Made by a program: the position numbers and the translations under genes. The notes below the pieces were generated by a model. That model saw only the letters and a list, made by a program, of their open reading frames with translations. It made no database searches and was not told the origin of the DNA. Positions 1 through 64,000 of a stretch of 64,000 nucleotides of DNA are shown here, one piece after another; the first letter of the stretch is position 1, and the number at the start of each line of letters is the position of its first letter. The DNA lies in assembly GCF_003977755.1 (NCBI RefSeq), contig NZ_RQWN01000002.1:62001-126000 (forward strand), read 5' to 3'. The stretch comes from Haloterrigena salifodinae (GTDB taxonomy: Archaea > Halobacteriota > Halobacteria > Halobacteriales > Natrialbaceae).

Positions 1-133
1 GCCGACGTTCGCGATCGGGACAATCATCGAAACTGCGGTGGTGGGTTTGATCGGATTCCACGGGACGAACGGAACGCGGCCGGCTCGAGCGGAACCGTCG
101 GCTCCGAACCGCTGCACGTGCAGTCCGGCGCAA

Positions 134-140
134 GCTTAAC
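134..140 (+). promoter_or_regulatory. TATA-like box for the first gene
   Basis: GCTTAAC is centred about 28 nt before the ATG at 165. This is the haloarchaeal spacing for a leaderless transcript. Nothing else is recognisable in the first 164 bases. Confidence 0.4.
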
Positions 141-164
141 CTGCTGGCTCGTGGACCGCCCGGT

Positions 165-563
165 ATGATCGATCGTGACGGCCGCATCGTCTTCGGCTCG
201 CTCCTGGCGTTGGTCCTCGTGCTCACCGTATCGATCGTCGTCGAGGAGCAGTTCGGAGTCGGCTTGCGGGAGTATCCGGTCCCGTCGTTTCTGGTCTTTG
301 CCGGCCTCGCACTGGCCGCTCCCCAGCTGTATCTCGCCGCGACCGACGACGAGACCGCGGACGACGACCCGACGCGGAGCCGCGTCCAGTTCGCCGCCGT
401 CGCGACGGCGGTCTTCGCGCTCGCCTTCGCCGACGACGCGTCGGGGGTCAGCTACCTCGTGATCGCGGGCATCGGCTCCAGTGCGGTCATCGCGCTGGTC
501 TGCTACGAGGCGCTGCGCTGGCACCACGGCTCGAGCGAAGGGAGCCTCTTGCAGGTTCGGTGA
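165..563 (+). CDS. small four-TM membrane protein, unknown function
   Basis: A 132-residue protein with four predicted membrane helices, at roughly residues 8-26, 40-58, 75-95 and 97-115. Helices 2 and 3 are separated by a short acidic loop (DDETADDDP, about 61-69). The ATG sits where a leaderless transcript from the box at 134-140 would begin. No domain family is recognised. It lies 57 bp upstream of the HMG-CoA reductase gene on the same strand, but that gene has its own TATA-like box, so a shared operon is not required. The gene call rests on the helix pattern and the acidic bias; the function is unknown. Confidence 0.7.
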   Translation: MIDRDGRIVFGSLLALVLVLTVSIVVEEQFGVGLREYPVPSFLVFAGLALAAPQLYLAATDDETADDDPTRSRVQFAAVATAVFALAFADDASGVSYLVIAGIGSSAVIALVCYEALRWHHGSSEGSLLQVR

Positions 564-590
564 TCGGCCTCGCGTGCGAAATCAGCAATC

Positions 591-596
591 CTTAGG
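591..596 (+). promoter_or_regulatory. TATA-like box for hmgA
   Basis: CTTAGG is centred 27 nt upstream of the ATG at 621. There is no Shine-Dalgarno sequence, which suggests a leaderless mRNA. Confidence 0.45.
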
Positions 597-620
597 ACCG
601 ACCGCCGTTTTGGGCAACGC

Positions 621-1847
621 ATGACAGACCCCGAGGACCTCGTCGAGCGAGTCCGCGACGGCGAGTTGCGCCTGCACGAACTCGAGGACTACGCCGATCA
701 CGACACCGCGGCCGAAGCGCGCCGGCTGCTCCTCGAGCGCGAGACGGAGACGGAACTCGAGGCGATCGGCGACTACGCGTTCCCCGCCGAGGCCGCGGAG
801 CCGAACATCGAGAACATGATCGGCGCCGCGCAGGTGCCGATGGGCGTCGTCGGTCCCGTGCCGGTTTCGGGCGGCGCGGCCACCGGCGATCACTACCTGC
901 CGCTGGCGACGACCGAAGGGGCCCTGCTGGCGTCGGTCAACCGCGGGCTGGGCGTGATTCGCTCGGCGGGCGGCGCGGACGCCCGCGTGACGAAAAACGG
1001 GATGACCCGCGCGCCGGTGTTTCGGGTGGCCGGCGTCGCCGAGGCGGCCGAGACCGTCGAGTGGGTCAACGAGAACGGCGACGCGTTGGCCGAGGCCGCC
1101 GAGTCCACGACGAGCCACGGCGAACTGATCGACGTCGAGCCGTACGTCGTCGGTGACTCCGTCTACCTGCGCTTCGCCTACGATACTAAGGACGCCATGG
1201 GGATGAACATGGCCACCATCGCGACCGGCGAGGCCTGCGAGATCGTCGAGGCCGAAACCCCGGCCGACCTCGTCGCGCTCTCGGGCAACCTCTGTTCGGA
1301 CAAGAAACCCGCCGCGATCAACGCCGTCGAGGGCCGCGGCCGCTCGGTGACGGCCGACGCCGTGATCCCCGGCGAGCTCGTCGAGGAGCGACTCCACACG
1401 ACCCCTGAGGCCATCGCCGAGGCGAACACGCGCAAGAACCTCACCGGCAGCGCCAAGGCCGGCAGTCTCGGGTTCAACGCCCACGCGGCCAACGTCGTTG
1501 CCGCCGCCTTCCTCGCGACCGGCCAGGACGAGGCCCAGGTCGTCGAGGCCGCGAACGCGATCACCACCATGGACGCCCGCGAGAATGAGGACGGTACCAC
1601 CGACCTCTACGCCAGCGTCTCGCTGGCCTCCCTCGAGGTGGGCACCGTCGGCGGCGGGACGAAACTGCCGACGCAGGCCGAAGCGCTCGAGGTGCTGGGA
1701 CTGCGCGGCGGCGGCGATCCGCCGGGCTCGAACGCCGACGCCCTGGCCGAGATCATTGCCGTCGGCGCGCTGGCCGGCGAACTCTCCCTGCTCGGCGCGC
1801 TGTCCTCGCGGCATTTGGCGAGCGCACACGAGGATCTCGGTCGCTGA
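621..1847 (+). CDS. hmgA: hydroxymethylglutaryl-CoA reductase (NADPH), class I
   Basis: Reduces HMG-CoA to mevalonate with NADPH, the committed step to the isoprenoid chains of archaeal ether lipids. The 408-residue length is normal for soluble archaeal class I enzymes, with no membrane anchor. All class I catalytic residues are visible: the Glu in ENMIG (about E64), Lys in SDKKPAAIN (about 228), Asp in GQDEAQ (about D303) and the C-terminal His in LASAHEDLGR (about H403). The NADPH-binding segment DAMGMNMAT (about 191-199) is intact. This enzyme is the target of mevinolin/statins in haloarchaea. It is transcribed alone; the next gene is convergent. Confidence 0.97.
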   Translation: MTDPEDLVERVRDGELRLHELEDYADHDTAAEARRLLLERETETELEAIGDYAFPAEAAEPNIENMIGAAQVPMGVVGPVPVSGGAATGDHYLPLATTEGALLASVNRGLGVIRSAGGADARVTKNGMTRAPVFRVAGVAEAAETVEWVNENGDALAEAAESTTSHGELIDVEPYVVGDSVYLRFAYDTKDAMGMNMATIATGEACEIVEAETPADLVALSGNLCSDKKPAAINAVEGRGRSVTADAVIPGELVEERLHTTPEAIAEANTRKNLTGSAKAGSLGFNAHAANVVAAAFLATGQDEAQVVEAANAITTMDARENEDGTTDLYASVSLASLEVGTVGGGTKLPTQAEALEVLGLRGGGDPPGSNADALAEIIAVGALAGELSLLGALSSRHLASAHEDLGR

Positions 1848-1903
1848 GTCCCGACTCCTGACTCGGTTCACTGCGGATCGCATTCGACGTCGGGACGGTT
1901 CGG

Positions 1904-2278
1904 TTACGCGTTCTCTGAGGCGGTCTCGCGCTCTTCCGTCGCTTCGTCCCGAGCGCGAATCGTCGTTCGCGCGGTGTAACTGCCGGCGCCGACGAGCAGC
2001 ACGAGCCCGACGAGCATCGGTAGCAGGCTCGAGGCCAGCACGACCAGCCCCAGACCGACGGCCGAAACCGCGTGCGAGACCGCGAAGTCACGCCGCCCGT
2101 ACGCGCCGTGGAGGAGGGCGACGGCGGCGAACGTCGCGGCGAAGGCACCCAGCCCCAGCGTCGTCGCGTCGACGCCGAACAGCGTTTCGTTGATGAACCG
2201 ACCATATGCGACGAGCGCGAGCGCCGCTATCGATCCGGCACCGATCGCCTGCTCCTGGACGTCTATCGTCTCCGCCAT
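1904..2278 (-). CDS. small multi-TM membrane protein
   Basis: A 124-residue protein with about four hydrophobic segments (residues 13-30, 40-60, 68-85 and 86-103) and a charged C-terminal tail rich in Arg and Glu (RARDEATEERETASENA). The helix pattern and tail suggest a real membrane protein, but I recognise no family. It is convergent with hmgA (56 bp between stops) and lies on the same strand as the DUF5817 gene upstream (84 bp gap), so the two may be cotranscribed. Confidence 0.7.
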   Translation of the reverse strand: MAETIDVQEQAIGAGSIAALALVAYGRFINETLFGVDATTLGLGAFAATFAAVALLHGAYGRRDFAVSHAVSAVGLGLVVLASSLLPMLVGLVLLVGAGSYTARTTIRARDEATEERETASENA

Positions 2279-2362
2279 TCACTCGCCGTTAGCACCCGCG
2301 GTGCAAAGCAGTGCCGTTCCGGCGCGTCGCTCGTCTCTGAGTCCTCGTCGCCCGAACGGCCG

Positions 2363-2887
2363 CTACAGCCGTCGATACCGACCGCGGCTCTCGCTCACCT
2401 CGCCGCGGCGAACGAGCTTTTCGAGTGCGTCCTGTACGTACTCCGCTGAGACGCTGCGTTCGCCGGCATAGTCGACGATCTCGTCCTCGGTCGGCTGGTC
2501 GAGGTCCTCGAGTGCTCGTTCGACGATCTCCTTCTTGCTGCCGCTGCGAGTCGGACCCCGCGGATCGCGCTCGCCGGCGGCCGAGACCTCATCGACGTCG
2601 AGGCCGGATTCCTCGAGGTACTCGTCGTCGTCGACGACGCCGTCGGCGACCTGGTCCTCGAGGGCGTTAAACGAGTCCAGTTCGGCGAAGGCCTCGCCCT
2701 CGCCCTGCCGGTTCGCGAGCATCGACGCGCGAACGTCGCGAGCGTGGCCGGCGTCGTCGGTCTCGACGAACTTCTTGCGCTTCTCGTAGGCCTTCCGCGC
2801 GCCGCAGCGGGGACACTGGGTCGTCTCGGAGCGACCCTCGATGATCCAGAGGTTCGAACACTCGCTACAGCCGACGACGGCGTACAT
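2363..2887 (-). CDS. DUF5817-type zinc-ribbon / winged-helix protein
   Basis: 174 residues, starting MYAVVGCSECSNLW. The N-terminus carries a zinc ribbon with CSEC (about 7-10) and CPRC (about 27-30). An acidic linker follows, then a C-terminal winged-helix-like segment (about 120-174, EIVERALEDLDQPTEDEIVDYA to the end). The family is widespread and uncharacterised in haloarchaea; a nucleic-acid-binding role is inferred from the ribbon plus helix-turn-helix. The frame stays open upstream to 3244, but that extension is Arg/Pro/Ser-rich and lacks the acidic bias, so the ATG at 2885-2887 is chosen. The name DUF5817 is from memory of the N-terminal pattern. Confidence 0.85.
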   Translation of the reverse strand: MYAVVGCSECSNLWIIEGRSETTQCPRCGARKAYEKRKKFVETDDAGHARDVRASMLANRQGEGEAFAELDSFNALEDQVADGVVDDDEYLEESGLDVDEVSAAGERDPRGPTRSGSKKEIVERALEDLDQPTEDEIVDYAGERSVSAEYVQDALEKLVRRGEVSESRGRYRRL

Positions 2888-3101
2888 GGCTCGCAGTCGG
2901 GGCGCCTGGCAGTTTAAGGTTCGGCAAGCGCGGCGGAAGTGAAACGACGAGGCGGGTTCCGATCGTCTCGAGTCGACGGGCCGAATCGACGTGCGAGCGG
3001 GGTCTCGAGCCCGTGCTCGCAGTTGACGGTCGGTAGTCGGCGCCCGGCGGTCGTTCGCCGGGACCGGCGGATCTATGTGGATCGTCACCTGTTCCCTTCG
3101 T

Positions 3102-3443
3102 ATGGAACGCGTTTCGATCGACAACTGCGAGCCGTCGGAAGCCGCCGATGGTGTCCACCTGGCGCTGCTGGCCGGCACCGACTCGATGAACGTCCAGCAC
3201 TTCGAGATCGAACCCGGCGCGACCGTCGACGAGCACAGCCACACCCACGATCAGACGGGCTACATCGTACAGGGGGAACTCACGTTTCTCGTCGAGGGAG
3301 AGGAGACCGTCTGCGGGCCCGGTGACTCCTACGCGATTCCGGGCGACCAGCCCCACGCGGCCGAGAACCGCGGCGACGAGACCGTCCGCGGCGTCGACAT
3401 CTTCAGCCCGCCGCGGGAGAACCCGAGTTGGCAGTCGGAGTAG
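3102..3443 (+). CDS. cupin-domain protein
   Basis: A single-domain cupin of 113 residues. The metal site is visible as EHSHTHDQTGYIVQGE (cupin motif 1, about residues 42-57) and PGDQPHAAEN (motif 2, about 81-90). The substrate cannot be read from the sequence; such small cupins often bind a divalent metal and act as isomerases, oxygenases or sugar-binding modules. The ATG at 3102 is preferred over the in-frame ATG at 3075 because the cupin alignment and acidic composition begin at MERVSIDNCE. It is transcribed alone, 90 bp before the Nramp-like gene, which has its own promoter. Confidence 0.85.
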   Translation: MERVSIDNCEPSEAADGVHLALLAGTDSMNVQHFEIEPGATVDEHSHTHDQTGYIVQGELTFLVEGEETVCGPGDSYAIPGDQPHAAENRGDETVRGVDIFSPPRENPSWQSE

Positions 3444-3504
3444 TCGCCGTTTTCACCGCCGAAGGTAGCTTTCGAAGACAGTTGTCCCGGCGAATACCAC
3501 ACCG

Positions 3505-3510
3505 TTATAT
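3505..3510 (+). promoter_or_regulatory. TATA box for the Nramp-like gene
   Basis: TTATAT is centred 26 nt upstream of the ATG at 3534, a good haloarchaeal leaderless promoter. Confidence 0.5.
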
Positions 3511-3533
3511 CATCGAGTGCATAGGGTGGGGCA

Positions 3534-4907
3534 ATGGCAACCGAGTCACAGTCATCGAACTCCCGGGGTATCGGACGCATCGGAACGCATCTCGAGCGAT
3601 TGGGCCCGACGTGGCTCGCCGGCGCGATCGCGGCGGGGCCGGCGACGATGGGGAGCCTGCTGGTCGCGGGAGCGAGTTTCGAGTACGCGCTGCTGTGGGT
3701 CGTCGTCCTCTCGGCGATCCTCGGCACCGTCGGTCAGTACCTCGCGATGCGGCTGGGGCTGCTCACCGAGGCGGGGATCGTCTCGGTCGTCGAACGACAC
3801 CTCGGCTCGTTCTGGGCGTGGGTGCTCGTCGTCGACGCCGTGCTCGCCGCGGGGTTAGCCCAGATCGTGATCATGAAGACGCTCGCATCGGTCAGCGCGA
3901 CGATAGCCGCCGAAGCGGGCGTCGGCGTCGCCGCGCTGACCGATCCGCGACTCTGGGGAGTCGCGTGGGCCGTCCTCCTCGCGCTGGGACTCGCTGGCGG
4001 CGGCTACCGCTTTGCGGAGGTCGGGGCCAAGGTGCTCGTCTCGATCGTCGTCGTCGCGTTCCTCGCGGCCGCGTTCGTCGCGCCGATCGATCCCGGCGCG
4101 GCGGCGACCGGGCTCGTCCCCGCGATTCCAGCCGGCGTCGACGGCGCGCTCGTCGCCGCTGGCATCCTCGGCGGCGCGGTCCACATCACGCTGCTGACGA
4201 TGCAGAGCTACACGATGCGCGCCCGCGGCTGGACCGTCCGCGACACGGACACCGCGCTCGTCGACGTCGCGAGTTCGATGCTCCTCGCGTTCGGTGCCTT
4301 CAGCCTCGCGGTCTTTCTCGTCGCGGCGAGCGTCCTCCCGTCGGCCGGCGTCGACCCCGCGACGATCGACGGCGTGGGCGCCGCACAGACGCTGGGCCCG
4401 GTCGCTGGCGAGTACGCCACCTGGGTGTTCCTCGCCGGCCTCCTCGGGGCCGCGGTGTCGACCCTCGGCGGGAATACGATCGTCCCGCCGTACCTGCTCG
4501 CCGACAAGTTCGGCTGGGAGCGCTCCACCGACGATGGCCGCTACCGGGCCGCGATTGCCGCCTTCGCGCTCGTCTCCGCCGTCGGTGCGTTCCTCGGCGG
4601 GACGTTCTTCCAACTCCTCGTGCTCACGCTGGCGTTCGGACTCGTCGGGACACCCTTCGCTATCGCCGTGCTCCTCGTGCTCCTGAACGATCCCAACGTC
4701 GTCCCCGAGACGAACTCGCTGCCCGTCAACGTCGGCGGACTCGCGCTGTTCGCCGTCGCCGCCGTCCTCGCGGGCGAGTTCGTCCAGGGCGAACTCGAGA
4801 CGGTTACCGAACCGGCCTCGGCCTTCGTCGTCGTCTTCGCCGCCGCGATGGCGCTGGCGATCGTTGGCCTGGCCGGCAAGTACGGTCGCGAGCGACTCGC
4901 GAAGTAG
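3534..4907 (+). CDS. Nramp-family transporter lacking the canonical TM1 metal motif
   Basis: A 457-residue membrane protein with about 11 helices and the Nramp fold signature. The first helix begins GPTWLAGAIAAGPATMGSLL, aligning with the Nramp TM1 that normally holds the metal-binding DPGN. Here the four residues are GPAT (about 35-38), so both the Asp and the Asn ligands are gone. TM6 reads VHITLLTMQS in place of the usual M-P-H motif. Canonical members are proton-coupled Mn/Fe transporters; this one probably uses a different substrate or mechanism. It is a single gene with its own TATA box. The family call is confident; the substrate is unknown. Confidence 0.85.
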   Translation: MATESQSSNSRGIGRIGTHLERLGPTWLAGAIAAGPATMGSLLVAGASFEYALLWVVVLSAILGTVGQYLAMRLGLLTEAGIVSVVERHLGSFWAWVLVVDAVLAAGLAQIVIMKTLASVSATIAAEAGVGVAALTDPRLWGVAWAVLLALGLAGGGYRFAEVGAKVLVSIVVVAFLAAAFVAPIDPGAAATGLVPAIPAGVDGALVAAGILGGAVHITLLTMQSYTMRARGWTVRDTDTALVDVASSMLLAFGAFSLAVFLVAASVLPSAGVDPATIDGVGAAQTLGPVAGEYATWVFLAGLLGAAVSTLGGNTIVPPYLLADKFGWERSTDDGRYRAAIAAFALVSAVGAFLGGTFFQLLVLTLAFGLVGTPFAIAVLLVLLNDPNVVPETNSLPVNVGGLALFAVAAVLAGEFVQGELETVTEPASAFVVVFAAAMALAIVGLAGKYGRERLAK

Positions 4908-4969
4908 GGCGGACCCCGTTTCCGGTCCGCAGACCAATTTTCAAGCCGTTCGGGATCGACACTCAGCGC

Positions 4970-5704
4970 ATGCCAGCGTTAGCGAACGACGTCATCGTCG
5001 TCACGGGCGCGAGCCGCGGCCTCGGCCGTGCGATGGTCGAACGGTTCGCCGCGGAGGGCGCCCGCGTCGTGCTCACCGCCCGCGACGAGGAGCGCATGAC
5101 CGAAATCGTCGCCGACCTGTCCGGCGAATCGCTCGTCGTCCCCGCGGACGTCCGCGACGCCGACGCCGTCGAACGGGTCGTCGACCGAGCGATCGACGAG
5201 TTCGGCCGGGTCGACGCGTTGGTCAACAACGCCGGCGTCAGCCTGCTCGGGATGTACGACGGGCGCACCCCGCTCGAGGAGATCAACGAGGACGACTGGG
5301 ATACCGTCCTCGAGGTCAACCTCAAGGGCATGTTCCTCTTTACTCGCGCTGTGCTGCCCCACATGTACGAGCAGGGCCATGGCAACGTTATCAATATCTC
5401 CTCGGGACTCGGTCGAAACGCCATCGGCGGCGCGGGCCCCTACGTGAGTTCGAAGTGGGGCCTCGAGGGACTGACCCGGACGACCGCGCTCGAGGCCGAG
5501 GACCGCGGCGTCAACGCCAACGCGCTCGACCCGGGCGGTCGAGTCGACACTGACATCTGGGCGCACCTCCCCGACGAGGAACGCGAACGGATCCTCGATC
5601 CCGACGTGATGAACGACGCGGCCGTGCTCCTCGCGGCGCAGGGACCCGACGGCGTCAGCGGCGAGTCGATGCCCGCCGAGGAGTGGGAGCGGCGACTCGG
5701 GTAA
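4970..5704 (+). CDS. short-chain dehydrogenase/reductase (SDR)
   Basis: A classical SDR of 244 residues. The nucleotide-binding TGASRGLG lies at about 12-19, NNAG at about 85-88, the catalytic Ser in NISSGLG and the YVSSK catalytic Tyr/Lys (YxxxK) at about 159-163. It is an NAD(P)-dependent oxidoreductase of unknown substrate. The frame stays open far upstream to 3428, but that extension overlaps the Nramp-like gene and is Arg-rich junk. The ATG at 4970 starts right at the Rossmann strand. The region C-terminal to the active site (DPGGRVDTDIW) is typical of SDRs. Confidence 0.93.
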   Translation: MPALANDVIVVTGASRGLGRAMVERFAAEGARVVLTARDEERMTEIVADLSGESLVVPADVRDADAVERVVDRAIDEFGRVDALVNNAGVSLLGMYDGRTPLEEINEDDWDTVLEVNLKGMFLFTRAVLPHMYEQGHGNVINISSGLGRNAIGGAGPYVSSKWGLEGLTRTTALEAEDRGVNANALDPGGRVDTDIWAHLPDEERERILDPDVMNDAAVLLAAQGPDGVSGESMPAEEWERRLG

Positions 5705-5770
5705 CGCGTTCGGATTCCGTTGCTATCAATCGCGCAACTACTATGCCGACGGCCGATTTTTCATCACTGG

Positions 5771-6436
5771 ATGGCACGGGAATTAGAACCGCTCGCTCGA
5801 GAGCTGTCGATTCCGTACTACGAAGCTGCCCTCCCCGCACACGATAGCTTCCACGCCAATCGCGTCCGCGATCTCTCGCTTCGATTAGCGGACGAGTGCG
5901 AGGACGCCGTCGATCGAGACGTGCTATCGGCGGCCGCCTGGCTGCACGACATCGGGCGTCCGTTAGAGCGAACGGGCGAGATCGACGATCACGACGAATG
6001 GGGTGCGAGCGAAGCGGCGGACCTGCTCGCGGCCGAAGACGTCTCTCCCGACCGAATCGCCGCGGTCGAACGCTGCGTTCGGGCGCACAGTATCCGGGCC
6101 AGTTCCCCGGAGCCCGAAACCCTCGAGGCGAAGTTGCTCTTCGACGCGGACAAGTTGGACGCGACCGGCGCGGTCGGGATCGTCCGGCTGGCCTGTATCG
6201 TCGGCGAGCGCTCGGGTCGAACGGGCGAGAAACACGCGGTGATCGACGACTCGTCAGGGCTGCGGGCGGCGACGGCGGACCGTCCGGACGTCTCGCTCCT
6301 CCACGAGTGGGCGAGAGAGCGGCTGGACGAGTTGTACACGGACCCCGGCCGTCGGCTCGGAGCGTCCCGATGGGAGTTCATGGAGTCGTTTTTCGCCCGC
6401 TTCGCCGACGAACTCGGGGTCGAGGGAGAACGGTAA
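5771..6436 (+). CDS. HD-domain metal-dependent phosphohydrolase
   Basis: 221 residues. HD signature: His in HDSFHANRV (about 26), the HD pair in AAWLHDIGR (about 57-58), further His residues in DDHDEWGASEA and VRAHSIR, and the distal Asp in LLFDADKLDATG. This is the arrangement of single-domain YedJ/uncharacterised HD hydrolases that cleave nucleotides or phosphate esters with Mn or Fe. The substrate is unknown. The ATG at 5771 is preferred to the upstream in-frame start at 5720, because that extension is basic and unlike the rest. It lies 66 bp after the SDR gene in the same direction. Confidence 0.85.
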   Translation: MARELEPLARELSIPYYEAALPAHDSFHANRVRDLSLRLADECEDAVDRDVLSAAAWLHDIGRPLERTGEIDDHDEWGASEAADLLAAEDVSPDRIAAVERCVRAHSIRASSPEPETLEAKLLFDADKLDATGAVGIVRLACIVGERSGRTGEKHAVIDDSSGLRAATADRPDVSLLHEWARERLDELYTDPGRRLGASRWEFMESFFARFADELGVEGER

Positions 6437-6457
6437 CGGTCTCGAGCGAGACGGCGT

Positions 6458-6898
6458 CTACTCCGACCCCCCGAGCGATTTCCGCATCTCGACGTGGGGG
6501 ATCCCGGCTTCCTCGAACTCCTCGCCGTACCGTTCGTAACCCAGACTGCGGTAGAAGCCGGCTGCCCGCGTTTGCGAGTGCAGTTTCAGCGACTCGAGTC
6601 CGTCCGCTCGAGCCCGGTCTTCGACGGCGGTCATCACCGCACGACCGACGCCGTCCTCCCGGCGGGACTCGAGGACAGCGACGCGTTCGACCTTGCCGAC
6701 GCCGTCCGCGTACTCCCGGAGGCGGGCGGCGCCGACCGGCTCGTCGCCGTCGTAGGCGACGAAGTGCGTCGCGGTCTCGTCGTGTGCGTCGTACTCGAGT
6801 TCCTCGTCGACGCCCTGTTCCTCGACGAATACCGTCTGCCGGACGGTGAAGGCGTCCTCGCGCGTGCGTTCGGTGTCGGCGACGCGTACCTCGGTCAT
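6458..6898 (-). CDS. GNAT family N-acetyltransferase
   Basis: 146 residues covering one complete GNAT domain. The N-terminal FVEEQGVDEELEYD resembles the ElaA/YjcF-type subgroup. The acetyl-CoA-binding segment lies at about 80-95 (VLESRREDGVGRAVM, degenerate R/Q-x-x-G-x-G/A), and the C-terminal strand includes HSQTRAAGFYRSLGY. The acceptor substrate is unknown. It is convergent with the HD gene (21 bp between stops) and lies 72 bp from the end of the divergent-strand neighbourhood of the exported hydrolase. Confidence 0.9.
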   Translation of the reverse strand: MTEVRVADTERTREDAFTVRQTVFVEEQGVDEELEYDAHDETATHFVAYDGDEPVGAARLREYADGVGKVERVAVLESRREDGVGRAVMTAVEDRARADGLESLKLHSQTRAAGFYRSLGYERYGEEFEEAGIPHVEMRKSLGGSE

Positions 6899-6970
6899 CG
6901 GCCGCGAGTATGCGCGGCCGCGACGAGAACGTTACGGGGACCGGCTTCCGTCCCGACCCGCGGCGCCGAC

Positions 6971-8107
6971 TCAGTACCGCGTCTGGAACTGTCGCACCGC
7001 GTCGAAGAACTCCCGGCGCTCGCGCTCGAGGAAGATGAAGTGCGTTCCGCCGGCGATCTCGACGTACCGCTTCCGGTCGTCGGTTGCGCCGACGGCGTCG
7101 TACAGGTTCAGCGCGCCCTCCCGGGAGATGATGCCGTCGCTCGAGGCGCGGATCACGAGCGTCGGGTCGTCGATCTGCCGCGGGTGGTACTCGCTTTCCT
7201 GGCGGACTAACGGGGCGATGATCGTCTCCTCGTCGGCGGTTTCACTGCCTTCTCGAGATGTCTCCGACGCCTCGCCGTCGTCGATCGCCTGGTTCGTCTC
7301 GTAGATCGCCTTCCAGACCGCGGCCTGGACCTCGTCGGCGGTGTACTCCGCGCCGCCGATCCAGTAGTCGCGGTCGGCGCCTTCGGGGAGTTCCGCGTTC
7401 CACCGCTCGATGAACCCCGAGCGCTCCTGGGTCGCGTACGCGGGCCCCTCGGGATCGGCGCCGATCTCGAGCGTCCCGAACGAGCCGCCCGCGAGCGTGA
7501 CCGTCGCGTAGTCGGGGTCGCCGACTTCGTATACCGCGCGGCCGCGCCAGGTCCCGCCGGAGAGGCTGACGTAGTGAACGCGATCGAAGCCGCGCTCGTC
7601 GCGGAGCCAGCGGGTCACCTCGAGGATGTCGAGCGCCTCGCGTTCGAACGACAGCGGCGGCGCGTTCGCCTCCGGCGGCTCGTCGTACTCGGCGGGCGGT
7701 TCGCTGTGGCCGTAGCCGCGCATATCGGGAGCGAACGTGGCCTGTCCCTGCGCCGCGGCGGAGGGGAGCCAGCCGAACTCGTCGCCGAGGGGCGGATCGA
7801 ACATCGAGACGGCGCCGTAGGTCGAACCGTGGACGAAGATGACGGCCTCCTCGGGTTCGTCGACGGTCGTCCGCTCCCAGACCCGAAGGCGGTGGCCGTC
7901 GTCCATCGTTAGATCGTGGGCGGTCGGCAGCCGCGTGTCGGCGCCGCTTCGCTGTCCGTTACAGCTGTTACAGTGCTTCCGTCCGTTCTCGCCGGCGTTA
8001 TCATCGTCTCCGACTGCGCCCGCGGCGGTTCCGACTAGCGCCGTTCCGACGGTTCCCGCGAGAAACGCTCGTCTGGGCGTCGCCGATGGATCGCGATCGT
8101 CCGTCAT
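6971..8107 (-). CDS. Tat-exported alpha/beta hydrolase
   Basis: 378 residues. The N-terminus has a twin-arginine signal (PRRAFLAG, about 11-18, then an Ala/Gly/Val hydrophobic core), so it is exported folded. Just after it lies CNSCNG (about 46-51), which could bind metal or form a disulfide. The hydrolase core has the oxyanion region HGSTYG (about 95-100), nucleophile elbow SLSGG (about 184-188), a late Asp in IRASSDGIIS and the catalytic His in GGTHFIF near the C-terminus. The substrate is unknown; esterase or haloperoxidase-like activity is plausible. The upstream frame is closed, so the ATG at 8107 is secure. Confidence 0.88.
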   Translation of the reverse strand: MTDDRDPSATPRRAFLAGTVGTALVGTAAGAVGDDDNAGENGRKHCNSCNGQRSGADTRLPTAHDLTMDDGHRLRVWERTTVDEPEEAVIFVHGSTYGAVSMFDPPLGDEFGWLPSAAAQGQATFAPDMRGYGHSEPPAEYDEPPEANAPPLSFEREALDILEVTRWLRDERGFDRVHYVSLSGGTWRGRAVYEVGDPDYATVTLAGGSFGTLEIGADPEGPAYATQERSGFIERWNAELPEGADRDYWIGGAEYTADEVQAAVWKAIYETNQAIDDGEASETSREGSETADEETIIAPLVRQESEYHPRQIDDPTLVIRASSDGIISREGALNLYDAVGATDDRKRYVEIAGGTHFIFLERERREFFDAVRQFQTRY

Positions 8108-8267
8108 GTGTCAACTGACCAATCTTATGCGTCGGCGAATAAGGGTAGTTGATGGTTTCTGGAACGCCGATTTCGGGTTGTAGAACGGTATTCGACGGTG
8201 AACTGTCTCGACCGTCGTAATCGATCCCGCGGGTCAATCGGCGACCGGGTCGTCCGCCGTTTCGATG

Positions 8268-8783
8268 CTACGCCGCCGACCGCTCGAGGACCGCCTCGAT
8301 GTCGGCCGCGATCGCGCCGGACGCGTCCTCGGGGACGTGATCGAGCCAGACGAGGTCCGTCACGTCCTCCCCGGCGACCGTCGGCTCGTCGGCGACCGGC
8401 CGGCCCGGAACCGACGCCGTCCGGGCGAGCACATCGTAGGTCGTCCGCCGGCGATCCGCGTCACCGTCCCGCTCGAACTCGACCCGCCGGACGCGAATCG
8501 GCTCGGCGATGCCGGCGTCGACGCCGGTCAGCGACTCGAGGGTACGGCGGGCGACGGCGTCCCAGTCTTCGTCCGGGCCGACCGGCGCGCCGGGGAGCGT
8601 CCAGCCGCGGATGCCGTCGGCGACCAGCAGCACCTCGCCGGCGTCGTTCGCGACGCCGATCGTCAGGTGGTCCTCGAGGTCGCGGGCGGTCTCAAACTCC
8701 GTTCGAGTGAGTGTCCGCGTCTCGGTCTGCACGTCGACGTCGTCGCGCTCACAGAGGGATTCGGGCTCGAGGGTCGGACTCAT
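8268..8783 (-). CDS. Nudix-fold protein with a degenerate Nudix box
   Basis: 171 residues from the ATG at 8783 (an alternative in-frame ATG lies 9 nt upstream). A Nudix-like fold is suggested by DHLTIGVANDAGEVLLVADG followed by GAPVGPDEDWDAVARRTLES. The Nudix box should read RE-x-x-EE near its centre; here it is RRTLESLTGV, so the Arg-Glu pair is Arg-Arg and one of the two metal-binding Glu residues is Ser. It may be catalytically impaired or a ligand-binding Nudix protein. It is convergent with no close partner; the histidine kinase starts 174 bp away on the other strand. Confidence 0.8.
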   Translation of the reverse strand: MSPTLEPESLCERDDVDVQTETRTLTRTEFETARDLEDHLTIGVANDAGEVLLVADGIRGWTLPGAPVGPDEDWDAVARRTLESLTGVDAGIAEPIRVRRVEFERDGDADRRRTTYDVLARTASVPGRPVADEPTVAGEDVTDLVWLDHVPEDASGAIAADIEAVLERSAA

Positions 8784-8957
8784 GGGTAACACGCGTCGAC
8801 ACCGCCCCGAAAAGCTACTGATCCTGATCGAGACGGCGCTTCCGACCCGTTCCGGACGGTCTCGAGTCCGTTCGGTTTCTGTCGACCGTTGTCAACAGTG
8901 TGAGCGGCGGGCCAGTGCGTCTTTACCTCGGCGCCGTTTCGGGTAGTTTACGCAGCG

Positions 8958-10688
8958 ATGAGCGCCGAGTCACACGCCGATGTCTCCGATCCCCCGACCG
9001 TCGAGTCGGAAGGCGGGTCGAGCGCGCCGTTCCAATTGGGTCCCCGCCAGTTCCGACTGGCGTGGATCGTCGCGGGACTGTTCGTCCTCGGATCGGTCGG
9101 CTTGATGCGCCTGATGGGCCCCCGTGGAACCCTCCTCTTCTCGAACGTTATCCTCGTCGCCAGCGCGGCCGCGGCCGCCGTCGCACTGGGACTGCTGGCC
9201 CGCCGGAGCGAGCCGCCGGACGCGCTCGGCTGGGGGATCGTCGCGGTCGGTACCGGCCTGTTCGCGACCGGCGAGTTCGCGTGGATGTGCTACGAACTGT
9301 GGCTGAGCGGCGTCCCGTTCCCCGGCGTGCCGGACCTGTTCTATCTCGCCGACTACCTCTTTCTCGGGGCCGGACTGTTGGTGCTCGCCGCGTCCCAACA
9401 CCGTCTGGGTTCGATCCTCCGCATCACCCTCGACGGGTTCCTCGTCGCGGCCGCCTTGCTCGCGATCAGTTGGCAGTTCGTGCTCGCTCCGATCCTGGCC
9501 CACGGCGACGCTGGCGGCGCGACGCTGTGGTTGTCCGCCGCGTACCCGTCGCTCGACATCGTCCTCGCCGCGGTCGCGTTCGTCGTCGCGGTCCACGCCC
9601 GCGGGTCGCGGCGCGTCCCGATCACGCTCTTCGCCGCGGGCAACCTCGTCTGGGCGTTCGCCGACAGCGCGTTCGCCTACCTGTCGATCACGGGAGGCTA
9701 CATCTACAGCGAGTTCGACGTGATCTGGCTCGCCGGCAATCTGATCGTCGCGCTCGCCGCGCTCCATCCGTCGGCGGCGACGCCCCCGCCCGAGGTCGAC
9801 CGACGCCGGTACGCGTTCCGAGAAACGGTCGCCCCCTACGTCCCCTTCCTGCTCGCGATGGCCGTCATGGGCTACGCCGCCTTGACCGGGACCCTCGACC
9901 CGGTCGGGCTCGCGCTCGGCGCGCTCGTGTTGCTCGCGCTCGTCGCCCGGCAGACCTACGTCTTCTTCGACGCGGCGGCGTTGAGCCGGCGCCTCGAGCG
10001 CAACGAGGAAACGCTGTCCCGCCGCAACGAGGAACTGCTGCTCCTGAACCGGATCGTCCGCCACGACATCCGCAACGACATGGCGGTCGTCCTCGGCTGG
10101 GGCGAGGAACTGAACGACCGCCTCGACGGCGAGGACGAGCGCGCGATGCTCGAGCGGATGCTGGGCACGACGCGACACACGATCGAACTCACCGAGACGC
10201 TCCAGGCGTTCACCGAACTCTGGGACGACGACGGCGACCACGGCGCGGAACCGGTCTCGCTCGAGGCGACGCTCGCCGAGACGCTCGAGCGGCGACGCGA
10301 GGCGTACGCCGACGCCGAGTTCGTCGTCGACGGATCGATTCCGACGGCGACCGTCAGCGCCGGGCCGCTCCTGTCGACCGTGTTCAGGAACCTCCTGAAC
10401 AACGCGGTCCAGCACAACGACGCGGCCGAGCCGCGCGTCGTTATCACCGCCGACGCCGGGCCGGAGACGGCCACCGTCCGAATCGTCGATAACGGCCCGG
10501 GCGTTCCGCTCGACCGACGCGACACCCTCTTCGGCCGCGGCGAGAAGGGCCTCGAGAGCGAGGGCTCGGGAGTCGGCCTCTACCTCGTCGACACGCTCGT
10601 CTCGCAGTACGGCGGCGACGTGTGGATCGAATCGAGCGAGCTGGGTGGGGCTGCCGTCGTCGTCGAACTGCAGCGCTATCGAGCTTGA
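8958..10688 (+). CDS. membrane-bound sensor histidine kinase
   Basis: 576 residues. About eight membrane helices occupy residues 30-340 with no obvious PAS or extracellular sensor domain, so signal detection is probably within the membrane. The kinase core follows a short coiled coil (LSRRLERNEETLSRRNEELL): H-box RIVRHDIRNDM (about 370-380), N-box FRNLLNNAVQHND, G1 DNGPGVPL and G2 GSGVGLYLV. No response regulator is adjacent, which is common for haloarchaeal kinases. The ATG at 8958 follows GTTTACGCAGCG. The stimulus is unknown. Confidence 0.93.
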   Translation: MSAESHADVSDPPTVESEGGSSAPFQLGPRQFRLAWIVAGLFVLGSVGLMRLMGPRGTLLFSNVILVASAAAAAVALGLLARRSEPPDALGWGIVAVGTGLFATGEFAWMCYELWLSGVPFPGVPDLFYLADYLFLGAGLLVLAASQHRLGSILRITLDGFLVAAALLAISWQFVLAPILAHGDAGGATLWLSAAYPSLDIVLAAVAFVVAVHARGSRRVPITLFAAGNLVWAFADSAFAYLSITGGYIYSEFDVIWLAGNLIVALAALHPSAATPPPEVDRRRYAFRETVAPYVPFLLAMAVMGYAALTGTLDPVGLALGALVLLALVARQTYVFFDAAALSRRLERNEETLSRRNEELLLLNRIVRHDIRNDMAVVLGWGEELNDRLDGEDERAMLERMLGTTRHTIELTETLQAFTELWDDDGDHGAEPVSLEATLAETLERRREAYADAEFVVDGSIPTATVSAGPLLSTVFRNLLNNAVQHNDAAEPRVVITADAGPETATVRIVDNGPGVPLDRRDTLFGRGEKGLESEGSGVGLYLVDTLVSQYGGDVWIESSELGGAAVVVELQRYRA

Positions 10689-10812
10689 TCTCGAGGACGG
10701 GGAGACGACGGACTGGCTACCGGACTCGAGTCCCGTAGCGATCGACTCGCCGTGATGAAACGAGAGAAGCGCAGAAAAACGGTTCCGAAGCCGCAAGCGG
10801 ACGAGAAGGTCT

Positions 10813-12090
10813 CTACGAGAGCTTCTCGATGGTGTCGACGATCTCGTCGGTGTACTCGCTGGTGCCGAGCTTCTCGGCGTCCTCGAGCTGGCGCTCGAGG
10901 TCGTAGGTGACCTTGCCGGAGGAGATGGTCTCCTCGACGGCGTCGCGGATCAGGTCGGCGGCGTCGTCCCAGCCGAGGTAGTCGAACATGAGGCGGCCGG
11001 AGAGGATCATCGCAGTCGGGTTGGCCATGTTCTGGCCGGCGCGCTTGGGCGCGGAGCCGTGGACGGGCTCGGCGAGCATGCGGCCCTTGCCGAAGTTGCC
11101 ACCCGGAGCGATGCCGAGGCCGCCGATCTGGGCGCCGGCGGCGTCGGAGAGGTAGTCGCCGTTGAGGTTGGGCATCGCGAGGACGTCGAACTCGTCGGTG
11201 CGCAGTTGCATCCACTGGAGCATCGCGTCGGCGAGGCGCTCCTCGACCATGACGGCGTCCTCCGGAATGTCGACCTCGTCCTGGGTCTCCCACAGCGAGT
11301 CGGGTGCGGCGAAGACCTCATCGTCGGGGTACTCCTCGTCGGCGACCTCCATGCCCCAGTCACCGAACTGACCCTCGGTGAACTTCATGATGTTGCCCTT
11401 GTGGACGAGCGTGACCTTGTCTCGGTCGTGCTCTAAGGCGTAGTCGATGGCCTCGCGAACGAGTCGCTTCGAGCCCTTCTCGGTGATCGGCTTGAGGCCG
11501 ATACCGATGGGGCCGTCGTGCATCGTCTCGTCGAAGCCCATCTCGTCCTCGACGAACTCGCGGACCTGCTCGACCTCGTCGGTGCCGGCCTCCCACTCGA
11601 TGCCGGCGTAGACGTCTTCGGTGTTCTCCCGGAAGGTCACCATGTCCATCTCCTCGGGCGCCTTCATCGGCGACGGGACGCCGTCGAGGTAGTAGGTCGG
11701 ACGGACGTTAGCGTAGAGGTCCAGCGTCTGTCGTAGCGCGACGTTCAGCGAGCGGAAGCCGGCACCGACGGGGGTCGTCAGCGGACCCTTGATGGCGACG
11801 CGGTGTTCCTCGATCGCGTCGACGGTTTCGTCGGGCAGGTTAACGTCCTCGCCGTACTCCTCCCGGGCGGACTCGCCGGCGTAGACGCGCATCCAGCTGA
11901 TCTCGCGACCGGTCGCCTCGGCGGCGGCCTCGAGGACCTTCTGTGCGGCGGGACCGACGTCCTTCCCGATACCGTCGCCGTGGATGATCGGGATGATCGG
12001 ATTGTCGGGCACCTCGATCTCGTCCTCGGAACCCTCTTTCAGCGTGATCTTCTCCCCCGCGTCAGGGACCTCGATCTTGTCGTAGCTCAT
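10813..12090 (-). CDS. icd: isocitrate dehydrogenase (NADP-type)
   Basis: A 425-residue decarboxylating isocitrate dehydrogenase of the bacterial-type homodimeric family, producing 2-oxoglutarate and NADPH in the TCA cycle. Substrate site: VGAGFRSLNVALRQTLDLYA (about 113-132, with the Ser equivalent to the phosphorylatable Ser of E. coli Icd). Metal-binding Asp residues are in the NLNGDYLSDAAG segment. The cofactor-binding loop is HGSAPKRAGQNMANP. The start MSYDKIEVPD at 12090 is preferred over the in-frame ATG at 12138, since a TATA-like run sits about 30 nt upstream of 12090. A strong core-metabolism gene. Confidence 0.97.
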   Translation of the reverse strand: MSYDKIEVPDAGEKITLKEGSEDEIEVPDNPIIPIIHGDGIGKDVGPAAQKVLEAAAEATGREISWMRVYAGESAREEYGEDVNLPDETVDAIEEHRVAIKGPLTTPVGAGFRSLNVALRQTLDLYANVRPTYYLDGVPSPMKAPEEMDMVTFRENTEDVYAGIEWEAGTDEVEQVREFVEDEMGFDETMHDGPIGIGLKPITEKGSKRLVREAIDYALEHDRDKVTLVHKGNIMKFTEGQFGDWGMEVADEEYPDDEVFAAPDSLWETQDEVDIPEDAVMVEERLADAMLQWMQLRTDEFDVLAMPNLNGDYLSDAAGAQIGGLGIAPGGNFGKGRMLAEPVHGSAPKRAGQNMANPTAMILSGRLMFDYLGWDDAADLIRDAVEETISSGKVTYDLERQLEDAEKLGTSEYTDEIVDTIEKLS

Positions 12091-12116
12091 CTCGTCTGTA
12101 CGGTTACTCGATAGGG

Positions 12117-12125
12117 GTAAAAGGC
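12117..12125 (-). promoter_or_regulatory. TATA-like box for icd
   Basis: Read on the minus strand this is CCTTTTACC, centred about 30 nt before the icd ATG at 12090. It is consistent with a very short 5' leader. Confidence 0.4.
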
Positions 12126-12714
12126 CTACCATTTCCATCGACGGCCGGCAAAAATTGAACGATTCCCGATAGGGTCTTTCGGCATATCAACTCCGAGAGC
12201 CGCTGAGCTGGGGGCATGTGTTCGAATTCGGAAATTCGGCGTATATAAACATTCGTCTTATGACGGGTCTATGAGTGGACAAAACGCAATTTTGTCTCGA
12301 CGGCAAGGGTGACGGGTATCGACGAATGTGGAACTCTCGAGGCGAGGGCATCGCGGCGTAATGCAGATCGCTCGCGGACGGGAAATCGAGTCGCGAACGC
12401 CCTCGAGATCGACGGGTCCACCCGCCGGGTCCGTCGCCGTCGCCCCGAGGGCGGTTCACGACGCTCGCCGACCGTCCGAACCGACTCGCTCGGCAGTGGC
12501 GTCTCTCACGCCGGCGGCATCGACGCGAGCGATCGACAAAACGCCGGTGACTGTTTCTGACAGCCCACTAATGTTATCGGCGATTTCCGCCAAAATGACA
12601 GCCGAGACGGTTCGAGTAGACGGTTGGCGACCGACCGCCGGCCCGCGATCGGCGACGAGGGTTCGACGATTGACGTCGAGTAGTTTTATCATCGTCGTTG
12701 CCGTGGTCGAACCC
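12126..12714. other. 589-bp stretch without a convincing protein gene; carries a near-symmetric TATA box
   Basis: No ORF here has the acidic bias of the neighbours. TATATAAA at 12242-12249 is a strong box. Read rightwards, an ATG lies 26 nt downstream (12271), opening a 13-codon ORF ending at 12312. Read leftwards, an ATG at 12217 opens a 37-codon ORF running towards icd. The local AT content is clearly higher between 12180 and 12300 than in flanking DNA. A small RNA or microprotein is possible; nothing more can be said from sequence. Confidence 0.4.
12684..12689 (+). promoter_or_regulatory. TATA-like box for the small zinc protein
   Basis: TTTTAT is centred 28 nt before the ATG at 12715. 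Confidence 0.4.
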
Positions 12715-12828
12715 ATGCTGGAAACACCACACTACGCGGCGCGACACTGCCCTCACTGTGCGACGACGCTGTCGAACGTGCAGGGGGTCGCCGCCTGTCC
12801 GGAGTGTCAGTGGATCGATAGCGACTGA
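12715..12828 (+). CDS. 37-residue double CxxC zinc-finger microprotein
   Basis: A very short gene: [15 protein letters not shown]... ends WIDSD. Two knuckles, CPHC (residues 12-15) and CPEC (28-31), are spaced as in one zinc ribbon. Haloarchaea encode many such microproteins, several linked to stress or motility phenotypes. Support comes from the intact Cys pairs, the acidic C-terminus and a TATA-like box at the leaderless distance. The partner and function are unknown. The frame extends upstream to 12328 but that part is basic and lacks features. Confidence 0.8.
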
Positions 12829-12840
12829 CGCTCGCCGGTA

Positions 12841-12921
12841 GGTCGGGTTCGGCCGTCGTCGCCTCCCGGTCGGGTTCGGCCGTCGTCGCCTCCCGGTCGG
12901 GTTCGGCCGTCGTCGCCTCCC
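12841..12921. repeat. three tandem copies of a 27-bp unit
   Basis: The unit begins GGTCGGGTTCGG and ends GCCTCCC; copies at 12841-12867, 12868-12894 and 12895-12921 are identical. A fourth partial copy begins GGTCG at 12922. It sits between the stop of the zinc microprotein and the promoter of the methionine aminopeptidase. The 27-bp period is a multiple of three, so the array stays open in several frames, but none looks like a real protein. Confidence 0.95.
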
Positions 12922-12955
12922 GGTCGCGTTCCTGAGTCCCGTCGCCGAGGCGGAA

Positions 12956-12965
12956 CCTCTTTTTG
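12956..12965 (+). promoter_or_regulatory. T-rich promoter element for map
   Basis: CCTCTTTTTG is centred 27 nt before the ATG at 12988, immediately downstream of the 27-bp tandem array. Confidence 0.4.
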
Positions 12966-12987
12966 TCGACCGGTACAACCCCGGTGC

Positions 12988-13890
12988 ATGGCCGAATCCG
13001 AGGTGGACTTAGAGTCCGAGAAGTACGAGAAGCACCGCGAGGCGGGGAAGATCCTCGCACAGGTGCGCGAAGAGGCAGCCGAGCGCGTCGAGGTCGGCGC
13101 GAGTCACCTCGAAGTCGCCGAGTTCGCCGAGGATCGAATTCGGGAACTCGGCGGCGAACCCGCCTTCCCGGTCAACATCTCGATCGACGAGGAGGCGGCC
13201 CACGCGACGCCCTCGATCGACGACGACACAACCTTCGGCGAGGAGATGGTCAATTTGGACATCGGTGTCCACGTCGACGGCTGGCTGGCCGACACCGCCA
13301 TCACCGTCGACCTCTCGGGCAACCCCGAACTCGCCGAGGCCTCCGAACAGGCCCTCGAGGCGGCCCTCGATATCATCGAACCGGGCGTCGACACGGGCGA
13401 CATCGGCGCCGAGATCGAGGACGTCATCGACGGCTACGGCTACAACCCCGTCGTCAACCTGACCGGGCACGGACTGGGCCACTGGGAGCAACACACCAGC
13501 CCGAACATCCCCAACCGCGCCGTCTCGCAGGGGACGACGCTCGAGGTCGGCGACGTCGTCGCCATCGAACCGTTCGCGACCGACGGCGGCGGCAAGGTCA
13601 GCGAGGGCGCCAGCGAGGAAATTTTCGCCCTAGAGCGCGAGGGCTCGGTGCGCAACCGGCAGGCCCGCGACGCGCTGGAACAGATCACCGAGGAGTTCCG
13701 CACGCTGCCGTTCGCGACGCGGTGGCTCGAGACCGACCGGCCGGAGATGGCGCTACGCCGACTCAAGCGCAACGACATCGTCCACGGCTACCCGGTGTTG
13801 AAGGAGGACGACGGCTACCTCGTCAGCCAGAAGGAGCACACGATCATTATCACCGAGGACGGCTGCGAAGTCACGACGGCGTCGGACTGA
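12988..13890 (+). CDS. map: methionine aminopeptidase, type II
   Basis: Removes the initiator Met from nascent proteins. 300 residues, the size of archaeal type II enzymes with the helical insert. All five metal ligands are identifiable: D91 (LDIGVH), D102 (LADTAI), H161 (GHGLG), E194 (IEPFAT) and E283 (QKEHTII). The substrate-binding His lies in the insert region (GHWEQHT). The start at 12988 agrees with the promoter spacing. It is transcribed alone; the 27-bp repeat lies directly upstream of its promoter. Confidence 0.97.
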   Translation: MAESEVDLESEKYEKHREAGKILAQVREEAAERVEVGASHLEVAEFAEDRIRELGGEPAFPVNISIDEEAAHATPSIDDDTTFGEEMVNLDIGVHVDGWLADTAITVDLSGNPELAEASEQALEAALDIIEPGVDTGDIGAEIEDVIDGYGYNPVVNLTGHGLGHWEQHTSPNIPNRAVSQGTTLEVGDVVAIEPFATDGGGKVSEGASEEIFALEREGSVRNRQARDALEQITEEFRTLPFATRWLETDRPEMALRRLKRNDIVHGYPVLKEDDGYLVSQKEHTIIITEDGCEVTTASD

Positions 13891-14018
13891 TCGTCGAACC
13901 CTCGACTCGAGCGGATCGCTATCGCTGACGTGCGGTCGCGTCGAAAAGGGGGTGTAGGGGGGTTCGCGGGAGACCGGCAACGAGGGCGGTTCGTAGCGCG
14001 GTCGTCGGTCGGTCGTTC

Positions 14019-14219
14019 TCAGGCGTTGTTCATCCGCTGGCTCGAGCGGTTGCCACACCGCTGGCACTCGGCCACGCGGTAGGGTTCGCGCGAGAACTGC
14101 GCGTTCTCTTTCTTCAGGCTCTCGGTTCGGATCTGGACGGACACTTCGTGGAGTGTCTCGAGGTCGCAGTCGGGGCAGTGCTCGGTCATCCCGTTGAAGG
14201 AGTCGTCAGTCGTTGCCAT
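14019..14219 (-). CDS. 66-residue zinc beta-ribbon protein
   Basis: MATTDDSFNGMTEHC starts a small protein with CPDC (about 15-18) and CQRC (about 51-54), forming one zinc ribbon, with a conserved-looking segment EVSVQIRTESLKKENAQFSRE between them. It resembles a small haloarchaeal family (I believe named DUF7835) of unknown role. Residues 1-8 of the longer in-frame reading from 14243 are unlikely to be translated, because the AT-rich promoter-like stretch lies just beyond. A nucleic-acid-binding role is only inferred. Confidence 0.85.
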   Translation of the reverse strand: MATTDDSFNGMTEHCPDCDLETLHEVSVQIRTESLKKENAQFSREPYRVAECQRCGNRSSQRMNNA

Positions 14220-14441
14220 TACCGGGACCTTTCCGTAGTACAAGCTTAAATCCCTGTTTCATTTCGAGAACTGAGTCGAAAAATCGCAAGACAGCGTTAT
14301 GGTGCTGATAAAAAGCTTCGAGAGCGTTCTATATCGTTTATCGACCGCTCTCGTACGGTTGTACTGTTCACCGATCCCTCTCGAAACAGACACGAAGTAT
14401 TAGATTTGAAGATAATCCTGAATAATTGCCGGAGTGAAACG

Positions 14442-14447
14442 CTTTAG
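14442..14447 (+). promoter_or_regulatory. TATA-like box for the HIT gene
   Basis: CTTTAG is centred 26.5 nt before the ATG at 14471. The 220 bases upstream are unusually AT-rich for this genome. Confidence 0.5.
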
Positions 14448-14470
14448 GCTCTCCCACTCTTGTGTCAGGT

Positions 14471-15016
14471 ATGGATCAGGTGTTTGCACCCTGGCGGATC
14501 GACTGGATCAAGCGCGACGAGGGAAACCCCGACGTCGAGGACTGCGTCTTCTGTGAACTGCCCGCCCTCGAAACTGACAGGGAGAACCTGATTGTCGCCC
14601 GGAGCGAGCACGCGTTCGTGATGTTCAATAATTACCCGTACAATCCGGGTCACGCGATGGTTATTCCTCACGCTCATACCGGCGACTATACCGAACTCGA
14701 CGGCGAGCAACTGCTCGATCACGCCCGCTTGAAACAGCGCACCTTCGACGCGCTCGAGGCCGGCCTCGAGCCGGACGGTTTCAACGCCGGCTTGAACCTC
14801 GGCGACGGGGCCGGCGGCTCCATCGACGACCACCTCCACACCCACGTCGTGCCCCGCTGGGAGGGCGACACCAACTTCATGCCCGTCATCAGCGACACCA
14901 CGGTGATCGTCGAGGCGCTCGAGGAGACCTACGACCGCGTCCGCGACGCCTTCGCCGACCAGCCGGGTGCGACCGTCCCCGACGAGGACGGCGCCGTTGT
15001 CTTCGAGTTCGAGTAG
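14471..15016 (+). CDS. HIT-family nucleotide hydrolase/transferase
   Basis: 181 residues. Histidine triad HLHTHVV at 121-127 (H121, H123 and H125) forms the nucleotidyl-intermediate site. An N-terminal CVFC (25-28), paired with His residues downstream, is the usual structural zinc site of Fhit/HinT-like proteins. It cleaves nucleoside phosphoramidates or dinucleoside polyphosphates; the exact substrate cannot be read. The ATG at 14471 is chosen over the GTG at 14462 on promoter spacing. It lies upstream of the MscS gene in the same direction. Confidence 0.93.
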   Translation: MDQVFAPWRIDWIKRDEGNPDVEDCVFCELPALETDRENLIVARSEHAFVMFNNYPYNPGHAMVIPHAHTGDYTELDGEQLLDHARLKQRTFDALEAGLEPDGFNAGLNLGDGAGGSIDDHLHTHVVPRWEGDTNFMPVISDTTVIVEALEETYDRVRDAFADQPGATVPDEDGAVVFEFE

Positions 15017-15066
15017 CGACGTCCGGCCCGTTTTGTGACACCCCGGCGCGACTGCCGGCCGAATCC

Positions 15067-15981
15067 TTGTGCGCGTTCCCGTCGAACGCCGAACGCGTGT
15101 ACGTGCTGAACAGACTCGAGGGACTCCTGCAGCGGTACCTCACGCTGCTGGACAACGTCGCGACCTTTCTGCTGACATTCCTGCTGGTGTACGCGATCGG
15201 TCGGTACGTCGTCCTCCCGCTCGTCGCCCTCGCGCTTGAGTCCCGGGATACCGAACGGACCCTCCGCGAGGGCCTCGAGCGCGTGGCCGCCTTCGGCGTC
15301 GTCGTCGTCGCGATCGTCTTCGGGCTCTGGATCGCCGGCCTGAACTTCATCCTCGAGCGGGCGGCGATCCTCGTGGCCGGGCTGACGGTCGCGCTCGGTT
15401 TTGCCGCCCAGAACGTCGTGGGGAATCTAGCCAGCGGGGTCTACATCGTGACCGATCCGAACTTCAACATCGGCGACTGGATCCGCTGGTCGGATCAGGA
15501 GGGTATCATCGAGGATATCCGCTTTCGCTCGACGCGGGTCCGCACCTTCGACAACGAGGTGATCACGGTCCCCAACTCCGAGCTGACGGCGAATGCGGTC
15601 ACCAACGCTGTGGTCAACGATCGACTCCGAGTGACCGTCCCCGTGCAGATCAACTTCGACGACGATATCGACGCCGCGATCCGGGTTCTCGCCGAGGCGG
15701 CCGCCGACCATCCCGACGTCCTCGACGATCCCGAACCCGTCGTCCGCGTCGCTGAACTCAACGAAACGGTTCGGATCGAGGCCGCGCTGTGGATCGCCGA
15801 CCCCGACCGGGACACCTACAGCCGGATTCACTCGGAGTACGCCCGCGAGATCGTCGAGCGATTAGCGCGCGAGGGGATCGACCTCGGTCGGGCAAATCCG
15901 CAGGCGCTCGAGGGGGAAATCGGCGTCGTCCCGGAGGCGGCGGCCGAGACCGAGGTCGGTACCGACGACACCGACGTCTGA
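15067..15981 (+). CDS. MscS-type mechanosensitive channel
   Basis: About 300 residues. Three helices (about 24-45, 72-92 and 95-125), the last being pore-lining TM3 with a Gly/Ala pattern (LTVALGFAAQNVVGNLASG). The MscS beta domain follows (FNIGDWIRWSDQEGIIEDI, VPNSELTANAVTN), then an alpha/beta C-terminal domain and an acidic tail. It releases osmolytes on hypo-osmotic shock. The start is uncertain: TTG at 15067 is the outermost; GTG at 15097 (giving MYVLNRLEGLLQRYL) fits the family better. It lies 50 bp after the HIT gene. Confidence 0.92.
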   Translation: MCAFPSNAERVYVLNRLEGLLQRYLTLLDNVATFLLTFLLVYAIGRYVVLPLVALALESRDTERTLREGLERVAAFGVVVVAIVFGLWIAGLNFILERAAILVAGLTVALGFAAQNVVGNLASGVYIVTDPNFNIGDWIRWSDQEGIIEDIRFRSTRVRTFDNEVITVPNSELTANAVTNAVVNDRLRVTVPVQINFDDDIDAAIRVLAEAAADHPDVLDDPEPVVRVAELNETVRIEAALWIADPDRDTYSRIHSEYAREIVERLAREGIDLGRANPQALEGEIGVVPEAAAETEVGTDDTDV

Positions 15982-16049
15982 TCGGTCGCTTCGAACGCGC
16001 CGTCGGTATCCGGACACTTTTGGTGGTTGTTATCGTTTCGCACTCCTGT

Positions 16050-16460
16050 ATGGAGTACGAAGTCGTTCACACCGACGACGTCCCGATGACGGATCTCTCC
16101 GAGAGCGACGAGGTCCCGCCAGACCTGCGGATCCGCGCGCTCGACGAGGTTCTGGGAGCCGACGATGTCCACCTTAAACTCTGGTACTTCGACCCCGGCG
16201 AGGAAATTCGATACCACGCCCACGCCGAACAGGAGGAGCTCTACTACGTCCTTGAGGGCGAGTTCTCGCTGAAACTCGGCCGCTCGGGCGACGAGGAGTA
16301 CGTCGAGGCCGGTCCAGGAACGTTCTGGATCGCCAAACCCGAAATCGGCCACGGCCACCGCAACGTCGGCGACGAGGAGGGCGTCGTGCTCGCCATCGGC
16401 GCCCCCGCGGTCGAGGATCCAGGGTTGGATCCCCACGGGCTCGACGCGGAGGACGGGTAG
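16050..16460 (+). CDS. cupin-domain protein
   Basis: 136 residues; one conserved beta barrel with YHAHAEQEELYYVLEGE (motif 1, about 51-67) and PEIGHGHRN (motif 2, about 96-104), keeping His and Glu metal ligands. It resembles mannose-6-phosphate-isomerase-like cupins with unknown substrate. The ATG at 16050 follows a T-rich stretch at about 16017-16035. The longer in-frame reading from 15789 overlaps the MscS gene and is rejected. It is convergent with the glutaredoxin-like gene (25 bp between stops). Confidence 0.88.
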   Translation: MEYEVVHTDDVPMTDLSESDEVPPDLRIRALDEVLGADDVHLKLWYFDPGEEIRYHAHAEQEELYYVLEGEFSLKLGRSGDEEYVEAGPGTFWIAKPEIGHGHRNVGDEEGVVLAIGAPAVEDPGLDPHGLDAEDG

Positions 16461-16485
16461 CTGACGCCTGTACGCCGTCGCCAGT

Positions 16486-16722
16486 TCAGGCGTATGTCTG
16501 CTCGAGGTAGTCGACGATCCGTTCGGACTCGGCCATCGTGACGCCGTACTCGTCGTCGACGATGACCGGCACCTGCCGCTGGCCGGAGATCCGCTTGACC
16601 TCGTTGCGCTTCGAGTGTAGTCCCTCGACCCAGACGCTGTCGTAGTCGACGCCGAGCTCGTCGAGGCGGTCGGCGACGAGTTCGCAGTACGGACAGCCCT
16701 CGAGTTGGTACAGCGTAACCAT
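16486..16722 (-). CDS. glutaredoxin-like / GST N-terminal domain protein
   Basis: 78 residues forming a single thioredoxin fold. The active site is CPYC (10-13, in LEGCPYCELVADRL), followed by the cis-Pro motif QVPVIVDDEYG and the downstream MAESERIVDYLEQTYA typical of glutaredoxins and GST N-terminal domains. It is a likely thiol-disulfide oxidoreductase; haloarchaea use gamma-glutamylcysteine rather than glutathione. The start at 16722 gives the canonical beta strand MVTLYQLEGC. It is divergent from the peroxiredoxin-like gene with 127 bp between starts. Confidence 0.9.
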   Translation of the reverse strand: MVTLYQLEGCPYCELVADRLDELGVDYDSVWVEGLHSKRNEVKRISGQRQVPVIVDDEYGVTMAESERIVDYLEQTYA

Positions 16723-16849
16723 ATCCGCGTATTCGGTGCGGATCGCCAAAAGGGTGGGTGGCGCTCGCTCGCAGTCGCCCCAGGGCCGCTCGTCGTCGCC
16801 GTTCTGCCGGGGCACGGGGACTTTTGTCGCTGCCCGAAGCAGTCCGGGT

Positions 16850-17329
16850 ATGCCACCGACTGAGGGCGACGAACTCCCCGACTTCGAGGCACTGCTGTGC
16901 GACGGCGAGACGTTCCGTTCGACGGCGCTGTCCGCGGCGCTCGGCGAGCGCGGCGGCGTCGTGATCTGTACCGGATTCGCGTTCAGCGCGATCGCGCAGA
17001 ACTGGTGGACGCAGTTCGTCCGGGCCGGCTGGGACGGGTTCGAGGACGTCGCGGTGCTGGGCGTCAGCCGAGACGGTCCCTACGCGCAGAACGCGTTCCT
17101 GCGCTGGCTCGGGTCCCCCGGGTTTCGCTTCTTCGCGGACGTCAACGGCGAGGTGAGCGAGTCACTCGATCTGCTGGCCGATCGCGATCACATGGCGAAC
17201 GTCTCGACCCCGTGGCGCTCGGCGTTCGTCGTCGACGCCGACCGCGAGGTGCAGTACGCGTTCGTCGCCGACGACTGGATCTCGCCGTTACCGCGCGAGG
17301 AGATCGAGGACGCAGTCGCGAGTCTCTAA
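16850..17329 (+). CDS. AhpC/TSA-fold (peroxiredoxin-like) protein lacking the peroxidatic cysteine
   Basis: 159 residues with the peroxiredoxin fold: PDFEALLCDGETF at the N-terminus, then GFAFSAIAQNWWTQF, GVSRDGPYAQNAFLRW and a C-terminal AFVVDADREVQYAF. In active enzymes the second segment reads like F-x-x-x-x-x-C-T; the Cys position is Ala49 here, so peroxidase chemistry by the usual route is impossible. Cys17 and Cys40 remain but are not at the active site. It could be a chaperone, a regulator or a redox-independent relative. It is divergently paired with a glutaredoxin-like gene. Confidence 0.85.
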   Translation: MPPTEGDELPDFEALLCDGETFRSTALSAALGERGGVVICTGFAFSAIAQNWWTQFVRAGWDGFEDVAVLGVSRDGPYAQNAFLRWLGSPGFRFFADVNGEVSESLDLLADRDHMANVSTPWRSAFVVDADREVQYAFVADDWISPLPREEIEDAVASL

Positions 17330-17352
17330 ACCGGACGGCGACGGGCGAAAAA

Positions 17353-18606
17353 TCAGACCGGCTCGCCGAACGCGTACATCGTCTCGTGGGCCGTCACCTC
17401 GAGGTCGACGAAGTCGCCGGGCTCGAGGCCGTACTCGCTCGCGTTTTGCACGATAACCTGCCGGTACGCCGAGTCGCGACACTTCACGGAGTCGGCTGTT
17501 CCCTGCTCGACGACGAGACAGTCCTCGCGGACCTCGCCGACCATGTCGGCGTAGGCGTCGGCGACGATGTCGCGCTTGACGTCGCTCATCTCCTTCGAGC
17601 GTTCCTTCTTGACCGTTCCGCCCAGTCCCTTCATCTCGGCGGCGTCCGTGCCGGGGCGCTTCGAGAAACGGGTGACGTTGATCTTTTCGGGCCGGGTCTC
17701 GCGAAGTAGCGCCATCGACTGCGCGTGGTCGTGGTCGGTCTCGGTGGGGAAGCCGACGATGAAGTCCGTCGAGAGCGTCCAGTAGTCCAGGGCGTCGTCG
17801 AAGGTCTCGACGACCTCGACGTACTCGTCGACCTGGTGCTGGCGGCGCATGTCACCGAGCACGTCGTTCGAGCCGGACTGGACGGGCGCGTGCAGGAAGT
17901 CGTAGAGTTTGTCGTTCGCGGCGAAGACCTCGGCGAGTTCCTCGCGGATGCCGTGGACCCCTTTCGGGTTGGCCATCCCCACGCGCACTCGGAAGTCGCC
18001 CTCGATCTCGCAGATTTCAGAGAGCAGTCGGTGGAGCTTCCGCTCGCCCTCGTCCCAGCCGTAGACGCCGGTGTCCTGGCCGGTGATGCGGATCTCCTTG
18101 GCGCCGGCGTGGATCAGCGCACGGGCCTTTTCGACGTTTTCCTCGATCGGGGGCGAGTCGATCTTGCCCGTCGCCTGCTTCGTGATACAGTACGAACAGT
18201 CGGACATGCAACCCCGGGCGATGGGGAGGATGCCGACGACGCCGTCCAAAATCGGCTCGGCGTCGGGGGTCGTCGTCGGACACTCACCGTTGGTGACCGC
18301 CTCCGGCACCTCGTCCCAGTGGAGCACCTGGCCGTCGACGTCGGCCGCGCGGAACTCCTCACCCTGCGCGAGGGCCATACAGCCGGTGATAAAGAGGTCC
18401 GCGGTCTCCTCCGAGAGCTCCTCGGCCCGCCGGAGCATGTTCCGCTCGGTCTTCTCGACGACGGTACAGGTGTTGAGGATGGCGACGTCGGCTTCGTCCG
18501 GTCCGTCGACCCGGTAGTGGCCCGCATCGCGGAGCCGGCGCTCGATCTCGCGGCTTTCCCCGCGGTTGGACGTACAGCCGTAGGTTTCGATGTGATACCG
18601 GGCCAT
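17353..18606 (-). CDS. tRNA (t6A37) methylthiotransferase, radical SAM
   Basis: 417 residues; forms ms2t6A at position 37 of ANN-decoding tRNAs. The UPF0004 domain carries cluster-binding C11, C47 and C76; the radical SAM motif CMSDCSYC (C133, C137, C140) binds the second 4Fe-4S cluster; a C-terminal TRAM domain (about 355-417) binds tRNA. The order and size match the archaeal/eukaryotic CDKAL1-like (e-MtaB) class. The ATG at 18606 gives the canonical MARYHIETYGC start; the in-frame ATG at 18675 is rejected. It is convergent with the peroxiredoxin-like gene (23 bp). Confidence 0.95.
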   Translation of the reverse strand: MARYHIETYGCTSNRGESREIERRLRDAGHYRVDGPDEADVAILNTCTVVEKTERNMLRRAEELSEETADLFITGCMALAQGEEFRAADVDGQVLHWDEVPEAVTNGECPTTTPDAEPILDGVVGILPIARGCMSDCSYCITKQATGKIDSPPIEENVEKARALIHAGAKEIRITGQDTGVYGWDEGERKLHRLLSEICEIEGDFRVRVGMANPKGVHGIREELAEVFAANDKLYDFLHAPVQSGSNDVLGDMRRQHQVDEYVEVVETFDDALDYWTLSTDFIVGFPTETDHDHAQSMALLRETRPEKINVTRFSKRPGTDAAEMKGLGGTVKKERSKEMSDVKRDIVADAYADMVGEVREDCLVVEQGTADSVKCRDSAYRQVIVQNASEYGLEPGDFVDLEVTAHETMYAFGEPV

Positions 18607-18768
18607 TCGCTTGAACGTGTTTCGGGCCCGGGACGGCAAAAGCGCGACGAATCCGGCCCGTCCCGTTCGTGCCATCGCTCTCGAGGGGCGGTTGCGAACG
18701 ATGTCTACTGATAGCGGACGCGGAACTCACACGGCTACAAGAATTGAAACACTGCCGTTTACCGGCCG

Positions 18769-18906
18769 TCAGCGGCGCAGACTGTCGATCGCGAGTTCGA
18801 TGTATTCGGTGAACGAGACGGTGGGCGTTCCGGGCAGGTAGACCGGGAGATCGGGCTCCTCAAGTCGAACGTTGGTGACTGGGTCTCTGGGTTCGGTTGC
18901 GTCCAT
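18769..18906 (-). CDS. 45-residue acidic microprotein
   Basis: A short gene read on the minus strand: MDATEPRDPVTNVRL... ending AIDSLRR then TGA. It is acidic at the N-terminus with a Pro-rich middle (DLPVYLPGTP) and an amphipathic C-terminal helix (FTEYIELAIDSLRR). The codon choice matches highly GC-rich real genes here, whereas the overlapping 83-residue frame is basic and Ser/Arg-rich. An AT-rich stretch with TTAACG lies about 25-30 nt upstream. I do not recognise a family; it is a candidate small protein. Confidence 0.6.
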   Translation of the reverse strand: MDATEPRDPVTNVRLEEPDLPVYLPGTPTVSFTEYIELAIDSLRR

Positions 18907-19016
18907 GTCTCGGTTTCGAGTCGAAGCGGTTTAACGAATTCGGAAATATTGTTCTCACATCTGTGCATAATGATCGTCATTGAGTAAACATCGCACGGTA
19001 CGAACGCCACGGAATC

Positions 19017-19337
19017 TCAGGGCTCGTCCTCGGCGAGCGCCTCGAGGGCCTCCCGGCCGACGTGAATCGTCCGCCGGCCGGTCGGCGCCGCCGTGATGAG
19101 GACGCCGGGAGCAAAGTCGGGCTCGCCGTTGTCGTTATAGAGTTCGTCGGGAGCCGTCCCGATCCGGACCGACTCGCGGATCGCGAACATCGCCTCCCGG
19201 ACGGCGTCGCTCCGATCGTCTGCGTCGGCGACGTCCAGGGACTCGAACTCCTCGTCGCGGGTCGCGAGTCGTTCGCGGACGCGGTCGACGTGGTCGGCGG
19301 GAGCCGTGGAATCGTAGATGTAGGATTGGACGCGCAT
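19017..19337 (-). CDS. conserved-looking 106-residue protein, unknown function
   Basis: MRVQSYIYDSTAPADHV starts a small acidic protein with mixed alpha/beta character, no membrane helices and no Cys. The C-terminal part (GVLITAAPTGRRTIHVGREALEALAEDEP) looks like a strand-helix unit. The frame continues upstream to 20486 through the AI-2E gene as an Arg-rich shadow, so the ATG at 19337 is used. It is 71 bp downstream of the AI-2E permease in the same direction and could be cotranscribed with it. Confidence 0.7.
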   Translation of the reverse strand: MRVQSYIYDSTAPADHVDRVRERLATRDEEFESLDVADADDRSDAVREAMFAIRESVRIGTAPDELYNDNGEPDFAPGVLITAAPTGRRTIHVGREALEALAEDEP

Positions 19338-19408
19338 ACTCGCGGTACGGCCCGGACGGCCTTGAACGCTGGCGAACGCCCGGACGCAGCCGCGAAGGTC
19401 GAGCCGAC

Positions 19409-20428
19409 TCAGCCGCCGAACTTCTCTCTCTCGAGGCGTTCGTAATTGTCGTGGAAGACGGTCAGCGTGGCCCGGAGCGCGCCGAGGATCACCGGCCCGA
19501 AGAACAGCCCCATGAAGCCGAAGGCGTAGGCGCCGCCGAGGACGCCGACGATGATGACCGCGGGGTTCAGTTCGGCGTAGCGGTCGACGACGAGCGGCCG
19601 CAGGTAGTCGTCCGAGAGGCCGACGATGACGGTGCTGTAGACGAACAGCCCAACGGCCAGCAGCGGCTCGCCGGTCGCCAACAGGAAGATGACGGCGGGC
19701 CCCCAGACGAGGAAGGTGCCGATGATCGGAATCAGCGCGAGGACGACCATGATGACTGTCCAGAACGCGGCGTTCGGAATCCCGGTGGCGATCAGCCCGA
19801 TCCCCGCGAGCAGGCCCTGCACGAGGGCGATGAGGACGTGGCCGATGAGGACGGCCTGCATGACCTCGTCGAGTTCTTCGTAGAGGTCGTCCTGCACGTC
19901 GTCCGGGAGCGGCGTCCGCTTCCGGATCCAGCTGATGAGATTGTTCCCGTCCTTGAGCAGGTAGTACAGCAGGAACAGCGCCAGTCCGAAGCCGATCAGC
20001 GCGTGGGTGAGCGCGCTCAACCACGCGGTCGACTGCTCGAGTACCATCTGGCCGCCCTGCCGGGCCGCGTCCATCAGCGAGGACATCAGATCGACGCTCA
20101 CCCCCGTCTGCTCCTGGATGAACGATTCGACTTCCGTGAGGCTGACGGAGTCGGTGTTGAGGTTTTCCACGATCCTCGTGGCGTCCTGGATGACGACCGT
20201 GAGGATGATCGCGAGCGGGATCACGAAGCCGGTGATCGTCAGTAAGACGAGCGCCATCGCGGCGATCATCGGCGAGGTCCGCTGCTCGAGGCGGCGCTGG
20301 AGCGGGCGGAGAATGTACGCGAGGAGCACGGCGATGAGAGCGTACTGGAGAAACGGCGCGATGAGCAGCCACGAGAGGAAGGCCAAAACTGCGACGAGTG
20401 CCAGGAGAAACCCCTTGCTGATGTTCAC
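19409..20428 (-). CDS. AI-2E family permease
   Basis: 339 residues from a GTG start (VNISKGFLLAL). About eight membrane helices; the family pattern includes a soluble-facing helical region (IVENLNTDSVSLTEVESFIQEQTG, about 95-118) and the C-terminal motif FGFMGLFFGPVILG. Members are proposed exporters, or Na+/H+ antiporters in some halophiles; the name is historical. GTG at 20428 is chosen because a TATA box (CTTTATTT on the minus strand) lies 27 nt upstream; the in-frame ATG at 20554 would bring in a basic, promoter-containing extension. Confidence 0.92.
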   Translation of the reverse strand: MNISKGFLLALVAVLAFLSWLLIAPFLQYALIAVLLAYILRPLQRRLEQRTSPMIAAMALVLLTITGFVIPLAIILTVVIQDATRIVENLNTDSVSLTEVESFIQEQTGVSVDLMSSLMDAARQGGQMVLEQSTAWLSALTHALIGFGLALFLLYYLLKDGNNLISWIRKRTPLPDDVQDDLYEELDEVMQAVLIGHVLIALVQGLLAGIGLIATGIPNAAFWTVIMVVLALIPIIGTFLVWGPAVIFLLATGEPLLAVGLFVYSTVIVGLSDDYLRPLVVDRYAELNPAVIIVGVLGGAYAFGFMGLFFGPVILGALRATLTVFHDNYERLEREKFGG

Positions 20429-20450
20429 ACGAATAGTTTCCGCGAACGCC

Positions 20451-20459
20451 GAAATAAAG
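20451..20459 (-). promoter_or_regulatory. TATA box for the AI-2E permease
   Basis: Minus-strand CTTTATTTC is centred about 27 nt upstream of the GTG at 20428. It decides the start codon. Confidence 0.55.
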
Positions 20460-20591
20460 GTAGGGGCAAATCGCTGGCATGCGCAACGGACTCTGCCGTT
20501 CGCGAGGGACCGAGCCGACCTATTCGCGCCGCGGACAGTCGCGATCGCTCTCACACGGCTTCAAGGTGCTGGTTCGCTTACGTCGGAGGGA

Positions 20592-21329
20592 ATGTCGACC
20601 CAGCTCGATCCCCTCTCCCTCTCTGCCGATCTGCTCTACGCGGTCAAGACCGAGGGTGATACCGACTGGTTGCGAGACCACCTCGCGACGCTCGAGCGAT
20701 CGTGCCTCGACCGGGCCCTCGAGCGCCGGACCGCGAAATTGGCGTTCTGGCTCAACTGTTACAACGCCTACACCCAATTGCTCCTCGAGGAGGGGGACGA
20801 ACTCGACGGCGAGGCGGGTCGCCTCGAGCGCTGGAAGTTCGTCTCCCGGGATCGGATCCCGATCAGCGGCGTTCTCCTCAGCCTCGCCGACATCGAACAC
20901 GGTATGCTTCGGCGGTCGAAACATCCCTGGGGGCTCGGCTACGTCCCGCGGCCGTTTCCCTCGTCGTTCGAACGGCGGTACCGCCTTCCCGAGTGCGACC
21001 CGCGGATCCACTTCGCCATCAGCCACTGCGCCGAGCCCTCGCCGCCGATCACGACATACTCGCCGCCCGATGTGGACGCGGAACTGGACGTCGCCGTCGA
21101 GTGGTTCCTCGAGGAGACCGTTACGTACGACGCCGACGCCAACGCCGCCACCGTCCCGCGACTCTTCCGTCGCTACCGTGGCGATTTCGGCGGCAAACGC
21201 GGGATCGTCTCGTTTCTCCGGACGTACGACGCGATCCCGGCGGAGCGACGCCCGTCGCTCGAGTACGAATCGGCGACCCGGACGCCGGACGTCGACTTCG
21301 ACGCCGATTCGGACGCGTTTCGTCCGTAG
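20592..21329 (+). CDS. DUF547 domain protein
   Basis: 245 residues. The hallmark WLNCYNAYTQLLL (about 52-64) and DPRIHFAISHCAEPSPPI (about 137-154) identify DUF547, a papain-like fold family. In most members the second motif has Cys; here Cys is kept (SHC), with His in IHFAIS. A hydrolase role is possible. A purine-rich GGAGGG lies 1-7 nt before the ATG at 20592. The upstream extension to 20007 overlaps the AI-2E gene and is rejected. It is convergent with the amphi-Trp gene (26 bp between stops). Confidence 0.88.
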   Translation: MSTQLDPLSLSADLLYAVKTEGDTDWLRDHLATLERSCLDRALERRTAKLAFWLNCYNAYTQLLLEEGDELDGEAGRLERWKFVSRDRIPISGVLLSLADIEHGMLRRSKHPWGLGYVPRPFPSSFERRYRLPECDPRIHFAISHCAEPSPPITTYSPPDVDAELDVAVEWFLEETVTYDADANAATVPRLFRRYRGDFGGKRGIVSFLRTYDAIPAERRPSLEYESATRTPDVDFDADSDAFRP

Positions 21330-21355
21330 CCGCGACGCGACGGTCGGACTCGAAC

Positions 21356-22021
21356 TCAGTCCTCCCGATCCTCGACGGTCGCGGTCGGCGCCGCCCGCAT
21401 GACGCTTCGGGCCGCTCGCTTCGCGTTCGACCGCGAGGTATACCCTTCGCCGCTGTCGGCGACGATGTTCCCGTTCCAGTGGACGAGCCGCCAGCGCCAC
21501 TCGCCGCCGCGGTCCTCGTAGACTTCGAACCGGCTGGTTCGGCCGTCCTGTTGTGGTTGAGTTTCCGATTCAGCGTCCGCGGGCACCGACTCCGACTCCG
21601 AGCGCGAGTCGCCGTCCGTCGACGCGTCGTCAGCGTCCGGACCGCCGGGAACGGCCTCCGGCGGCATCGTCGCCGCCGCGGGGTCGGTCTCGGGTTCGCC
21701 TTCGGCGGCTGCGTCGGCGCCGACGACACCGGGCGTTCCGCGCTCGCTGTCGCCGAGCCGTATCGTCGAGCCGTCCGGATCGTCCCACTCGAGTTCCAGT
21801 TCCAGTTCGGCGACGGGCGGTTCGTCGTCCTCGCGTTCGGCCTCCAACTCGGCGACGACCCGCTCCGGAATCGACACCGTCGCGGTCCGCTCGCCGTCGT
21901 CGATTTTCAGCGGTCGGTCCTCGGCCAGGGCCGCCCCGAACTCCCGGAAGACGGCGGCGAGTTCCTCGCGGTCGTACGCGCGCTCGAGTTCGAACTCGAC
22001 TTCGGTTGGTGAGTCGTCCAT
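21356..22021 (-). CDS. amphi-Trp / HVO_2922 two-domain protein
   Basis: 221 residues. The N-terminal amphi-Trp-like domain (about 1-85: EVEFELERAYDREELAAVFREFG, ELELELEWDD) is followed by a long acidic, disordered linker (about 95-160, rich in E, D, S and P). The C-terminal part (about 163-221: RFEVYEDRGGEWRWRLVHWNGNIVADSG and SRSNAKRAARSV) is an HVO_2922/DUF1508-type domain of the YegP fold. It is soluble and probably acts in stress or phosphoryl-ligand binding; the function is unknown. Divergent from the HNH-like gene (100 bp). Confidence 0.88.
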   Translation of the reverse strand: MDDSPTEVEFELERAYDREELAAVFREFGAALAEDRPLKIDDGERTATVSIPERVVAELEAEREDDEPPVAELELELEWDDPDGSTIRLGDSERGTPGVVGADAAAEGEPETDPAAATMPPEAVPGGPDADDASTDGDSRSESESVPADAESETQPQQDGRTSRFEVYEDRGGEWRWRLVHWNGNIVADSGEGYTSRSNAKRAARSVMRAAPTATVEDRED

Positions 22022-22121
22022 ACTCCCCCGTACGTCGCCCAGCGAGTTAGGGATTGGTCGGATTCCGACCAGAATCCGGGGAGCCGGTGCGTTTTTGTCG
22101 CCGCGCTGTCTTCGCTCGTCC

Positions 22122-22958
22122 GTGACTTCCCGCGACTGGCAGGCCGACCGACGCGCCGTTTTCGACCGCGACGACCGCGCGTGTCGCCACTGCGAGACGA
22201 CCGGCGACGACGCCGACACGACCGCCTTCCGAACGTACCCCGTCGGCGCCGTCCCCCTCGAGGGAACGGTCCACAAGAGTTCCCTTGCGACCGTCTGTCC
22301 TGACTGTTTCGAGACGCTCCGGTTCGCTTCCGACGGCTCCGCTTCGCCCGCCGAATCGGTCTCGAGCGAGGAACTGTTCCAGCTCGTCCGCGAGACGACC
22401 CGCGTGCAGGGCGGCGCCATCTCCGACGTCGCCTCCTTCGCCTCGCTCGCGACGTCGCTGCCGACGACGCTCGCGGCCGTCGGAACGACCGCCGACGCGG
22501 GGGACGACTCCGAGTCGACGGTCGCCGAGACCGCCGCGGCGTACCGCGACGGCCGCCGCGAGGCCCTGCTCGCGCTCGACGTCGCCGACGCGCGCCTCGA
22601 GCGCGTCCGGGCAGTCGACGGAACGGCGTTCGACGCCGACGTCCGCTCGTCGCTGTCGACGGTCGCCGAGACCGCGACCGACCTGCAGTCGACGCTGCGC
22701 GAGGCCGTCGTCCGCTCCGAGATCGTTCCCGTCTGCCTCGAGCGCTGTCACGGCTGTTTCGAGCCGCTCGAGGGCGAGACCTGTTCGACCTGCGGCCTCG
22801 AGGCCCGCGAGACGGTCGACTGGCGCGGCGATGAGGGCGAGATCGCGTTCGAACGGCTGTTCTCGTCGATCAACGACAGCCTCCAGGGTGCCTCGACGAC
22901 GACGGAGACGCTGACCGATCACACGATGACGCTGGCGAGCCAGTTGACGGAGTCCTGA
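22122..22958 (+). CDS. HNH-like zinc-finger protein with C-terminal zinc ribbon
   Basis: 278 residues from a GTG start (TSRDWQADRRAVFDRDD). The N-terminus has an HNH-type treble-clef: CRHC, a His in GTVHKSSLATVC and CPDC (about 24-70). The middle is helical and acidic, and a C-terminal ribbon CHGC...CSTCG lies at about 206-225. HNH folds often cleave nucleic acids, but the catalytic His-Asn-His set is not clear, so nuclease activity is not assumed. GTG at 22122 is chosen because the upstream extension from 22095 is basic. Confidence 0.8.
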   Translation: MTSRDWQADRRAVFDRDDRACRHCETTGDDADTTAFRTYPVGAVPLEGTVHKSSLATVCPDCFETLRFASDGSASPAESVSSEELFQLVRETTRVQGGAISDVASFASLATSLPTTLAAVGTTADAGDDSESTVAETAAAYRDGRREALLALDVADARLERVRAVDGTAFDADVRSSLSTVAETATDLQSTLREAVVRSEIVPVCLERCHGCFEPLEGETCSTCGLEARETVDWRGDEGEIAFERLFSSINDSLQGASTTTETLTDHTMTLASQLTES

Positions 22959-22959
22959 C

Positions 22960-23715
22960 TTACTCCGCCGCGTTGTCGGCGTGGAACACGTCGATCGTCT
23001 CGTCGGCCACGCCGTCGCGGGCGAACAGCGTGACGATGTCGTCGGGGCGGATCACGGTGTCGCCGTGGGGCGTCACGACAGCGTCGTCCCGCTCGATCGC
23101 GACGACGAGGGAATCGTCATCGAGCACGTCGCGCTGAGCCGCCTCCTGCAGGCTCATGCCGGCGATCCGGGCGTCCCGGTCGACCGTCACCTCGGCGACC
23201 TCGGCGTCGCCGGAGAGGCTGATGAAGTCCGTCAGCATCGCCTCGTGGGTTTCGTCCGTGGGACCGAACGGCGAATACGGGCGCGCGGTCTCGTTTTGGA
23301 CTAACACCTCGTCCTCGATCTCGATGCCGAGATCCGAGAGCGCCCGCGCGATGCGCCGCAGATCGCCCGTGTCTTCGCCCACCGCGAGCACGTGCAGGTT
23401 CCGCCGGCCGGTCAGCAACTCACGGACGTTGATGACGCCGGGGATCACCTGCGCACGCTGAGCCATCGATTCGCGCTCCGAAACCGGCGCGTTGCACATG
23501 AAGAGGTTCGCGAGGTGTCCCGCCGCCCGTTCGAAGTCCACGTTCGCGTGGTAGCCGGTGATGATTCCCCGCTCCTCGAGTTGGTCGATCCGGTTTCGAA
23601 CCGTTCCGGGAGAAACGCTCACGTCCGCGGCGATCGTCGGAGCCGAAACGTTTCGGGCGTCGTCCATCAGCGCGTAGATGATTCGACGATCGATCTCGTC
23701 GAGCCGGTGATCCAT
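22960..23715 (-). CDS. Lrp/AsnC-type regulator with TrkA-C domain
   Basis: 251 residues. An N-terminal Lrp-type helix-turn-helix (about 5-58: LDEIDRRIIYALMDDARNVSAPTIAADVSVSPGTVRNRIDQLEERGI), then an Lrp ligand-binding region, then a C-terminal TrkA-C (RCK_C) domain (about 180-240: VTVDRDARIAGMSLQEA... IRPDDIVTLFAR). The fusion suggests a transcription factor sensing a small molecule or ion through RCK_C. It is divergent from the APC-Usp permease, its probable target. The TATA box (TGATATAC, minus strand) sits about 25 nt before the start. Confidence 0.92.
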   Translation of the reverse strand: MDHRLDEIDRRIIYALMDDARNVSAPTIAADVSVSPGTVRNRIDQLEERGIITGYHANVDFERAAGHLANLFMCNAPVSERESMAQRAQVIPGVINVRELLTGRRNLHVLAVGEDTGDLRRIARALSDLGIEIEDEVLVQNETARPYSPFGPTDETHEAMLTDFISLSGDAEVAEVTVDRDARIAGMSLQEAAQRDVLDDDSLVVAIERDDAVVTPHGDTVIRPDDIVTLFARDGVADETIDVFHADNAAE

Positions 23716-23735
23716 GCTTCCCGGTATTACGGCAT

Positions 23736-23743
23736 TGATATAC
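23736..23743 (-). promoter_or_regulatory. TATA box of the Lrp/TrkA-C regulator
   Basis: TGATATAC is centred about 25 nt from the start at 23715. An inverted repeat lies about 30-50 nt further upstream. Confidence 0.5.
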
Positions 23744-23767
23744 ACAGTTCTGATCTTCCGCGGACAG

Positions 23768-23788
23768 AATGATAAACAAGCCATCATT
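23768..23788. promoter_or_regulatory. inverted repeat, candidate operator between the regulator and APC-Usp
   Basis: AATGAT at 23768-23773 and ATCATT at 23783-23788 form a perfect 6-bp dyad with a 9-nt spacer. The location between divergent promoters fits binding by the adjacent Lrp-type regulator. Inference only. Confidence 0.4.
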
Positions 23789-23972
23789 TCTGCCGATACG
23801 GCAATTTTACCCTCTCCAAAATGAGTAATCATCAATGGCTTCGGATCATTTATGGTCTAGTCGGGGAAAGGCACCAGATAATGACCGAGCAATCGTTTGG
23901 GGAAGGAACGCACAGTTCCTGCGATCGACCGCCGACACGCACGCGCCGGCGATCGCCGACGGAGGGATGCCC

Positions 23973-26267
23973 ATGAGCGACGAAGAGCTCGCCAAGGACC
24001 TCGGCCTGCTGTCGGCGCTGGCGATCGGCATGGGGACGATGATCGGCGCCGGCATCTTCGTGCTGCCCGGCGTCGCGGCCCAGGAGGCCGGGCCGATCGT
24101 CGTCGCCTCGTTCGTCATCGGCGGCCTCATCGCGATGGTCAACGCCTTAGCGGTGAGCGAACTCGGGACGGCGATGCCGAAAGCCGGCGGCGGCTACTAC
24201 TACATCAACCGCGGGCTCGGGCCGCTGTTCGGATCGATCGCGGGGATGGGCGACTGGATGGGGCTGGCCTTCGCCTCGGCATTTTACTGCATCGGGTTCG
24301 GCGGCTACCTCACCGACCTTCTGTCGGGAACGATGCTCGCGTTGCCGACCCTCGAGCTCGGCCTGTTCGCGCTGACGGACGTCCAACTCGGCGCGCTGAT
24401 CGCTGGCCTGCTGTTCGTCGGCGTCAACTACGTCGGCGCGAAGGAGACCGGTGGCGTCCAGACGGTGATCGTCGCGATTCTGCTTGGCATTCTGACCGTC
24501 TTCGCGGCCTTCGGATTCCTCCACTTCGAGTGGTCGACACTGACGACCGACGGCCTCGCGCCGACCGACGCGGGCTACGGCGCGATCCTGCCGGGGACCG
24601 CCCTCGTGTTCGTCTCCTTCCTCGGCTACGCGAAGATCGCGACCGTCGCGGAGGAACTGAAGAACCCCGGCCGGAACCTGCCGATCGCGGTCATCGGCAG
24701 CGTCGGTATCGTGACGGCGATCTACGCGGTGCTCGTCGGAACGATGCTCGGGATCGTCCCGTGGCACTCACTGCACGGGAAGGTTCCCGTCTCGCAAGTC
24801 GCCGAGATCACGTTCGCCGGCATCCCCGTCCTCGACGCCGTTGGCGTGACGCTGATCTCGCTCGCGGCGATGCTGGCGACCGCTTCCAGCGCCAACGCGT
24901 CGATCCTCTCCTCGGCCCGGATCAACTTCGCGATGGGCCGCGATAAGATCGTCACGGACGAACTCAACGAGATCCACCCGAAATACGCGACGCCCTACCG
25001 ATCGATCATGCTGACTGGCGCGGTCATCATCGTCTTCATCGCCGCGCTCGGGCAGGACCTCGAGATCCTCTCGAAGGCGGCGAGCGTCCTCCACCTGATC
25101 GTCTACGCGCTGATGAACGTCGCGCTGATCGCGTTTCGTGAGGCCGACGTGCCCGAGTACGAACCCGACTTCCGGGTGCCGTTCTACCCGGTGACGCCGA
25201 TCCTCGGCGCGGTGCTCTCGTTCGGACTCGTCGCCTTCATGGCGCGGATCGAGATCGCGCTGAGCCTCGCGTTCGTCGCCGTCGCAGTGCTGTGGTACGC
25301 CTTCTACGCCCGCACGAAGACGCCCCGACAGGGCGTCCTCGGCGAGTACATCCTCGACCGCTCCGAGGAGATGCCCGACGTCGCGGTTTCGGCGGCCAGC
25401 GTGGCCCGACCCGACGGCTCGAGCGAGTACCGCGTTATGGTGCCGCTGGCCAATCCGCGCACCGAACAGCACCTGATCGAACTGGCCAGCACGCTCGCCG
25501 CCGCAAACGACGGCGTCGTCCACGCGGTCCACATCGTCGAGGTCCCCGACCAGACGCCGCTGGATCGCGGCGCCGATCAGGTCGATCGGCTCGACGACGA
25601 GTCCGCGAAGCTACTCGAGCGGGCCCGCGAACACGCCGAAGACTACGGCGCCAAGATCGAGACGACGACGATCGTCTCCCACCGCTCCTTCGAGGAGGTG
25701 TTCGACGCGGCCCGCGAACGCGATATCGACCGCGTCGTGATGGGCTGGGGCGGCGACCGGCCGTGGTCCGCGGGTCGGGCCGAGCGCCCGCTCGACGAAC
25801 TCGCCCACGACCTCCCGTGTGACTTCCTGGTCTTGAAGGACCGCGACTACGACCCGTCCCGGCTCCTTCTGCCGACCGCCGGGGGCCCGGACTCCGATCT
25901 CAGCGCGGAGGTCGCGCGGACGCTTCGCTCGGCGACGGGCGCGTCGATCCGCCTGCTCCACGTCGTCGACGACGAGAGCGAACGCGAGGCCGGCGAGGCC
26001 TTCCTCTCGGAGTGGGCGTCCGAGCACGACCTCGCGGACGCCGAGGCGAGCGTCGACGCGTCGGGCGACGTCGAGGGCGCCATCGCCCGCGCCACCGACG
26101 ATCGAACGCTCGTGATCATCGGGGCCACCGAGCGCGGCCTGCTCTCGCGGCTCGTCCGCGGCTCGCTGGTCTTCGACGTCGTCGACGAACTCAACTGCTC
26201 CGTCCTGCTCGCCGAACGGCCGACGAAGCGGTCGCTCCGCGAACGGCTGTTCGGCAAATCGGAGTGA
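23973..26267 (+). CDS. APC-family permease fused to two UspA domains
   Basis: 764 residues from ATG 23973 (MSDEELAKDLGLL). Residues 1-440 form about 12 helices of an amino acid/polyamine/organocation transporter (GMGTMIGAGIFVLPG, then KAGGGYYYINRGLG). Residues about 490-620 and 625-760 are two UspA-like nucleotide-binding domains (the second with VVDDESER... IIGATERGLLSRLVRGS). Domain fusion implies nucleotide-dependent gating. A GGAGG lies 8-12 nt before this ATG. An in-frame ATG at 23835 also has a TATA-like box at leaderless distance, so the true start is unsettled. Confidence 0.92.
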   Translation: MSDEELAKDLGLLSALAIGMGTMIGAGIFVLPGVAAQEAGPIVVASFVIGGLIAMVNALAVSELGTAMPKAGGGYYYINRGLGPLFGSIAGMGDWMGLAFASAFYCIGFGGYLTDLLSGTMLALPTLELGLFALTDVQLGALIAGLLFVGVNYVGAKETGGVQTVIVAILLGILTVFAAFGFLHFEWSTLTTDGLAPTDAGYGAILPGTALVFVSFLGYAKIATVAEELKNPGRNLPIAVIGSVGIVTAIYAVLVGTMLGIVPWHSLHGKVPVSQVAEITFAGIPVLDAVGVTLISLAAMLATASSANASILSSARINFAMGRDKIVTDELNEIHPKYATPYRSIMLTGAVIIVFIAALGQDLEILSKAASVLHLIVYALMNVALIAFREADVPEYEPDFRVPFYPVTPILGAVLSFGLVAFMARIEIALSLAFVAVAVLWYAFYARTKTPRQGVLGEYILDRSEEMPDVAVSAASVARPDGSSEYRVMVPLANPRTEQHLIELASTLAAANDGVVHAVHIVEVPDQTPLDRGADQVDRLDDESAKLLERAREHAEDYGAKIETTTIVSHRSFEEVFDAARERDIDRVVMGWGGDRPWSAGRAERPLDELAHDLPCDFLVLKDRDYDPSRLLLPTAGGPDSDLSAEVARTLRSATGASIRLLHVVDDESEREAGEAFLSEWASEHDLADAEASVDASGDVEGAIARATDDRTLVIIGATERGLLSRLVRGSLVFDVVDELNCSVLLAERPTKRSLRERLFGKSE

Positions 26268-26279
26268 GGAGGGAACCGG

Positions 26280-27008
26280 TTATAGGTCGGTGACGGCCTC
26301 GAGCGAGATGTCGATCGCGCGACCGACGTTGTTCTTCGCTTTCTCCGGCAGTTCGTCGTCCTCGGTGTCGGTACCCTTCTGGGTGCCCTCGACGAGGTTG
26401 CCGTCGACGGTACAGATCGCCCCCGCGCGCAGACCTCGGCGGCGGGCCAGCGAGAAGATCGCGGCGGCCTCCATCTCGACCGCCAGGAGGCCGGCCTCCT
26501 CCCAGTCGGCAACGTGCTCGTCGGTCTCGGCGTAGTAGGCGTCGTCGGAGACGACCGGGCCGACCTGCACGTCCTCGTCGTTGGCCTCGGCCGAGTCGAC
26601 CAGCGCCGACAGCACGTCGTAGTCGGGGACGGCCGGATAGGAGACGTCCTCGTAGCGCTTGGTCGTCCCCTCCGCTTTCGCGGCGCCGGTCGCGACGACC
26701 ATGTCGCCGATCTCGATGCCCGACTGGAGGGCGCCGGTCGTGCCGACGCGGATGATCGTCTCGACGCCGACGTTGGCCAATTCCTCGACGGCGATCGCCG
26801 CCGACGGACAGCCGATACCGGTCGAGCAGATCGTCAGCTCCTGTCCCTCGTAGGTCGCGTTGACGACCTTGTACTCGCGGTTCTGGGCGATGGTCTCGGA
26901 GTCGTCGCAGTGGTCGGCGATGCGATCGACGCGACCGGGATCGCCCGGGACGAGCACGCGATCGGTCAGGTCGCCGTCGTCGACCAGCAGGTGTGGCTGC
27001 GTTGCCAT
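26280..27008 (-). CDS. nucleoside phosphorylase (uridine phosphorylase-like)
   Basis: 242 residues of the PNP/UDP family. It cleaves a nucleoside with phosphate to a base and ribose-1-phosphate. Signatures: PGDPGRVDRIA (phosphate loop, about 22-32), GTTGALQSGIEIGDMV (about 89-104) and the ribose-binding LAVEMEAAAIFSLA (about 174-187). The start MATQPHLLVDD at 27008 is chosen over the longer frame. It sits upstream of a PfkB kinase, R15P isomerase and DeoC, implying a role in nucleoside catabolism. The base specificity is uncertain. Confidence 0.93.
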   Translation of the reverse strand: MATQPHLLVDDGDLTDRVLVPGDPGRVDRIADHCDDSETIAQNREYKVVNATYEGQELTICSTGIGCPSAAIAVEELANVGVETIIRVGTTGALQSGIEIGDMVVATGAAKAEGTTKRYEDVSYPAVPDYDVLSALVDSAEANDEDVQVGPVVSDDAYYAETDEHVADWEEAGLLAVEMEAAAIFSLARRRGLRAGAICTVDGNLVEGTQKGTDTEDDELPEKAKNNVGRAIDISLEAVTDL

Positions 27009-27153
27009 ACCCGCCGATTCCAGTGGCGGCGAGAAAAAAGATTCGAGGACGGGTCCCGAGCGTCCGTCGGTTCGGCGACCTGCGACCGTCCCCCGTCCCC
27101 ACCCCACCGCCGAGTGCGATCGGCCGCGGAGTGTGTTCGACCCGGTCGTTCAG

Positions 27154-27456
27154 TCAGCAGTCGGGGGAAACCTCCACTCGTTCGGGCGTGACCGTCACCG
27201 TCGCGTCCTCGACGCTGAATTCGACGGTCCCCTCGGCCCGACTCGTCCCTCGGTGCGTGTCCGCAAAGAGGGAGTCGAGTGCGTCCGGGTCGATATAGTC
27301 GTACAGCCGGGTGCTGGTGGAACCGATATCGTCGTCGAAGTACCGCGCTAGTGCGGTTGCAGTAGCTATACTCGGCGGTTCGTCCGTGTCTCGATCGTAC
27401 TGAATGCAGCGTTTAAACTCGCATCCAGATGACTCTCTGATCCTTCGTTCCGTCAT
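27154..27456 (-). CDS. HalOD1 output-domain protein
   Basis: 100 residues. A single HalOD1 domain is visible: PPSIATATALARYFDDDIGSTSTRLYDYIDPDALDSLF (about 27-64), then EGTVEFSVEDATVTVTPE near the end. HalOD1 is a haloarchaeal output module of two-component-like proteins, often standing alone. The partner is unknown. An N-terminal extension MTERRIRESSGCEFKRC is less acidic; the start could lie slightly further in. It is isolated between 145 bp and 224 bp of non-coding DNA. Confidence 0.85.
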   Translation of the reverse strand: MTERRIRESSGCEFKRCIQYDRDTDEPPSIATATALARYFDDDIGSTSTRLYDYIDPDALDSLFADTHRGTSRAEGTVEFSVEDATVTVTPERVEVSPDC

Positions 27457-27680
27457 GTCTCTCCGTCACGTCTCCGTGACCGTCTAGCTGAGTGACCAAC
27501 GTCCCAGCCCATATACTTACCGTCAGACAACACCGGGTGAAAACTGCACGACGGCGGCCGGATCGCCCGGTCACGATTCACCCCGTTAGACCACCTTTGG
27601 TGGGGCGATCGCCACCCCGTTCGAGCACCGAGCGCCGACCGGACTCGAGCACGGACCAGCGCCGATCGTGGATCCCCGAT

Positions 27681-28568
27681 TCAATCCGCGCGCCCGTCCA
27701 GAAACTGTTCGACCTCGGTCGCCATCGGTGCGCTACGTGCACCCTCCCGGCTCGCCGTCAGTGCGCCGCAGGCGTTGGCGTACTCGAGGGCGTCCTCGAT
27801 CGACGCGCCCTCGAGTCGGCTCGCGAGAAAGCCCGCCGCGAACGAGTCGCCGGCGCCGGCCGTGTCGACCGAGTCGACGTCGAACCCGGGATGTGCGTAG
27901 CTGCCGTCGGGAGTCCGGATCTCGGCGCCATCGCCGCCGGACGTGACCGCGACGATCCGTTCGGTCGGCTCGGAATCGACGGCGGCTGCGTCGGCCAGCG
28001 CCGCGGCTTCGCGCTTGGTGACGAACAGAACGTCGGCCGCGGCGACGGTCTCGTCGTACGCACGGTCGCCGAATCGACGCCCGGGATCGAAACTGACGGT
28101 GACGTCGGCCGCCGCGGCGATCGAGGCGATCCGCGCGGCGGTCTCCGGGCGCTGGCTCGTGAGGTGGACGTGATCGGCCGCCCGAACCCGGTCGCCGTCG
28201 ATATCCGCCGGCCGAACGGCCTCGTTGACGCCGTCGTTGCCCAGAATGGAGACCGCGCCCTCGTCGTCGACCAGCAGGTACTTGACCGCCGTCTCGGCTC
28301 CCTCAACGACCTGGATCCCCGACAGCGAGACGCCGGTCTCCTCGAGGCCGCGCCTGGCCAGCAGACCGTTGTCGTCGTCGCCGACGCTGCCGATCAGTTC
28401 GGCGTCGACCTCGAGGCCGGCGAGCGCGGCGGCGACGTTGGCTGCGCTGCCGCCGCCGGACTGGCGCTGTGAGCGGATCGTCGCTTCGCCGTCGGCGGCG
28501 GGGAGTCGGTCGACGCGCAGCGTCACGTCCCAGTTGACGTGACCGGCGGTGAGTACGGTAGGGGACAT
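27681..28568 (-). CDS. PfkB-family sugar kinase, candidate ribose-1-phosphate kinase
   Basis: 295 residues. PfkB signatures: SGGGSAANVAAALAGL (about 36-51) and DTAGAGDSFAAGF (about 238-250) with the catalytic Asp. The mature start MSPTVLTAGHVNWD at 28568 is a typical ribokinase strand. In haloarchaea an ATP-dependent ribose-1-phosphate kinase of this superfamily acts between nucleoside phosphorylase and R15P isomerase. Both partner genes flank this one, so that role is inferred; an ordinary ribokinase or other sugar kinase is the alternative. Confidence 0.88.
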   Translation of the reverse strand: MSPTVLTAGHVNWDVTLRVDRLPAADGEATIRSQRQSGGGSAANVAAALAGLEVDAELIGSVGDDDNGLLARRGLEETGVSLSGIQVVEGAETAVKYLLVDDEGAVSILGNDGVNEAVRPADIDGDRVRAADHVHLTSQRPETAARIASIAAAADVTVSFDPGRRFGDRAYDETVAAADVLFVTKREAAALADAAAVDSEPTERIVAVTSGGDGAEIRTPDGSYAHPGFDVDSVDTAGAGDSFAAGFLASRLEGASIEDALEYANACGALTASREGARSAPMATEVEQFLDGRAD

Positions 28569-28598
28569 CCGATACGACCGGGAAGAAGGGACCGTCGG

Positions 28599-28607
28599 AA
28601 AAAAAAA
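28599..28607 (-). terminator. oligo-T terminator after the DUF63 gene
   Basis: Nine consecutive T on the minus strand begin just after the stop of the membrane gene (stop at 28609-28611). This matches the U-tract termination used by archaeal RNA polymerase. Confidence 0.6.
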
Positions 28608-28608
28608 C

Positions 28609-29430
28609 CTAGGTGGCGATGAAGAGCAAGACGTTGTGGACGCCGGGGCCGAGCCCGATCGCGGCGATCCCGGCGAGGACGATCCGCGCCTGCTGGGGCG
28701 CGTCCTCAACGTACTCCTTGAACAGTCCGAGGATCACCAGCGCCAGCGCGGCCTTCACCAGGACGAACAGCCAGCCGGCGCCGACGTACTCAGCGATCGG
28801 CAGCGACCCGCCGGCCTCGAGCAGCAGCGCCGACAGGGGAACCGTCTCTTCGACGCCGATGACGTCGTAGCCGACGGCCGTCGAGACGCCGTCCAGGGTG
28901 TGCCCGAAGACGACCAGCGCGCCGGTGTAACTCGTCGTCGCCGCGACGTCGGTAAACCACAGGCTCAGCGCGACCCACACGATCGCGGTGACGATCCCGG
29001 CGGCGATGACGGCGATGACCGGCCAGAAGAGGTTGAACGTCTCTTCGCCCCAGCTCACGTTGAGGATGATCGATGCGAAGACGGCGAAGAAGGCGGTCCC
29101 GGCGATGCCGAAGAACCGCGAAATCGTCGGTTGGAGTCCCCCGGCGTACAGGAAGATCGCGACGATCCAGGCGGCGCCCGCGACGGCCGCCGCGACCAGG
29201 TAGACAGTCGGCGTCGCGAACAGCGTCTCGACGTTCTCCGGATAGGCGTCGAGTTGATAGAGGACGTGCAGGGCGGAGCCGAACATCATCCACGGCGCGA
29301 ACGCCAGCACGGTCCGATCGGTTACCGGTGGCTCGAGAACCCACAGCAATGCGATGATCCCCGCCAGTATCACTAGCAGCGGGACGAGGAGGTACCACGG
29401 TGGGAGCACGAACCCCTCGGGTAATACCAT
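28609..29430 (-). CDS. DUF63-family membrane protein
   Basis: 273 residues, about eight helices. Family features include the N-terminal MVLPEGFVLPPWYLLVPLL, APWMMFGSALHVLYQLDAYP and VVFGHTLDGVSTAVGYDVIG (about 173-192), which holds a conserved-looking His and Asp. DUF63 is widespread in Euryarchaeota and uncharacterised. ATG at 29430 fits family starts. It lies between the R15P isomerase and the PfkB kinase on the same strand but ends with its own terminator, so its link with sugar catabolism is only positional. Confidence 0.9.
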   Translation of the reverse strand: MVLPEGFVLPPWYLLVPLLVILAGIIALLWVLEPPVTDRTVLAFAPWMMFGSALHVLYQLDAYPENVETLFATPTVYLVAAAVAGAAWIVAIFLYAGGLQPTISRFFGIAGTAFFAVFASIILNVSWGEETFNLFWPVIAVIAAGIVTAIVWVALSLWFTDVAATTSYTGALVVFGHTLDGVSTAVGYDVIGVEETVPLSALLLEAGGSLPIAEYVGAGWLFVLVKAALALVILGLFKEYVEDAPQQARIVLAGIAAIGLGPGVHNVLLFIAT

Positions 29431-29549
29431 ATCCGTACTCGCACACACCAGCGACAAACACTTTCCGATTGCTAATCATTCGCGGAAATGACGGTTTTCC
29501 TTCGTCGTCTCGTTCGACGAGAAACGTCGCGGCGCTAACCCGTCATTTC

Positions 29550-30533
29550 CTACAGCTCCCAGGGTTCGTCGACCGTCTCGCCGAACAGCTCTCGCATCAG
29601 CGTGACGATAGTTTCCGGCGGGAACTGGCCGTGCTCGGTGACGATCGCGTCGACGTACCGCGGCGGGGTGACGTCGAAGGCCGGGTTTTCGGCCGTCAGT
29701 CCGTCGTCGACGCCGTCGGCGCCGTCGGTGATCGCGGCCCGCGCCTCCTCGTCGAGCACCTCCCGCTCGTCGCGGCGTTCGATCTCGACGGTGTGACCCG
29801 TCATGGTATCGGGGTGGAGCTTGATCGTCTGGGCGGCGACGGTCACCGGCACGCCGCGCTCGCGGGCGAGCACCGCCAGCCCGCTGGTGCCAATCTTGTT
29901 GATCACGCTTCCGTCGGCCGCGATGCTGTCGGCCCCGACCAGGACGTGGTCCGCCCGATCGAGGTACCGGCGGGCCGCCCCGTCGACGATCACCGTGACC
30001 GGGACGCCCCACTCGCGTAACTGGCCGGCCGTGATGTGGCCCTGCATTCTGGGCCGGGTCTCCTTGACGATCGCCTCGATCTCGGTGCCGTCCTCGACGG
30101 CGGCCTCGAGACAGGCCAGCGCGTCCGTCGAGTGGCAGTGGGTCATCACGATGTCGCCGTCGCGCAACCGGTTCGCGCCGACCGATCCCAGCTTCGACTG
30201 CGCCCGGTCCAGATCGCGGCGGAACTCCGCGGCGCGGTCGACGATCGAGGCGCGCAGCTCCGCGACGGTCTCGCCATCCATTCCGGCGAGGACGTACCGG
30301 AGCGCGTTGGGCAGGCTCACCGCCGTCGGGCGCGTCTCGTAGAGCGTCTTCGCGGCCGCACGCAACTGCTGTTCGAACGCGTCGGGACGGTCCGCGTCGG
30401 AGCGTTCGGCCTGGATCGCCAGCGCCTCGGCAGCCGCGTCGGCGATCGTCGCGGCTCCGCGGATCTCCATCGCGGCGATCTCGTCGGCGGTCGTTTCGAC
30501 GGCCGGCGCGACGTCGTGCCCACGATCGTCCAT
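29550..30533 (-). CDS. ribose-1,5-bisphosphate isomerase
   Basis: 327 residues, homologous to eIF2B-alpha-like/MtnA-fold enzymes. It converts ribose-1,5-bisphosphate to ribulose-1,5-bisphosphate. Fold markers: [19 protein letters not shown] (about 140-158), [12 protein letters not shown] (about 166-177) and [18 protein letters not shown] (about 208-225). Haloarchaea use it without RuBisCO in the non-carboxylating pentose bisphosphate pathway. ATG at 30533 is chosen. It is divergent from deoC with only 73 bp between starts, so the promoters face each other. Confidence 0.93.
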
Positions 30534-30606
30534 GCTAACACGTTGCCCGCCGGACGGCAAAAGTAATCGGGCGGGGTTTTTGCCCGTCGGGCGATTCCCT
30601 CCCCGT
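30534..30606. promoter_or_regulatory. 73-bp divergent promoter region between R15P isomerase and deoC
   Basis: Leftwards, ATTACTTTT is centred about 29 nt before the isomerase ATG at 30533. Rightwards, GTTTTTGCC is centred 26 nt before the deoC ATG at 30607. Such tight spacing suggests coordinate control. Confidence 0.5.
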
Positions 30607-31287
30607 ATGGACCGCAGCGAACTCGCCCCCCTGATCGATCACACCGTGCTCGGCCCCGAGACGTCGATCGCCGACGTCCGCCGCGTCCTCGACGAGGCCC
30701 GGGAGTACGGCATGAACGCCTGCATTCCGCCCTACGCCGTCGAGGCGGCCGCCGACTACGCGCCCGACGTGACCCTCGTGACGGTGATCGGCTTCCCCCA
30801 CGGCCAGCACAGCGCCGCGGCGAAGCGACGGGAGGGCGTCCTCGCCTGGAAGGCCGGCGCCGACGAACTCGACGTCGTGATCAACGTCGGCCGGCTGAAA
30901 GCCGGCGAGGACGACGTCGTCCGGGCCGAACTCGCGGAGCTCACGGCTGCGGTCCCGATCCCCGTCAAGGTGATCATCGAGACGGCGCTCCTGACCGACG
31001 AGGAGAAACACCGCGCCTGCGAGGCCGCGGTCGCGGCCGACGCGGCGATGGTCAAGACTTCGACCGGGTTCGCCGACAGCGTTGTTTCGGAGAAACAACG
31101 TGCGAACGGCGAAGCCGTGAGCGGCGGCGCGACCGTCGCGGACGTCGAACTCATGAGCGACTACCTCCCCGTCAAGGCCAGCGGCGGCGTCGGCGGCTAC
31201 GACGAGGCGGTGGCCATGCTCGAGGCCGGCGCCGAACGGATCGGCGCCTCGAGCGGCGTCGCGATCCTCGAGGGCGCGCCGGAGTAA
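30607..31287 (+). CDS. deoC: deoxyribose-phosphate aldolase
   Basis: 226 residues. It cleaves 2-deoxyribose-5-phosphate to glyceraldehyde-3-phosphate and acetaldehyde. The Schiff-base Lys lies in MVKTSTGF (about K150) and the second catalytic Lys in PVKASGGV (about K190); the N-terminal [12 protein letters not shown] is the typical DeoC strand. It supplies deoxynucleoside catabolism, complementing the ribonucleoside genes divergently transcribed next to it. ATG 30607 sits at leaderless distance from a T-rich box; the earlier in-frame start is within the neighbour's promoter. Confidence 0.95.
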
Positions 31288-31369
31288 CGCGGCGCGCTGG
31301 GCTTCGTTGGGCCGGCGATCACCGTCACGAACGCGAACACTTTTCGTCGGGGGTCGTCCAACGGAGCCT

Positions 31370-32761
31370 ATGCTCGAGTCGGTGTTGGCGCGGCTCCGCG
31401 CGACGCGACGGCGACTGCGGCGGCTGGAGCGACGCGAATTCGACGCCTTCATCCGCTGGATCGAACGCACCGGGAACCTGATCCACCTCTCGGTGTTGCT
31501 CTTCGTCCCGCTGCTCATTGCCGCGGTGACCTGGCTGGCGAACGTGACGGCCGCCGTCTCCTTCCTCCTGTTTCCGCCGCTGGCCTCCGGAACGTACACC
31601 CTCTTCGCCGATCCCGAGGGCCGGTACTCGACGCCGACGAAGTTCGTCGGCGGGATGACCGCGGGAGCACTCTGCGGCTGGCTCGCGATCGCCCTCGTCG
31701 ACGCCGCGGGCGTCGACGGCGCCACCGGCGTCAGCGCGATCGGCGCGGCGCTCGGCATCTTCCTCACCGGCGCCGTCACCTGGGCGCTCGACCTGGAGGA
31801 ACCCACCGCGTTCTCGACCGCGCTGCTCGTACTCGTCACCGGTAACGCGCAGGTCGTCTACGTGCTCGGAATCGTCGTCTCGAGTTCGTTCGTCGCGGCC
31901 GTCTTCGTCGTCTGGCGGAACCGATTCTACGAGCGCCGAGCGCAGTACCTCTACCGGACGACGGACGGCGACGACCACGTCCTCGTCCCGCTGGACGAGA
32001 GTTGGGACGAGGACGGCGATTCGGAACCGGTCGCCCGCTTCGCCGCCGAACTCGCGAGCGCTCACGACGCCGGGAAGATCGTCCTCCTCGACGCCGTCGA
32101 CGACGCCGCCGACATCGCCGAGGACGAACCAGGGCCCGCGGCTCGCCGCCTCGAGTCCTTCGCGGCCGATCTCTCATCGGCGTACGACATTCCCTGCGAG
32201 GTCGTCGTCGCGGCCGGCGACCGCACGTCGTCGCTGGTGCTCCGGACGGCCAGAGAGCACAACTGCGATCTGATCGTCACGCCGTACGCCGAGCGTGAGG
32301 GGGGCGGCCTCTCGCCGTTCATCGTCGACCTGTTCGACAGCGAGATCGACGTCATCGCCTTCCGTTCCGCCGAAAACCGCCAGCGCTGGCAGCACGCGCT
32401 GGTCCCGGTTCGGGGCGCCGGTGACACCGCCCGCGCGATGGTCGATTTCGCCCAGCGGATCACCGGCTCCTGGCACCCGACCAGCGTCTGTACCTGCATC
32501 GACCGCGAGTCCGAGCGCCGCTCCGCGGAGACCACCGTCGCGGACCTCGTTGACGCCTTCAACGGCCGCTTCGAGACCCACGTCGTCACCGAACCCGTCG
32601 AGTCCTACCTCGAGCGCGTCTCGTCCCAGTACGACGTGATCTTCGTCGGCTCGAGCACCGACCGCTCGGCCGCCTCGCGGTTCGTCTCGCCGCCGACGTT
32701 CGAGCGACTCAGCGACCTCGAGACCGACGTCGCGATCGTCCACCGCGGTCGCCATCAGTAG
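31370..32761 (+). CDS. HPP transmembrane domain fused to UspA domains
   Basis: 463 residues. The first about 185 contain an HPP-type membrane region: four or five helices with LLFPPLASGTYTLFADPEG and TPTKFVGGMTAGALCGW (about 65-108). The rest is cytoplasmic with two UspA-like domains (about 195-325 and 335-463), the second ending DVIFVGSSTDRSAASRFV. HPP proteins in other groups carry nitrite; here the Usp domains suggest stress gating. It lies 82 bp after deoC on the same strand. ATG 31370 is favoured over the basic extension from 31307. Confidence 0.9.
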   Translation: MLESVLARLRATRRRLRRLERREFDAFIRWIERTGNLIHLSVLLFVPLLIAAVTWLANVTAAVSFLLFPPLASGTYTLFADPEGRYSTPTKFVGGMTAGALCGWLAIALVDAAGVDGATGVSAIGAALGIFLTGAVTWALDLEEPTAFSTALLVLVTGNAQVVYVLGIVVSSSFVAAVFVVWRNRFYERRAQYLYRTTDGDDHVLVPLDESWDEDGDSEPVARFAAELASAHDAGKIVLLDAVDDAADIAEDEPGPAARRLESFAADLSSAYDIPCEVVVAAGDRTSSLVLRTAREHNCDLIVTPYAEREGGGLSPFIVDLFDSEIDVIAFRSAENRQRWQHALVPVRGAGDTARAMVDFAQRITGSWHPTSVCTCIDRESERRSAETTVADLVDAFNGRFETHVVTEPVESYLERVSSQYDVIFVGSSTDRSAASRFVSPPTFERLSDLETDVAIVHRGRHQ

Positions 32762-32787
32762 TACCCGATTTTCGCTGTCCCACTGGC

Positions 32788-33108
32788 TCAGGCGCTCCCA
32801 CGGAGCAGTACGACCGTCCCGATGCCGGCGACCAGCGCCAGCGGGAGCCGCTCCGTCTTCCAGACGACGAGCGCGACCACGGCCGCTCCGAGCCACTCTT
32901 CTGGACCGCCCTCGACCAGTTCGCCGGCGACGATCGAAACGACGATAACGCCGGGGAGCACCTCGAGCGCGGTTTCGGCCCGTTCGGTGAGTTCGAGTCG
33001 TCCAACCAGCCACAGTCCGCCGGCCTTCGTCGCGTAGGTGACGACGGCCATCGCGAGGACGACGCCGACGGTTGTCGGCTCGAGCGCCGTCGCGGGGCTC
33101 GAACTCAT
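32788..33108 (-). CDS. azlD: AzlD-family branched-chain amino acid export subunit
   Basis: 106 residues, three to four helices (about 12-33, 45-63, 65-82 and 85-103). The AzlD fingerprint is in VVTYATKAGGLWLVGR (about 21-36) and LEVLPGVIVVSIVAGELV (about 48-65). It partners with the large AzlC subunit. Its ATG overlaps the last 4 bases of azlC (ATGA type), indicating translational coupling. Confidence 0.9.
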   Translation of the reverse strand: MSSSPATALEPTTVGVVLAMAVVTYATKAGGLWLVGRLELTERAETALEVLPGVIVVSIVAGELVEGGPEEWLGAAVVALVVWKTERLPLALVAGIGTVVLLRGSA

Positions 33109-33965
33109 CCGCCCACCCCGCGCGAGTCGACCCCGACGTCGGCGCGGCGGACGCCGACCAGACCGCCCGCCAGCGCGCCGGCGAGCAGATACCAGCGCCC
33201 GGGCACGGCGACGGCGGTCGCCAGTGCAGCGGTGAAGGCGGCCGTCCACGGCAGCAGGTCGGTCCGCCCGTCCCAGAGGTCGACGGCGATCGCGACGAAA
33301 ACAGCGAGGAACGCGGCGTCGAGGCCGTACCGTGCTGGATCGGCGACGCCGTCGCTCGCGAAGACCCCGACGACTGTTGCAGCGACCCACAGGAGCCAGA
33401 TCGCGAGGCCGCTTCCGAGGAGGTACGCGGCGTCAGTCGGTTCGCTTCCGTCCGCGCCGTCGGTAGCGCCGGCGTCGACGAACGCGCGCATCGTCAGCGC
33501 CCAGTTCTCGTCGGCGGTGAAGAAGGCGCTCCCGTAGGTCTCGAGCGCGGACCGGTCGGCGAACCACGGCCGGAGCGTCGCACCCAGGAGCAGGTATCGG
33601 AGGTTGACCGCCGCCGTCGCGAGGACGATCGTCGCGACCGAAGCCGACGCCGCCCAGAGGTCGACCGCGAGCAACTGCGCGGCCCCGGCCAGCACCGTCG
33701 CGCTCATCAGCGTCGCCTCTGCGGCGCTCAACCCCGCCTGCGACGCGAGCACGCCGAAGGCGACGCCATAGCCGGCTACGCCGACCGCGACCGGAAGACA
33801 GTCCCGAAACCCCCGTCGCGCCCCCGATCGCGAGAAGGCTACCCGGCGCGTCGACGTCGCGTCCGCGGTCGGTCGTCCGTCGGTCTCGCTCTCGTCTCCG
33901 TCCGCGGTCGTGACGCTCCGGCCGCGGTCGCCGCTCGAGTCCGTTTCCGTCATCGTCAACTCCAT
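33105..33965 (-). CDS. azlC: AzlC-family branched-chain amino acid exporter
   Basis: 286 residues. A polar, acidic N-terminal extension (about 1-50) precedes six or so helices. AzlC markers: RDCLPVAVGVAGYGVAFGVLA (about 54-74), AGAAQLLAVDLWAA (about 93-106) and AAVNLRYLLLGATLRPW (about 118-134). It exports branched-chain amino acids or analogues with AzlD. Starts at 33965 or 33953 are both possible (MELTMTETD). The following azlD gene overlaps by 4 bp. Confidence 0.9.
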   Translation of the reverse strand: MELTMTETDSSGDRGRSVTTADGDESETDGRPTADATSTRRVAFSRSGARRGFRDCLPVAVGVAGYGVAFGVLASQAGLSAAEATLMSATVLAGAAQLLAVDLWAASASVATIVLATAAVNLRYLLLGATLRPWFADRSALETYGSAFFTADENWALTMRAFVDAGATDGADGSEPTDAAYLLGSGLAIWLLWVAATVVGVFASDGVADPARYGLDAAFLAVFVAIAVDLWDGRTDLLPWTAAFTAALATAVAVPGRWYLLAGALAGGLVGVRRADVGVDSRGVGG

Positions 33966-34072
33966 AGAGCGGGCCCTAAACCCCTAAAATCTCGGAGAAC
34001 GCGCGTTCTCTACTCTCGGTGACACGACGCGGCGACGGCGCCGTTAGCGGGTGCCGACGGGCTCGGCTGCCG

Positions 34073-34480
34073 TCACGAGAGCGACAGTCGGTCCAGCAAC
34101 CGCCGACCGCGAGGCGTCAGTTCGTAGCCGGCACCGCCATCGTCGCGGGCACCGTCGTCGTTACCGCTACTACCGTTCTCGTCGTCGTTACCGTCGCCGC
34201 CGGAGACGTACGGCTCGAGTCGCCGAAGGTGATAATTGAGCTTGCCGTTATCGTCGATCGACGTCGCCGCCCGGAGGTCGGTGTAGCGCAGCGGCGTCTC
34301 CCGGTCGGCCAGCGCCAGCAGGATCTCGAGTCGGATCGGACTCGCGAGCAGTTCGAACTCGTCGGCGGTCCGCGACAGATCCGCCGCGGTCTCGCGGTCG
34401 TCCGTCTGCTCGTCGGCGCCGACGACAGCCAGCGATCCCTCCTGCGCGCGTTCGGCCCACGTCCACGTCGGAATCGCCAT
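34073..34480 (-). CDS. winged-helix regulator
   Basis: 135 residues. A winged helix-turn-helix spans about 40-95 (FELLASPIRLEILLALADRETPLRYTDLRAATSIDDNGKLNYHLRRLEPYV), of the ArsR-like type. A Gly/Asn/Asp-rich loop (about 95-118) interrupts the wing before GYELTPRGRRLLDRL at the end. The gene starts 55 bp after the stop of the K+ channel, so they are likely one transcript; it may regulate that block. The ligand is unknown. Confidence 0.85.
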   Translation of the reverse strand: MAIPTWTWAERAQEGSLAVVGADEQTDDRETAADLSRTADEFELLASPIRLEILLALADRETPLRYTDLRAATSIDDNGKLNYHLRRLEPYVSGGDGNDDENGSSGNDDGARDDGGAGYELTPRGRRLLDRLSLS

Positions 34481-34535
34481 CGCTGGCGACTTCGCGTCGG
34501 CGATCCAAAACGATTCCGCCGCTCGAATCTCGAGG

Positions 34536-35723
34536 TCAGTCGCCGCCCATGATGTGCTCGATCAGCGGACTCTCGTCCTCGCCGAGCGCCGACTGAACCA
34601 GCAGGTGTCCGCCGAGCACCGACGGGCTGATCACCGCGTCCGCGCCGGCGTGCTCGAGCTTTCGCGTGTTCTCGCGGTCGGTCGCGGCCGAGACGATGCG
34701 GGTCTCGGGGGCGAGTTGGCGCGCGGTGAGGATCGCCAGCGCGTCTTCGGCGTCGTGATTCGTGGCGACGAGGATCGCGCTCGCGCGGTCGATCTTCGCT
34801 CGCTGGAGCGGCTCCTCGTCGCTGGGGTCGCCCCGTATCACCGCCAGGCCGCGGTCGGTCAGCGTCTGTGCGGCCTCGCGGTCGCCGGTCACGACGACGA
34901 ACTCCCGGTTGTTGGCCGCGAGTTCGTCGACGATCGGTTCCGTCAGTTCGCCGTAGCCGAGCACGAGGACGTGGTCCTCGAGTAACTCGAGTTGTGAGTC
35001 GGTCATCTTTCCGAGTGTCTTCGTGATGCGAGATTGGATCGCCGGTCCGACGAGCGCCCCGATGGCGATACCGAAACTGGCCACGCCGAGCACGAGCACG
35101 GACATGGTGAACAGCATCGCCTCTGTCGACGTCTGGTCCGGCGTGATGTCGCCGTAGCCGACCGTGCTCGAGGTAATCAGCGTGAAGTAGAAGGCGTCTA
35201 AGATGTTGTTGATCCCATCGAAGTCCTCGCGGAGCGCGTAGGCGCCGAAGGTTCCGTAGGCTTGCACGCCCAGCAGCGCGAAGCCGGCGGCGATCTGTGT
35301 CGTGCTCAGCGAGAGCGCCTTGTCGAAGCGCCCGTGACTGACCAGCAGCATCGGAATCGCGAGCAGCGAGAGCGCGACCAGCGGCAGCGAGTACTGACTC
35401 GACTGGAGCAGTCCCTGGGCGGCGGTCAGCGGGAGCAACAGCAGCGTCGCCCACCAACCCGCCCGCAGCCCCCGCCGAAGTGCGAGCGCGCTACCGACCA
35501 TCAGGAACCCCGTGATCGCCCCGGTGAACGCCGCTGCGCTTTGAATCGCCTCAGGGACGTACTCGCTGAGCGGCCCGCCGACGGCGTTCGTGCCGATGTT
35601 GACGATCGCCGTCGCGACCGAGAGCCCGGCGACGATCAGCGCCAGCGCGACGGCTGCCCGCATCGAGAGGACCCGATGCCAGTTGTCGGGCAGCCGCGAT
35701 CGAAGCGACCGGTCGTCGGCCAT
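34536..35723 (-). CDS. potassium channel with TrkA-N (RCK) domain
   Basis: 395 residues. About six helices (20-42, 55-80, 84-100, 104-125, 140-160 and 200-225), then the pore with selectivity filter TVGYGD (about 190-195), and a cytoplasmic NAD-binding TrkA-N domain from about 250 (HVLVLGYGELTEPIVDEL, Rossmann GxGxxx). It would conduct K+ under ligand control, important for the high-K+ cytoplasm. It is divergent from two overlapping TrkA-C membrane genes. Confidence 0.93.
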   Translation of the reverse strand: MADDRSLRSRLPDNWHRVLSMRAAVALALIVAGLSVATAIVNIGTNAVGGPLSEYVPEAIQSAAAFTGAITGFLMVGSALALRRGLRAGWWATLLLLPLTAAQGLLQSSQYSLPLVALSLLAIPMLLVSHGRFDKALSLSTTQIAAGFALLGVQAYGTFGAYALREDFDGINNILDAFYFTLITSSTVGYGDITPDQTSTEAMLFTMSVLVLGVASFGIAIGALVGPAIQSRITKTLGKMTDSQLELLEDHVLVLGYGELTEPIVDELAANNREFVVVTGDREAAQTLTDRGLAVIRGDPSDEEPLQRAKIDRASAILVATNHDAEDALAILTARQLAPETRIVSAATDRENTRKLEHAGADAVISPSVLGGHLLVQSALGEDESPLIEHIMGGD

Positions 35724-35948
35724 ACGCCTCGATCCGCGTTGGGGTCAGTTAAACGCCTCTGTTGACGGACGTTCACAGCTACCTATCGCTTGTCAGCTCG
35801 TCAATTAGTCGTGACCCGATCGTCCCGTCCGCCCGTCGCGACTCGAGGCAGTTAGCGGCCCCTCGCTACCCGTAGGGACCGATCGCGCGCCGGCGAACGC
35901 ACCGCCGCTGTCGGTGGAGATTTAACGATTCCGTCCCACTCGCCCACA

Positions 35949-37190
35949 ATGGCGCTCCCGGTCGAAGTCCTGCTCGGCATCTATCTCGGTCTTCTGACGG
36001 GTATCGTCCCCGCGTTCGTCGCCGGCTCGCTCGGCTTTCTCGTCCGCTACTTCACCGGCGTGACGCTGCCCGGCTTCGGTGTCGTCGTCCTCGCGCTCTC
36101 GATCGCCAGCGTGCAGGGCGGCCTGCTCGGCCTCATCGAGCCCACCATCGCCCAGTCGCCGCGGCTGCTGGTCGCCGTCCTCGTCGTCCTCATGCTCGCG
36201 CTCTACGCCCACAATCAGGGGGACAAGCTCGGCGCCGAACTCCCTCGGCGGCTCTCGCTCACCTCGATCCGCCAGCGGACGCTGTCGACCGACGTCGTCG
36301 AACTCGTCGGCACCATGGGTCGGGTCACGGTCCGTCCGACCGGCGAGATCCACGACATGGAGGGCTACCCGCCGCTGTCACCGGACCTCCGCCGGTCGCT
36401 GAAGAACGGCTCGTGGCGACTCCCCGCGGATCTGCCGCTGTCGGAACTCGAGTCCCGCCTCGAGGAGCGGCTGCGGACCGACCACGATCTGGCCGACGTC
36501 AGCGTGACGATCGACGAACGGGCCCGCGCGGTGATCACCGCGGCCCCGCCCTCGGGCGGCCTCTCGAAGCGAATCCCCGACGGGCGTCGCGCCGTCTCGA
36601 TCGCGACGCTGGTCCCGACCGGGCTCGCGCGCGGCGACGAGGTGTCGATCCGCGCCGGTGAGCGAACGCTCTCCGCCACGGTGTTGAGCGCCCGGACGGA
36701 GATCGACGACGAACACGCGGCCGACGAGTCGGTCGTCCCCGACGACGAGACGCCGGTCCCCGACGGCGGCGATCCGGCGGCCGACGCCGTCCCCGCTCCC
36801 AAACCGAGCGCGGCCAGCGCCGGCGGAATCGGCCGCGTCACCGTCGCAGTCGCCCGCCGAGACGTAAAGTCGCTGCTCGAGACCGAGACGCCGAAGTTAG
36901 TCGTCCGGTCCCGTGGGACCAGCCGGGAGTTCGAGGCCTTCGCGCTGGTCAGGCGGGCCGAGCACGCGATCCGGCGACTCACCGTCGGCTCGAGTGCGGA
37001 CGCCGACGCCCGCGACGCGGCGGACGTGACGGTGCTGGCCGCCCGCCGACAGGGCAGCGAGACCGGCGGCCGTCGCAGCGGCTGGGTGTTCGCCCCCGGC
37101 ATCGAACGGTCGCTCGAGCCCGGCGACGAGGTGTTCGTCGCGGGGCCGGAGGCGGCGACCGACGAGTTCGTGGAGGCGGTCGCCAGATGA
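35949..37190 (+). CDS. membrane protein with TrkA-C (RCK_C) domains
   Basis: 413 residues. Three N-terminal helices (about 5-28, 35-60 and 68-86), then a soluble region with RCK_C-like modules (about 170-250 and 330-413), separated by an acidic Pro/Asp-rich linker (about 255-285). No pore or TrkA-N domain is present. The next gene overlaps by 4 bp (ATGA), so translation is coupled. Both are probably regulatory or auxiliary subunits in K+ or other cation handling, inferred from RCK_C and from the channel encoded divergently 225 bp away. Confidence 0.82.
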   Translation: MALPVEVLLGIYLGLLTGIVPAFVAGSLGFLVRYFTGVTLPGFGVVVLALSIASVQGGLLGLIEPTIAQSPRLLVAVLVVLMLALYAHNQGDKLGAELPRRLSLTSIRQRTLSTDVVELVGTMGRVTVRPTGEIHDMEGYPPLSPDLRRSLKNGSWRLPADLPLSELESRLEERLRTDHDLADVSVTIDERARAVITAAPPSGGLSKRIPDGRRAVSIATLVPTGLARGDEVSIRAGERTLSATVLSARTEIDDEHAADESVVPDDETPVPDGGDPAADAVPAPKPSAASAGGIGRVTVAVARRDVKSLLETETPKLVVRSRGTSREFEAFALVRRAEHAIRRLTVGSSADADARDAADVTVLAARRQGSETGGRRSGWVFAPGIERSLEPGDEVFVAGPEAATDEFVEAVAR

Positions 37191-38527
37191 CGCTGCCGGC
37201 CGCCCTCGGACTCGAGCCGATCCTCGCACAGGCGGTTTCCACGGAGGCGCTGTTCGACGCGCTCGTCGGGATCGCGGGCTTCGCGCTGCTAGCGGGCGGG
37301 ACCGCCGCCGGCGTCGCCTTCGTCTTCCGCTGGTACAGCGCCGACGGGATCCCCGAAGGGGTCGCGATCTTACTCGGCGTGTCGATGGTCGCGATCTGGC
37401 TCAACGCTCAGTCGGCGCTCCAGCAGGTGATCAGCGGCGACGCGGAACTCCTCGAGCTGAGTACGGTCGCGTTCACCGTTGCCGCGTTCGTCGCGAGCGC
37501 GATCGCCGCCGACGGCGGCCGGCGGCTGGGCGATCACCTCGCGACGGACGTCTTCGCCGTCGCGACGCCGCGGACGATCACCGAGGTCGGACAGCTGGTC
37601 CGATCGGCTGGCCGCGTCGTCGCCGTCGAACTCCCGGAGGAGATCGCGGACGTCGACGGCTACGACCCCGTCGAGGAGTCGACCAAGATCGAACTAACCG
37701 GCCACACGCTGCTGTTCCCGCGCCGGCTGTCGACCGACGACCTCCGCGAGCGACTGATCGCCCGCCTCGAGCGCGACTACGGGATCGGCCACGTCGATGT
37801 CGAGTTCGGTACCGATCGGACGATCGACTACCTGGCCCTCGGGAGCCGGCCAGCGGGCATCGGGTCGACGCTCGCGCCGGGTACCGTCGCCGTCGCGATC
37901 CGCGGCGATCCGGCGCCCGACGCCAGCCCCGGCGACGCCGTCCGAATCTGGCACCGCGACGACGACTCGCTCCGGCGGGCCGCGGGCGGGGAGCTCCGCG
38001 GGGTCGCCGACGACGTGGCCACCGTCGCCGTCGACGCCGACGACGCGGGGACGCTCTCGACCGACGAGGAGTACCGACTCGTCACGCTCCCCCGCGACCC
38101 CGGCGCCGAGCGGGACCTCGTCTCGCTGCTCCGGGCGGCCGACGAAACCGTGACCACCCTCCCCGTCGACGCGGACGATCCGCTCGAGGGCGCGGCCGTC
38201 GGCTCGCTGCCGGTGTTCGTCCTCGCGGTCGACCGCGGCGCGGCCGGCGCCGACCCGCTCGCGCTGCCGTCGGGCGAGACGCGACTCGAGGCCGGCGACG
38301 TCGCCTACGTGCTCGGCCGTCCGGACGCCCTGCGGCGGATCGGTGACCTCGAGCGGCCGCTGACGGCCGATCTCGAGTCGGATTCGGACGTGGACGCGGA
38401 TGCGGGTGCAAGTGCGGGTTCCGAGGCGAATTCCGACGCAGACTCGGATCCGGAGACCGATCCGACCGCGGACGACGAGACGGAGTCGGTCGACGACGCC
38501 CCGCCCGAACGCACCCGGGAGCGGTAG
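37187..38527 (+). CDS. second membrane protein with TrkA-C domain, coupled to the first
   Basis: 446 residues. Three helices (about 18-46, 55-75 and 88-106) and then soluble RCK_C-like modules with the same organisation as its partner (PRTITEVGQLVRSAGRVVAVELPEEI... at about 126-151; C-terminal LEAGDVAYVLGRPDALRRIGDLE). The last 55 residues are very acidic, with Asp/Ser repeats. It overlaps the preceding gene by 4 bp. Together they look like an obligate heteromeric membrane complex; the transport activity is unknown. Confidence 0.8.
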   Translation: MTLPAALGLEPILAQAVSTEALFDALVGIAGFALLAGGTAAGVAFVFRWYSADGIPEGVAILLGVSMVAIWLNAQSALQQVISGDAELLELSTVAFTVAAFVASAIAADGGRRLGDHLATDVFAVATPRTITEVGQLVRSAGRVVAVELPEEIADVDGYDPVEESTKIELTGHTLLFPRRLSTDDLRERLIARLERDYGIGHVDVEFGTDRTIDYLALGSRPAGIGSTLAPGTVAVAIRGDPAPDASPGDAVRIWHRDDDSLRRAAGGELRGVADDVATVAVDADDAGTLSTDEEYRLVTLPRDPGAERDLVSLLRAADETVTTLPVDADDPLEGAAVGSLPVFVLAVDRGAAGADPLALPSGETRLEAGDVAYVLGRPDALRRIGDLERPLTADLESDSDVDADAGASAGSEANSDADSDPETDPTADDETESVDDAPPERTRER

Positions 38528-38558
38528 CTACTTGCCGTCGGCACCGATACCGCCACGT

Positions 38559-38840
38559 ATGGCCACCGAGTGGAAGCTCTTCGCCGACCTCGCCGAACGC
38601 GCGGGCGACAAACACGTCACCGTCGACGCCGACGCCGGCGACACCGTCGGGGACGCCCTGGAGCAACTCGTCGCCGACCGGCCCGACCTCGAGGCGCGGG
38701 TCCTCGAGGACGGCGAGTTGCGCTCGCAGATCAACGTGCTCCGCAACGGGACGAACGTCTTAGTCGAGGAGGAGGGCCTGGAGACGGTGCTCGAAGAGGG
38801 AGACGAATTGGCGCTGTTCCCGCCGGTCAGCGGCGGCTAA
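38559..38840 (+). CDS. samp1: SAMP1-type ubiquitin-like small archaeal modifier (MoaD family)
   Basis: 93 residues with the beta-grasp fold and the essential C-terminal diglycine (FPPVSGG). Haloarchaeal SAMP1 is attached to target proteins by the E1-like UbaA and also serves as MoaD in molybdopterin synthesis. The N-terminal MATEWKLFADLAERAGDKHV and LRNGTNVLVEEEGLETVLEEGDELALFP match MoaD/ThiS relatives. It is convergent with the next gene, 7 bp between stops. SAMP1 versus another MoaD-like paralogue is not proven here. Confidence 0.9.
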   Translation: MATEWKLFADLAERAGDKHVTVDADAGDTVGDALEQLVADRPDLEARVLEDGELRSQINVLRNGTNVLVEEEGLETVLEEGDELALFPPVSGG

Positions 38841-38847
38841 CGGACCG

Positions 38848-39192
38848 TTACGCGCTGCTCGGTGTTTTGCGACCTCGCTCGACGGGATCCCGGCGCTCGT
38901 CGGCGACGCGATACCGGTGGGCGACGGCCGCGCCTTTCGGGTGAATCAACACGGTATCGTCGTCGCAGTAGGGTTCCTGGAACCACTCCGCGGCGGCCGG
39001 ATAGCACTCGAGCAGCGACGTGTCTTCGGTGACCGCGTCTACGGGCCTTACGTGGCGGCGGACGTCCGGAGCGACGACGACGAGGACGCCCTCGAAGCCG
39101 ACGTATCGCTCTGGCGTCTCGAGACCGTCGTCGGTGAACGCGAGGTCGCCGTCGTCGACGACCTCACCGGATTCGTACGAGGGGTTGTACAT
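38848..39192 (-). CDS. conserved-looking 114-residue soluble protein, unknown
   Basis: Acidic, no helices in the membrane, with a mixed strand/helix pattern (VGFEGVLVVVAPDVRRHV, TVLIHPKGAAVAHRYRV). Two Cys (LLECYP and EPYCDDD) could form a disulfide or bind metal. I recognise no family. It is convergent with the SAMP1 gene (7 bp apart), a spacing that leaves no separate terminators. The start at 39192 follows an AT-rich promoter-like stretch. Confidence 0.7.
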   Translation of the reverse strand: MYNPSYESGEVVDDGDLAFTDDGLETPERYVGFEGVLVVVAPDVRRHVRPVDAVTEDTSLLECYPAAAEWFQEPYCDDDTVLIHPKGAAVAHRYRVADERRDPVERGRKTPSSA

Positions 39193-39266
39193 GAGTTCTT
39201 CACCTGACTATTCTCGGATACGAATATGAACGCTCGGGAGGATGTTCTGATCCGGAAAACGCGCCG

Positions 39267-40253
39267 TCACTCGCCCGTCAGGTCAATCCCGAGCACGAAG
39301 TCCGGCTCCTCGGAGATGTCGGCACCGGCGTAGGGCACGTCGGTGACGTGACGGGGCGTCTCGGGGATCAGCACGCGCGTTTCGTCGGCCCCGAGATCGG
39401 CGGCGTCGCGGGCGATGGCCGCGAACAGCGCGCGGGCGGCGTCGACGCTCTCCCACGCACCGACGCCGTATTCGGCCCACGTCTCGGTTTCCGTCTCGGA
39501 TTCCGTTCCGGTCTCGTCGTCGCTCGAGTCGCCGTCGACCTCGCGCTCGTACATCCGCGACCGATACGCCATTCCGGCCAGCCCGTCGGGACCCTCGACG
39601 GCGAAGACGGCCGTCTCGTCGGCTGCGAGATCCGCACGGGTCAGTTCTCGGACGGCCCACGACTCCTCGGGGGCCATCGCGAGGCCGTCGAGGTGCTCGC
39701 GCGCGTCGCTGTGGGTCCAGTAGCGCCACGCCGCGGTGGGATCGCTCGAGACGCGGTAGGCGTCGTCGACCTCGGCCTCGAGGCCCGCGGCGGCGTTGGG
39801 ATCGGGGTCCGGGTGCGCGAAGCGAAACTCCGTAATCGGCTCGAAGCCGCTAGTCCGCGCGGCGCCGAAGGAGGCGGCGTTCCACGAGAAGATCATCACC
39901 CGGCCGACCGTCGCACCCTGCTCGCGGGCCCACTCGAAGGTCGCCTCGTTGAGTCGCCGACTGACGCCTCGTCGCCGATAGTCTGCCGCGACGCGCAGGC
40001 TCTGGAACCAGGCTTCGTCGTCGGTGAGCATGACACCCTGCACGATGCCCGCCGGTTCGCCGTCGACCTCCGCGAGGAACGTCTTTTTTCCCTGTCCGGG
40101 TTCGTCCTCGAGCCACTCGTGGTAGACCCGCGGGATGTAGTCGCCGCCGCGGTCCGGCCAGATATCGCCCGTGAAGTCGGCCACGGCCGCGTAGTCGTCG
40201 TGGGTCGCCCGTCGGATCTCGAGGCCGAAATCGGAGACTGAGTCGAGTACCAT
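39267..40253 (-). CDS. two-domain GNAT acetyltransferase
   Basis: 328 residues. The N-terminal GNAT domain (about 10-150) has the acetyl-CoA-binding RVAADYRRRGVSRRLNEA (about 87-104) with the R-R-x-G-V signature, then FGAARTSGFEPI. The C-terminal half (about 165-328) looks like a second, divergent GNAT-like fold with an acidic insertion. Acceptor unknown. The last residues DFVLGIDLTGE look complete. Confidence 0.9.
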   Translation of the reverse strand: MVLDSVSDFGLEIRRATHDDYAAVADFTGDIWPDRGGDYIPRVYHEWLEDEPGQGKKTFLAEVDGEPAGIVQGVMLTDDEAWFQSLRVAADYRRRGVSRRLNEATFEWAREQGATVGRVMIFSWNAASFGAARTSGFEPITEFRFAHPDPDPNAAAGLEAEVDDAYRVSSDPTAAWRYWTHSDAREHLDGLAMAPEESWAVRELTRADLAADETAVFAVEGPDGLAGMAYRSRMYEREVDGDSSDDETGTESETETETWAEYGVGAWESVDAARALFAAIARDAADLGADETRVLIPETPRHVTDVPYAGADISEEPDFVLGIDLTGE

Positions 40254-40355
40254 CGTCGATCGAACAGGGCTATCTCACGCGGTGGCGGGGGAAAGCGTTT
40301 CGCAGACGCGGTCGCCCCCGGTGGCGTCTAGACTCGGATTCGAGTCCGAGTCGGG

Positions 40356-40565
40356 CTACCGTCCGTAGTACCAGTACGAAATCGCGAGGAATGCGAGCAG
40401 CGCGCCGCCGACCGTCCCGATCCCGCCGCCGTACGGAACCTCGAGCATCTGTAACATCATCGCGCCGACCGTCCCCGCCAGCGAGAGGACGAAAAGCAGG
40501 GCGAGGCCGAGCTGCCACTGCTGGAAGCTATCGAGCATGGGGTCGTCGGTCCGTTCGTTGGCCAT
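40356..40565 (-). CDS. 69-residue two-TM membrane protein
   Basis: MANERTDDPMLDSFQQW leads to two helices (about 19-39 and 45-66) with a glycine-rich turn (VPYGGGIGTVGG) and terminal YWYYGR. A short protein of unknown function, typical of small haloarchaeal membrane peptides. Start at 40565 is favoured because the 7-residue longer reading is not acidic. Confidence 0.75.
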   Translation of the reverse strand: MANERTDDPMLDSFQQWQLGLALLFVLSLAGTVGAMMLQMLEVPYGGGIGTVGGALLAFLAISYWYYGR

Positions 40566-40646
40566 ACAACCCAATCGAACAGCCATTTGATAAGTTCTCG
40601 GTCGAACTACTCGGCGCGCTATCGAACGGTCGAGCGCGTCGTGGCC

Positions 40647-41921
40647 TTATTCCCAGGGAACCGACCGCTCCTGGATCTCGCCGGCCAGCGACGTCCCCAT
40701 CGCCTCCTCGACGTCCTCGCTGTTCTCGAGGGCCCACATCAGCTTCACCGTCGCCGTTCCCGGCAGCGTGTCGCCGGCCTCGACGACGCCGGCCTCGAGC
40801 AGGTCCCGGCCGGTGTCGTAGACCCGGTCGCAGACCCGGCCCTCGAGACATTGGCTGGTCATGACGACCGTCGTCCCGTCCTCGACGAGCTCCTCGATGC
40901 GGGGGATCAGATCGGTGTGGACGTGGCCGAGTCCGGTGCCCTCGAGGATCAGCCCCTCGCTACCCTCGACGACGTCGAGAAACGCGGGATCCATCCCCGG
41001 GGTGAACTTGAGCAGCTCGACGTCGTCCGCGAGCTCCTCGCGGAGTTCGAGATCGGCCTCGCCGCGCTGCTGGTAGTCGCGGCGGAACCCGATCTCCTCC
41101 GTGTCGTAGTCGATCTCGCCCAGCGGTGCCGCACCGACCGTCTCGAAGGCGTCCCGGCGCGAGGTGTGGTTCTTCCGGACGCGGGTGCCCCGATGGAGCG
41201 CGCAGACGTCGTCCGATTCGGAGGCGTGCATGCAGACCATGACCTCCGCGCAGTCGCTCTTGGCGGCCTCGACGGCCGAGACGGCGTTCATCACGTTATC
41301 GGAGGACGGCCGGTCCGCCGAGCGCTGGGAGCCGGTGAAGACGATCGGTACGGGCGTCTCGAGCATGAACGAGAGCGCCGACGCGGAGTACTGCATCGTG
41401 TCGGTGCCGTGCATGACGACGACGCCGTCGGCGCCGGCCTCGATCTCCTCGTACACGGCGCGGGCGAGGTCCTGCCATATTGGCGGGTCCATATTCTCCG
41501 AGAGGATGTTCGCGACGACGCGGCCGCGGTAGTTCGCGCGACCCGCCAGATCGGGCACCGCGCGCAGGACGTCCTCGGCGTCGAACTGGGCCGTCACCGC
41601 GCCCGTGCGGTAGTCGACCGTCGAGGCGATCGTTCCGCCCGTCGAGAGCAGCGAGATCGTCGGCAGGTCGTCGTCGAACTCGATCTCGGAGTCGGCGCCC
41701 TCGTCGCTGGCGTCGCCATCTTCCGGCCCCGTCGCGTCGGTCCCGTCGATTTCGTAGATGTCCTCCTCGAGCGTCTCGATCTCGGCCTCGGTCCGGTCGA
41801 CGCCGACGTTGTAGCCGCCCTCGAGTTTCACCACGAGGTGGTCGTCCGTACTCGAGGGGAGCAACACGCCTTCGTACGTGCGATCCGCGCGGTCGACGCG
41901 AACGCGATCGCCTGGATTCAT
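40647..41921 (-). CDS. gatD: Glu-tRNA(Gln) amidotransferase subunit D
   Basis: 424 residues. Asparaginase-like subunit of the archaeal GatDE enzyme, supplying ammonia to convert Glu-tRNA(Gln) into Gln-tRNA(Gln). The N-terminal domain (about 1-80) precedes the asparaginase core: STGGTIASTVDYRTG (first catalytic Thr, about 94-108) and HGTDTMQYSASAL (second Thr/Asp, about 171-183), FTGSQRSADRPSSDN (about 195-209) and a Lys-containing loop. ATG 41921 gives the family start MNPGDRVRVDRADRTY. GatE is not in this window. Confidence 0.96.
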   Translation of the reverse strand: MNPGDRVRVDRADRTYEGVLLPSSTDDHLVVKLEGGYNVGVDRTEAEIETLEEDIYEIDGTDATGPEDGDASDEGADSEIEFDDDLPTISLLSTGGTIASTVDYRTGAVTAQFDAEDVLRAVPDLAGRANYRGRVVANILSENMDPPIWQDLARAVYEEIEAGADGVVVMHGTDTMQYSASALSFMLETPVPIVFTGSQRSADRPSSDNVMNAVSAVEAAKSDCAEVMVCMHASESDDVCALHRGTRVRKNHTSRRDAFETVGAAPLGEIDYDTEEIGFRRDYQQRGEADLELREELADDVELLKFTPGMDPAFLDVVEGSEGLILEGTGLGHVHTDLIPRIEELVEDGTTVVMTSQCLEGRVCDRVYDTGRDLLEAGVVEAGDTLPGTATVKLMWALENSEDVEEAMGTSLAGEIQERSVPWE

Positions 41922-42041
41922 GCGTGGGCGTTGCGCGGCGGCGGACTTGAAGGCACGCTTTCCGGGATCGATCCGTCGTCTATCGGCTCGAATCTGGTCG
42001 ACGACTCGAGTACGGTGCACAGTGACTACGCTGCGACCATG

Positions 42042-42083
42042 GCAACGGGGAGTGCCCACCCTCCCCAGCCGATTCGCTCACTC
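42042..42083 (+). repeat. dispersed GC-rich repeat, copy A
   Basis: Begins GCAACGGGGAGTGCCCACCC and continues CCCCAGCCGATTCGCTCACT. GGGGAG at 42047-42052 and CTCCCC at 42061-42066 form a perfect 6-bp hairpin with an 8-nt loop. Two similar copies lie at 47294 and 52389. It is between gatD and the 65-residue membrane protein, in a 309-bp gap with no gene. Confidence 0.7.
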
Positions 42084-42230
42084 CGAAGTCGCTCGCTCAT
42101 CCCTCGCGCAATGTCGCTGCGCAGTTCGCTGTTCGCTCACTGCGCCGAAGCGCGCGCCACAGTATCTACTTCCGTACCAGCGTTCCGTTCGCCGGATAAC
42201 CGCGCGAAACCCCCTCTGACCTCGAGCCGC

Positions 42231-42428
42231 TCAGCTGAACAACCCGATCAGAACCAGCCCCAGCCCGGTCAACAGTAGCACGCCCGCGATCATCGCGGTC
42301 AGCAACTGCAGCGTCGATGCGGCGTCCTCGGGAACGTCGAGCCGCGGATAGAGCCGTCGGCCGGCTATCAGCACCCCGATCCCCAGGGCGAGCGCACTGA
42401 CGCCGAACGCGACCAGCTCGGTGCTCAT
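42231..42428 (-). CDS. 65-residue two-TM membrane protein
   Basis: Two helices (about 3-24 and 39-62) flank a short basic/acidic loop (RRLYPRLDVPEDAAS). No family recognised. It lies 99 bp downstream of another small two-TM protein on the same strand (42528-42737), and may share its transcript. Confidence 0.75.
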   Translation of the reverse strand: MSTELVAFGVSALALGIGVLIAGRRLYPRLDVPEDAASTLQLLTAMIAGVLLLTGLGLVLIGLFS

Positions 42429-42527
42429 CCATGGGTGGTACCGCGGCCAGCGTGAAAAGGGAGGGCCCCGCGACTCGAGGGTCGAGAACGTCCGTTGCCG
42501 GCTGAGAAGCGAAGTCGATCGACCGAC

Positions 42528-42737
42528 TCAGGCGATGTACGCACTCGCAGCGGCCCGCAGGAAGACGGCGCCGATCACGAGTCCGCAGAGCGCGATCCCC
42601 AGCCCGAGCAGCCGGGCCAGATCGGTCATCAGCTCCGGATACTCCGGTTGGGGCTCCAAGTTCGCGACGAGAACGTAACAGAAGACACCGCCGCCGGCCG
42701 CGATGAGGCCGAACGTCGCGGGCGCGAGCCAGCTCAT
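42528..42737 (-). CDS. 69-residue two-TM membrane protein
   Basis: Two helices (about 6-24 and 46-66) separated by a 20-residue acidic loop containing Pro (EPQPEYPELMTDLARLLG). No family recognised. It is divergent from the 212-residue membrane protein, with 80 bp between starts. Confidence 0.75.
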   Translation of the reverse strand: MSWLAPATFGLIAAGGGVFCYVLVANLEPQPEYPELMTDLARLLGLGIALCGLVIGAVFLRAAASAYIA

Positions 42738-42817
42738 ACCCCCGGTGGGTAGCCCGCGGTCGTATATCCTGTGGCCGATGGGAAAGACCCATGCTGTCGG
42801 CTGCCCAACGAGAACGT

Positions 42818-43456
42818 ATGAGCGATCGCTCGGACGAGGTCACCGAGAGCCGGGACACCGACGACCTCTTAGAGGAGACCGAGAGCCTGCTCTCGGGGTC
42901 GGACGTCGAGGCCGATTCCGGGACCGGAGCGGCGTCGACGCCGGAGGATCGGCCGGAGGCTAGCGGGGACGTCGGGGCGATCGACGACCCGCTCGGCTCC
43001 GGCACGCTGCAGTCGTCCGACGAACCCGCGCCGTCGACGGCCGCGCCCGCGGAGTCGTCTAGCTCGTGGCTCGGACGGTTGCGTGACCGACTTACGCCGG
43101 GGCGCTCGCCAGGCGACTACTTCTCGCCGCGGGCGTTTCTCGCGCTGGTGCTCCTCGTCGGCGCCGGGCTGGTCGGCGGCGGGATGCTGATCCCGTTCGC
43201 CGGCCGAATGCTCGGCATGCTCGGCGTCGCCTTCGTCGTCGGTCTGCTCACCTCGAAACGGCGCTACCTCGAGATGGGCGCCGCCGGGACCGCCGTCGGC
43301 GGCGTATCGGCCGTGCTCAGCCACGCTGTCCTCGCGATCGCCGGCTCCACGCAGGCCGTCCTCGCCGTCGGCGTGACGATCGGGCTGGTCGGCTGTCTGC
43401 TGGGCTACTACTTCGGACGCGATCTGCGAAACGGGCTCACCCAGGATATCGAATAA
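42818..43456 (+). CDS. membrane protein with acidic N-terminal extension
   Basis: 212 residues. The first about 95 residues are acidic and disordered (Glu, Asp and Ser rich). Three or four helices follow (about 108-128, 132-152, 157-178 and 182-203). No domain recognised. The start MSDRSDEV at 42818 is preferred over 42791. It is convergent with the ArsR-type gene (14 bp between stops). Confidence 0.75.
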   Translation: MSDRSDEVTESRDTDDLLEETESLLSGSDVEADSGTGAASTPEDRPEASGDVGAIDDPLGSGTLQSSDEPAPSTAAPAESSSSWLGRLRDRLTPGRSPGDYFSPRAFLALVLLVGAGLVGGGMLIPFAGRMLGMLGVAFVVGLLTSKRRYLEMGAAGTAVGGVSAVLSHAVLAIAGSTQAVLAVGVTIGLVGCLLGYYFGRDLRNGLTQDIE

Positions 43457-43470
43457 TTGTGCTCGGCGGC

Positions 43471-44127
43471 CTAACCCGTCGTCAGCTCCCAGCCGCGTTC
43501 GGTGCGGCGGACGATTCCTTCGTCGGCCATCGACTCGAGGAGGTCGGCGACGACCTCGCGGGGCGCGTCGACGTCCTCGCTGAGTTCCCCGACGGATTTC
43601 GGTTCCGTTCGGATGCTCGCCAGTAGATCGGCGTAGATACGGCTCTCAGGACCGGTACCGACGCTCTCTGAGATACGATCGAGGACGTCACAGAGTCGCC
43701 CCTGTACCCACCGTTGGGCGAGCGAGAGTTCGTTCTCGAGCTGTTCTAAGTCCTCGAGGGCCCGCAGGAGGTCGTCGAGTCCGTCGGCATCCTCCCAGGC
43801 GACGTCTAACGAGAGGTGGCGACAGGTCGTCAAGTCGAAGCTGCTGCTGGCGGGATAGGCGCTCTTGCTCGCGAAGCCGTACGGTGAGACGTTCACCTCG
43901 AGGCGGACGTTGCGCGCGATATGAAAGTATTTCCGGCGCTGGTCGTCGACTCGACTCTCGATCAGTCCCGCCTCCTCGAGTTTGCGCAAGTGTTCGATGA
44001 CCGCCTTCGGACTCACGCCGAGGTAATCAGAGATTTCCGTGACGTAACAGGGTTTGCGGGCGAGCAACCGGAGAATACGTCTCCGATTTTCGTTCCCCAG
44101 CAAATCCAGTAATGCGGCGGAGTCCAT
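43471..44127 (-). CDS. ArsR-type winged-helix regulator
   Basis: 218 residues. Winged helix-turn-helix at about 3-80 (LLGNENRRRILRLLARKPCYVTEISDYLGVSPKAVIEHLRKLEEAGLIES), with helical effector region and a second wHTH-like C-terminus (about 165-218). It is preceded by an exported coiled-coil gene on the same strand, 102 bp apart, so it may regulate or be cotranscribed with it. Two palindromic sites upstream of that gene could be its operators. Confidence 0.9.
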   Translation of the reverse strand: MDSAALLDLLGNENRRRILRLLARKPCYVTEISDYLGVSPKAVIEHLRKLEEAGLIESRVDDQRRKYFHIARNVRLEVNVSPYGFASKSAYPASSSFDLTTCRHLSLDVAWEDADGLDDLLRALEDLEQLENELSLAQRWVQGRLCDVLDRISESVGTGPESRIYADLLASIRTEPKSVGELSEDVDAPREVVADLLESMADEGIVRRTERGWELTTG

Positions 44128-44229
44128 CGAACGATGATTGGGGGTCGCCGCTGAAAAGCGTGTCTGCTCGGTACGACGATGCCGATCGGATCCTTCCCCG
44201 CGCGGAACTGTGTCCCGTGTTCCCGGTCG

Positions 44230-45081
44230 CTACGCCGGCTCCGACTCCGTGTCAGCGTCGCTTCCCGCTTCGTCGTTCGGCGGATCGGCATCCGTATCCG
44301 AGCCCGTATCGGCGTTTCCGGACCGGTCGGCCGGCGTGCCGCTCTCACCCGGCGGCCCGGGATCGGAATCCGAGCCGTCGGCCGCGTCGGACGGACCGCG
44401 CTCGGTTCCGTCCGGCGCCTGCTCATTACCTTGGCCCTGTCCGTTATCCGGCGTCTCGGCGTCGCGATCGGCTGGCGGGCCATTGCCGGGTCGATCATCG
44501 GACTGCCCGTTCCCGGGGCGATCCTCGGGTGGTCCCCGTCCCGGGACGTTGTCGGGGCCGCCGAGTTGGCGGACGGTTTCCGCCACTTCTTGGTCGCTGA
44601 GATTCTCGGCGTTGGTTCGGAGTTCGTCGAGACGATCGGTGTCGGCGCCGGTCTCGTTTGCCCGCTGTCGGGTCCGTTCGATCTCGCGTTCGAGGGAGCG
44701 GATTTCGACGGTGAACTTCGCCATCCGCGCTCGGTACGCGCCGCGGTCGAGTTCGTCCTGGCGTTCGCGCAGTTCCTCGCGTTCGGTCTCGAGCGTCTCG
44801 AGGCGCTCGACGAGTTCGTCGGTCCGATCGAGGACGAGCGCTTCGCGGCTCTCGTTGCCGGCCGCCTCGTACTGCTTGGTGAACAGTTCGGCGTCGACCG
44901 TGTTCTCAGTGTCGGCCGCACTGGATTGCATGTGCGTCGAAACTGAGGCGGTGCTGTTCGACTCAGCCCCGTTCTCGTCGGCGGCGAAGGTAGTGACGAC
45001 GGCGCCGCTTGCGATCGGGGCGATCGTGAGCCCGAGGAGGGCGACCAGTGCGAAGAACGCAACCGACCGAGAGGTCATCAC
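44230..45081 (-). CDS. exported coiled-coil protein with low-complexity tail
   Basis: 283 residues. N-terminal Sec-type signal (MMTSRSVAFFALVALLGLTIAPIASGA, about 1-27). A coiled coil follows (about 80-155: DELVERLETLETEREELRERQDEL to the end of the helix), then a tail of about 110 residues composed of Asp/Pro/Gly/Asn/Glu repeats such as DRPGNG and DNGQGQGNEQ. The mature protein would be surface-located. The N-terminal part resembles a haloarchaeal domain I believe is DUF7096. Start 45081 or 45078 (two consecutive Met). Confidence 0.85.
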   Translation of the reverse strand: MMTSRSVAFFALVALLGLTIAPIASGAVVTTFAADENGAESNSTASVSTHMQSSAADTENTVDAELFTKQYEAAGNESREALVLDRTDELVERLETLETEREELRERQDELDRGAYRARMAKFTVEIRSLEREIERTRQRANETGADTDRLDELRTNAENLSDQEVAETVRQLGGPDNVPGRGPPEDRPGNGQSDDRPGNGPPADRDAETPDNGQGQGNEQAPDGTERGPSDAADGSDSDPGPPGESGTPADRSGNADTGSDTDADPPNDEAGSDADTESEPA

Positions 45082-45088
45082 TGCCTCC

Positions 45089-45129
45089 GTTCGAACGAAT
45101 GTCCTAAAAAGACAGACCTTCGTTCGAAC
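45089..45129. promoter_or_regulatory. inverted repeat flanking a T-rich box, candidate operator
   Basis: GTTCGAACGAA at 45089-45099 and TTCGTTCGAAC at 45119-45129 are perfect 11-bp inverted repeats with centres 30 bp apart. Between them, minus-strand CTTTTTAG (centred about 45105) is 25-28 nt before the start of the exported coiled-coil gene. Repression by occlusion of the TATA box is an easy model. Confidence 0.65.
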
Positions 45130-45200
45130 CGTTCAATCCCGTCCGTGGCCAGCAGAGCAACGGCTCGAACGTTTACGCCCGACAGAAACGCTATTAGCAT

Positions 45201-45221
45201 AGTTCAACTACCGTTTGAACT
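45201..45221. promoter_or_regulatory. second palindrome upstream of the exported gene
   Basis: AGTTCAA at 45201-45207 and TTGAACT at 45215-45221 form a 7-bp dyad with a 7-nt spacer. It shares the GTTC...GAAC core with the site at 45089-45129. Confidence 0.45.
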
Positions 45222-45508
45222 GCGTGAACTGTTGATTCCGGCCGGCGGCCCCGAACCGCCGCCCGTCGGCGGGAGTCAGACGAGCGCCGTGTTATCTCGC
45301 CGCGCGAGGATCGTTTTGTGTTTCGTGACCGAAGCGGTTCCCGACGCTCACAACAGTTGATGGCTGTGCATTCAATGGAAAACAACTCTTACCGCGTACC
45401 GTCTATTCACCTGCGAACGGGCCTGAGATTGTATTCTTCACTGAAAGTCCGACGACTTAAATCTATCCGAAAATAGTTATATTCCGCCAGCCCTTGTGTA
45501 CTAGTACC
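45222..45508. other. non-coding stretch upstream of the DUF5802 gene
   Basis: Together with the operator region above, 427 bases (45082-45508) contain no convincing gene; a 71-codon frame at 45145-45360 lacks acidic bias. GTTATATT near 45475-45482 is the likely TATA box of the next gene. Confidence 0.5.
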
Positions 45509-45898
45509 ATGTTCGAGGTGTTTTCGCGGAGCTACTATCTCGGACGACTCTACGTGACCCCGACCGACGGGGACCGCGCACTCATGCACAGCGAGCAACA
45601 CGAGCGGATCAACGAGGAGGTGTACGCGACCGGTGACGGTCTCGAGCGCCTCGACGCGCCGCTCGTGATGAAACTCGAGTCCACTCACTTCCCGGTCCAC
45701 GGCGACGACGCCGTGCCGACGAACACGCTCGCCGTGCCCGAACCGATGCTCGAGGACACCGACGTGCGCAACCCACCCTCCCTGCGCGAGGTCCTGCTCG
45801 CCCGCCGCGAGCGCGCCGAGCAGTTGCTCTCGTGGATCGGCGGCTGGCCCGGCTCCGACGCCGGTTCAGGCGACGATTACCCCGCTGCCGGAACCTAA
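45509..45898 (+). CDS. DUF5802-type haloarchaeal protein
   Basis: 129 residues starting MFEVFSRSYYLGRLYV. A soluble acidic protein with segments conserved as I remember them in the family: ATGDGLERLDAPLVMKLE (about 47-64), FPVHGDDAVPTNTLAVPE (about 68-85) and a C-terminal helix with LREVLLARRERAEQLL. Function unknown. It lies 34 bp before the Vms1-like gene in the same direction, so they are probably one operon, which suggests a role in translation quality control. Confidence 0.85.
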   Translation: MFEVFSRSYYLGRLYVTPTDGDRALMHSEQHERINEEVYATGDGLERLDAPLVMKLESTHFPVHGDDAVPTNTLAVPEPMLEDTDVRNPPSLREVLLARRERAEQLLSWIGGWPGSDAGSGDDYPAAGT

Positions 45899-45932
45899 AA
45901 GTAGCCGCGCTGCCCCCTTCCGTTCGGACCAG

Positions 45933-46883
45933 ATGCTGGACGCGTTACTCGGCCGTGCCTCGCTCAAGGAGCGCATCGACGAACTCGAGGAGAAAAACGA
46001 GCGGCTGCGAAACCGGTACGAGGCCGAATCCGAGCGCCGATCGGAGGCGGCCACCGCCCGACAGGACGCCGAGGAGCGGGTCAACCGCCTCGAGGACCGC
46101 ATCGCCCAGCTCGAGGGCGAACTCGAGCAACTCGAAGGCGACGAGGCCGGCCTCTCCGTCCGCCGTCGCGAACGGCTCCGAGGAAGCCGACTCGAGGCGG
46201 TCGTCGACCGCCTGGCGTCGTTTCGCACCGGCCCGGAGGGCGCGCTGACGGCGATTCTCCGCGAGGACGAGAGCAGCGAGACGCTCGCCGAGGAGTTCGA
46301 CGTCGACCTCGAGACGCCGCTTGGCGACCGCGCCGCGCTCGTCGACGAAGCCGCCCCGTGCGTGCTCTGTCTCGACGATGCCGGGCTGATCGCCGCCACG
46401 CTCGAGCCGCCGGCGATGCCCGACCGCGCCCTCGAGGACGACTCGCGAATCGCCTGGGACGATCGCTTTCGGTTCGAGCGCGAGTGGTTCCTGCCGACCG
46501 GCCGGTACGCGCTCGCGCTCGTCCGGACCGACCTGTTCGCCCTCGGCACCTACGAGGACGGCGACCGCGTCGACTACCGCGGCTTCGAGAGCGACGTCAA
46601 GGGGAACCACTCGAAGGGCGGCTTCTCGCAGGCCCGCTTCGAGCGCATCCGCGACGATCAGATCGACGACCACCTCGAGCGCTGCCGAGAAGCGCTGTCC
46701 GAGCGCGTCGACGACGGGGACCGGTTATACCTCGCCGGCCAGCGCGGCGTCGTCGAGACGCTCGCCGAGGACGCGAGCCTCGAGCCGGCCGGGACCGCCG
46801 CCGTCGACGCGACTGGCGATCCGAAATCGGCCCTCGAGGACGCCCACCGGTCGTTCTGGACGGCCGAGTTTCGGGCGTTCTGA
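45933..46883 (+). CDS. Vms1/Ankzf1-type peptidyl-tRNA hydrolase
   Basis: 316 residues. An N-terminal coiled coil (about 10-70), then an eRF1-like fold with the Vms1 motif GNHSKGGFSQARFERIR (224-240). The conserved Gln (Q233) is the counterpart of the catalytic Gln in Vms1/Ankzf1, which frees nascent chains from peptidyl-tRNA on stalled 60S subunits. An archaeal homologue would act in ribosome rescue. It follows the DUF5802 gene by 34 bp. A small zinc protein gene lies 117 bp downstream. Confidence 0.9.
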   Translation: MLDALLGRASLKERIDELEEKNERLRNRYEAESERRSEAATARQDAEERVNRLEDRIAQLEGELEQLEGDEAGLSVRRRERLRGSRLEAVVDRLASFRTGPEGALTAILREDESSETLAEEFDVDLETPLGDRAALVDEAAPCVLCLDDAGLIAATLEPPAMPDRALEDDSRIAWDDRFRFEREWFLPTGRYALALVRTDLFALGTYEDGDRVDYRGFESDVKGNHSKGGFSQARFERIRDDQIDDHLERCREALSERVDDGDRLYLAGQRGVVETLAEDASLEPAGTAAVDATGDPKSALEDAHRSFWTAEFRAF

Positions 46884-47000
46884 GGCGTCGCCGTCGTCGT
46901 TTTGCGTTTGAGCTGGGTTTCGCGTCGACGTTCGAACTGCCGTCGCTCGAGCCGAACCGCGGCCATTTTTGGTCGATGCGGACGATTCTCCGAGTGAGCT

Positions 47001-47120
47001 ATGTCCGACTTCGAAACCGTCAGCTGCAGCAGCTGTGGTAACGAATTCAAGGCATATCCGGACGCGAACGCGGCCCAGCGCGGGTTCTGTTCGCCCGCGT
47101 GCGCACTCGAGGAGAACTAA
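47001..47120 (+). CDS. 39-residue zinc-knuckle microprotein
   Basis: A gene of 40 codons: MSDFETVSCSSCGNEF... ends ALEEN. Cys pairs CSSC (9-12) and CSPAC (30-34) form a treble-clef-like zinc site similar to small HIT/MYND-type or TRASH-like knuckles. Acidic termini match haloarchaeal proteins. I believe it belongs to a small family (DUF7576). It lies 117 bp downstream of the Vms1-type gene in the same direction. Function unknown. Confidence 0.85.
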   Translation: MSDFETVSCSSCGNEFKAYPDANAAQRGFCSPACALEEN

Positions 47121-47293
47121 ACTGACAGGCGCGACCCCCGATCGCGATCCGGACGCGCTCGAGGGCGCGACTCGAGCGTGTTCGAGGACGACTTTTTGCG
47201 CGGGCAGACAAGTCGCTGTCCGAGTGGGCAGACTGCAGTATCTCCGCTCCACTGCGTTCTGTGGAAGACTAGTCGTTTGTCCTCCTCATGCTG

Positions 47294-47335
47294 GCAACGA
47301 GGAATTGCCACGCCCTCCCCAACCGCTTCGCTCAC
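47294..47335 (+). repeat. dispersed GC-rich repeat, copy B
   Basis: GCAACGAGGAATTGCCACGC followed by CCTCCCCAACCGCTTCGCTC. It aligns with copy A at 42042 over its whole length with few differences. Confidence 0.7.
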
Positions 47336-47555
47336 CCGCACATCCACTGTCAGAACGAGTTCTGACACGCCTTCGTTCGCTCCGATCACGAAGACCTCGC
47401 GCAGTGTCGTCGATCGGTCCGTCGCCTTCGCTCACAGGTCACTTCGTTCCCGTTCGCATCGAGGTGCTCCCTTCGGTCGCCTCTCGTCCCGCCCGATCGA
47501 CAGTGCGCGCCACCGCGCGTCAGTGGAGTAATCGCTTCGGCCTCGATATCGACCG

Positions 47556-47561
47556 CTTAAG
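47556..47561 (+). promoter_or_regulatory. TATA-like box of the dgcN-type gene
   Basis: CTTAAG is centred about 26 nt before the ATG at 47585. Confidence 0.5.
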
Positions 47562-47584
47562 TACTCCCTCGGCGATGATCCGGT

Positions 47585-48607
47585 ATGCGCGTCGCGATTC
47601 TCGCCCACGAGAAGTTTCCCGACCGAGCCAAGACCGCCCTCGGCGTCCTCCGGTACGCCGACTACGAAGCCGCGGCCGTCCTCGACCGCGAGTCGGCCGG
47701 CTGCCGCGTGAACGACTTCGTCCCGGACGTTCAGGACGCACCGATCGTCGACGGAATGACCGACCTCGCTGCCGACGACGTCGACGCCCTGTTGATCGGC
47801 ATTTCCCCCATCGGCGGGGCGTTCGACGAGAGCTGGCGAGACGACGTTCGGACGGCCCTCGAGTACGGCTGCGACGTCGTCTCGGGACTGCACTACTTCC
47901 TCGCCGAGGACGAGGAGTTCGCCCGCCTCGCGGCCGAAAACGACTGCGAACTGCGGGACGTCCGCAAGCCGCCCGAAGACCTGTCCGTCGCCGAAGGCGT
48001 CGCCGGCGAGGCCGACGCCGAGATCGTCCTCACCGTCGGCACCGACTGTTCGGTCGGCAAGATGACGACGACGATGGAACTCGCGCGGGCGGCCGAAGAA
48101 GCCGGCCACGACGCGGCCGTGATCCCGACCGGCCAGACGGGGATCATGATCGAGGGCTGGGGGAACCCGATCGACCGCGTCGTCAGTGACTTCACCGCGG
48201 GCGCGGTCGAGGAGATGATCCTGGAAAAGGGCGACGACCACGACTACCTCTTCGTCGAGGGCCAGGGCTGCATCGTCCACCCGGCGTACTCGGCGGTCAC
48301 CTGCGGGATCCTCCACGGGTCGATGCCGGACAAACTCGTCCTCTGTCACAACGCCGGCCAGGAGGCGATCCACGGCTACGAATCGTTCGCGCTCCCCGAC
48401 CGACGGACGTACGTGGATCTCTACGAGTCGCTGTTGGCGCCAGTTTCGGGCGGCGAAATCGTCGCGGGCGCGCTGAATACTAGCGACCTCGAGACCGACG
48501 CCGACGCGCACGAGGCGATCGACGAGTATGCGACCGAGATCGACGCGCCCGCGACCGACGTGATTCGCTTCGGGACCGACGATGTTCTCGAGGCCATCGT
48601 CGAGTGA
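47585..48607 (+). CDS. dgcN: DUF1611 protein, DgcN-type D-glutamate N-acetyltransferase
   Basis: 340 residues. DUF1611 has a Rossmann-like N-terminal domain (about 1-140) and a C-terminal P-loop domain: GTDCSVGKMTTT (about 156-167) and VEGQGCIVHPAYS (about 222-234). In marine bacteria and haloarchaea DgcN acetylates D-glutamate. The next gene, 6 bp away, is the enolase-superfamily racemase of the same route, which supports the assignment. Neither reaction can be proven from sequence. Its promoter box is at leaderless distance. Confidence 0.85.
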   Translation: MRVAILAHEKFPDRAKTALGVLRYADYEAAAVLDRESAGCRVNDFVPDVQDAPIVDGMTDLAADDVDALLIGISPIGGAFDESWRDDVRTALEYGCDVVSGLHYFLAEDEEFARLAAENDCELRDVRKPPEDLSVAEGVAGEADAEIVLTVGTDCSVGKMTTTMELARAAEEAGHDAAVIPTGQTGIMIEGWGNPIDRVVSDFTAGAVEEMILEKGDDHDYLFVEGQGCIVHPAYSAVTCGILHGSMPDKLVLCHNAGQEAIHGYESFALPDRRTYVDLYESLLAPVSGGEIVAGALNTSDLETDADAHEAIDEYATEIDAPATDVIRFGTDDVLEAIVE

Positions 48608-48613
48608 TCGTCG

Positions 48614-49654
48614 ATGACGCTCGAGACCAGCTTCGAACGCCGCGCGTTGTCTCTCGAGTACCCGTTCGGGATCGCCCGCGGGACGACGAGCGAGCGAGAC
48701 GTTGTCACGGTCCGCATCGAGGACGACGACGGGACGGTCGGTATCGGCGGCGCCGCGCCCGCGTCCCACTACGGCGAGACCGTCGAGACGGTGACGGCCG
48801 TCCTGCCGGACCTGCTCGCGATCGTCGAGGAAACGGGCGATCCCCACCAGCTCGAGCGCATCGAACGCGAGATGCGCGAGACCGTCCGGCGGAATCCGGC
48901 CGCCCGCTGTGTGGTTAGCATCGCGCTCCACGACCTCGCCGCCAAGCGGTTCGACGTTCCGCTCTACCGCTACTGGGGACTCGATCCTGGCGAGACGCTC
49001 GAGACCTCCTACACCATCGGGATCGACGACACGGAGACCATGCGCGAGAAGACCGAAACCGCCCTCGAGCGCGGCTACGGAACGCTGAAGGTCAAACTCG
49101 GGACGGATCGGGACCTCGAGATCGTCGAGACGATTCGGTCGGTCGCGCCCGACGTCCGCCTGTTCGTCGACGCCAACGAGGCCTGGGAGCCGAAGGAGGC
49201 CGTCCGCAAGATCGAGCGACTGGCGGCGCACGACCTCGCGTTCGTCGAACAGCCAGTCCCCGCCGAGAATCCCGAGGGACTGCGATACGTCTCCGAGCGC
49301 TCGCCGCTACCGATCGCTGCCGACGAGTCCTGTGTGACGCTCGAGGACATCCCACGGATTGCGGACCGCTGTGACATCGCGAACCTGAAACTGATGAAGT
49401 GCGGTGGCCTGCTCGAGGCGAAACGCATGATCCACGCCGCACGCGCCCACGGCCTCGAAGTCATGTGCGGCTGTATGACCGAGTCCAACGCCTCGATCGC
49501 TGCGGCCTGTCACCTCGCGCCGCTGCTGGACTACGCCGATCTGGACGGCTCGCTGCTGCTCGCCGACGACCCCTACGACGGCGTCCCGATGCCCGGCGGT
49601 CGGATCGATCTGGCGGGCCTCGAGCGGCCGGGGACGGGCGCGGTTCGCGAGTAG
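48614..49654 (+). CDS. dgcA: enolase-superfamily enzyme, DgcA-type N-acetyl-D-glutamate racemase
   Basis: 346 residues. Muconate lactonizing/dipeptide epimerase-like. Metal and catalytic residues: KVK (K159 and K161 in GTLKVKLG), D186 (FVDANEAW), E212 (FVEQPVP), D237 (AADESC) and K259/K262 (NLKLMKCGG). The active-site Lys pair gives 1,1-proton transfer. It resembles L-Ala-D/L-Glu epimerases, but the DgcN-type neighbour makes N-acetyl-D-glutamate racemase the likelier function. The downstream GCMTESNASIAAACHLA completes the barrel. Confidence 0.88.
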   Translation: MTLETSFERRALSLEYPFGIARGTTSERDVVTVRIEDDDGTVGIGGAAPASHYGETVETVTAVLPDLLAIVEETGDPHQLERIEREMRETVRRNPAARCVVSIALHDLAAKRFDVPLYRYWGLDPGETLETSYTIGIDDTETMREKTETALERGYGTLKVKLGTDRDLEIVETIRSVAPDVRLFVDANEAWEPKEAVRKIERLAAHDLAFVEQPVPAENPEGLRYVSERSPLPIAADESCVTLEDIPRIADRCDIANLKLMKCGGLLEAKRMIHAARAHGLEVMCGCMTESNASIAAACHLAPLLDYADLDGSLLLADDPYDGVPMPGGRIDLAGLERPGTGAVRE

Positions 49655-49743
49655 TCGTCTGGCTGCCGATCAATCACGTGCGCTGACTGTCTCCCCGGTC
49701 GTCAACGGGGGTTTACAACGGTCGTCGGTGGAGAACTGCTGGT

Positions 49744-50655
49744 ATGTCTGACGGTGACGACGACGTGACCGTCTCTCGGCGAACGCTCTTGCGAGCGTCG
49801 GCGGGGACGGCCGCGTTTTCGACAGTCGGTGTCGGGTCGGCGGGAGCGAGCGGGAGCAACGCCGCGGGGACGCCGTGGTTCGACGACCGCTGTCCCGACG
49901 CGACCCTCGAGCCGAACATGGGCCACTGCGTCGAGAACGGGATAGAGGGCTGTGCGGACGACCACCCGACGACGACCGAACTCCGATCGGGGGTGCAAGC
50001 GGTCCTCGAGGAGCACTACCCCGACGTCGGCGCGCTCGTCGATGCGGGATACCAGCCCTACTTCGACACGCTCGAGCGGGAGGACGCCAGCTACTCCCAT
50101 TGGATCAACCCGGAGTACGTCGGCGACGACGCGGTGCTCGACCCCGAGCGACCCGAGTCGGTGCTGGTCGACGACGAGTCCTGGCGATCGATCGGTGTGA
50201 TGTTCATCGCGACGCGAAACGGCGAGGAGATCGATCCGCCAGCGGTCTACGGCGGCGAAGCGAGCGACGCCCAGCCGGCGGACGACGCCCCCATCGGCGC
50301 CACTGCGGATCCGGAGACGCCCTGTTCTCCCTGGCACTACCACTCCGGTCTCCCCGGACGGTTCGCGTGGTGGTACTACAAGCAGGCCTACGAACACGAC
50401 TTCGCCGACGGGGATATCGACCTCCCGTGCCGGACGCCCTGCATGCTCCATGTCTGGGCGATCGACCACCCCGAAAGCGTCTACGCCCACAACGCGCCGC
50501 CAGCGGAGTCTCGTGAGCAGGAGCCGGCCGCCGAAGCCGGCTTCGAGACCGACGCCGAACCCGGGACTGACGAACTCGGCTGGGACGTGCTGCCCGACGA
50601 CCTACAACCGGAACAGCGGCCCGAGGATCTCACGGCGCTGGTCCCAGGGTTATAG
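49744..50655 (+). CDS. Tat-exported protein of unknown function
   Basis: 303 residues. Twin-arginine signal SRRTLLRASAGTAAF (about 11-25), then an exported domain with an even spread of Cys pairs (CPDA, CVENGIEGCADD; CSPWHYHSG; CRTPCML), which suggests disulfides. HYHSGLPGRFAWWYYKQAYEHDF (about 199-221) is a His/aromatic-rich segment that could bind a metal. No family recognised. The last 55 residues are acidic and Pro-rich. It follows the dgcA-type gene by 89 bp. Confidence 0.8.
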   Translation: MSDGDDDVTVSRRTLLRASAGTAAFSTVGVGSAGASGSNAAGTPWFDDRCPDATLEPNMGHCVENGIEGCADDHPTTTELRSGVQAVLEEHYPDVGALVDAGYQPYFDTLEREDASYSHWINPEYVGDDAVLDPERPESVLVDDESWRSIGVMFIATRNGEEIDPPAVYGGEASDAQPADDAPIGATADPETPCSPWHYHSGLPGRFAWWYYKQAYEHDFADGDIDLPCRTPCMLHVWAIDHPESVYAHNAPPAESREQEPAAEAGFETDAEPGTDELGWDVLPDDLQPEQRPEDLTALVPGL

Positions 50656-50697
50656 TATCGCGTTGGCGCGTCTACCCCATCACTGACGGGACGGATC

Positions 50698-51363
50698 TCA
50701 CAACGCGCTCGCGACCAGCCGCCGAAACGGGCGCCCGACTCGCCGTGGGAGCCAACCCAGAAACCGGACGACGGGAGTCAGTCGGCCCCATCGATGCAGA
50801 ATCGCGCGATATCGGTCCCCAACCCGTTCGACGTGGCCCTCGTGGGCCAAGTACTCGAGCGTGCTCTCGACGCGCGATTCGGTGAGATCGACCTCGGTAG
50901 CGAGTGCTGTGACCGTTCGGGGACCGGAAGCGTCTCGGAGCGCCTGAGACACCACGTTCGCCGTCTGAACGCGGAGCATCATCTCGCCGGCGTCGTCCTC
51001 GAGACCGGTCACGTACTCGTGGCGCGTTCGAGCCGGCCCGTATCGAACGGTCACCGCGCCGTCGAGGACGAACCAGAGGCCGGCGAGCACCATGACCGCT
51101 CCGAGCGACGCGCTCGACAACCGGGCCAGACAGCCGCCTGCGGCGGCGACCCCGGTTCCGTAGATGAGCCAGTTCGTCCCGGCTGGGAGGTCGTAGATGT
51201 CGTCCGCGACCTCGTGGACCGTCGAGGACGCGAAGATGACGAATACCGGCGCGATCTCTCCGAGCGTCATTCCGCTGAGTCCGAGTACGGCGATCAAGGC
51301 GGCGGTACCGACGATCGATCGGAGGGGCTTGCTCTCGCGGAGCGACGCGAGCCGGCGGAACAT
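50698..51363 (-). CDS. membrane-anchored winged-helix protein
   Basis: 221 residues. Four N-terminal helices (about 16-35, 37-52, 63-84 and 87-103), then a cytoplasmic winged helix-turn-helix (about 137-185: VSQALRDASGPRTVTALATEVDLTESRVESTLEYLAHEGHVER). A membrane-bound transcription regulator is inferred. The C-terminal basic tail (RRVGRPFRRL) could contact DNA or lipid. No target is obvious. It is convergent with the Tat-exported gene (42 bp between stops). Confidence 0.8.
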   Translation of the reverse strand: MFRRLASLRESKPLRSIVGTAALIAVLGLSGMTLGEIAPVFVIFASSTVHEVADDIYDLPAGTNWLIYGTGVAAAGGCLARLSSASLGAVMVLAGLWFVLDGAVTVRYGPARTRHEYVTGLEDDAGEMMLRVQTANVVSQALRDASGPRTVTALATEVDLTESRVESTLEYLAHEGHVERVGDRYRAILHRWGRLTPVVRFLGWLPRRVGRPFRRLVASAL

Positions 51364-51461
51364 GGACGTTCCAACTGACGGTTCGTTTCCATATATCTGT
51401 TACGAGTCCGAAATTTCAACGGTCGGGTCGACCCTCAGAAAAGCGAGTACTCGGTTTGGAC

Positions 51462-51941
51462 TCACTCGGCCCGATCGGTCAGCCAGCCCCACGACTCGAG
51501 CGCGCCGACGATCCGATCGACCGCGTCACCGACGCTCGTCTCGTCGGTATCGATCTCGAGGGCGTCCTCGGGCGCGTCGAACTCCCGGTAGACTACGTGG
51601 ACGCCCTGTTCCTCGATCGGCTCCGCGCGGGTTCGATTGCGCTCGAGGCAGGTCTCGAGGCTCGCGGTAACGGTGACGAAGCGAATCTCCTCGCGGAAGT
51701 CGAGCGTCCGGAACTGCGTCTGCCACTCGCGCTCGTAGAAGGTGCCGTCGACGATCGTGAGCGCCTCGCGGTGGTCGTCGCGGGCCCGCTCGAACAACTG
51801 CTCGTAGGTGCGACTCGAGAAGTCGTCGGAGTGATGGAGTCGGACGGGAACGGATTCGTCGCGGGCCTCGAGGCGATCCCGAACCGCGGTCGCGATGGTG
51901 GTCTTGCCCGCTCCCGGCGGCCCGCAGACGACGAGGATCAC
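51462..51941 (-). CDS. P-loop kinase (AAA/adenylate-kinase-like)
   Basis: 159 residues from a GTG start. Walker A GPPGAGKTT (about 7-15, in ILVVCGPPGAGKTTIA), Walker-B-like TIVDGTFY and a distal R-rich lid (ERNRTRAEP). Resembles small kinases of the APS-kinase/PSTK type; a role in tRNA, coenzyme or small-molecule phosphorylation is possible. Longer in-frame starts up to 52079 add a Pro-rich, non-conserved N-terminus, so GTG 51941 is preferred. Confidence 0.8.
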   Translation of the reverse strand: MILVVCGPPGAGKTTIATAVRDRLEARDESVPVRLHHSDDFSSRTYEQLFERARDDHREALTIVDGTFYEREWQTQFRTLDFREEIRFVTVTASLETCLERNRTRAEPIEEQGVHVVYREFDAPEDALEIDTDETSVGDAVDRIVGALESWGWLTDRAE

Positions 51942-52117
51942 ACCCGTCAGTAGGCGTTCGGTCCCTAACAGTCGTCGGATTCGGTCTCTAGGGATCTCGC
52001 AATCAGGCCGCGACGTATCGACCGGATTCGGATCGTCGATCACTCTCGGGGTGGGGGATTCCCGCCCTCGCCTCGACACTTCGTCATACGCAATTCGCCG
52101 CTCAGCACGGCTATCGT

Positions 52118-52126
52118 GGAATTTAC
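52118..52126 (+). promoter_or_regulatory. TATA-like box for the 69-residue membrane protein
   Basis: AATTTACTT is centred about 28-30 nt before the ATG at 52152, in an AT-rich stretch. Confidence 0.4.
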
Positions 52127-52151
52127 TTCACTGCCGAACGTATAATCTTCT

Positions 52152-52361
52152 ATGATGGAGGGACCAGCAACGTACGCGATCAAACGAGGGAGCAGAATAA
52201 CAGTCGCCTTCGTTATGATTGCGTTCGGGTTCTCCGCTATGCAGCCGTCAAAATCACTGAACTGGCCGGTATCTTTCGCCGGGTCACTTGGACTAGGAAT
52301 CGCCTACGCTACCTTCGTTTACTTCGAGGTTGGTCCGATCCAGAACGCTCGAAGGAACTGA
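52152..52361 (+). CDS. 69-residue two-TM membrane protein
   Basis: Two helices (about 15-33 and 40-58); starts MM at 52152 or 52155. Composition is unusually basic for this genome (RKRGS-, KSLNW and NARRN) and low in Glu. A lower-GC coding segment than the neighbours hints at a different history, but this is weak. No family recognised. Confidence 0.65.
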   Translation: MMEGPATYAIKRGSRITVAFVMIAFGFSAMQPSKSLNWPVSFAGSLGLGIAYATFVYFEVGPIQNARRN

Positions 52362-52388
52362 CGCGAAACGAAGCGCTCTGCTCTCGTA

Positions 52389-52430
52389 GCAACGGGGAGG
52401 TGCCACACCCTTCCTCAATCAATTCGTTCG
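52389..52430 (+). repeat. dispersed GC-rich repeat, copy C
   Basis: GCAACGGGGAGGTGCCACAC then CCTTCCTCAATCAATTCGTT. It matches copies A (42042) and B (47294) with several changes. It begins 28 bp after the stop of the small membrane protein. Confidence 0.65.
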
Positions 52431-52572
52431 TTTCAGTCGTTCACGGACGCTTCGTGCCCTGCTTCTTTCCGAGGCGGTCACTCCGTCCGTGCCTCGCGTC
52501 CGCTCACCGCGGCCACCTCACGCACGTGCCGCTTCCCCCATCGATTTACACCCCGCCCACGAACGACCGCGC

Positions 52573-52917
52573 ATGGGCTACGACACTGCCAGTAAGACCG
52601 ATCCGGAGTCGATTATCGACGACGAATCGGGCGACATGTGGTTCCTCAAGGGCGAACTCGACAGCGACCACGTCGGCATCTCCGTCCTCGAGCTCGAGCC
52701 CGACGGCAAGGGGATGGAACACGACGAGGCCGACCGCGGCCAGGAGGAGATCTACTACGTGGTCAGTGGCACCGCCGAGGTCGAGCTGACCGATCGCGAC
52801 GAGACGGTCACGCTCGAGGAGGACGATGCGATCCGCCTCGACCCCGAGGAGACCCGCCAGATCTTCAACCGCAGCGACGAACGCGTGAAGCTGGTTCTCG
52901 TCGGCGCGCCGCTCTGA
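52573..52917 (+). CDS. cupin-domain protein
   Basis: 114 residues. Motif 1 is MEHDEADRGQEEIYYVVSG (about 49-67) and motif 2 EDDAIRLDPEETRQIFN (about 84-100). The second His/metal ligand is less clear than in the two other cupins here. Substrate unknown. ATG 52573 is preferred to the basic extension from 52489. It follows repeat copy C, 143 bp away. Confidence 0.85.
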   Translation: MGYDTASKTDPESIIDDESGDMWFLKGELDSDHVGISVLELEPDGKGMEHDEADRGQEEIYYVVSGTAEVELTDRDETVTLEEDDAIRLDPEETRQIFNRSDERVKLVLVGAPL

Positions 52918-52966
52918 GCGGTCGCGCCTTCTCGAGTGCGGGTGCCGTCGATCCGCCGTCGTCTCG

Positions 52967-53251
52967 TCAGATGACGTCGTCGGGGTCGTGAACCTCGGCC
53001 ATCCGCCGGGCCTCGGCGGCGTACTGTTCTCGCAGTTCGGGATCGTCGACGGCGCCGAGATTGTCCGACTCGACGTCGACGCCCGCGGTCGTGTCGCGAA
53101 CGTCCGTAAACGAGGTGAGCGCGCGCTCCTTCCGGAAGTAGCGCTCGCCGTCGGTCGTCGCGTAGGTGAGGATGATCAGGTTCTGTTCGTCGTCGGAGTA
53201 GGTCCGTTCGACCAGCCAGACGCGAACGGTATCAGTGGCAGCGCTCGCCAT
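52967..53251 (-). CDS. 94-residue soluble protein, unknown
   Basis: MASAATDTVRVWLVERTY starts a small protein with strands VRVWLVERTYSDDEQNLIILTYATTDGERYF (about 8-38) and an acidic helical end (ELREQYAAEARRMAEVHDPDDV). No Cys and no membrane helix. No family recognised. ATG 53251 is used instead of the longer frame. It is downstream of and on the same strand as the first membrane paralogue gene, separated by 76 bp, so it may be cotranscribed with it. Confidence 0.7.
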   Translation of the reverse strand: MASAATDTVRVWLVERTYSDDEQNLIILTYATTDGERYFRKERALTSFTDVRDTTAGVDVESDNLGAVDDPELREQYAAEARRMAEVHDPDDVI

Positions 53252-53327
53252 GGTCGGTTCTTTGACGGCGAGATACAAGAAGCCCGGCGCGGCGAGCGCT
53301 CCTCGTCGAGGCTGTCGGAGCGCGGTC

Positions 53328-54365
53328 TCACTCCCAGTTGATCTCCTCGCCGCGACTCGAGTCCCGCAGGATGAAGGGACCGATCGCCAGTGTTCGTTTC
53401 GCCATCGTCGCGATCCGCAGGATGAATGCGACCAACAGCAGGAACGGGGCGACGGCGACGGTCGCCGCCGCCGCGACGATCCAGACGAGGACGTCGACGC
53501 CGAGGTAGGTCCCGACCACGGCGTTCGCGTCGAAAAAGAGCAGCATCCCCATCGTGACGACCAGCGCGGGAACGGCGACGTACATCATCGCTCGTGAGAG
53601 GTTGATCAACTCCCACTGGAAATACAGCGTCTTGAAGTGTTCGCGGGCGAGGCCGAACAGCTTCAGCGACTCGAGGAGGTCGTCGTAAGCGGCCTCGGCC
53701 TCGTCGGTGAAGGAGTCAGCGTGGGAGTTCTTGATCCGGCGGGCCCGGAATATCTTCCAGGAGTAGTTGTAGTCCAGCGCGGCCTTGACGACCTCGTAAG
53801 TGCCGAAATCGGCGTCCTCGAGGTCCTCACGGATCGAGTCGGCGTGGGTCGTGACGTTGTCGACGAAGTCGTCGACGCGCTCTTTGAGTTCCTCGTCCTT
53901 GCTCTCCGAGACGGCCTCGCGGAAGTCGGTCGCTCGATCCTCGGAGGCCGCGATGATCGCCTGGACGAACGACGCCGGCTCCGGTGGGCTGATCGGCGCA
54001 TCGATGGACTCCTCGATGTCGGTCCGAAACTCGAGGGCACCGTCGAGTCGTTCGCGCTGGTCCTCGACGGCGCCGAGTTCCTGTGAGAGCACCAGCGAAT
54101 TGATCGTGACAACGAGCGTGACGCCGGTGATCAGTGCAGTGGTTAGGGCCTGAAAGAGCGTCTCGACCGGATCAGCGGTCCCCATGAGCGCCCTGAGCGA
54201 GACGGGACTGACGCGGGCGACGACGAGCAGGCCGACGAAGACGAACAGCATGAGTACCGCGGTGATCAGCCATCGGTTCGCGTTCAGCAGGAGCCAGTGT
54301 TTCGCGGTCGGTGACGCGCTGCGCTTGGCCATCGTGTCGCTGGGCTGGGAGCCGTCGCCGCTCAT
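53328..54365 (-). CDS. 4-TM membrane protein, paralogue 1 of a four-gene family
   Basis: 345 residues. Two N-terminal helices (about 33-52 and 73-95), a 140-residue soluble domain (about 100-245) and two C-terminal helices (about 260-280 and 295-318). Shared signatures: NSLVLSQELGAVEDQRERLD, SPPEPASFV, DFGTYEVVKAALDYNYSWKI, FGLAREHFKTLYFQWELI and AIGPFILRDS. The soluble part is probably cytoplasmic. Paralogues 2 and 3 keep nearly every motif, and paralogue 4 is more diverged. I recognise no described family, so function is unknown. Confidence 0.85.
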   Translation of the reverse strand: MSGDGSQPSDTMAKRSASPTAKHWLLLNANRWLITAVLMLFVFVGLLVVARVSPVSLRALMGTADPVETLFQALTTALITGVTLVVTINSLVLSQELGAVEDQRERLDGALEFRTDIEESIDAPISPPEPASFVQAIIAASEDRATDFREAVSESKDEELKERVDDFVDNVTTHADSIREDLEDADFGTYEVVKAALDYNYSWKIFRARRIKNSHADSFTDEAEAAYDDLLESLKLFGLAREHFKTLYFQWELINLSRAMMYVAVPALVVTMGMLLFFDANAVVGTYLGVDVLVWIVAAAATVAVAPFLLLVAFILRIATMAKRTLAIGPFILRDSSRGEEINWE

Positions 54366-54428
54366 TGCTTTGGCACGAGGGTACGACGATGGTTCGGAAA
54401 TAGTTACGGCAGGACTGCCGTCGGCGAG

Positions 54429-55457
54429 TCAACCCAGATCCTCGTCTCGATCGGACTCCCGCAGGATGAAGGGCCCCATCGCGAGCGTCCGCTTCGCGAC
54501 GGTGGCGATCCGCAGGATATAGACGATGAAGATGACGAACGGCGCGATGCCGATCACGAACCCCGCGCTGGTCACCCAAACGAGGTTATCGATCCCCAGA
54601 AACGTCCCCGGGAACGCGGTGCCGTCGATGTACATCATCAGCAGCGCCATCACCGTGAGGGCGGGGACCGAGACGTACAGCAGCGCCCGTGAGAGGTTGA
54701 TCAGTTCCCACTGGAAGTACAGCGTCTTGAAGTGCTCCCTGGCCGGTCCGAAGAATTTCAGGATTTTGATCATCTCGTCGATCTCGTCGTCCGCATCCTC
54801 CGACAGGTCGTCGTCGTGGTCCGCGCGGATCTTCCGCGCGTCGTAGATCTTTCGCGAGTAGTTGAAGTTCAGCGCGTTCCAGATCACGTCGAACGTGCCG
54901 AACTGGGCGTCCTTGAGGTCGTCCTTGACGACGCGTGCGTTCTCGGTCGTATCGTCGACGTAGTCGGAGACTTTCTCCTGAAGCTCGTCGCTGTGGTCGT
55001 CCGACACCGCCTGCTCGAAGTCCTCCGCTTCCTCCTCGACGCCGTCGACGAGTTCGTAGAGGAACGCCGCGGGTTCCGGCGGGGTCACGTCCTCGTCCTC
55101 GAGCGAGTCCTCGATATCCCGACGGAAATTCATCGCCTCCTGCATCCGATCCCGCTGTTCGCCGACGGCGCCGAGCTCCTGCGAGAGCACCAGCTGGTTG
55201 ATCGTGACGACGATCGACGTGCCCGTGATAATCGCCCCGATGAATCCAGAGAAGATCCAGAAGGTCGCGTTGTGTCGTTCGACGAGTACACGGTGGGGCG
55301 CGAGCCCGAACAGATTGGCCCCGACCAGCACGGCGAACACGATCACCAGCACGGCCGCTGTGAAGAGCCAGCGGTTCAGCCGAAGCAACACCCACAGCCG
55401 CGGGCCGCCGACGCCGGCCCGTTGGCCCAACACGCCGCTCGAGTCCGAGTCGCTCAT
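54429..55457 (-). CDS. 4-TM membrane protein, paralogue 2
   Basis: 342 residues starting MSDSDSSGVLGQRAGVG. Same plan as paralogue 1: TM1-TM2, soluble domain and TM3-TM4. Motifs: NQLVLSQELGAVGEQRDRMQ, TPPEPAAFLYEL, FGTFDVIWNALNFNYSRKI, FGPAREHFKTLYFQWELI and AMGPFILRES. It lies 63 bp upstream of paralogue 1 on the same strand and could form one operon with it. ATG 55457 is chosen because the extension to 55601 is basic and overlaps the promoter of paralogue 3. Confidence 0.85.
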   Translation of the reverse strand: MSDSDSSGVLGQRAGVGGPRLWVLLRLNRWLFTAAVLVIVFAVLVGANLFGLAPHRVLVERHNATFWIFSGFIGAIITGTSIVVTINQLVLSQELGAVGEQRDRMQEAMNFRRDIEDSLEDEDVTPPEPAAFLYELVDGVEEEAEDFEQAVSDDHSDELQEKVSDYVDDTTENARVVKDDLKDAQFGTFDVIWNALNFNYSRKIYDARKIRADHDDDLSEDADDEIDEMIKILKFFGPAREHFKTLYFQWELINLSRALLYVSVPALTVMALLMMYIDGTAFPGTFLGIDNLVWVTSAGFVIGIAPFVIFIVYILRIATVAKRTLAMGPFILRESDRDEDLG

Positions 55458-55603
55458 TGACTGTGTCGAAGGGACCACGCCGTCGGGTAAAAGACTCATC
55501 CGGGCGAAAGCAACCCCGACGTCGACGGCCGCACTTCGTTCCCCGAAGCGGCTACCGCTGACGGCCAAAGGCTTGTAGGAGGGGCCATGGTACGACCGCA
55601 TCC

Positions 55604-56656
55604 ATGAGGAAGTCCGGCGAGAGTGCCAGCGATGAGACGTCGAACACCATGGTCGACCGCGTTCGCGGCGGTCGACCCATGCTGTGGTTTCTGGTCGAGG
55701 GGAATCGCGTTCTCGTCGCCTGCGTGATGCTCGCCGTTTCCTACGCTCTGCTCGTCGTTCTCGGGACGTTCGGCCCCGGCTCCATCTCGAAGCTGTTCGA
55801 CCCCGCTCCGATCGCCTCGACGTTCACCCCGACCATCATCGGGATCATCATGGGCGTCACCCTCATCTTGACGTTCAACCAGTTCGTCCTCGCCGAGGAA
55901 CTCGGCCCGGTCGGCGATCAGCGCGAGCGCATGGCCGGCGCGATGGAGTTCCGCCGAGATACCGAAGACGCCGTCGATCGAACTACCAGCCCGCCGGAAC
56001 CCTCCGCGTTCCTCCGCGGCCTCGTCGACGCGACCGGGGACCGGGCCGACGAACTCATCGCGACGCTCGAGTCCGACCCGGATCTCGACGAGGCGGTCCG
56101 TCAGGACGTCCGCGAGTACGCCGAGGGGATCGCCGCCGACGCCGAGCGGGTCGCCGACAAACTCGAGGGTAAACAGTTCGGCCAGTTCGAGGTCGTCAAG
56201 GCCGCGTTGGAGTACAACTACTCCTGGAAGATCTACACCGGAAACCGTGTGCGAAATCGCCACGAGGAGACGCTCCCCCACGACATCGACGCGCAACTCG
56301 AGGAGTTGCTCGAGGTCCTCAGCTTTTTCGGCCCCGCCCGCGAGCACTTCAAGACGCTGTACTTCCGGTGGGAGATCATCACCCTCTCGCGGTCGCTGGC
56401 GTATCTCGCCCTGCCGGCGCTGGCGGTTTCGGCGTACATGATCCTCGTCTTCGAAGTCGGTGACGTGGCCGGGGTGATCGCGGGGTTCGATCAGGGACTG
56501 TTGTTCGTCGGCCTCGCCTTCGCCGTCGGTGTGACGCCCTTCGCGATCTTCCTGTCATACATCCTTCGGGTCGTCACCGTCGCGAAGTGGACGCTCGCGA
56601 TCGGCCCGTTCATCCTCCGAGAGACCGACCGTGGCGAGGACGTCGGCTGGGAGTAG
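55604..56656 (+). CDS. 4-TM membrane protein, paralogue 3
   Basis: 350 residues. Shares NQFVLAEELGPVGDQRERMA, SPPEPSAFLRGL, FGQFEVVKAALEYNYSWKI, FGPAREHFKTLYFRWEII and AIGPFILRET with paralogues 1 and 2. It is on the opposite strand from paralogues 1 and 2, so the arrangement is divergent with 146 bp between starts (55458-55603). Its stop (56654-56656) directly abuts the stop of paralogue 4 on the other strand: tail to tail with no spacer. Confidence 0.85.
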   Translation: MRKSGESASDETSNTMVDRVRGGRPMLWFLVEGNRVLVACVMLAVSYALLVVLGTFGPGSISKLFDPAPIASTFTPTIIGIIMGVTLILTFNQFVLAEELGPVGDQRERMAGAMEFRRDTEDAVDRTTSPPEPSAFLRGLVDATGDRADELIATLESDPDLDEAVRQDVREYAEGIAADAERVADKLEGKQFGQFEVVKAALEYNYSWKIYTGNRVRNRHEETLPHDIDAQLEELLEVLSFFGPAREHFKTLYFRWEIITLSRSLAYLALPALAVSAYMILVFEVGDVAGVIAGFDQGLLFVGLAFAVGVTPFAIFLSYILRVVTVAKWTLAIGPFILRETDRGEDVGWE

Positions 56657-57706
56657 TCAGGCGTCCTCGCCGTACGTCACGTCGAACGGCCCTTCGTCGG
56701 GGTCCTTCTGGGGGACCATCGGCCCGACCGAGGCGCTACGGCGCGTGACGGTCGCCGTCCGGAGAATGTAGGACACGAGGAGGGCGAGCGGTGTGAGGCC
56801 GACGACGATCAGCCCCATAGTGACGGACGGGAGCACGGCGGCGCTGACGCTCGGGCCCGTGAAGTCGGCGTACAGGAGTCCGATCAGGATCGCGGACAGG
56901 ATCGACGGCACGCCGCAGTAAATCGTCAGCTGCGAGAACCGGGTGAGCTCCCGCTGCAGGTAGGTCGTCTTGAACTGCTCGCGGGCCACGCCGAACAGCT
57001 TCAGGGAGTCGATCAACTCGTCGAGGTGCTCCGCCGCCGTCGGCGACAGTTCGTCGCCGTACTCGCCGCGCAGATACGTGGCGACGTGCAGGTGCCACGC
57101 CTCGTCGTAGTTGATCGCCGCGGAGATGGCCGTGAACGAGCCGAACTCCCCCTCTTCGAGGACCTCGTCGACGCGCTCGGTCCGTTCCTGGATCGCGTTC
57201 GTGTACCGCGTGATGGGCTCGCGGACCTCGTCGTCGCTATTTTCGACCGCGTTCGCGAGGTCGGCGGCGTCGTGACGGATCGATTCGGTGAGCAACTCGA
57301 GGACCCGCGTCGGCGTGGGCGGACTCGCCGGAACCATCGTGGTCGTCGCGACGTCCCGCCGAAAGTCGATGACGCCCTCGAGTCGATCCCGCGCTCTACC
57401 GGCCGCGCTGAACTCCTGAGAGAGAATGAGCTGGTTGACCGAGACGACCAGCGTCACTAGCGAGAACGTTCCGGCGATCATGCCGCTGGCGACGCGCGTG
57501 ACGGAGTTGGGATTCGTAAACGCGATGATTCTGAGCCAGCGGAGGACGACCAGCAGTGCGAGTACGACGCCCGACAGGAGCACCGCGACCGCCACGCGGT
57601 CCCCCTCGACGACGAACCACTCTCGGAACCCGGACAGTACGCCCGATTTCGATCCGACATCTGCTCCGAACGACTCGAGCGAATCGTCCGTCTCGGAGGG
57701 ACTCAT
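56657..57706 (-). CDS. 4-TM membrane protein, diverged paralogue 4
   Basis: 349 residues from MSPSETDDSLESFG. Plan as in the others, but motifs have drifted: NQLILSQEFSAAGRARDRLE, SPPTPTRVLEL, FGSFTAISAAINYDEAW, FGVAREQFKTTYLQRELT and ASVGPMVPQK. The spacing of every block is kept, so homology is clear. Divergence suggests it is not a recent duplicate. The longer frame to 57904 adds a basic N-terminus and is rejected. Function unknown. Confidence 0.82.
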   Translation of the reverse strand: MSPSETDDSLESFGADVGSKSGVLSGFREWFVVEGDRVAVAVLLSGVVLALLVVLRWLRIIAFTNPNSVTRVASGMIAGTFSLVTLVVSVNQLILSQEFSAAGRARDRLEGVIDFRRDVATTTMVPASPPTPTRVLELLTESIRHDAADLANAVENSDDEVREPITRYTNAIQERTERVDEVLEEGEFGSFTAISAAINYDEAWHLHVATYLRGEYGDELSPTAAEHLDELIDSLKLFGVAREQFKTTYLQRELTRFSQLTIYCGVPSILSAILIGLLYADFTGPSVSAAVLPSVTMGLIVVGLTPLALLVSYILRTATVTRRSASVGPMVPQKDPDEGPFDVTYGEDA

Positions 57707-57956
57707 GGCGCCACGTTCCACGGACCCGACAATAAGGTCCTGCGTTGCACACCGCCACGCCGCACTCGGACCACGGCGGCCGCGACGTGGGTCCGGGCGC
57801 AGGTAGCCGACAGTGTTTGATGGTGGCAATTCACTCGGACGCGTCCCCTCGGCCTCGAGAATTGCCCCTTCAGGGACTACACTGAAATGTGTCGGCGGTG
57901 TCAATCAGATACATGCTCGGTGACGGAACCCACTCGCGGAGGGGGACGCGAGGACG

Positions 57957-58466
57957 ATGACCCAGCAGGAGTCGACGAGCCGACGCCGCCTCCTCGCGGC
58001 GGTCGGTGCGGGCGTCTCGGCCGCGGTCGCCGGCTGTACCGGCAGCGGGGGCCTCGCCGGCGAACCCTCCTACGAGGACGGCAACGGCGTCGAAATAAAC
58101 GCCAGCAACGTCTCGAGTCGAAACACCTCGGAGATGTCCACGGCGGCGGCGCTCGCCAATCAGCAGCCCTCGCAGTCGGTGACGCCGCTAGACCCGCTCT
58201 CGCTGACCGACCACGAGTTTATCGTCGAAGACGGCTATCTCGGGTCGACCGTGCAGGGAACCGTCGAGAACACGGGCAGCGATCGGCTCCAGATCGTCGA
58301 AGTGCGAACTCGGATCTACAACGACGCCGGCAACGTGATCGGTCAGTATCTGACCACGACAGGAGACCTCGGGGGCGGCGAAACCTGGGAATTTCTGGTG
58401 GTCGTCCTCGAGGCGCCGTCGGACGTCGCCGACTACGACATCGCGGTGTTGGGAACGCCGTCCTAG
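57957..58466 (+). CDS. Tat lipoprotein with an FxLYD-like domain
   Basis: 169 residues. Tat signal SRRRLLAAVGAG (about 8-19) with a lipobox VAGC (Cys about 28), so it is lipid-anchored outside the membrane. The Gly/Ser/Asn spacer precedes an FxLYD-type beta sandwich (about 85-160: LGSTVQGTVENTGSDRLQIVEVRTRIYND), often a binding or adhesion module. Function unknown. It is convergent with the following HTH gene (36 bp between stops). Confidence 0.88.
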   Translation: MTQQESTSRRRLLAAVGAGVSAAVAGCTGSGGLAGEPSYEDGNGVEINASNVSSRNTSEMSTAAALANQQPSQSVTPLDPLSLTDHEFIVEDGYLGSTVQGTVENTGSDRLQIVEVRTRIYNDAGNVIGQYLTTTGDLGGGETWEFLVVVLEAPSDVADYDIAVLGTPS

Positions 58467-58502
58467 CGGCTCTCCGGCCGCGACCTGACGCACCGGCTCC
58501 CC

Positions 58503-58862
58503 TCAGTCGGTGGACTCAAGGAGTTCGTCGGCGACGCCCTCCTCGACGATTTCGGGGGCGACGTTGAGCGCGTACGCGGGGCGTCCCTTCCCAGTCGGCG
58601 ACGTCCCTTCGGTTTCGATCTCCTCGACGAACCCCTCGTCCTCGAGTCGGTAGAGCGATCGCATTACGTCTGCTTCAGTGAGCGTCCCGATGACGCCCAC
58701 ATTGACGCCCTCGAGTTGCGTCCTGCAGACGCGTCGCAGCACGTGGGTCTGGGCCGGCGTCTCGTCGCGTCGCTGCAGTTCGGCGACGCCAAGTAAGACG
58801 ACTTGGTTGGTCAGCGAAATCTCGTCGAACGCGTCCGTATCTGTCTCCGTATCCGTGGCCAT
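58503..58862 (-). CDS. winged-helix DNA-binding protein
   Basis: 119 residues. One wHTH (about 15-100): LTNQVVLLGVAELQRRDET, ...TEADVMRSLYRLEDEGFVEE and GKGRPAYALNV as wing. The middle resembles the winged-helix of Cdc6/Orc1-type and other haloarchaeal small regulators. It lies 126 bp downstream of the pspA gene, same strand, so it may be its regulator or cotranscribed. Target unknown. Confidence 0.8.
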   Translation of the reverse strand: MATDTETDTDAFDEISLTNQVVLLGVAELQRRDETPAQTHVLRRVCRTQLEGVNVGVIGTLTEADVMRSLYRLEDEGFVEEIETEGTSPTGKGRPAYALNVAPEIVEEGVADELLESTD

Positions 58863-58988
58863 ACTCGGCGTTCAACGTCGACTGTGGTAGTCGTTACCCC
58901 ACTGACCACTGCGAGAAAACGATCGCGCGGGATCCGACAGGGACCGGTCGCCGCTCGCTTCGCTATCGGGGCGCTTTCGACGGCGAAC

Positions 58989-59828
58989 TCAGGCGTTCTC
59001 CTCGTCCTGAAGCTCCGCGAGTTCGGCCTCGACTTCGCTGTCGTCGACCTCCGCCTCCATGTCCTCGATGTCCTCCTCGACGGCCTCGTTCTCGACGTCG
59101 CCGGCCGGTTCGGCCTCGGTTTCGCTGCTTCCGTCCCCCATCTCGGATTTCAACGTCTCGAGTTCGGCCTCGACGCCGCTGTCGGTCTCCAGTTGCTCGA
59201 GTTCGCGATCGATGTTGTCCTTGTCCGAGAGGACGTCGTCGAACGCGCCGGACTCGTGGAGTTCGTCCATCGCGGCGGCTCGGGCTTCCATGTCTTCGGT
59301 CTGCTCCTCGGCGCGATCGATCGCTCGACCGACGTCCTCGAACTCCTCGCCGGTGGCCGTTATCGCTTCGGACACCGTCGAACTCGCCTTCGCGGCCTCG
59401 TGGCGGGCCTTCATCGTCTCCTTCTTGGTGCGGAACTCCTCGATGCGGCTCTGGAGCTCGTTCTTCTGGTCGATCAGCTTGTCCTGCTGGCTCTGTAAGT
59501 TCGTTATCTGGCGCTCGAGATCCTCGATCTGGTTCATCTTCGTCTTCTTCTTCTCGAGTGCGCGCCGCGCCAGATCCTCCTGGCCCTGCTGGACCGCGGT
59601 TCGGGCCTGATCGTTGTGTTTGTCGACGTTCTCCTCCAGGCGCCGTTTCTGCATCTCGAGGCGCTTTTTCTGCGTGGTCAGATCCGCGATGCCCCGTTTG
59701 ACGTCCTGGAGCTGGTCGCGCATCTGCTCGTAGGAGTAGTCGAGCGTCTCCGTCGGATCCTCGGCGCGGTTGAGCACCGAGTTGAGCTTCGACCGGATGA
59801 TGTAGGAGGTCCGAGAGAGGATGCCCAT
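58989..59828 (-). CDS. pspA: PspA/IM30 family membrane-stress protein
   Basis: 279 residues. Long coiled coil (about 25-190: ETLDYSYEQMRDQLQDVKRGIADL... ) as in PspA/Vipp1, with an acidic C-terminal tail beyond about 215. The N-terminal MGILSRTSYIIRSKLNSVLNRAEDP is the amphipathic membrane-binding helix. PspA oligomerises on stressed membranes. ATG 59828 matches family starts. It is flanked by an HTH gene downstream (58503) and an ArsR-type zinc regulator upstream (59985). Confidence 0.93.
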   Translation of the reverse strand: MGILSRTSYIIRSKLNSVLNRAEDPTETLDYSYEQMRDQLQDVKRGIADLTTQKKRLEMQKRRLEENVDKHNDQARTAVQQGQEDLARRALEKKKTKMNQIEDLERQITNLQSQQDKLIDQKNELQSRIEEFRTKKETMKARHEAAKASSTVSEAITATGEEFEDVGRAIDRAEEQTEDMEARAAAMDELHESGAFDDVLSDKDNIDRELEQLETDSGVEAELETLKSEMGDGSSETEAEPAGDVENEAVEEDIEDMEAEVDDSEVEAELAELQDEENA

Positions 59829-59984
59829 AGTCGTACGTATCGCTCGTCGCCCTTAAAAACATCACATCGTCAACAGTCTGCGATGAACGCGGCCGCCACC
59901 GGGGCGATCGCTCGACGCTGGTTACCGGCCGCCTACTCGCTCGAGCGACCCGAAGTTGGCGCGAGGTTCGCGGGCCTCGAGGCG

Positions 59985-60914
59985 CTACGAACCGACGGTG
60001 ACCGAGCGGACCGCGAACGCGTCGTCGACGACGGCCGTCACCGAGCCGTTCCCCTCGTCGCCGTCGACCTCGAGCGCGATCCGCGTCGGCTCTCGAGACT
60101 CGACTCGCACCGTCGGAGCCGGCAACTCCCAGTCGTAGCGCTCGAGGTCGAAGCCGGCATCGGCGAGCGCGCCCGCGGCCTGGGCGTCGGTCAGCAACGC
60201 CGTCATCGGCCGTACGCCCGCGAGGAACGTGCAGTCATCGCAGGTGATTTCGACCCAGGGATCGCGCCCGCAGTCTGCGATTTCGGCGCCACCAGCGTCG
60301 CCGTTGCCGTCGCTGCCGCCGTCGTTGTCGCTCTCGAGGGCCTCGAGACGGAGGGTGACGGTCGTCGCCCCCGCACAGAACGGACACTGACCGGCGCGGG
60401 CCAGTCCGATGTCGCGTCTGGCGCGACGGGCGACCGTGCGGGCGATCGCGCCCGCGTCCTGCTCCTCGAGGCCGTTCTTCGGGAACGGATAGGTGAACCC
60501 GTCCCACTCCTCGCACGCCGGGCAGTCGACGGTCGCGAATCCGCGCTCGTAGCACAGGACCAGCGCCGCCTCACAGCGGGGACACGCCGACTCGATTTCG
60601 CTCGACTCGAACTCGCGGCGCTCGGTCGGCCGGTGAGCGAGCACGGTCCTGTAAAGCGCGGTCACGCTCGCCGTCGGCACGTAGCCGTCCTCGACTTCGC
60701 GGACGTAGACGCCCCGAAGCTTGTCGAGGTGGTAGTTGAACTTCCCGCTGTCACGCATCCCGACCGCGTCCATCAGCTCGGCGTAGGACTTCGGCTCCGT
60801 GTAGACGGCGTCCCAGTCCTCGAGCAACGCCAGCAGGATCTCGAGGCGGATCTCGTGGTTCAGTATGGAGAATGCCTCCCGAACGGTGGGCTCCGGTGCG
60901 TCGTCCGTCGTCAT
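59985..60914 (-). CDS. ArsR-type winged-helix protein with two zinc ribbons
   Basis: 309 residues. N-terminal wHTH (about 12-90: EAFSILNHEIRLEILLALLEDWDAVYTEPKSYAELMDAVGMRDSGKFNYHLDKL). Then CPRC/CPAC (about 109-132) and CPFC/CDDC (about 180-230), two zinc ribbons, and a C-terminal beta domain. It would be a metal-binding transcription factor. It stands 156 bp upstream of pspA on the same strand, so a role in membrane or metal stress is inferred. ATG 60914 is favoured over 60932. Confidence 0.87.
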   Translation of the reverse strand: MTTDDAPEPTVREAFSILNHEIRLEILLALLEDWDAVYTEPKSYAELMDAVGMRDSGKFNYHLDKLRGVYVREVEDGYVPTASVTALYRTVLAHRPTERREFESSEIESACPRCEAALVLCYERGFATVDCPACEEWDGFTYPFPKNGLEEQDAGAIARTVARRARRDIGLARAGQCPFCAGATTVTLRLEALESDNDGGSDGNGDAGGAEIADCGRDPWVEITCDDCTFLAGVRPMTALLTDAQAAGALADAGFDLERYDWELPAPTVRVESREPTRIALEVDGDEGNGSVTAVVDDAFAVRSVTVGS

Positions 60915-61041
60915 GGGCGATCGTTCTCCCAACGGTGCATTGATCGTTCCGGACGGTCGGGCGTGGTGCGTGACGTGTCATCACGCGTTGTGAAATTGAC
61001 TTCGCAAAGCGATTACATACTGACCGGACCGATACTGTCCT

Positions 61042-62682
61042 ATGACCGAACGCTCGACCGCCGAACAGATGCCAATCGCCGCTCGCCTTCGTCGGGGGAT
61101 CCGGTCGTTCGAGCCGATGTACCTCGCGCTGCTGGGGCTGCTTGCGATTCCGAGCTACGTCTTCGAATCGCTCGCGGTCCTGGAGCTCTTCGAGATGTTC
61201 TTCTTCTTTTTCCTCTGGCCGTTCGTCGCGCCGCTCGTCGAACTGGTGGTCCGACGCGGGACCGACGAGGACGAGACGGTCGAGCCGACCGACTGGATCT
61301 ACATGGGGAACTGGCGGGAGTACGCCGCGTGGTTTCTCATGCTGCCGCTGGGATTTCTCAATCCGTTCGTCCTTGCACAGGACGCGATGCAGTGGCTTGG
61401 TAGCGCCGTCGCGTTTGCGCGCCACCGCGGCTCCCTCCCCGACGCAGAGGGCTACGACCAGCGGGTCTCCTACCGACTCCCGTTCGATAGCGCCTGGACC
61501 GTCGTGAACGGCAGCTACGACCACGACTACTCGCACTCGTGGTTCCCGGCGACCCAGCGGTACGCGTACGATTTCGTCATCACCGACGCGGAGGGACGGA
61601 CCGCCCCCGAGGCGTCGGGCGCGGACGTCGAGGGCTACTACTGCTACGACGAACCGATCCTCGCCCCCGCCGCCGGCGTCGTGGTCGACGTCCTCGACGA
61701 CGATCTCGAGCCGTCCCGCGGCGGCGGCGTTGCCCACCCTCTGAAGCGGGACATCCGCGGGAACTATGTGGTGCTCCAGCACGCCGCCGACGAGTACAGC
61801 TGTCTGGCCCACCTCGTCCCCGGCAGCGTGACGGTCGCACCCGGGGACCGCGTACAGCGCGGCGAGGAGATCGGTCGCTGTGGTCACTCCGGGAACTCCT
61901 CGGAACCCCACCTCCACTTTCAGCTGCAGGATCACCCGAACTTCGTGGTCGCGGCCGGGCTCCCGATCGCCTTCGATGACGTTGCGATCGAGTGGCCCGG
62001 CGACGAGGCGCCGATCACCGACCCCCTGTCCGATGCCGAGGCAGATGACGCGAACGAGCGCGAACGCGAGGCCATACCGAACCCTATCGAGACCATAGCG
62101 AATCTTGAGGACGGCACCTACCGCCCTCGAGCGCACCTCACCGCCGGGCAGCGCGTCACACACGTCGACCGGGATGACGGCGACTCGAGTCGAACCCACA
62201 TCGACGATTCCGACCCCACGATCGTCGCCGACAAGGCGGGTGCCACGCGGGCCTCGAGCCAGCACCGGACCGGACTCGCGTCTCTCCAGCAGGTCGGTTT
62301 CGGGGCGTGTGTCAGCGGCGTGACCACGTTCTTCGCGTCGATTTTCGTGTCCTCGCTCACCGTCGCCGCGCTGCTCGGCGCTGTGGCAGCTGTCGGCGTG
62401 AGTTATCGAGCGGGTGCCACGTTCCTGCGCAGGGACGGCTCCAAACACCGCTCGAGTTCGATCGGGACCGCCGTCGGCATCGGTATCGTTGCCGCCGTCG
62501 TCGGGTGGTACGGCGTGACCGGGCCGGCCATCGGGATCGGCGTACAGGGCCTCGGAATTTCTGTGCTGCTGCTCGGGTTCGTCGGCTACGCCGTCCTCGG
62601 CGAATACGAGCGGCTGCGGCTGCGCGAGTCGTTCCCCGACCGTGGCGGTTCGCGATCGCGCCCATCATCGCCGACCGAGTGA
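61042..62682 (+). CDS. M23-like membrane peptidase-fold protein
   Basis: 546 residues. Two N-terminal helices (about 20-40 and 50-70) and a third at about 95-120 precede an M23/LytM-like domain (about 140-325). Metal Asp in QRYAYDFVIT (about 173-182) and the HxH in PHLHFQLQDHP (about 292-302) are kept, as is the CLAHL His. The first metal His (normally HxGxD) is Arg, so activity is doubtful. Three or four more helices fill the C-terminus. Archaea lack murein, so the substrate, if any, is unknown. Confidence 0.85.
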   Translation: MTERSTAEQMPIAARLRRGIRSFEPMYLALLGLLAIPSYVFESLAVLELFEMFFFFFLWPFVAPLVELVVRRGTDEDETVEPTDWIYMGNWREYAAWFLMLPLGFLNPFVLAQDAMQWLGSAVAFARHRGSLPDAEGYDQRVSYRLPFDSAWTVVNGSYDHDYSHSWFPATQRYAYDFVITDAEGRTAPEASGADVEGYYCYDEPILAPAAGVVVDVLDDDLEPSRGGGVAHPLKRDIRGNYVVLQHAADEYSCLAHLVPGSVTVAPGDRVQRGEEIGRCGHSGNSSEPHLHFQLQDHPNFVVAAGLPIAFDDVAIEWPGDEAPITDPLSDAEADDANEREREAIPNPIETIANLEDGTYRPRAHLTAGQRVTHVDRDDGDSSRTHIDDSDPTIVADKAGATRASSQHRTGLASLQQVGFGACVSGVTTFFASIFVSSLTVAALLGAVAAVGVSYRAGATFLRRDGSKHRSSSIGTAVGIGIVAAVVGWYGVTGPAIGIGVQGLGISVLLLGFVGYAVLGEYERLRLRESFPDRGGSRSRPSSPTE

Positions 62683-62718
62683 CGAGCCTTGATTACTGCT
62701 CGCAGCCAACTGCTGTCC

Positions 62719-63372
62719 ATGAGCGACGTCTTGATTCCGGGGGGTCGCGACGTCCGCGGGACGCTCGAGGAACCGCCAGATGGGACCGATGCGATCGTCG
62801 TCGCCTGTCCACCCCATCCCCAGCAGGGGGGATCGCGCAGCGACGGGCGCCTCGTGGCGGTCGCAGCGGCGCTTCGCGGGTTGGGAATTGCCAGCCTCCG
62901 GTTCGATTACGGCCCGTGGGACGAGGGGTATGGCGAGCGCGAGGACGTGCGCAATGCCGTCCGCTGGGCTCGTAAGAAATACGACGGTGGGGGTTGTAAA
63001 TCGGCCGACGACGGTGAAACGGACGCTGACGCGCTCCCAGTCGGCGTCTTCGGCTACAGTTTCGGCGCGTCGCTGGCGCTACTCGCCGCAGCGGATGTCG
63101 ACCCCGACGCTGTCGTGGTTCTCGCGCCGACAGCGCGACTTGGCAACGATCTCGACACACTGGCCGCGCTCGAGGCCCTCGAGATGCCGATCCACGTCCT
63201 GTACGGCGAGCGGGACACGACTGTCGACTGGGAACCGGTGGCCGAACGCGCTCGTGAACGCGGCGACACGGTCACCGCGCTGGCCGGCGACCACTTCTTC
63301 CTCGGCAAACGCGACGCCATCGCGAGCGAGGTTGCGACGTTCTTCGCGGAGGCGTTTCGCGAGACGACGTAA
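62719..63372 (+). CDS. alpha/beta hydrolase
   Basis: 217 residues. Nucleophile elbow GYSFGASLAL (about 118-127), with Asp in YGERDTTVDW (about 176-185) and His in GDHFFLGKRD (about 196-205) completing the triad. The compact size resembles the dienelactone hydrolase/YcjY-type soluble enzymes. Substrate unknown. ATG 62719 is used rather than 62689. It starts 37 bp after the M23-like gene on the same strand and may be cotranscribed. Confidence 0.88.
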   Translation: MSDVLIPGGRDVRGTLEEPPDGTDAIVVACPPHPQQGGSRSDGRLVAVAAALRGLGIASLRFDYGPWDEGYGEREDVRNAVRWARKKYDGGGCKSADDGETDADALPVGVFGYSFGASLALLAAADVDPDAVVVLAPTARLGNDLDTLAALEALEMPIHVLYGERDTTVDWEPVAERARERGDTVTALAGDHFFLGKRDAIASEVATFFAEAFRETT

Positions 63373-63476
63373 GGTGGTCGCGTGTACGGTTGCTGCTCGT
63401 CGACTAGTTCACACACGCAACGATGCGGTCGGCGCCCGTCGCCGGCCGATCGAACGTGAGCGGTGTGCTGATCTGA

Positions 63477-63941
63477 TTACTGACTTCGATCACGTTCGCG
63501 CCGTTTCTCTGCCAGGGACCGCTGTTCCTGGTGATCTTGCTGGCGATCCTGCTGTTGCTCGCGGAGCCAGCCCTCGGCGTCGGGCCTGTTATCGAACATG
63601 TGCGACGTGACGTTCGAGCCGACCTCCTGGACGAGGTCGTCGACGGAGAGGTTCGTAATAACGCTCGTTGGCTGAACGATAGCCATGTACGAGAGGTCGG
63701 TCTCGAACGCTCGCGGGTGCCAGTTCTCTTGCGTCCACTGCTGGTCCTCCTGCGAGACGGTCCCGAGGTCCCTGAGATCGGCGAGCCAGTAGCTGGCGTT
63801 TTTCTCTTTCACGAGCGCCAATCCCTTGTCCAGCCCTTCGCGATACTGCTCGCTCCGAGCGAAGTCGTGCCAGTTCATCGTGACCGCTTGCAGTTCTTCG
63901 TCCCACTCGATCGTGAGGACGGGAGATTCGTAGTACTCCAT
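63477..63941 (-). CDS. STAS/SpoIIAA-like protein
   Basis: 154 residues starting MEYYESPVLTIEWDEEL. The first 110 residues match a STAS-like fold: LTIEWDEELQAVTMNWHDFARSEQYREGLDKGLALVKEKNASYWLADLRDLG, with the Trp-Leu-Ala-Asp strand. A Gln/Arg/Asp-rich tail (EQQQDRQQDHQEQRSLAEKRRERD) ends the protein. It lacks a clear regulatory partner, and function is unknown. The window ends about 60 bases beyond its start, in AT-rich DNA probably holding its promoter. Confidence 0.8.
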   Translation of the reverse strand: MEYYESPVLTIEWDEELQAVTMNWHDFARSEQYREGLDKGLALVKEKNASYWLADLRDLGTVSQEDQQWTQENWHPRAFETDLSYMAIVQPTSVITNLSVDDLVQEVGSNVTSHMFDNRPDAEGWLREQQQDRQQDHQEQRSLAEKRRERDRSQ

Positions 63942-64000
63942 TGTCTCTTCGTGGTAAGTCGCACTATGTAACACTTTCCGCTTCCAGTAAATATAATTAT

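What the first reader, a model, noticed from the sequence alone, without database searches (positions are those of the whole stretch)
53328..57706. Four consecutive paralogous 4-TM proteins of an unrecognised family
Seen directly: four genes of 342-350 codons with an identical plan (two helices, a 140-residue soluble domain, two helices) and five shared motif blocks, including SPPEP, AREHFKTLYFQWE and IGPFILR. Paralogues 1 and 2 are tandem, 3 is divergent, and 4 is tail to tail with 3 with zero spacer. I recognise no described family. Keeping four diverged copies side by side suggests hetero-oligomers or specialised sensors. The conserved NYSWKI and FKTLYFQWE blocks sit next to predicted membrane interfaces, which hints at a channel or lipid-facing complex. 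Inference only.
Basis: partly seen in the sequence, partly recalled or inferred. Interest (0 to 1): 0.85.

Follow-up and report, generated by a model that had tools for sequence, protein, structure and literature searches.

The report
Haloarchaeal membrane protein family beside pspA
Four neighbouring genes are old duplicates of a membrane-protein family that almost every salt-loving archaeon of class Halobacteria carries, usually beside the membrane-stress gene pspA, yet no protein database searched names it and its job is unknown.

Summary
Observation confirmed. Window 53328-57706 holds four intact paralogues (342-350 aa, 31-47% identical to P0001) with one plan: two transmembrane (TM) helices, a cytoplasmic helical domain, two TM helices. 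AlphaFold models of two of them agree. No curated family in Pfam, NCBIfam, PHROGs or PADLOC matches, nor any PDB sequence or fold at E<=0.001.

New here: the family is nearly universal in Halobacteria (228 of 242 genomes, up to 14 matches each). Its usual position is just downstream of pspA, same strand; in the window pspA is 58989-59828. Outside the class I found it only in a nanohaloarchaeon and in a low-GC MCR-positive methanogen, both apparently by transfer. The four copies belong to four separate clades, so they are ancient duplicates. The four-gene block recurs in five congeners and Halobiforma.

The pspA link is not obligatory. Three genomes lost pspA and kept the gene in its place, both recipient lineages lack pspA, and 13 genomes have pspA without it.

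Best reading: an autonomous, halophile-specific envelope-stress membrane protein, probably an oligomeric channel, because TM2 carries a family-wide polar stripe. The channel step is inference. Bestrophin homology was tested and not supported. A TM gene next to pspA (HVO_2637) was noted before in Haloferax.

The parts
53328..54365 (-). P0001, family paralogue 1 (345 aa); TM1 31-52, TM2 66-96, cytoplasmic helices 100-255, TM3 about 257-277, TM4 292-318
   Evidence: its own Natrialbaceae clade (18 rows, support 100)
54429..55457 (-). P0002, family paralogue 2 (342 aa)
   Evidence: clade of 14 Natrialbaceae rows, support 99
55604..56656 (+). P0003, family paralogue 3 (350 aa), the rarest clade (Haloterrigena and Halobiforma in the tree sample)
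56657..57706 (-). P0004, family paralogue 4 (349 aa), most divergent, stop-to-stop with P0003; the copy nearest pspA
   Evidence: clade of 18 rows, support 100
58989..59828 (-). pspA (PspA/IM30, ESCRT-III superfamily), same strand and upstream of P0004/P0002/P0001
   Evidence: Pfam PF04012 E 2.5e-34; linked to the family in 52 of 81 loci
58503..58862 (-). 119-aa protein without a Pfam family, between pspA and the block; recurs at this place in Natrialbaceae
57957..58466 (+). 169-aa lipoprotein-like protein (RRRLLAAVGAG...AGC start), no Pfam family; recurs beside P0004-type genes
62719..63372 (+). alpha/beta hydrolase of the conserved pspA neighbourhood

Best explanation
The four genes are ancient tandem duplicates of a halophile-specific integral membrane protein whose ancestral place in Halobacteria is directly downstream of pspA. 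The protein works without PspA but is likely co-expressed with it as part of the envelope-stress (salt or osmotic) response. Each chain has N- and C-termini in the cytoplasm, four TM helices, and an acidic cytoplasmic helical-bundle domain between TM2 and TM3. Most likely the chains form oligomers in which the polar face of TM2 lines a pore. The cytoplasmic domain and the conserved charged ring at the cytoplasmic membrane face (R31, E96, R241, E242, K245, R317) would set the gate, so that the protein passes ions or small osmolytes when the membrane or cell volume is disturbed. Shown: the family, its spread, topology by prediction and charge bias, pspA linkage, independence from pspA. Inferred: co-expression, oligomers, pore, gating.
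For: 228/242 Halobacteria genomes carry it. It is linked to pspA in 52 of 81 family-selected loci: 44 same strand downstream, 8 convergent, none in other arrangements; 17 are directly adjacent in tandem at 36-143 bp. In pspA-selected loci it is found in 28 of 55, 25 of them same-strand downstream. pspA is close to single-copy. Independence from pspA: pspA is missing between the hydrolase gene and the family gene, with the family gene retained, in L210-L212; both recipients of transfer lack PspA. TM2 polar stripe Q72, T76, T80, T83, T87, S/Q90, S94, with positions 80-94 polar in 96-100% of 103 sequences, moment permutation p 0.01; no such face in TM1 or TM3. Positive-inside charge bias. Spread to a nanohaloarchaeon (L129, complete genome) and an MCR-positive methanogen of 37% GC ties it to extreme salinity.
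Against: No channel family matches; homology to bestrophins is not supported. A polar TM2 face may only pack against other helices. The pspA neighbourhood as a whole is conserved (hydrolase 29, pyrG 24, thrS 19, guaA 17 of 55), so linkage partly reflects frozen gene order. No expression data. Extra PspA genes on three plasmids have no family gene annotated or adjacent.
Confidence: 0.38

Rival explanations
1. Membrane anchor or sensor of PspA: the cytoplasmic helical domain recruits or releases PspA when the membrane is damaged, as PspB/PspC, LiaI or SPFH proteins do in bacteria. Duplicates give sensors of different signals.
For: Operon-like position after pspA over several families of Halobacteria. 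Popp et al. 2022 (PMC9239133) noted a TM protein downstream of pspA in Haloferax volcanii and proposed an anchor or signalling role. Bacterial PSP systems use lineage-specific membrane partners (PMC11237479).
Against: Retained where pspA was lost (G057, G148, G070) and in two pspA-less recipients. PspA occurs without it in 13 genomes. Extra plasmid PspAs have no annotated family gene beside them. Many family copies lie on plasmids away from pspA.
Confidence: 0.27
2. A non-conducting membrane-organising or sensor protein whose partner is something else, for example the DUF4177 protein encoded immediately upstream (overlapping or nearly so) in the plasmid subfamily.
For: Overlapping DUF4177-family gene pairs in L049, L050/L087, L052 (PF13783). 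No catalytic signature among invariant residues.
Against: The DUF4177 pairing is confined to one subclade; no such partner lies in the window.
Confidence: 0.22
3. A remote member of the bestrophin channel superfamily too diverged for profiles.
For: Same topology; the P0004 model hits KpBest over its length several times (ranks 5, 6, 12, 14, 24); the best hhalign segment puts FKT of the family on the bestrophin ERI..TP motif before TM3.
Against: Foldseek E about 0.13, TM-score about 0.2; hhalign probability 0.2%; no Bestrophin hit in 103 members; the Bestrophin-like family PF14023 is not found above cut-off in 61 haloarchaeal genomes.
Confidence: 0.08

Closest known systems
Haloferax volcanii HVO_2637, TM protein downstream of pspA (Popp et al. 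2022, PMC9239133)
   Same: Membrane protein encoded directly downstream of a haloarchaeal pspA
   Different: Described for one strain, with weak bPH_4/EphA2_TM hits, no family defined; I could not obtain its sequence to test whether it is a member
Bacterial PSP membrane partners (PspB/PspC, LiaI/LiaF, SPFH proteins)
   Same: Integral membrane protein in a pspA locus
   Different: No sequence match to these families; can persist without pspA; different size and topology
Bestrophin channels (PF01062; KpBest, E. coli YneE)
   Same: 4 TM, cytoplasmic helical part between TM2 and TM3, TM2 as candidate pore helix
   Different: No significant sequence, profile or fold match; bestrophin invariant residues not found

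Membership tests
Bestrophin (PF01062) | Match to the family profile | tested here: not met
   No hit in 103 members; hhalign of A2 and A3 against a 9-sequence bestrophin profile gives 0.2% probability; HMM searches both ways empty
Bestrophin (PF01062) | Bestrophin fold of the protomer | tested here: inconclusive
   KpBest among the top P0004 fold hits but E about 0.13, TM-score about 0.2
Bestrophin (PF01062) | Pentameric anion-conducting pore | not testable with these tools
   single-chain models only
PSP-system membrane partner | Operon-like linkage to pspA | tested here: met
   52/81 family-selected loci and 28/55 pspA-selected loci, almost all same strand downstream
PSP-system membrane partner | Present only together with pspA | tested here: not met
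   Family without pspA in G057, G148, G070, G271 and L129's genome; pspA without family in 13 genomes
PSP-system membrane partner | Physical interaction with PspA | not testable with these tools
   needs pull-down or co-localisation
PspB/PspC/LiaI-LiaF or any Pfam family | Profile match above cut-off | tested here: not met
Known or candidate phage-defence protein | PADLOC profile match | tested here: not met

The most novel reading that the evidence does not exclude
A previously undefined, nearly class-universal family of haloarchaeal membrane channels or stress sensors, coupled to the PspA membrane-repair locus but able to act alone, duplicated into sets of diverged subunits and passed to other extreme halophiles as part of adaptation to saturated brine.
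Probability: 0.35. Interest if true: 0.8.

Novelty: new variant of a known kind. Interest (0 to 1): 0.6.

Why it matters
PSP networks in archaea are described as largely unknown (PMC9239133). A membrane-protein family in 94% of sampled Halobacteria genomes, sitting at pspA and carried over to unrelated extreme halophiles, gives a defined and genetically testable candidate for how haloarchaea sense or survive envelope and osmotic stress. It also accounts for a large set of 'hypothetical protein' genes on haloarchaeal chromosomes and megaplasmids.

Tried and rejected
Chance or artefact: rejected. Phage or viral origin: no match in the phage collection or viral contigs. Defence system: no PADLOC hit. 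Obligate PspA partner: rejected as strictly stated. Bestrophin membership: tested by hmmscan, HMM both ways, hhalign and Foldseek; not supported. In-frame stop codons flagged in some family matches: the case checked (L048) is simply the natural C-terminal stop. Attempts to reach a Haloferax volcanii sequence to test HVO_2637 failed: accessions not held, no Haloferax. The sigma-70 promoter and terminator scan was uninformative for an archaeon.

Full report
OBSERVATION. The four frames exist at the stated coordinates. They align over their full length with 43 invariant columns, and profile matches are at E 1e-177 to 1e-147. P0003 and P0004 touch stop to stop. Motif blocks are shared approximately, P0004 departing most. 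Family-averaged hydropathy gives segments near 32-53, 75-91, 261-281 and 290-319. Basic residues are concentrated in the N- and C-terminal parts and the middle domain and are nearly absent from the two short loops, which by the positive-inside rule means N-in, C-in and a cytoplasmic middle domain. AlphaFold models of P0001 (pLDDT 80, pTM 0.72, 103-row alignment) and of the most divergent P0004 (pLDDT 77, pTM 0.72) show the same helix plan.

IDENTITY. No family above cut-off in Pfam, NCBIfam, PADLOC or PHROGs. Scanning 103 relatives one by one found only scattered weak Pfam matches. No PDB chain by profile (best E 0.087), and no PDB fold at E<=0.001 for either model. I could not check arCOG, InterPro or AlphaFold DB clusters.

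DISTRIBUTION. The window's genome carries four further copies: C1:298675, C1:175392, C2:846899, and a broken one at C5:225034-225715. In a class-wide sample 228 of 242 genomes have at least one; among close relatives up to 14 matches per genome. 67 haloarchaeal plasmid records hold copies, annotated as hypothetical proteins where annotated. None was found in phages or viral contigs. Outside Halobacteria I found two carriers. One is Candidatus Nanohaloarchaea M3_22 (L129, complete chromosome). The other is G271, a 37%-GC genome with methyl-coenzyme M reductase whose copy is 71% identical to a Halorarius plasmid copy but has host-like GC3. Its size, GC and MCR fit a Methanonatronarchaeia methanogen, but that name is inference. 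In the tree G271 nests beside Haloarculaceae-type copies and L129 beside Haladaptataceae-type copies, so transfer out of Halobacteria is the simplest reading.

HISTORY OF THE FOUR COPIES. In the tree (SH-aLRT only, quick method) P0001, P0002, P0003 and P0004 fall in four separate clades, each with orthologues in other species. The duplications therefore predate the genus. The same four-gene arrangement is found in five congeners and G023 (coordinates), in Haloterrigena salina L055 and, with an extra frame, in Halobiforma L062. Most other Natrialbaceae have two or three copies.

THE pspA LINK. The most frequent neighbour is a PspA/IM30 gene; in the window it is 58989-59828 (PF04012). Among 81 loci selected by the family, 52 have pspA nearby: 44 with the family gene downstream on the same strand, 8 convergent, none otherwise; 17 are directly adjacent in tandem with 36-143 bp. 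As a control I started from pspA in a genus-spread set of genomes that deliberately included those lacking the family: 28 of 55 loci have the family gene, 25 of them same-strand downstream. The same control shows that the whole neighbourhood is conserved (alpha/beta hydrolase 29, pyrG 24, thrS 19, guaA 17), so linkage alone is weaker evidence of joint function than the first count suggests.

INDEPENDENCE FROM pspA. PspA is present in 13 of the 14 genomes without the family. Conversely, G057, G148, G070, the methanogen and the nanohaloarchaeon have the family but no full PspA match. In the first three the hydrolase gene and the family gene stand next to each other with pspA missing from its usual place. 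Extra PspA genes on three haloarchaeal plasmids have no family gene annotated or adjacent. The protein must therefore do something without PspA.

MECHANISM. TM2 carries a polar stripe at a 3-4 spacing (72, 76, 80, 83, 87, 90, 94), whose positions 80-94 are polar in 96-100% of 103 sequences, with a helical moment beyond permutations (p 0.01). TM1 and TM3 have none and TM4 is borderline (p 0.07). Invariant charged residues cluster at the cytoplasmic membrane face. No catalytic pattern is apparent. I therefore favour an oligomeric, stress-responsive channel whose expression is tied to the pspA locus, and hold a PspA anchor/sensor as the main rival. The channel step is inference. A relation to bestrophins, which share the topology, was tested and not supported, although bestrophin structures recur among the non-significant fold hits and the best profile segment is in register.

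PRIOR KNOWLEDGE. PspA of H. volcanii rises under high salt (Bidle et al. 2008, cited in PMC3235422). Popp et al. 2022 (PMC9239133) call archaeal Psp networks largely unknown and mention one TM protein downstream of pspA in H. volcanii, HVO_2637; it may be a member but I could not test it. A term search of Ravi et al. 2024 (PMC11237479) found no word beginning with 'Halo', and the passages read describe no such partner.

VERDICT. Real, conserved, undescribed as a family in the sources searched, with a new genomic context and a testable role. Mechanism uncertain.

Noticed in passing
window 61042-62682 (+): 546-aa protein with an M23 peptidase domain (PF01551, E 3.3e-15) in a haloarchaeon, next to the pspA neighbourhood; unusual for organisms without peptidoglycan.
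   Followed up: no
L049:5771-6990, L087:7311-8532, L052:5711-6990: A DUF4177 gene overlaps the start of a family gene in a plasmid-rich subclade, a possible two-gene unit.
   Followed up: partly
L211:6860-7354, L212:4904-5383, L210:3338-3832, L065:2837-3439: TM_HPP (PF04982) membrane proteins recur beside family genes (two verified by Pfam; the others by similarity).
   Followed up: partly
G000:C5:225034-225715 (L016/L017): A broken family copy in the window's own genome, split over two frames with the middle missing.
   Followed up: no
   Followed up: partly
window 58503-58862 (-) and 57957-58466 (+): Two small proteins without a Pfam family (119 aa; lipoprotein-like 169 aa) recur between pspA and the family genes in Natrialbaceae.
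   Followed up: no
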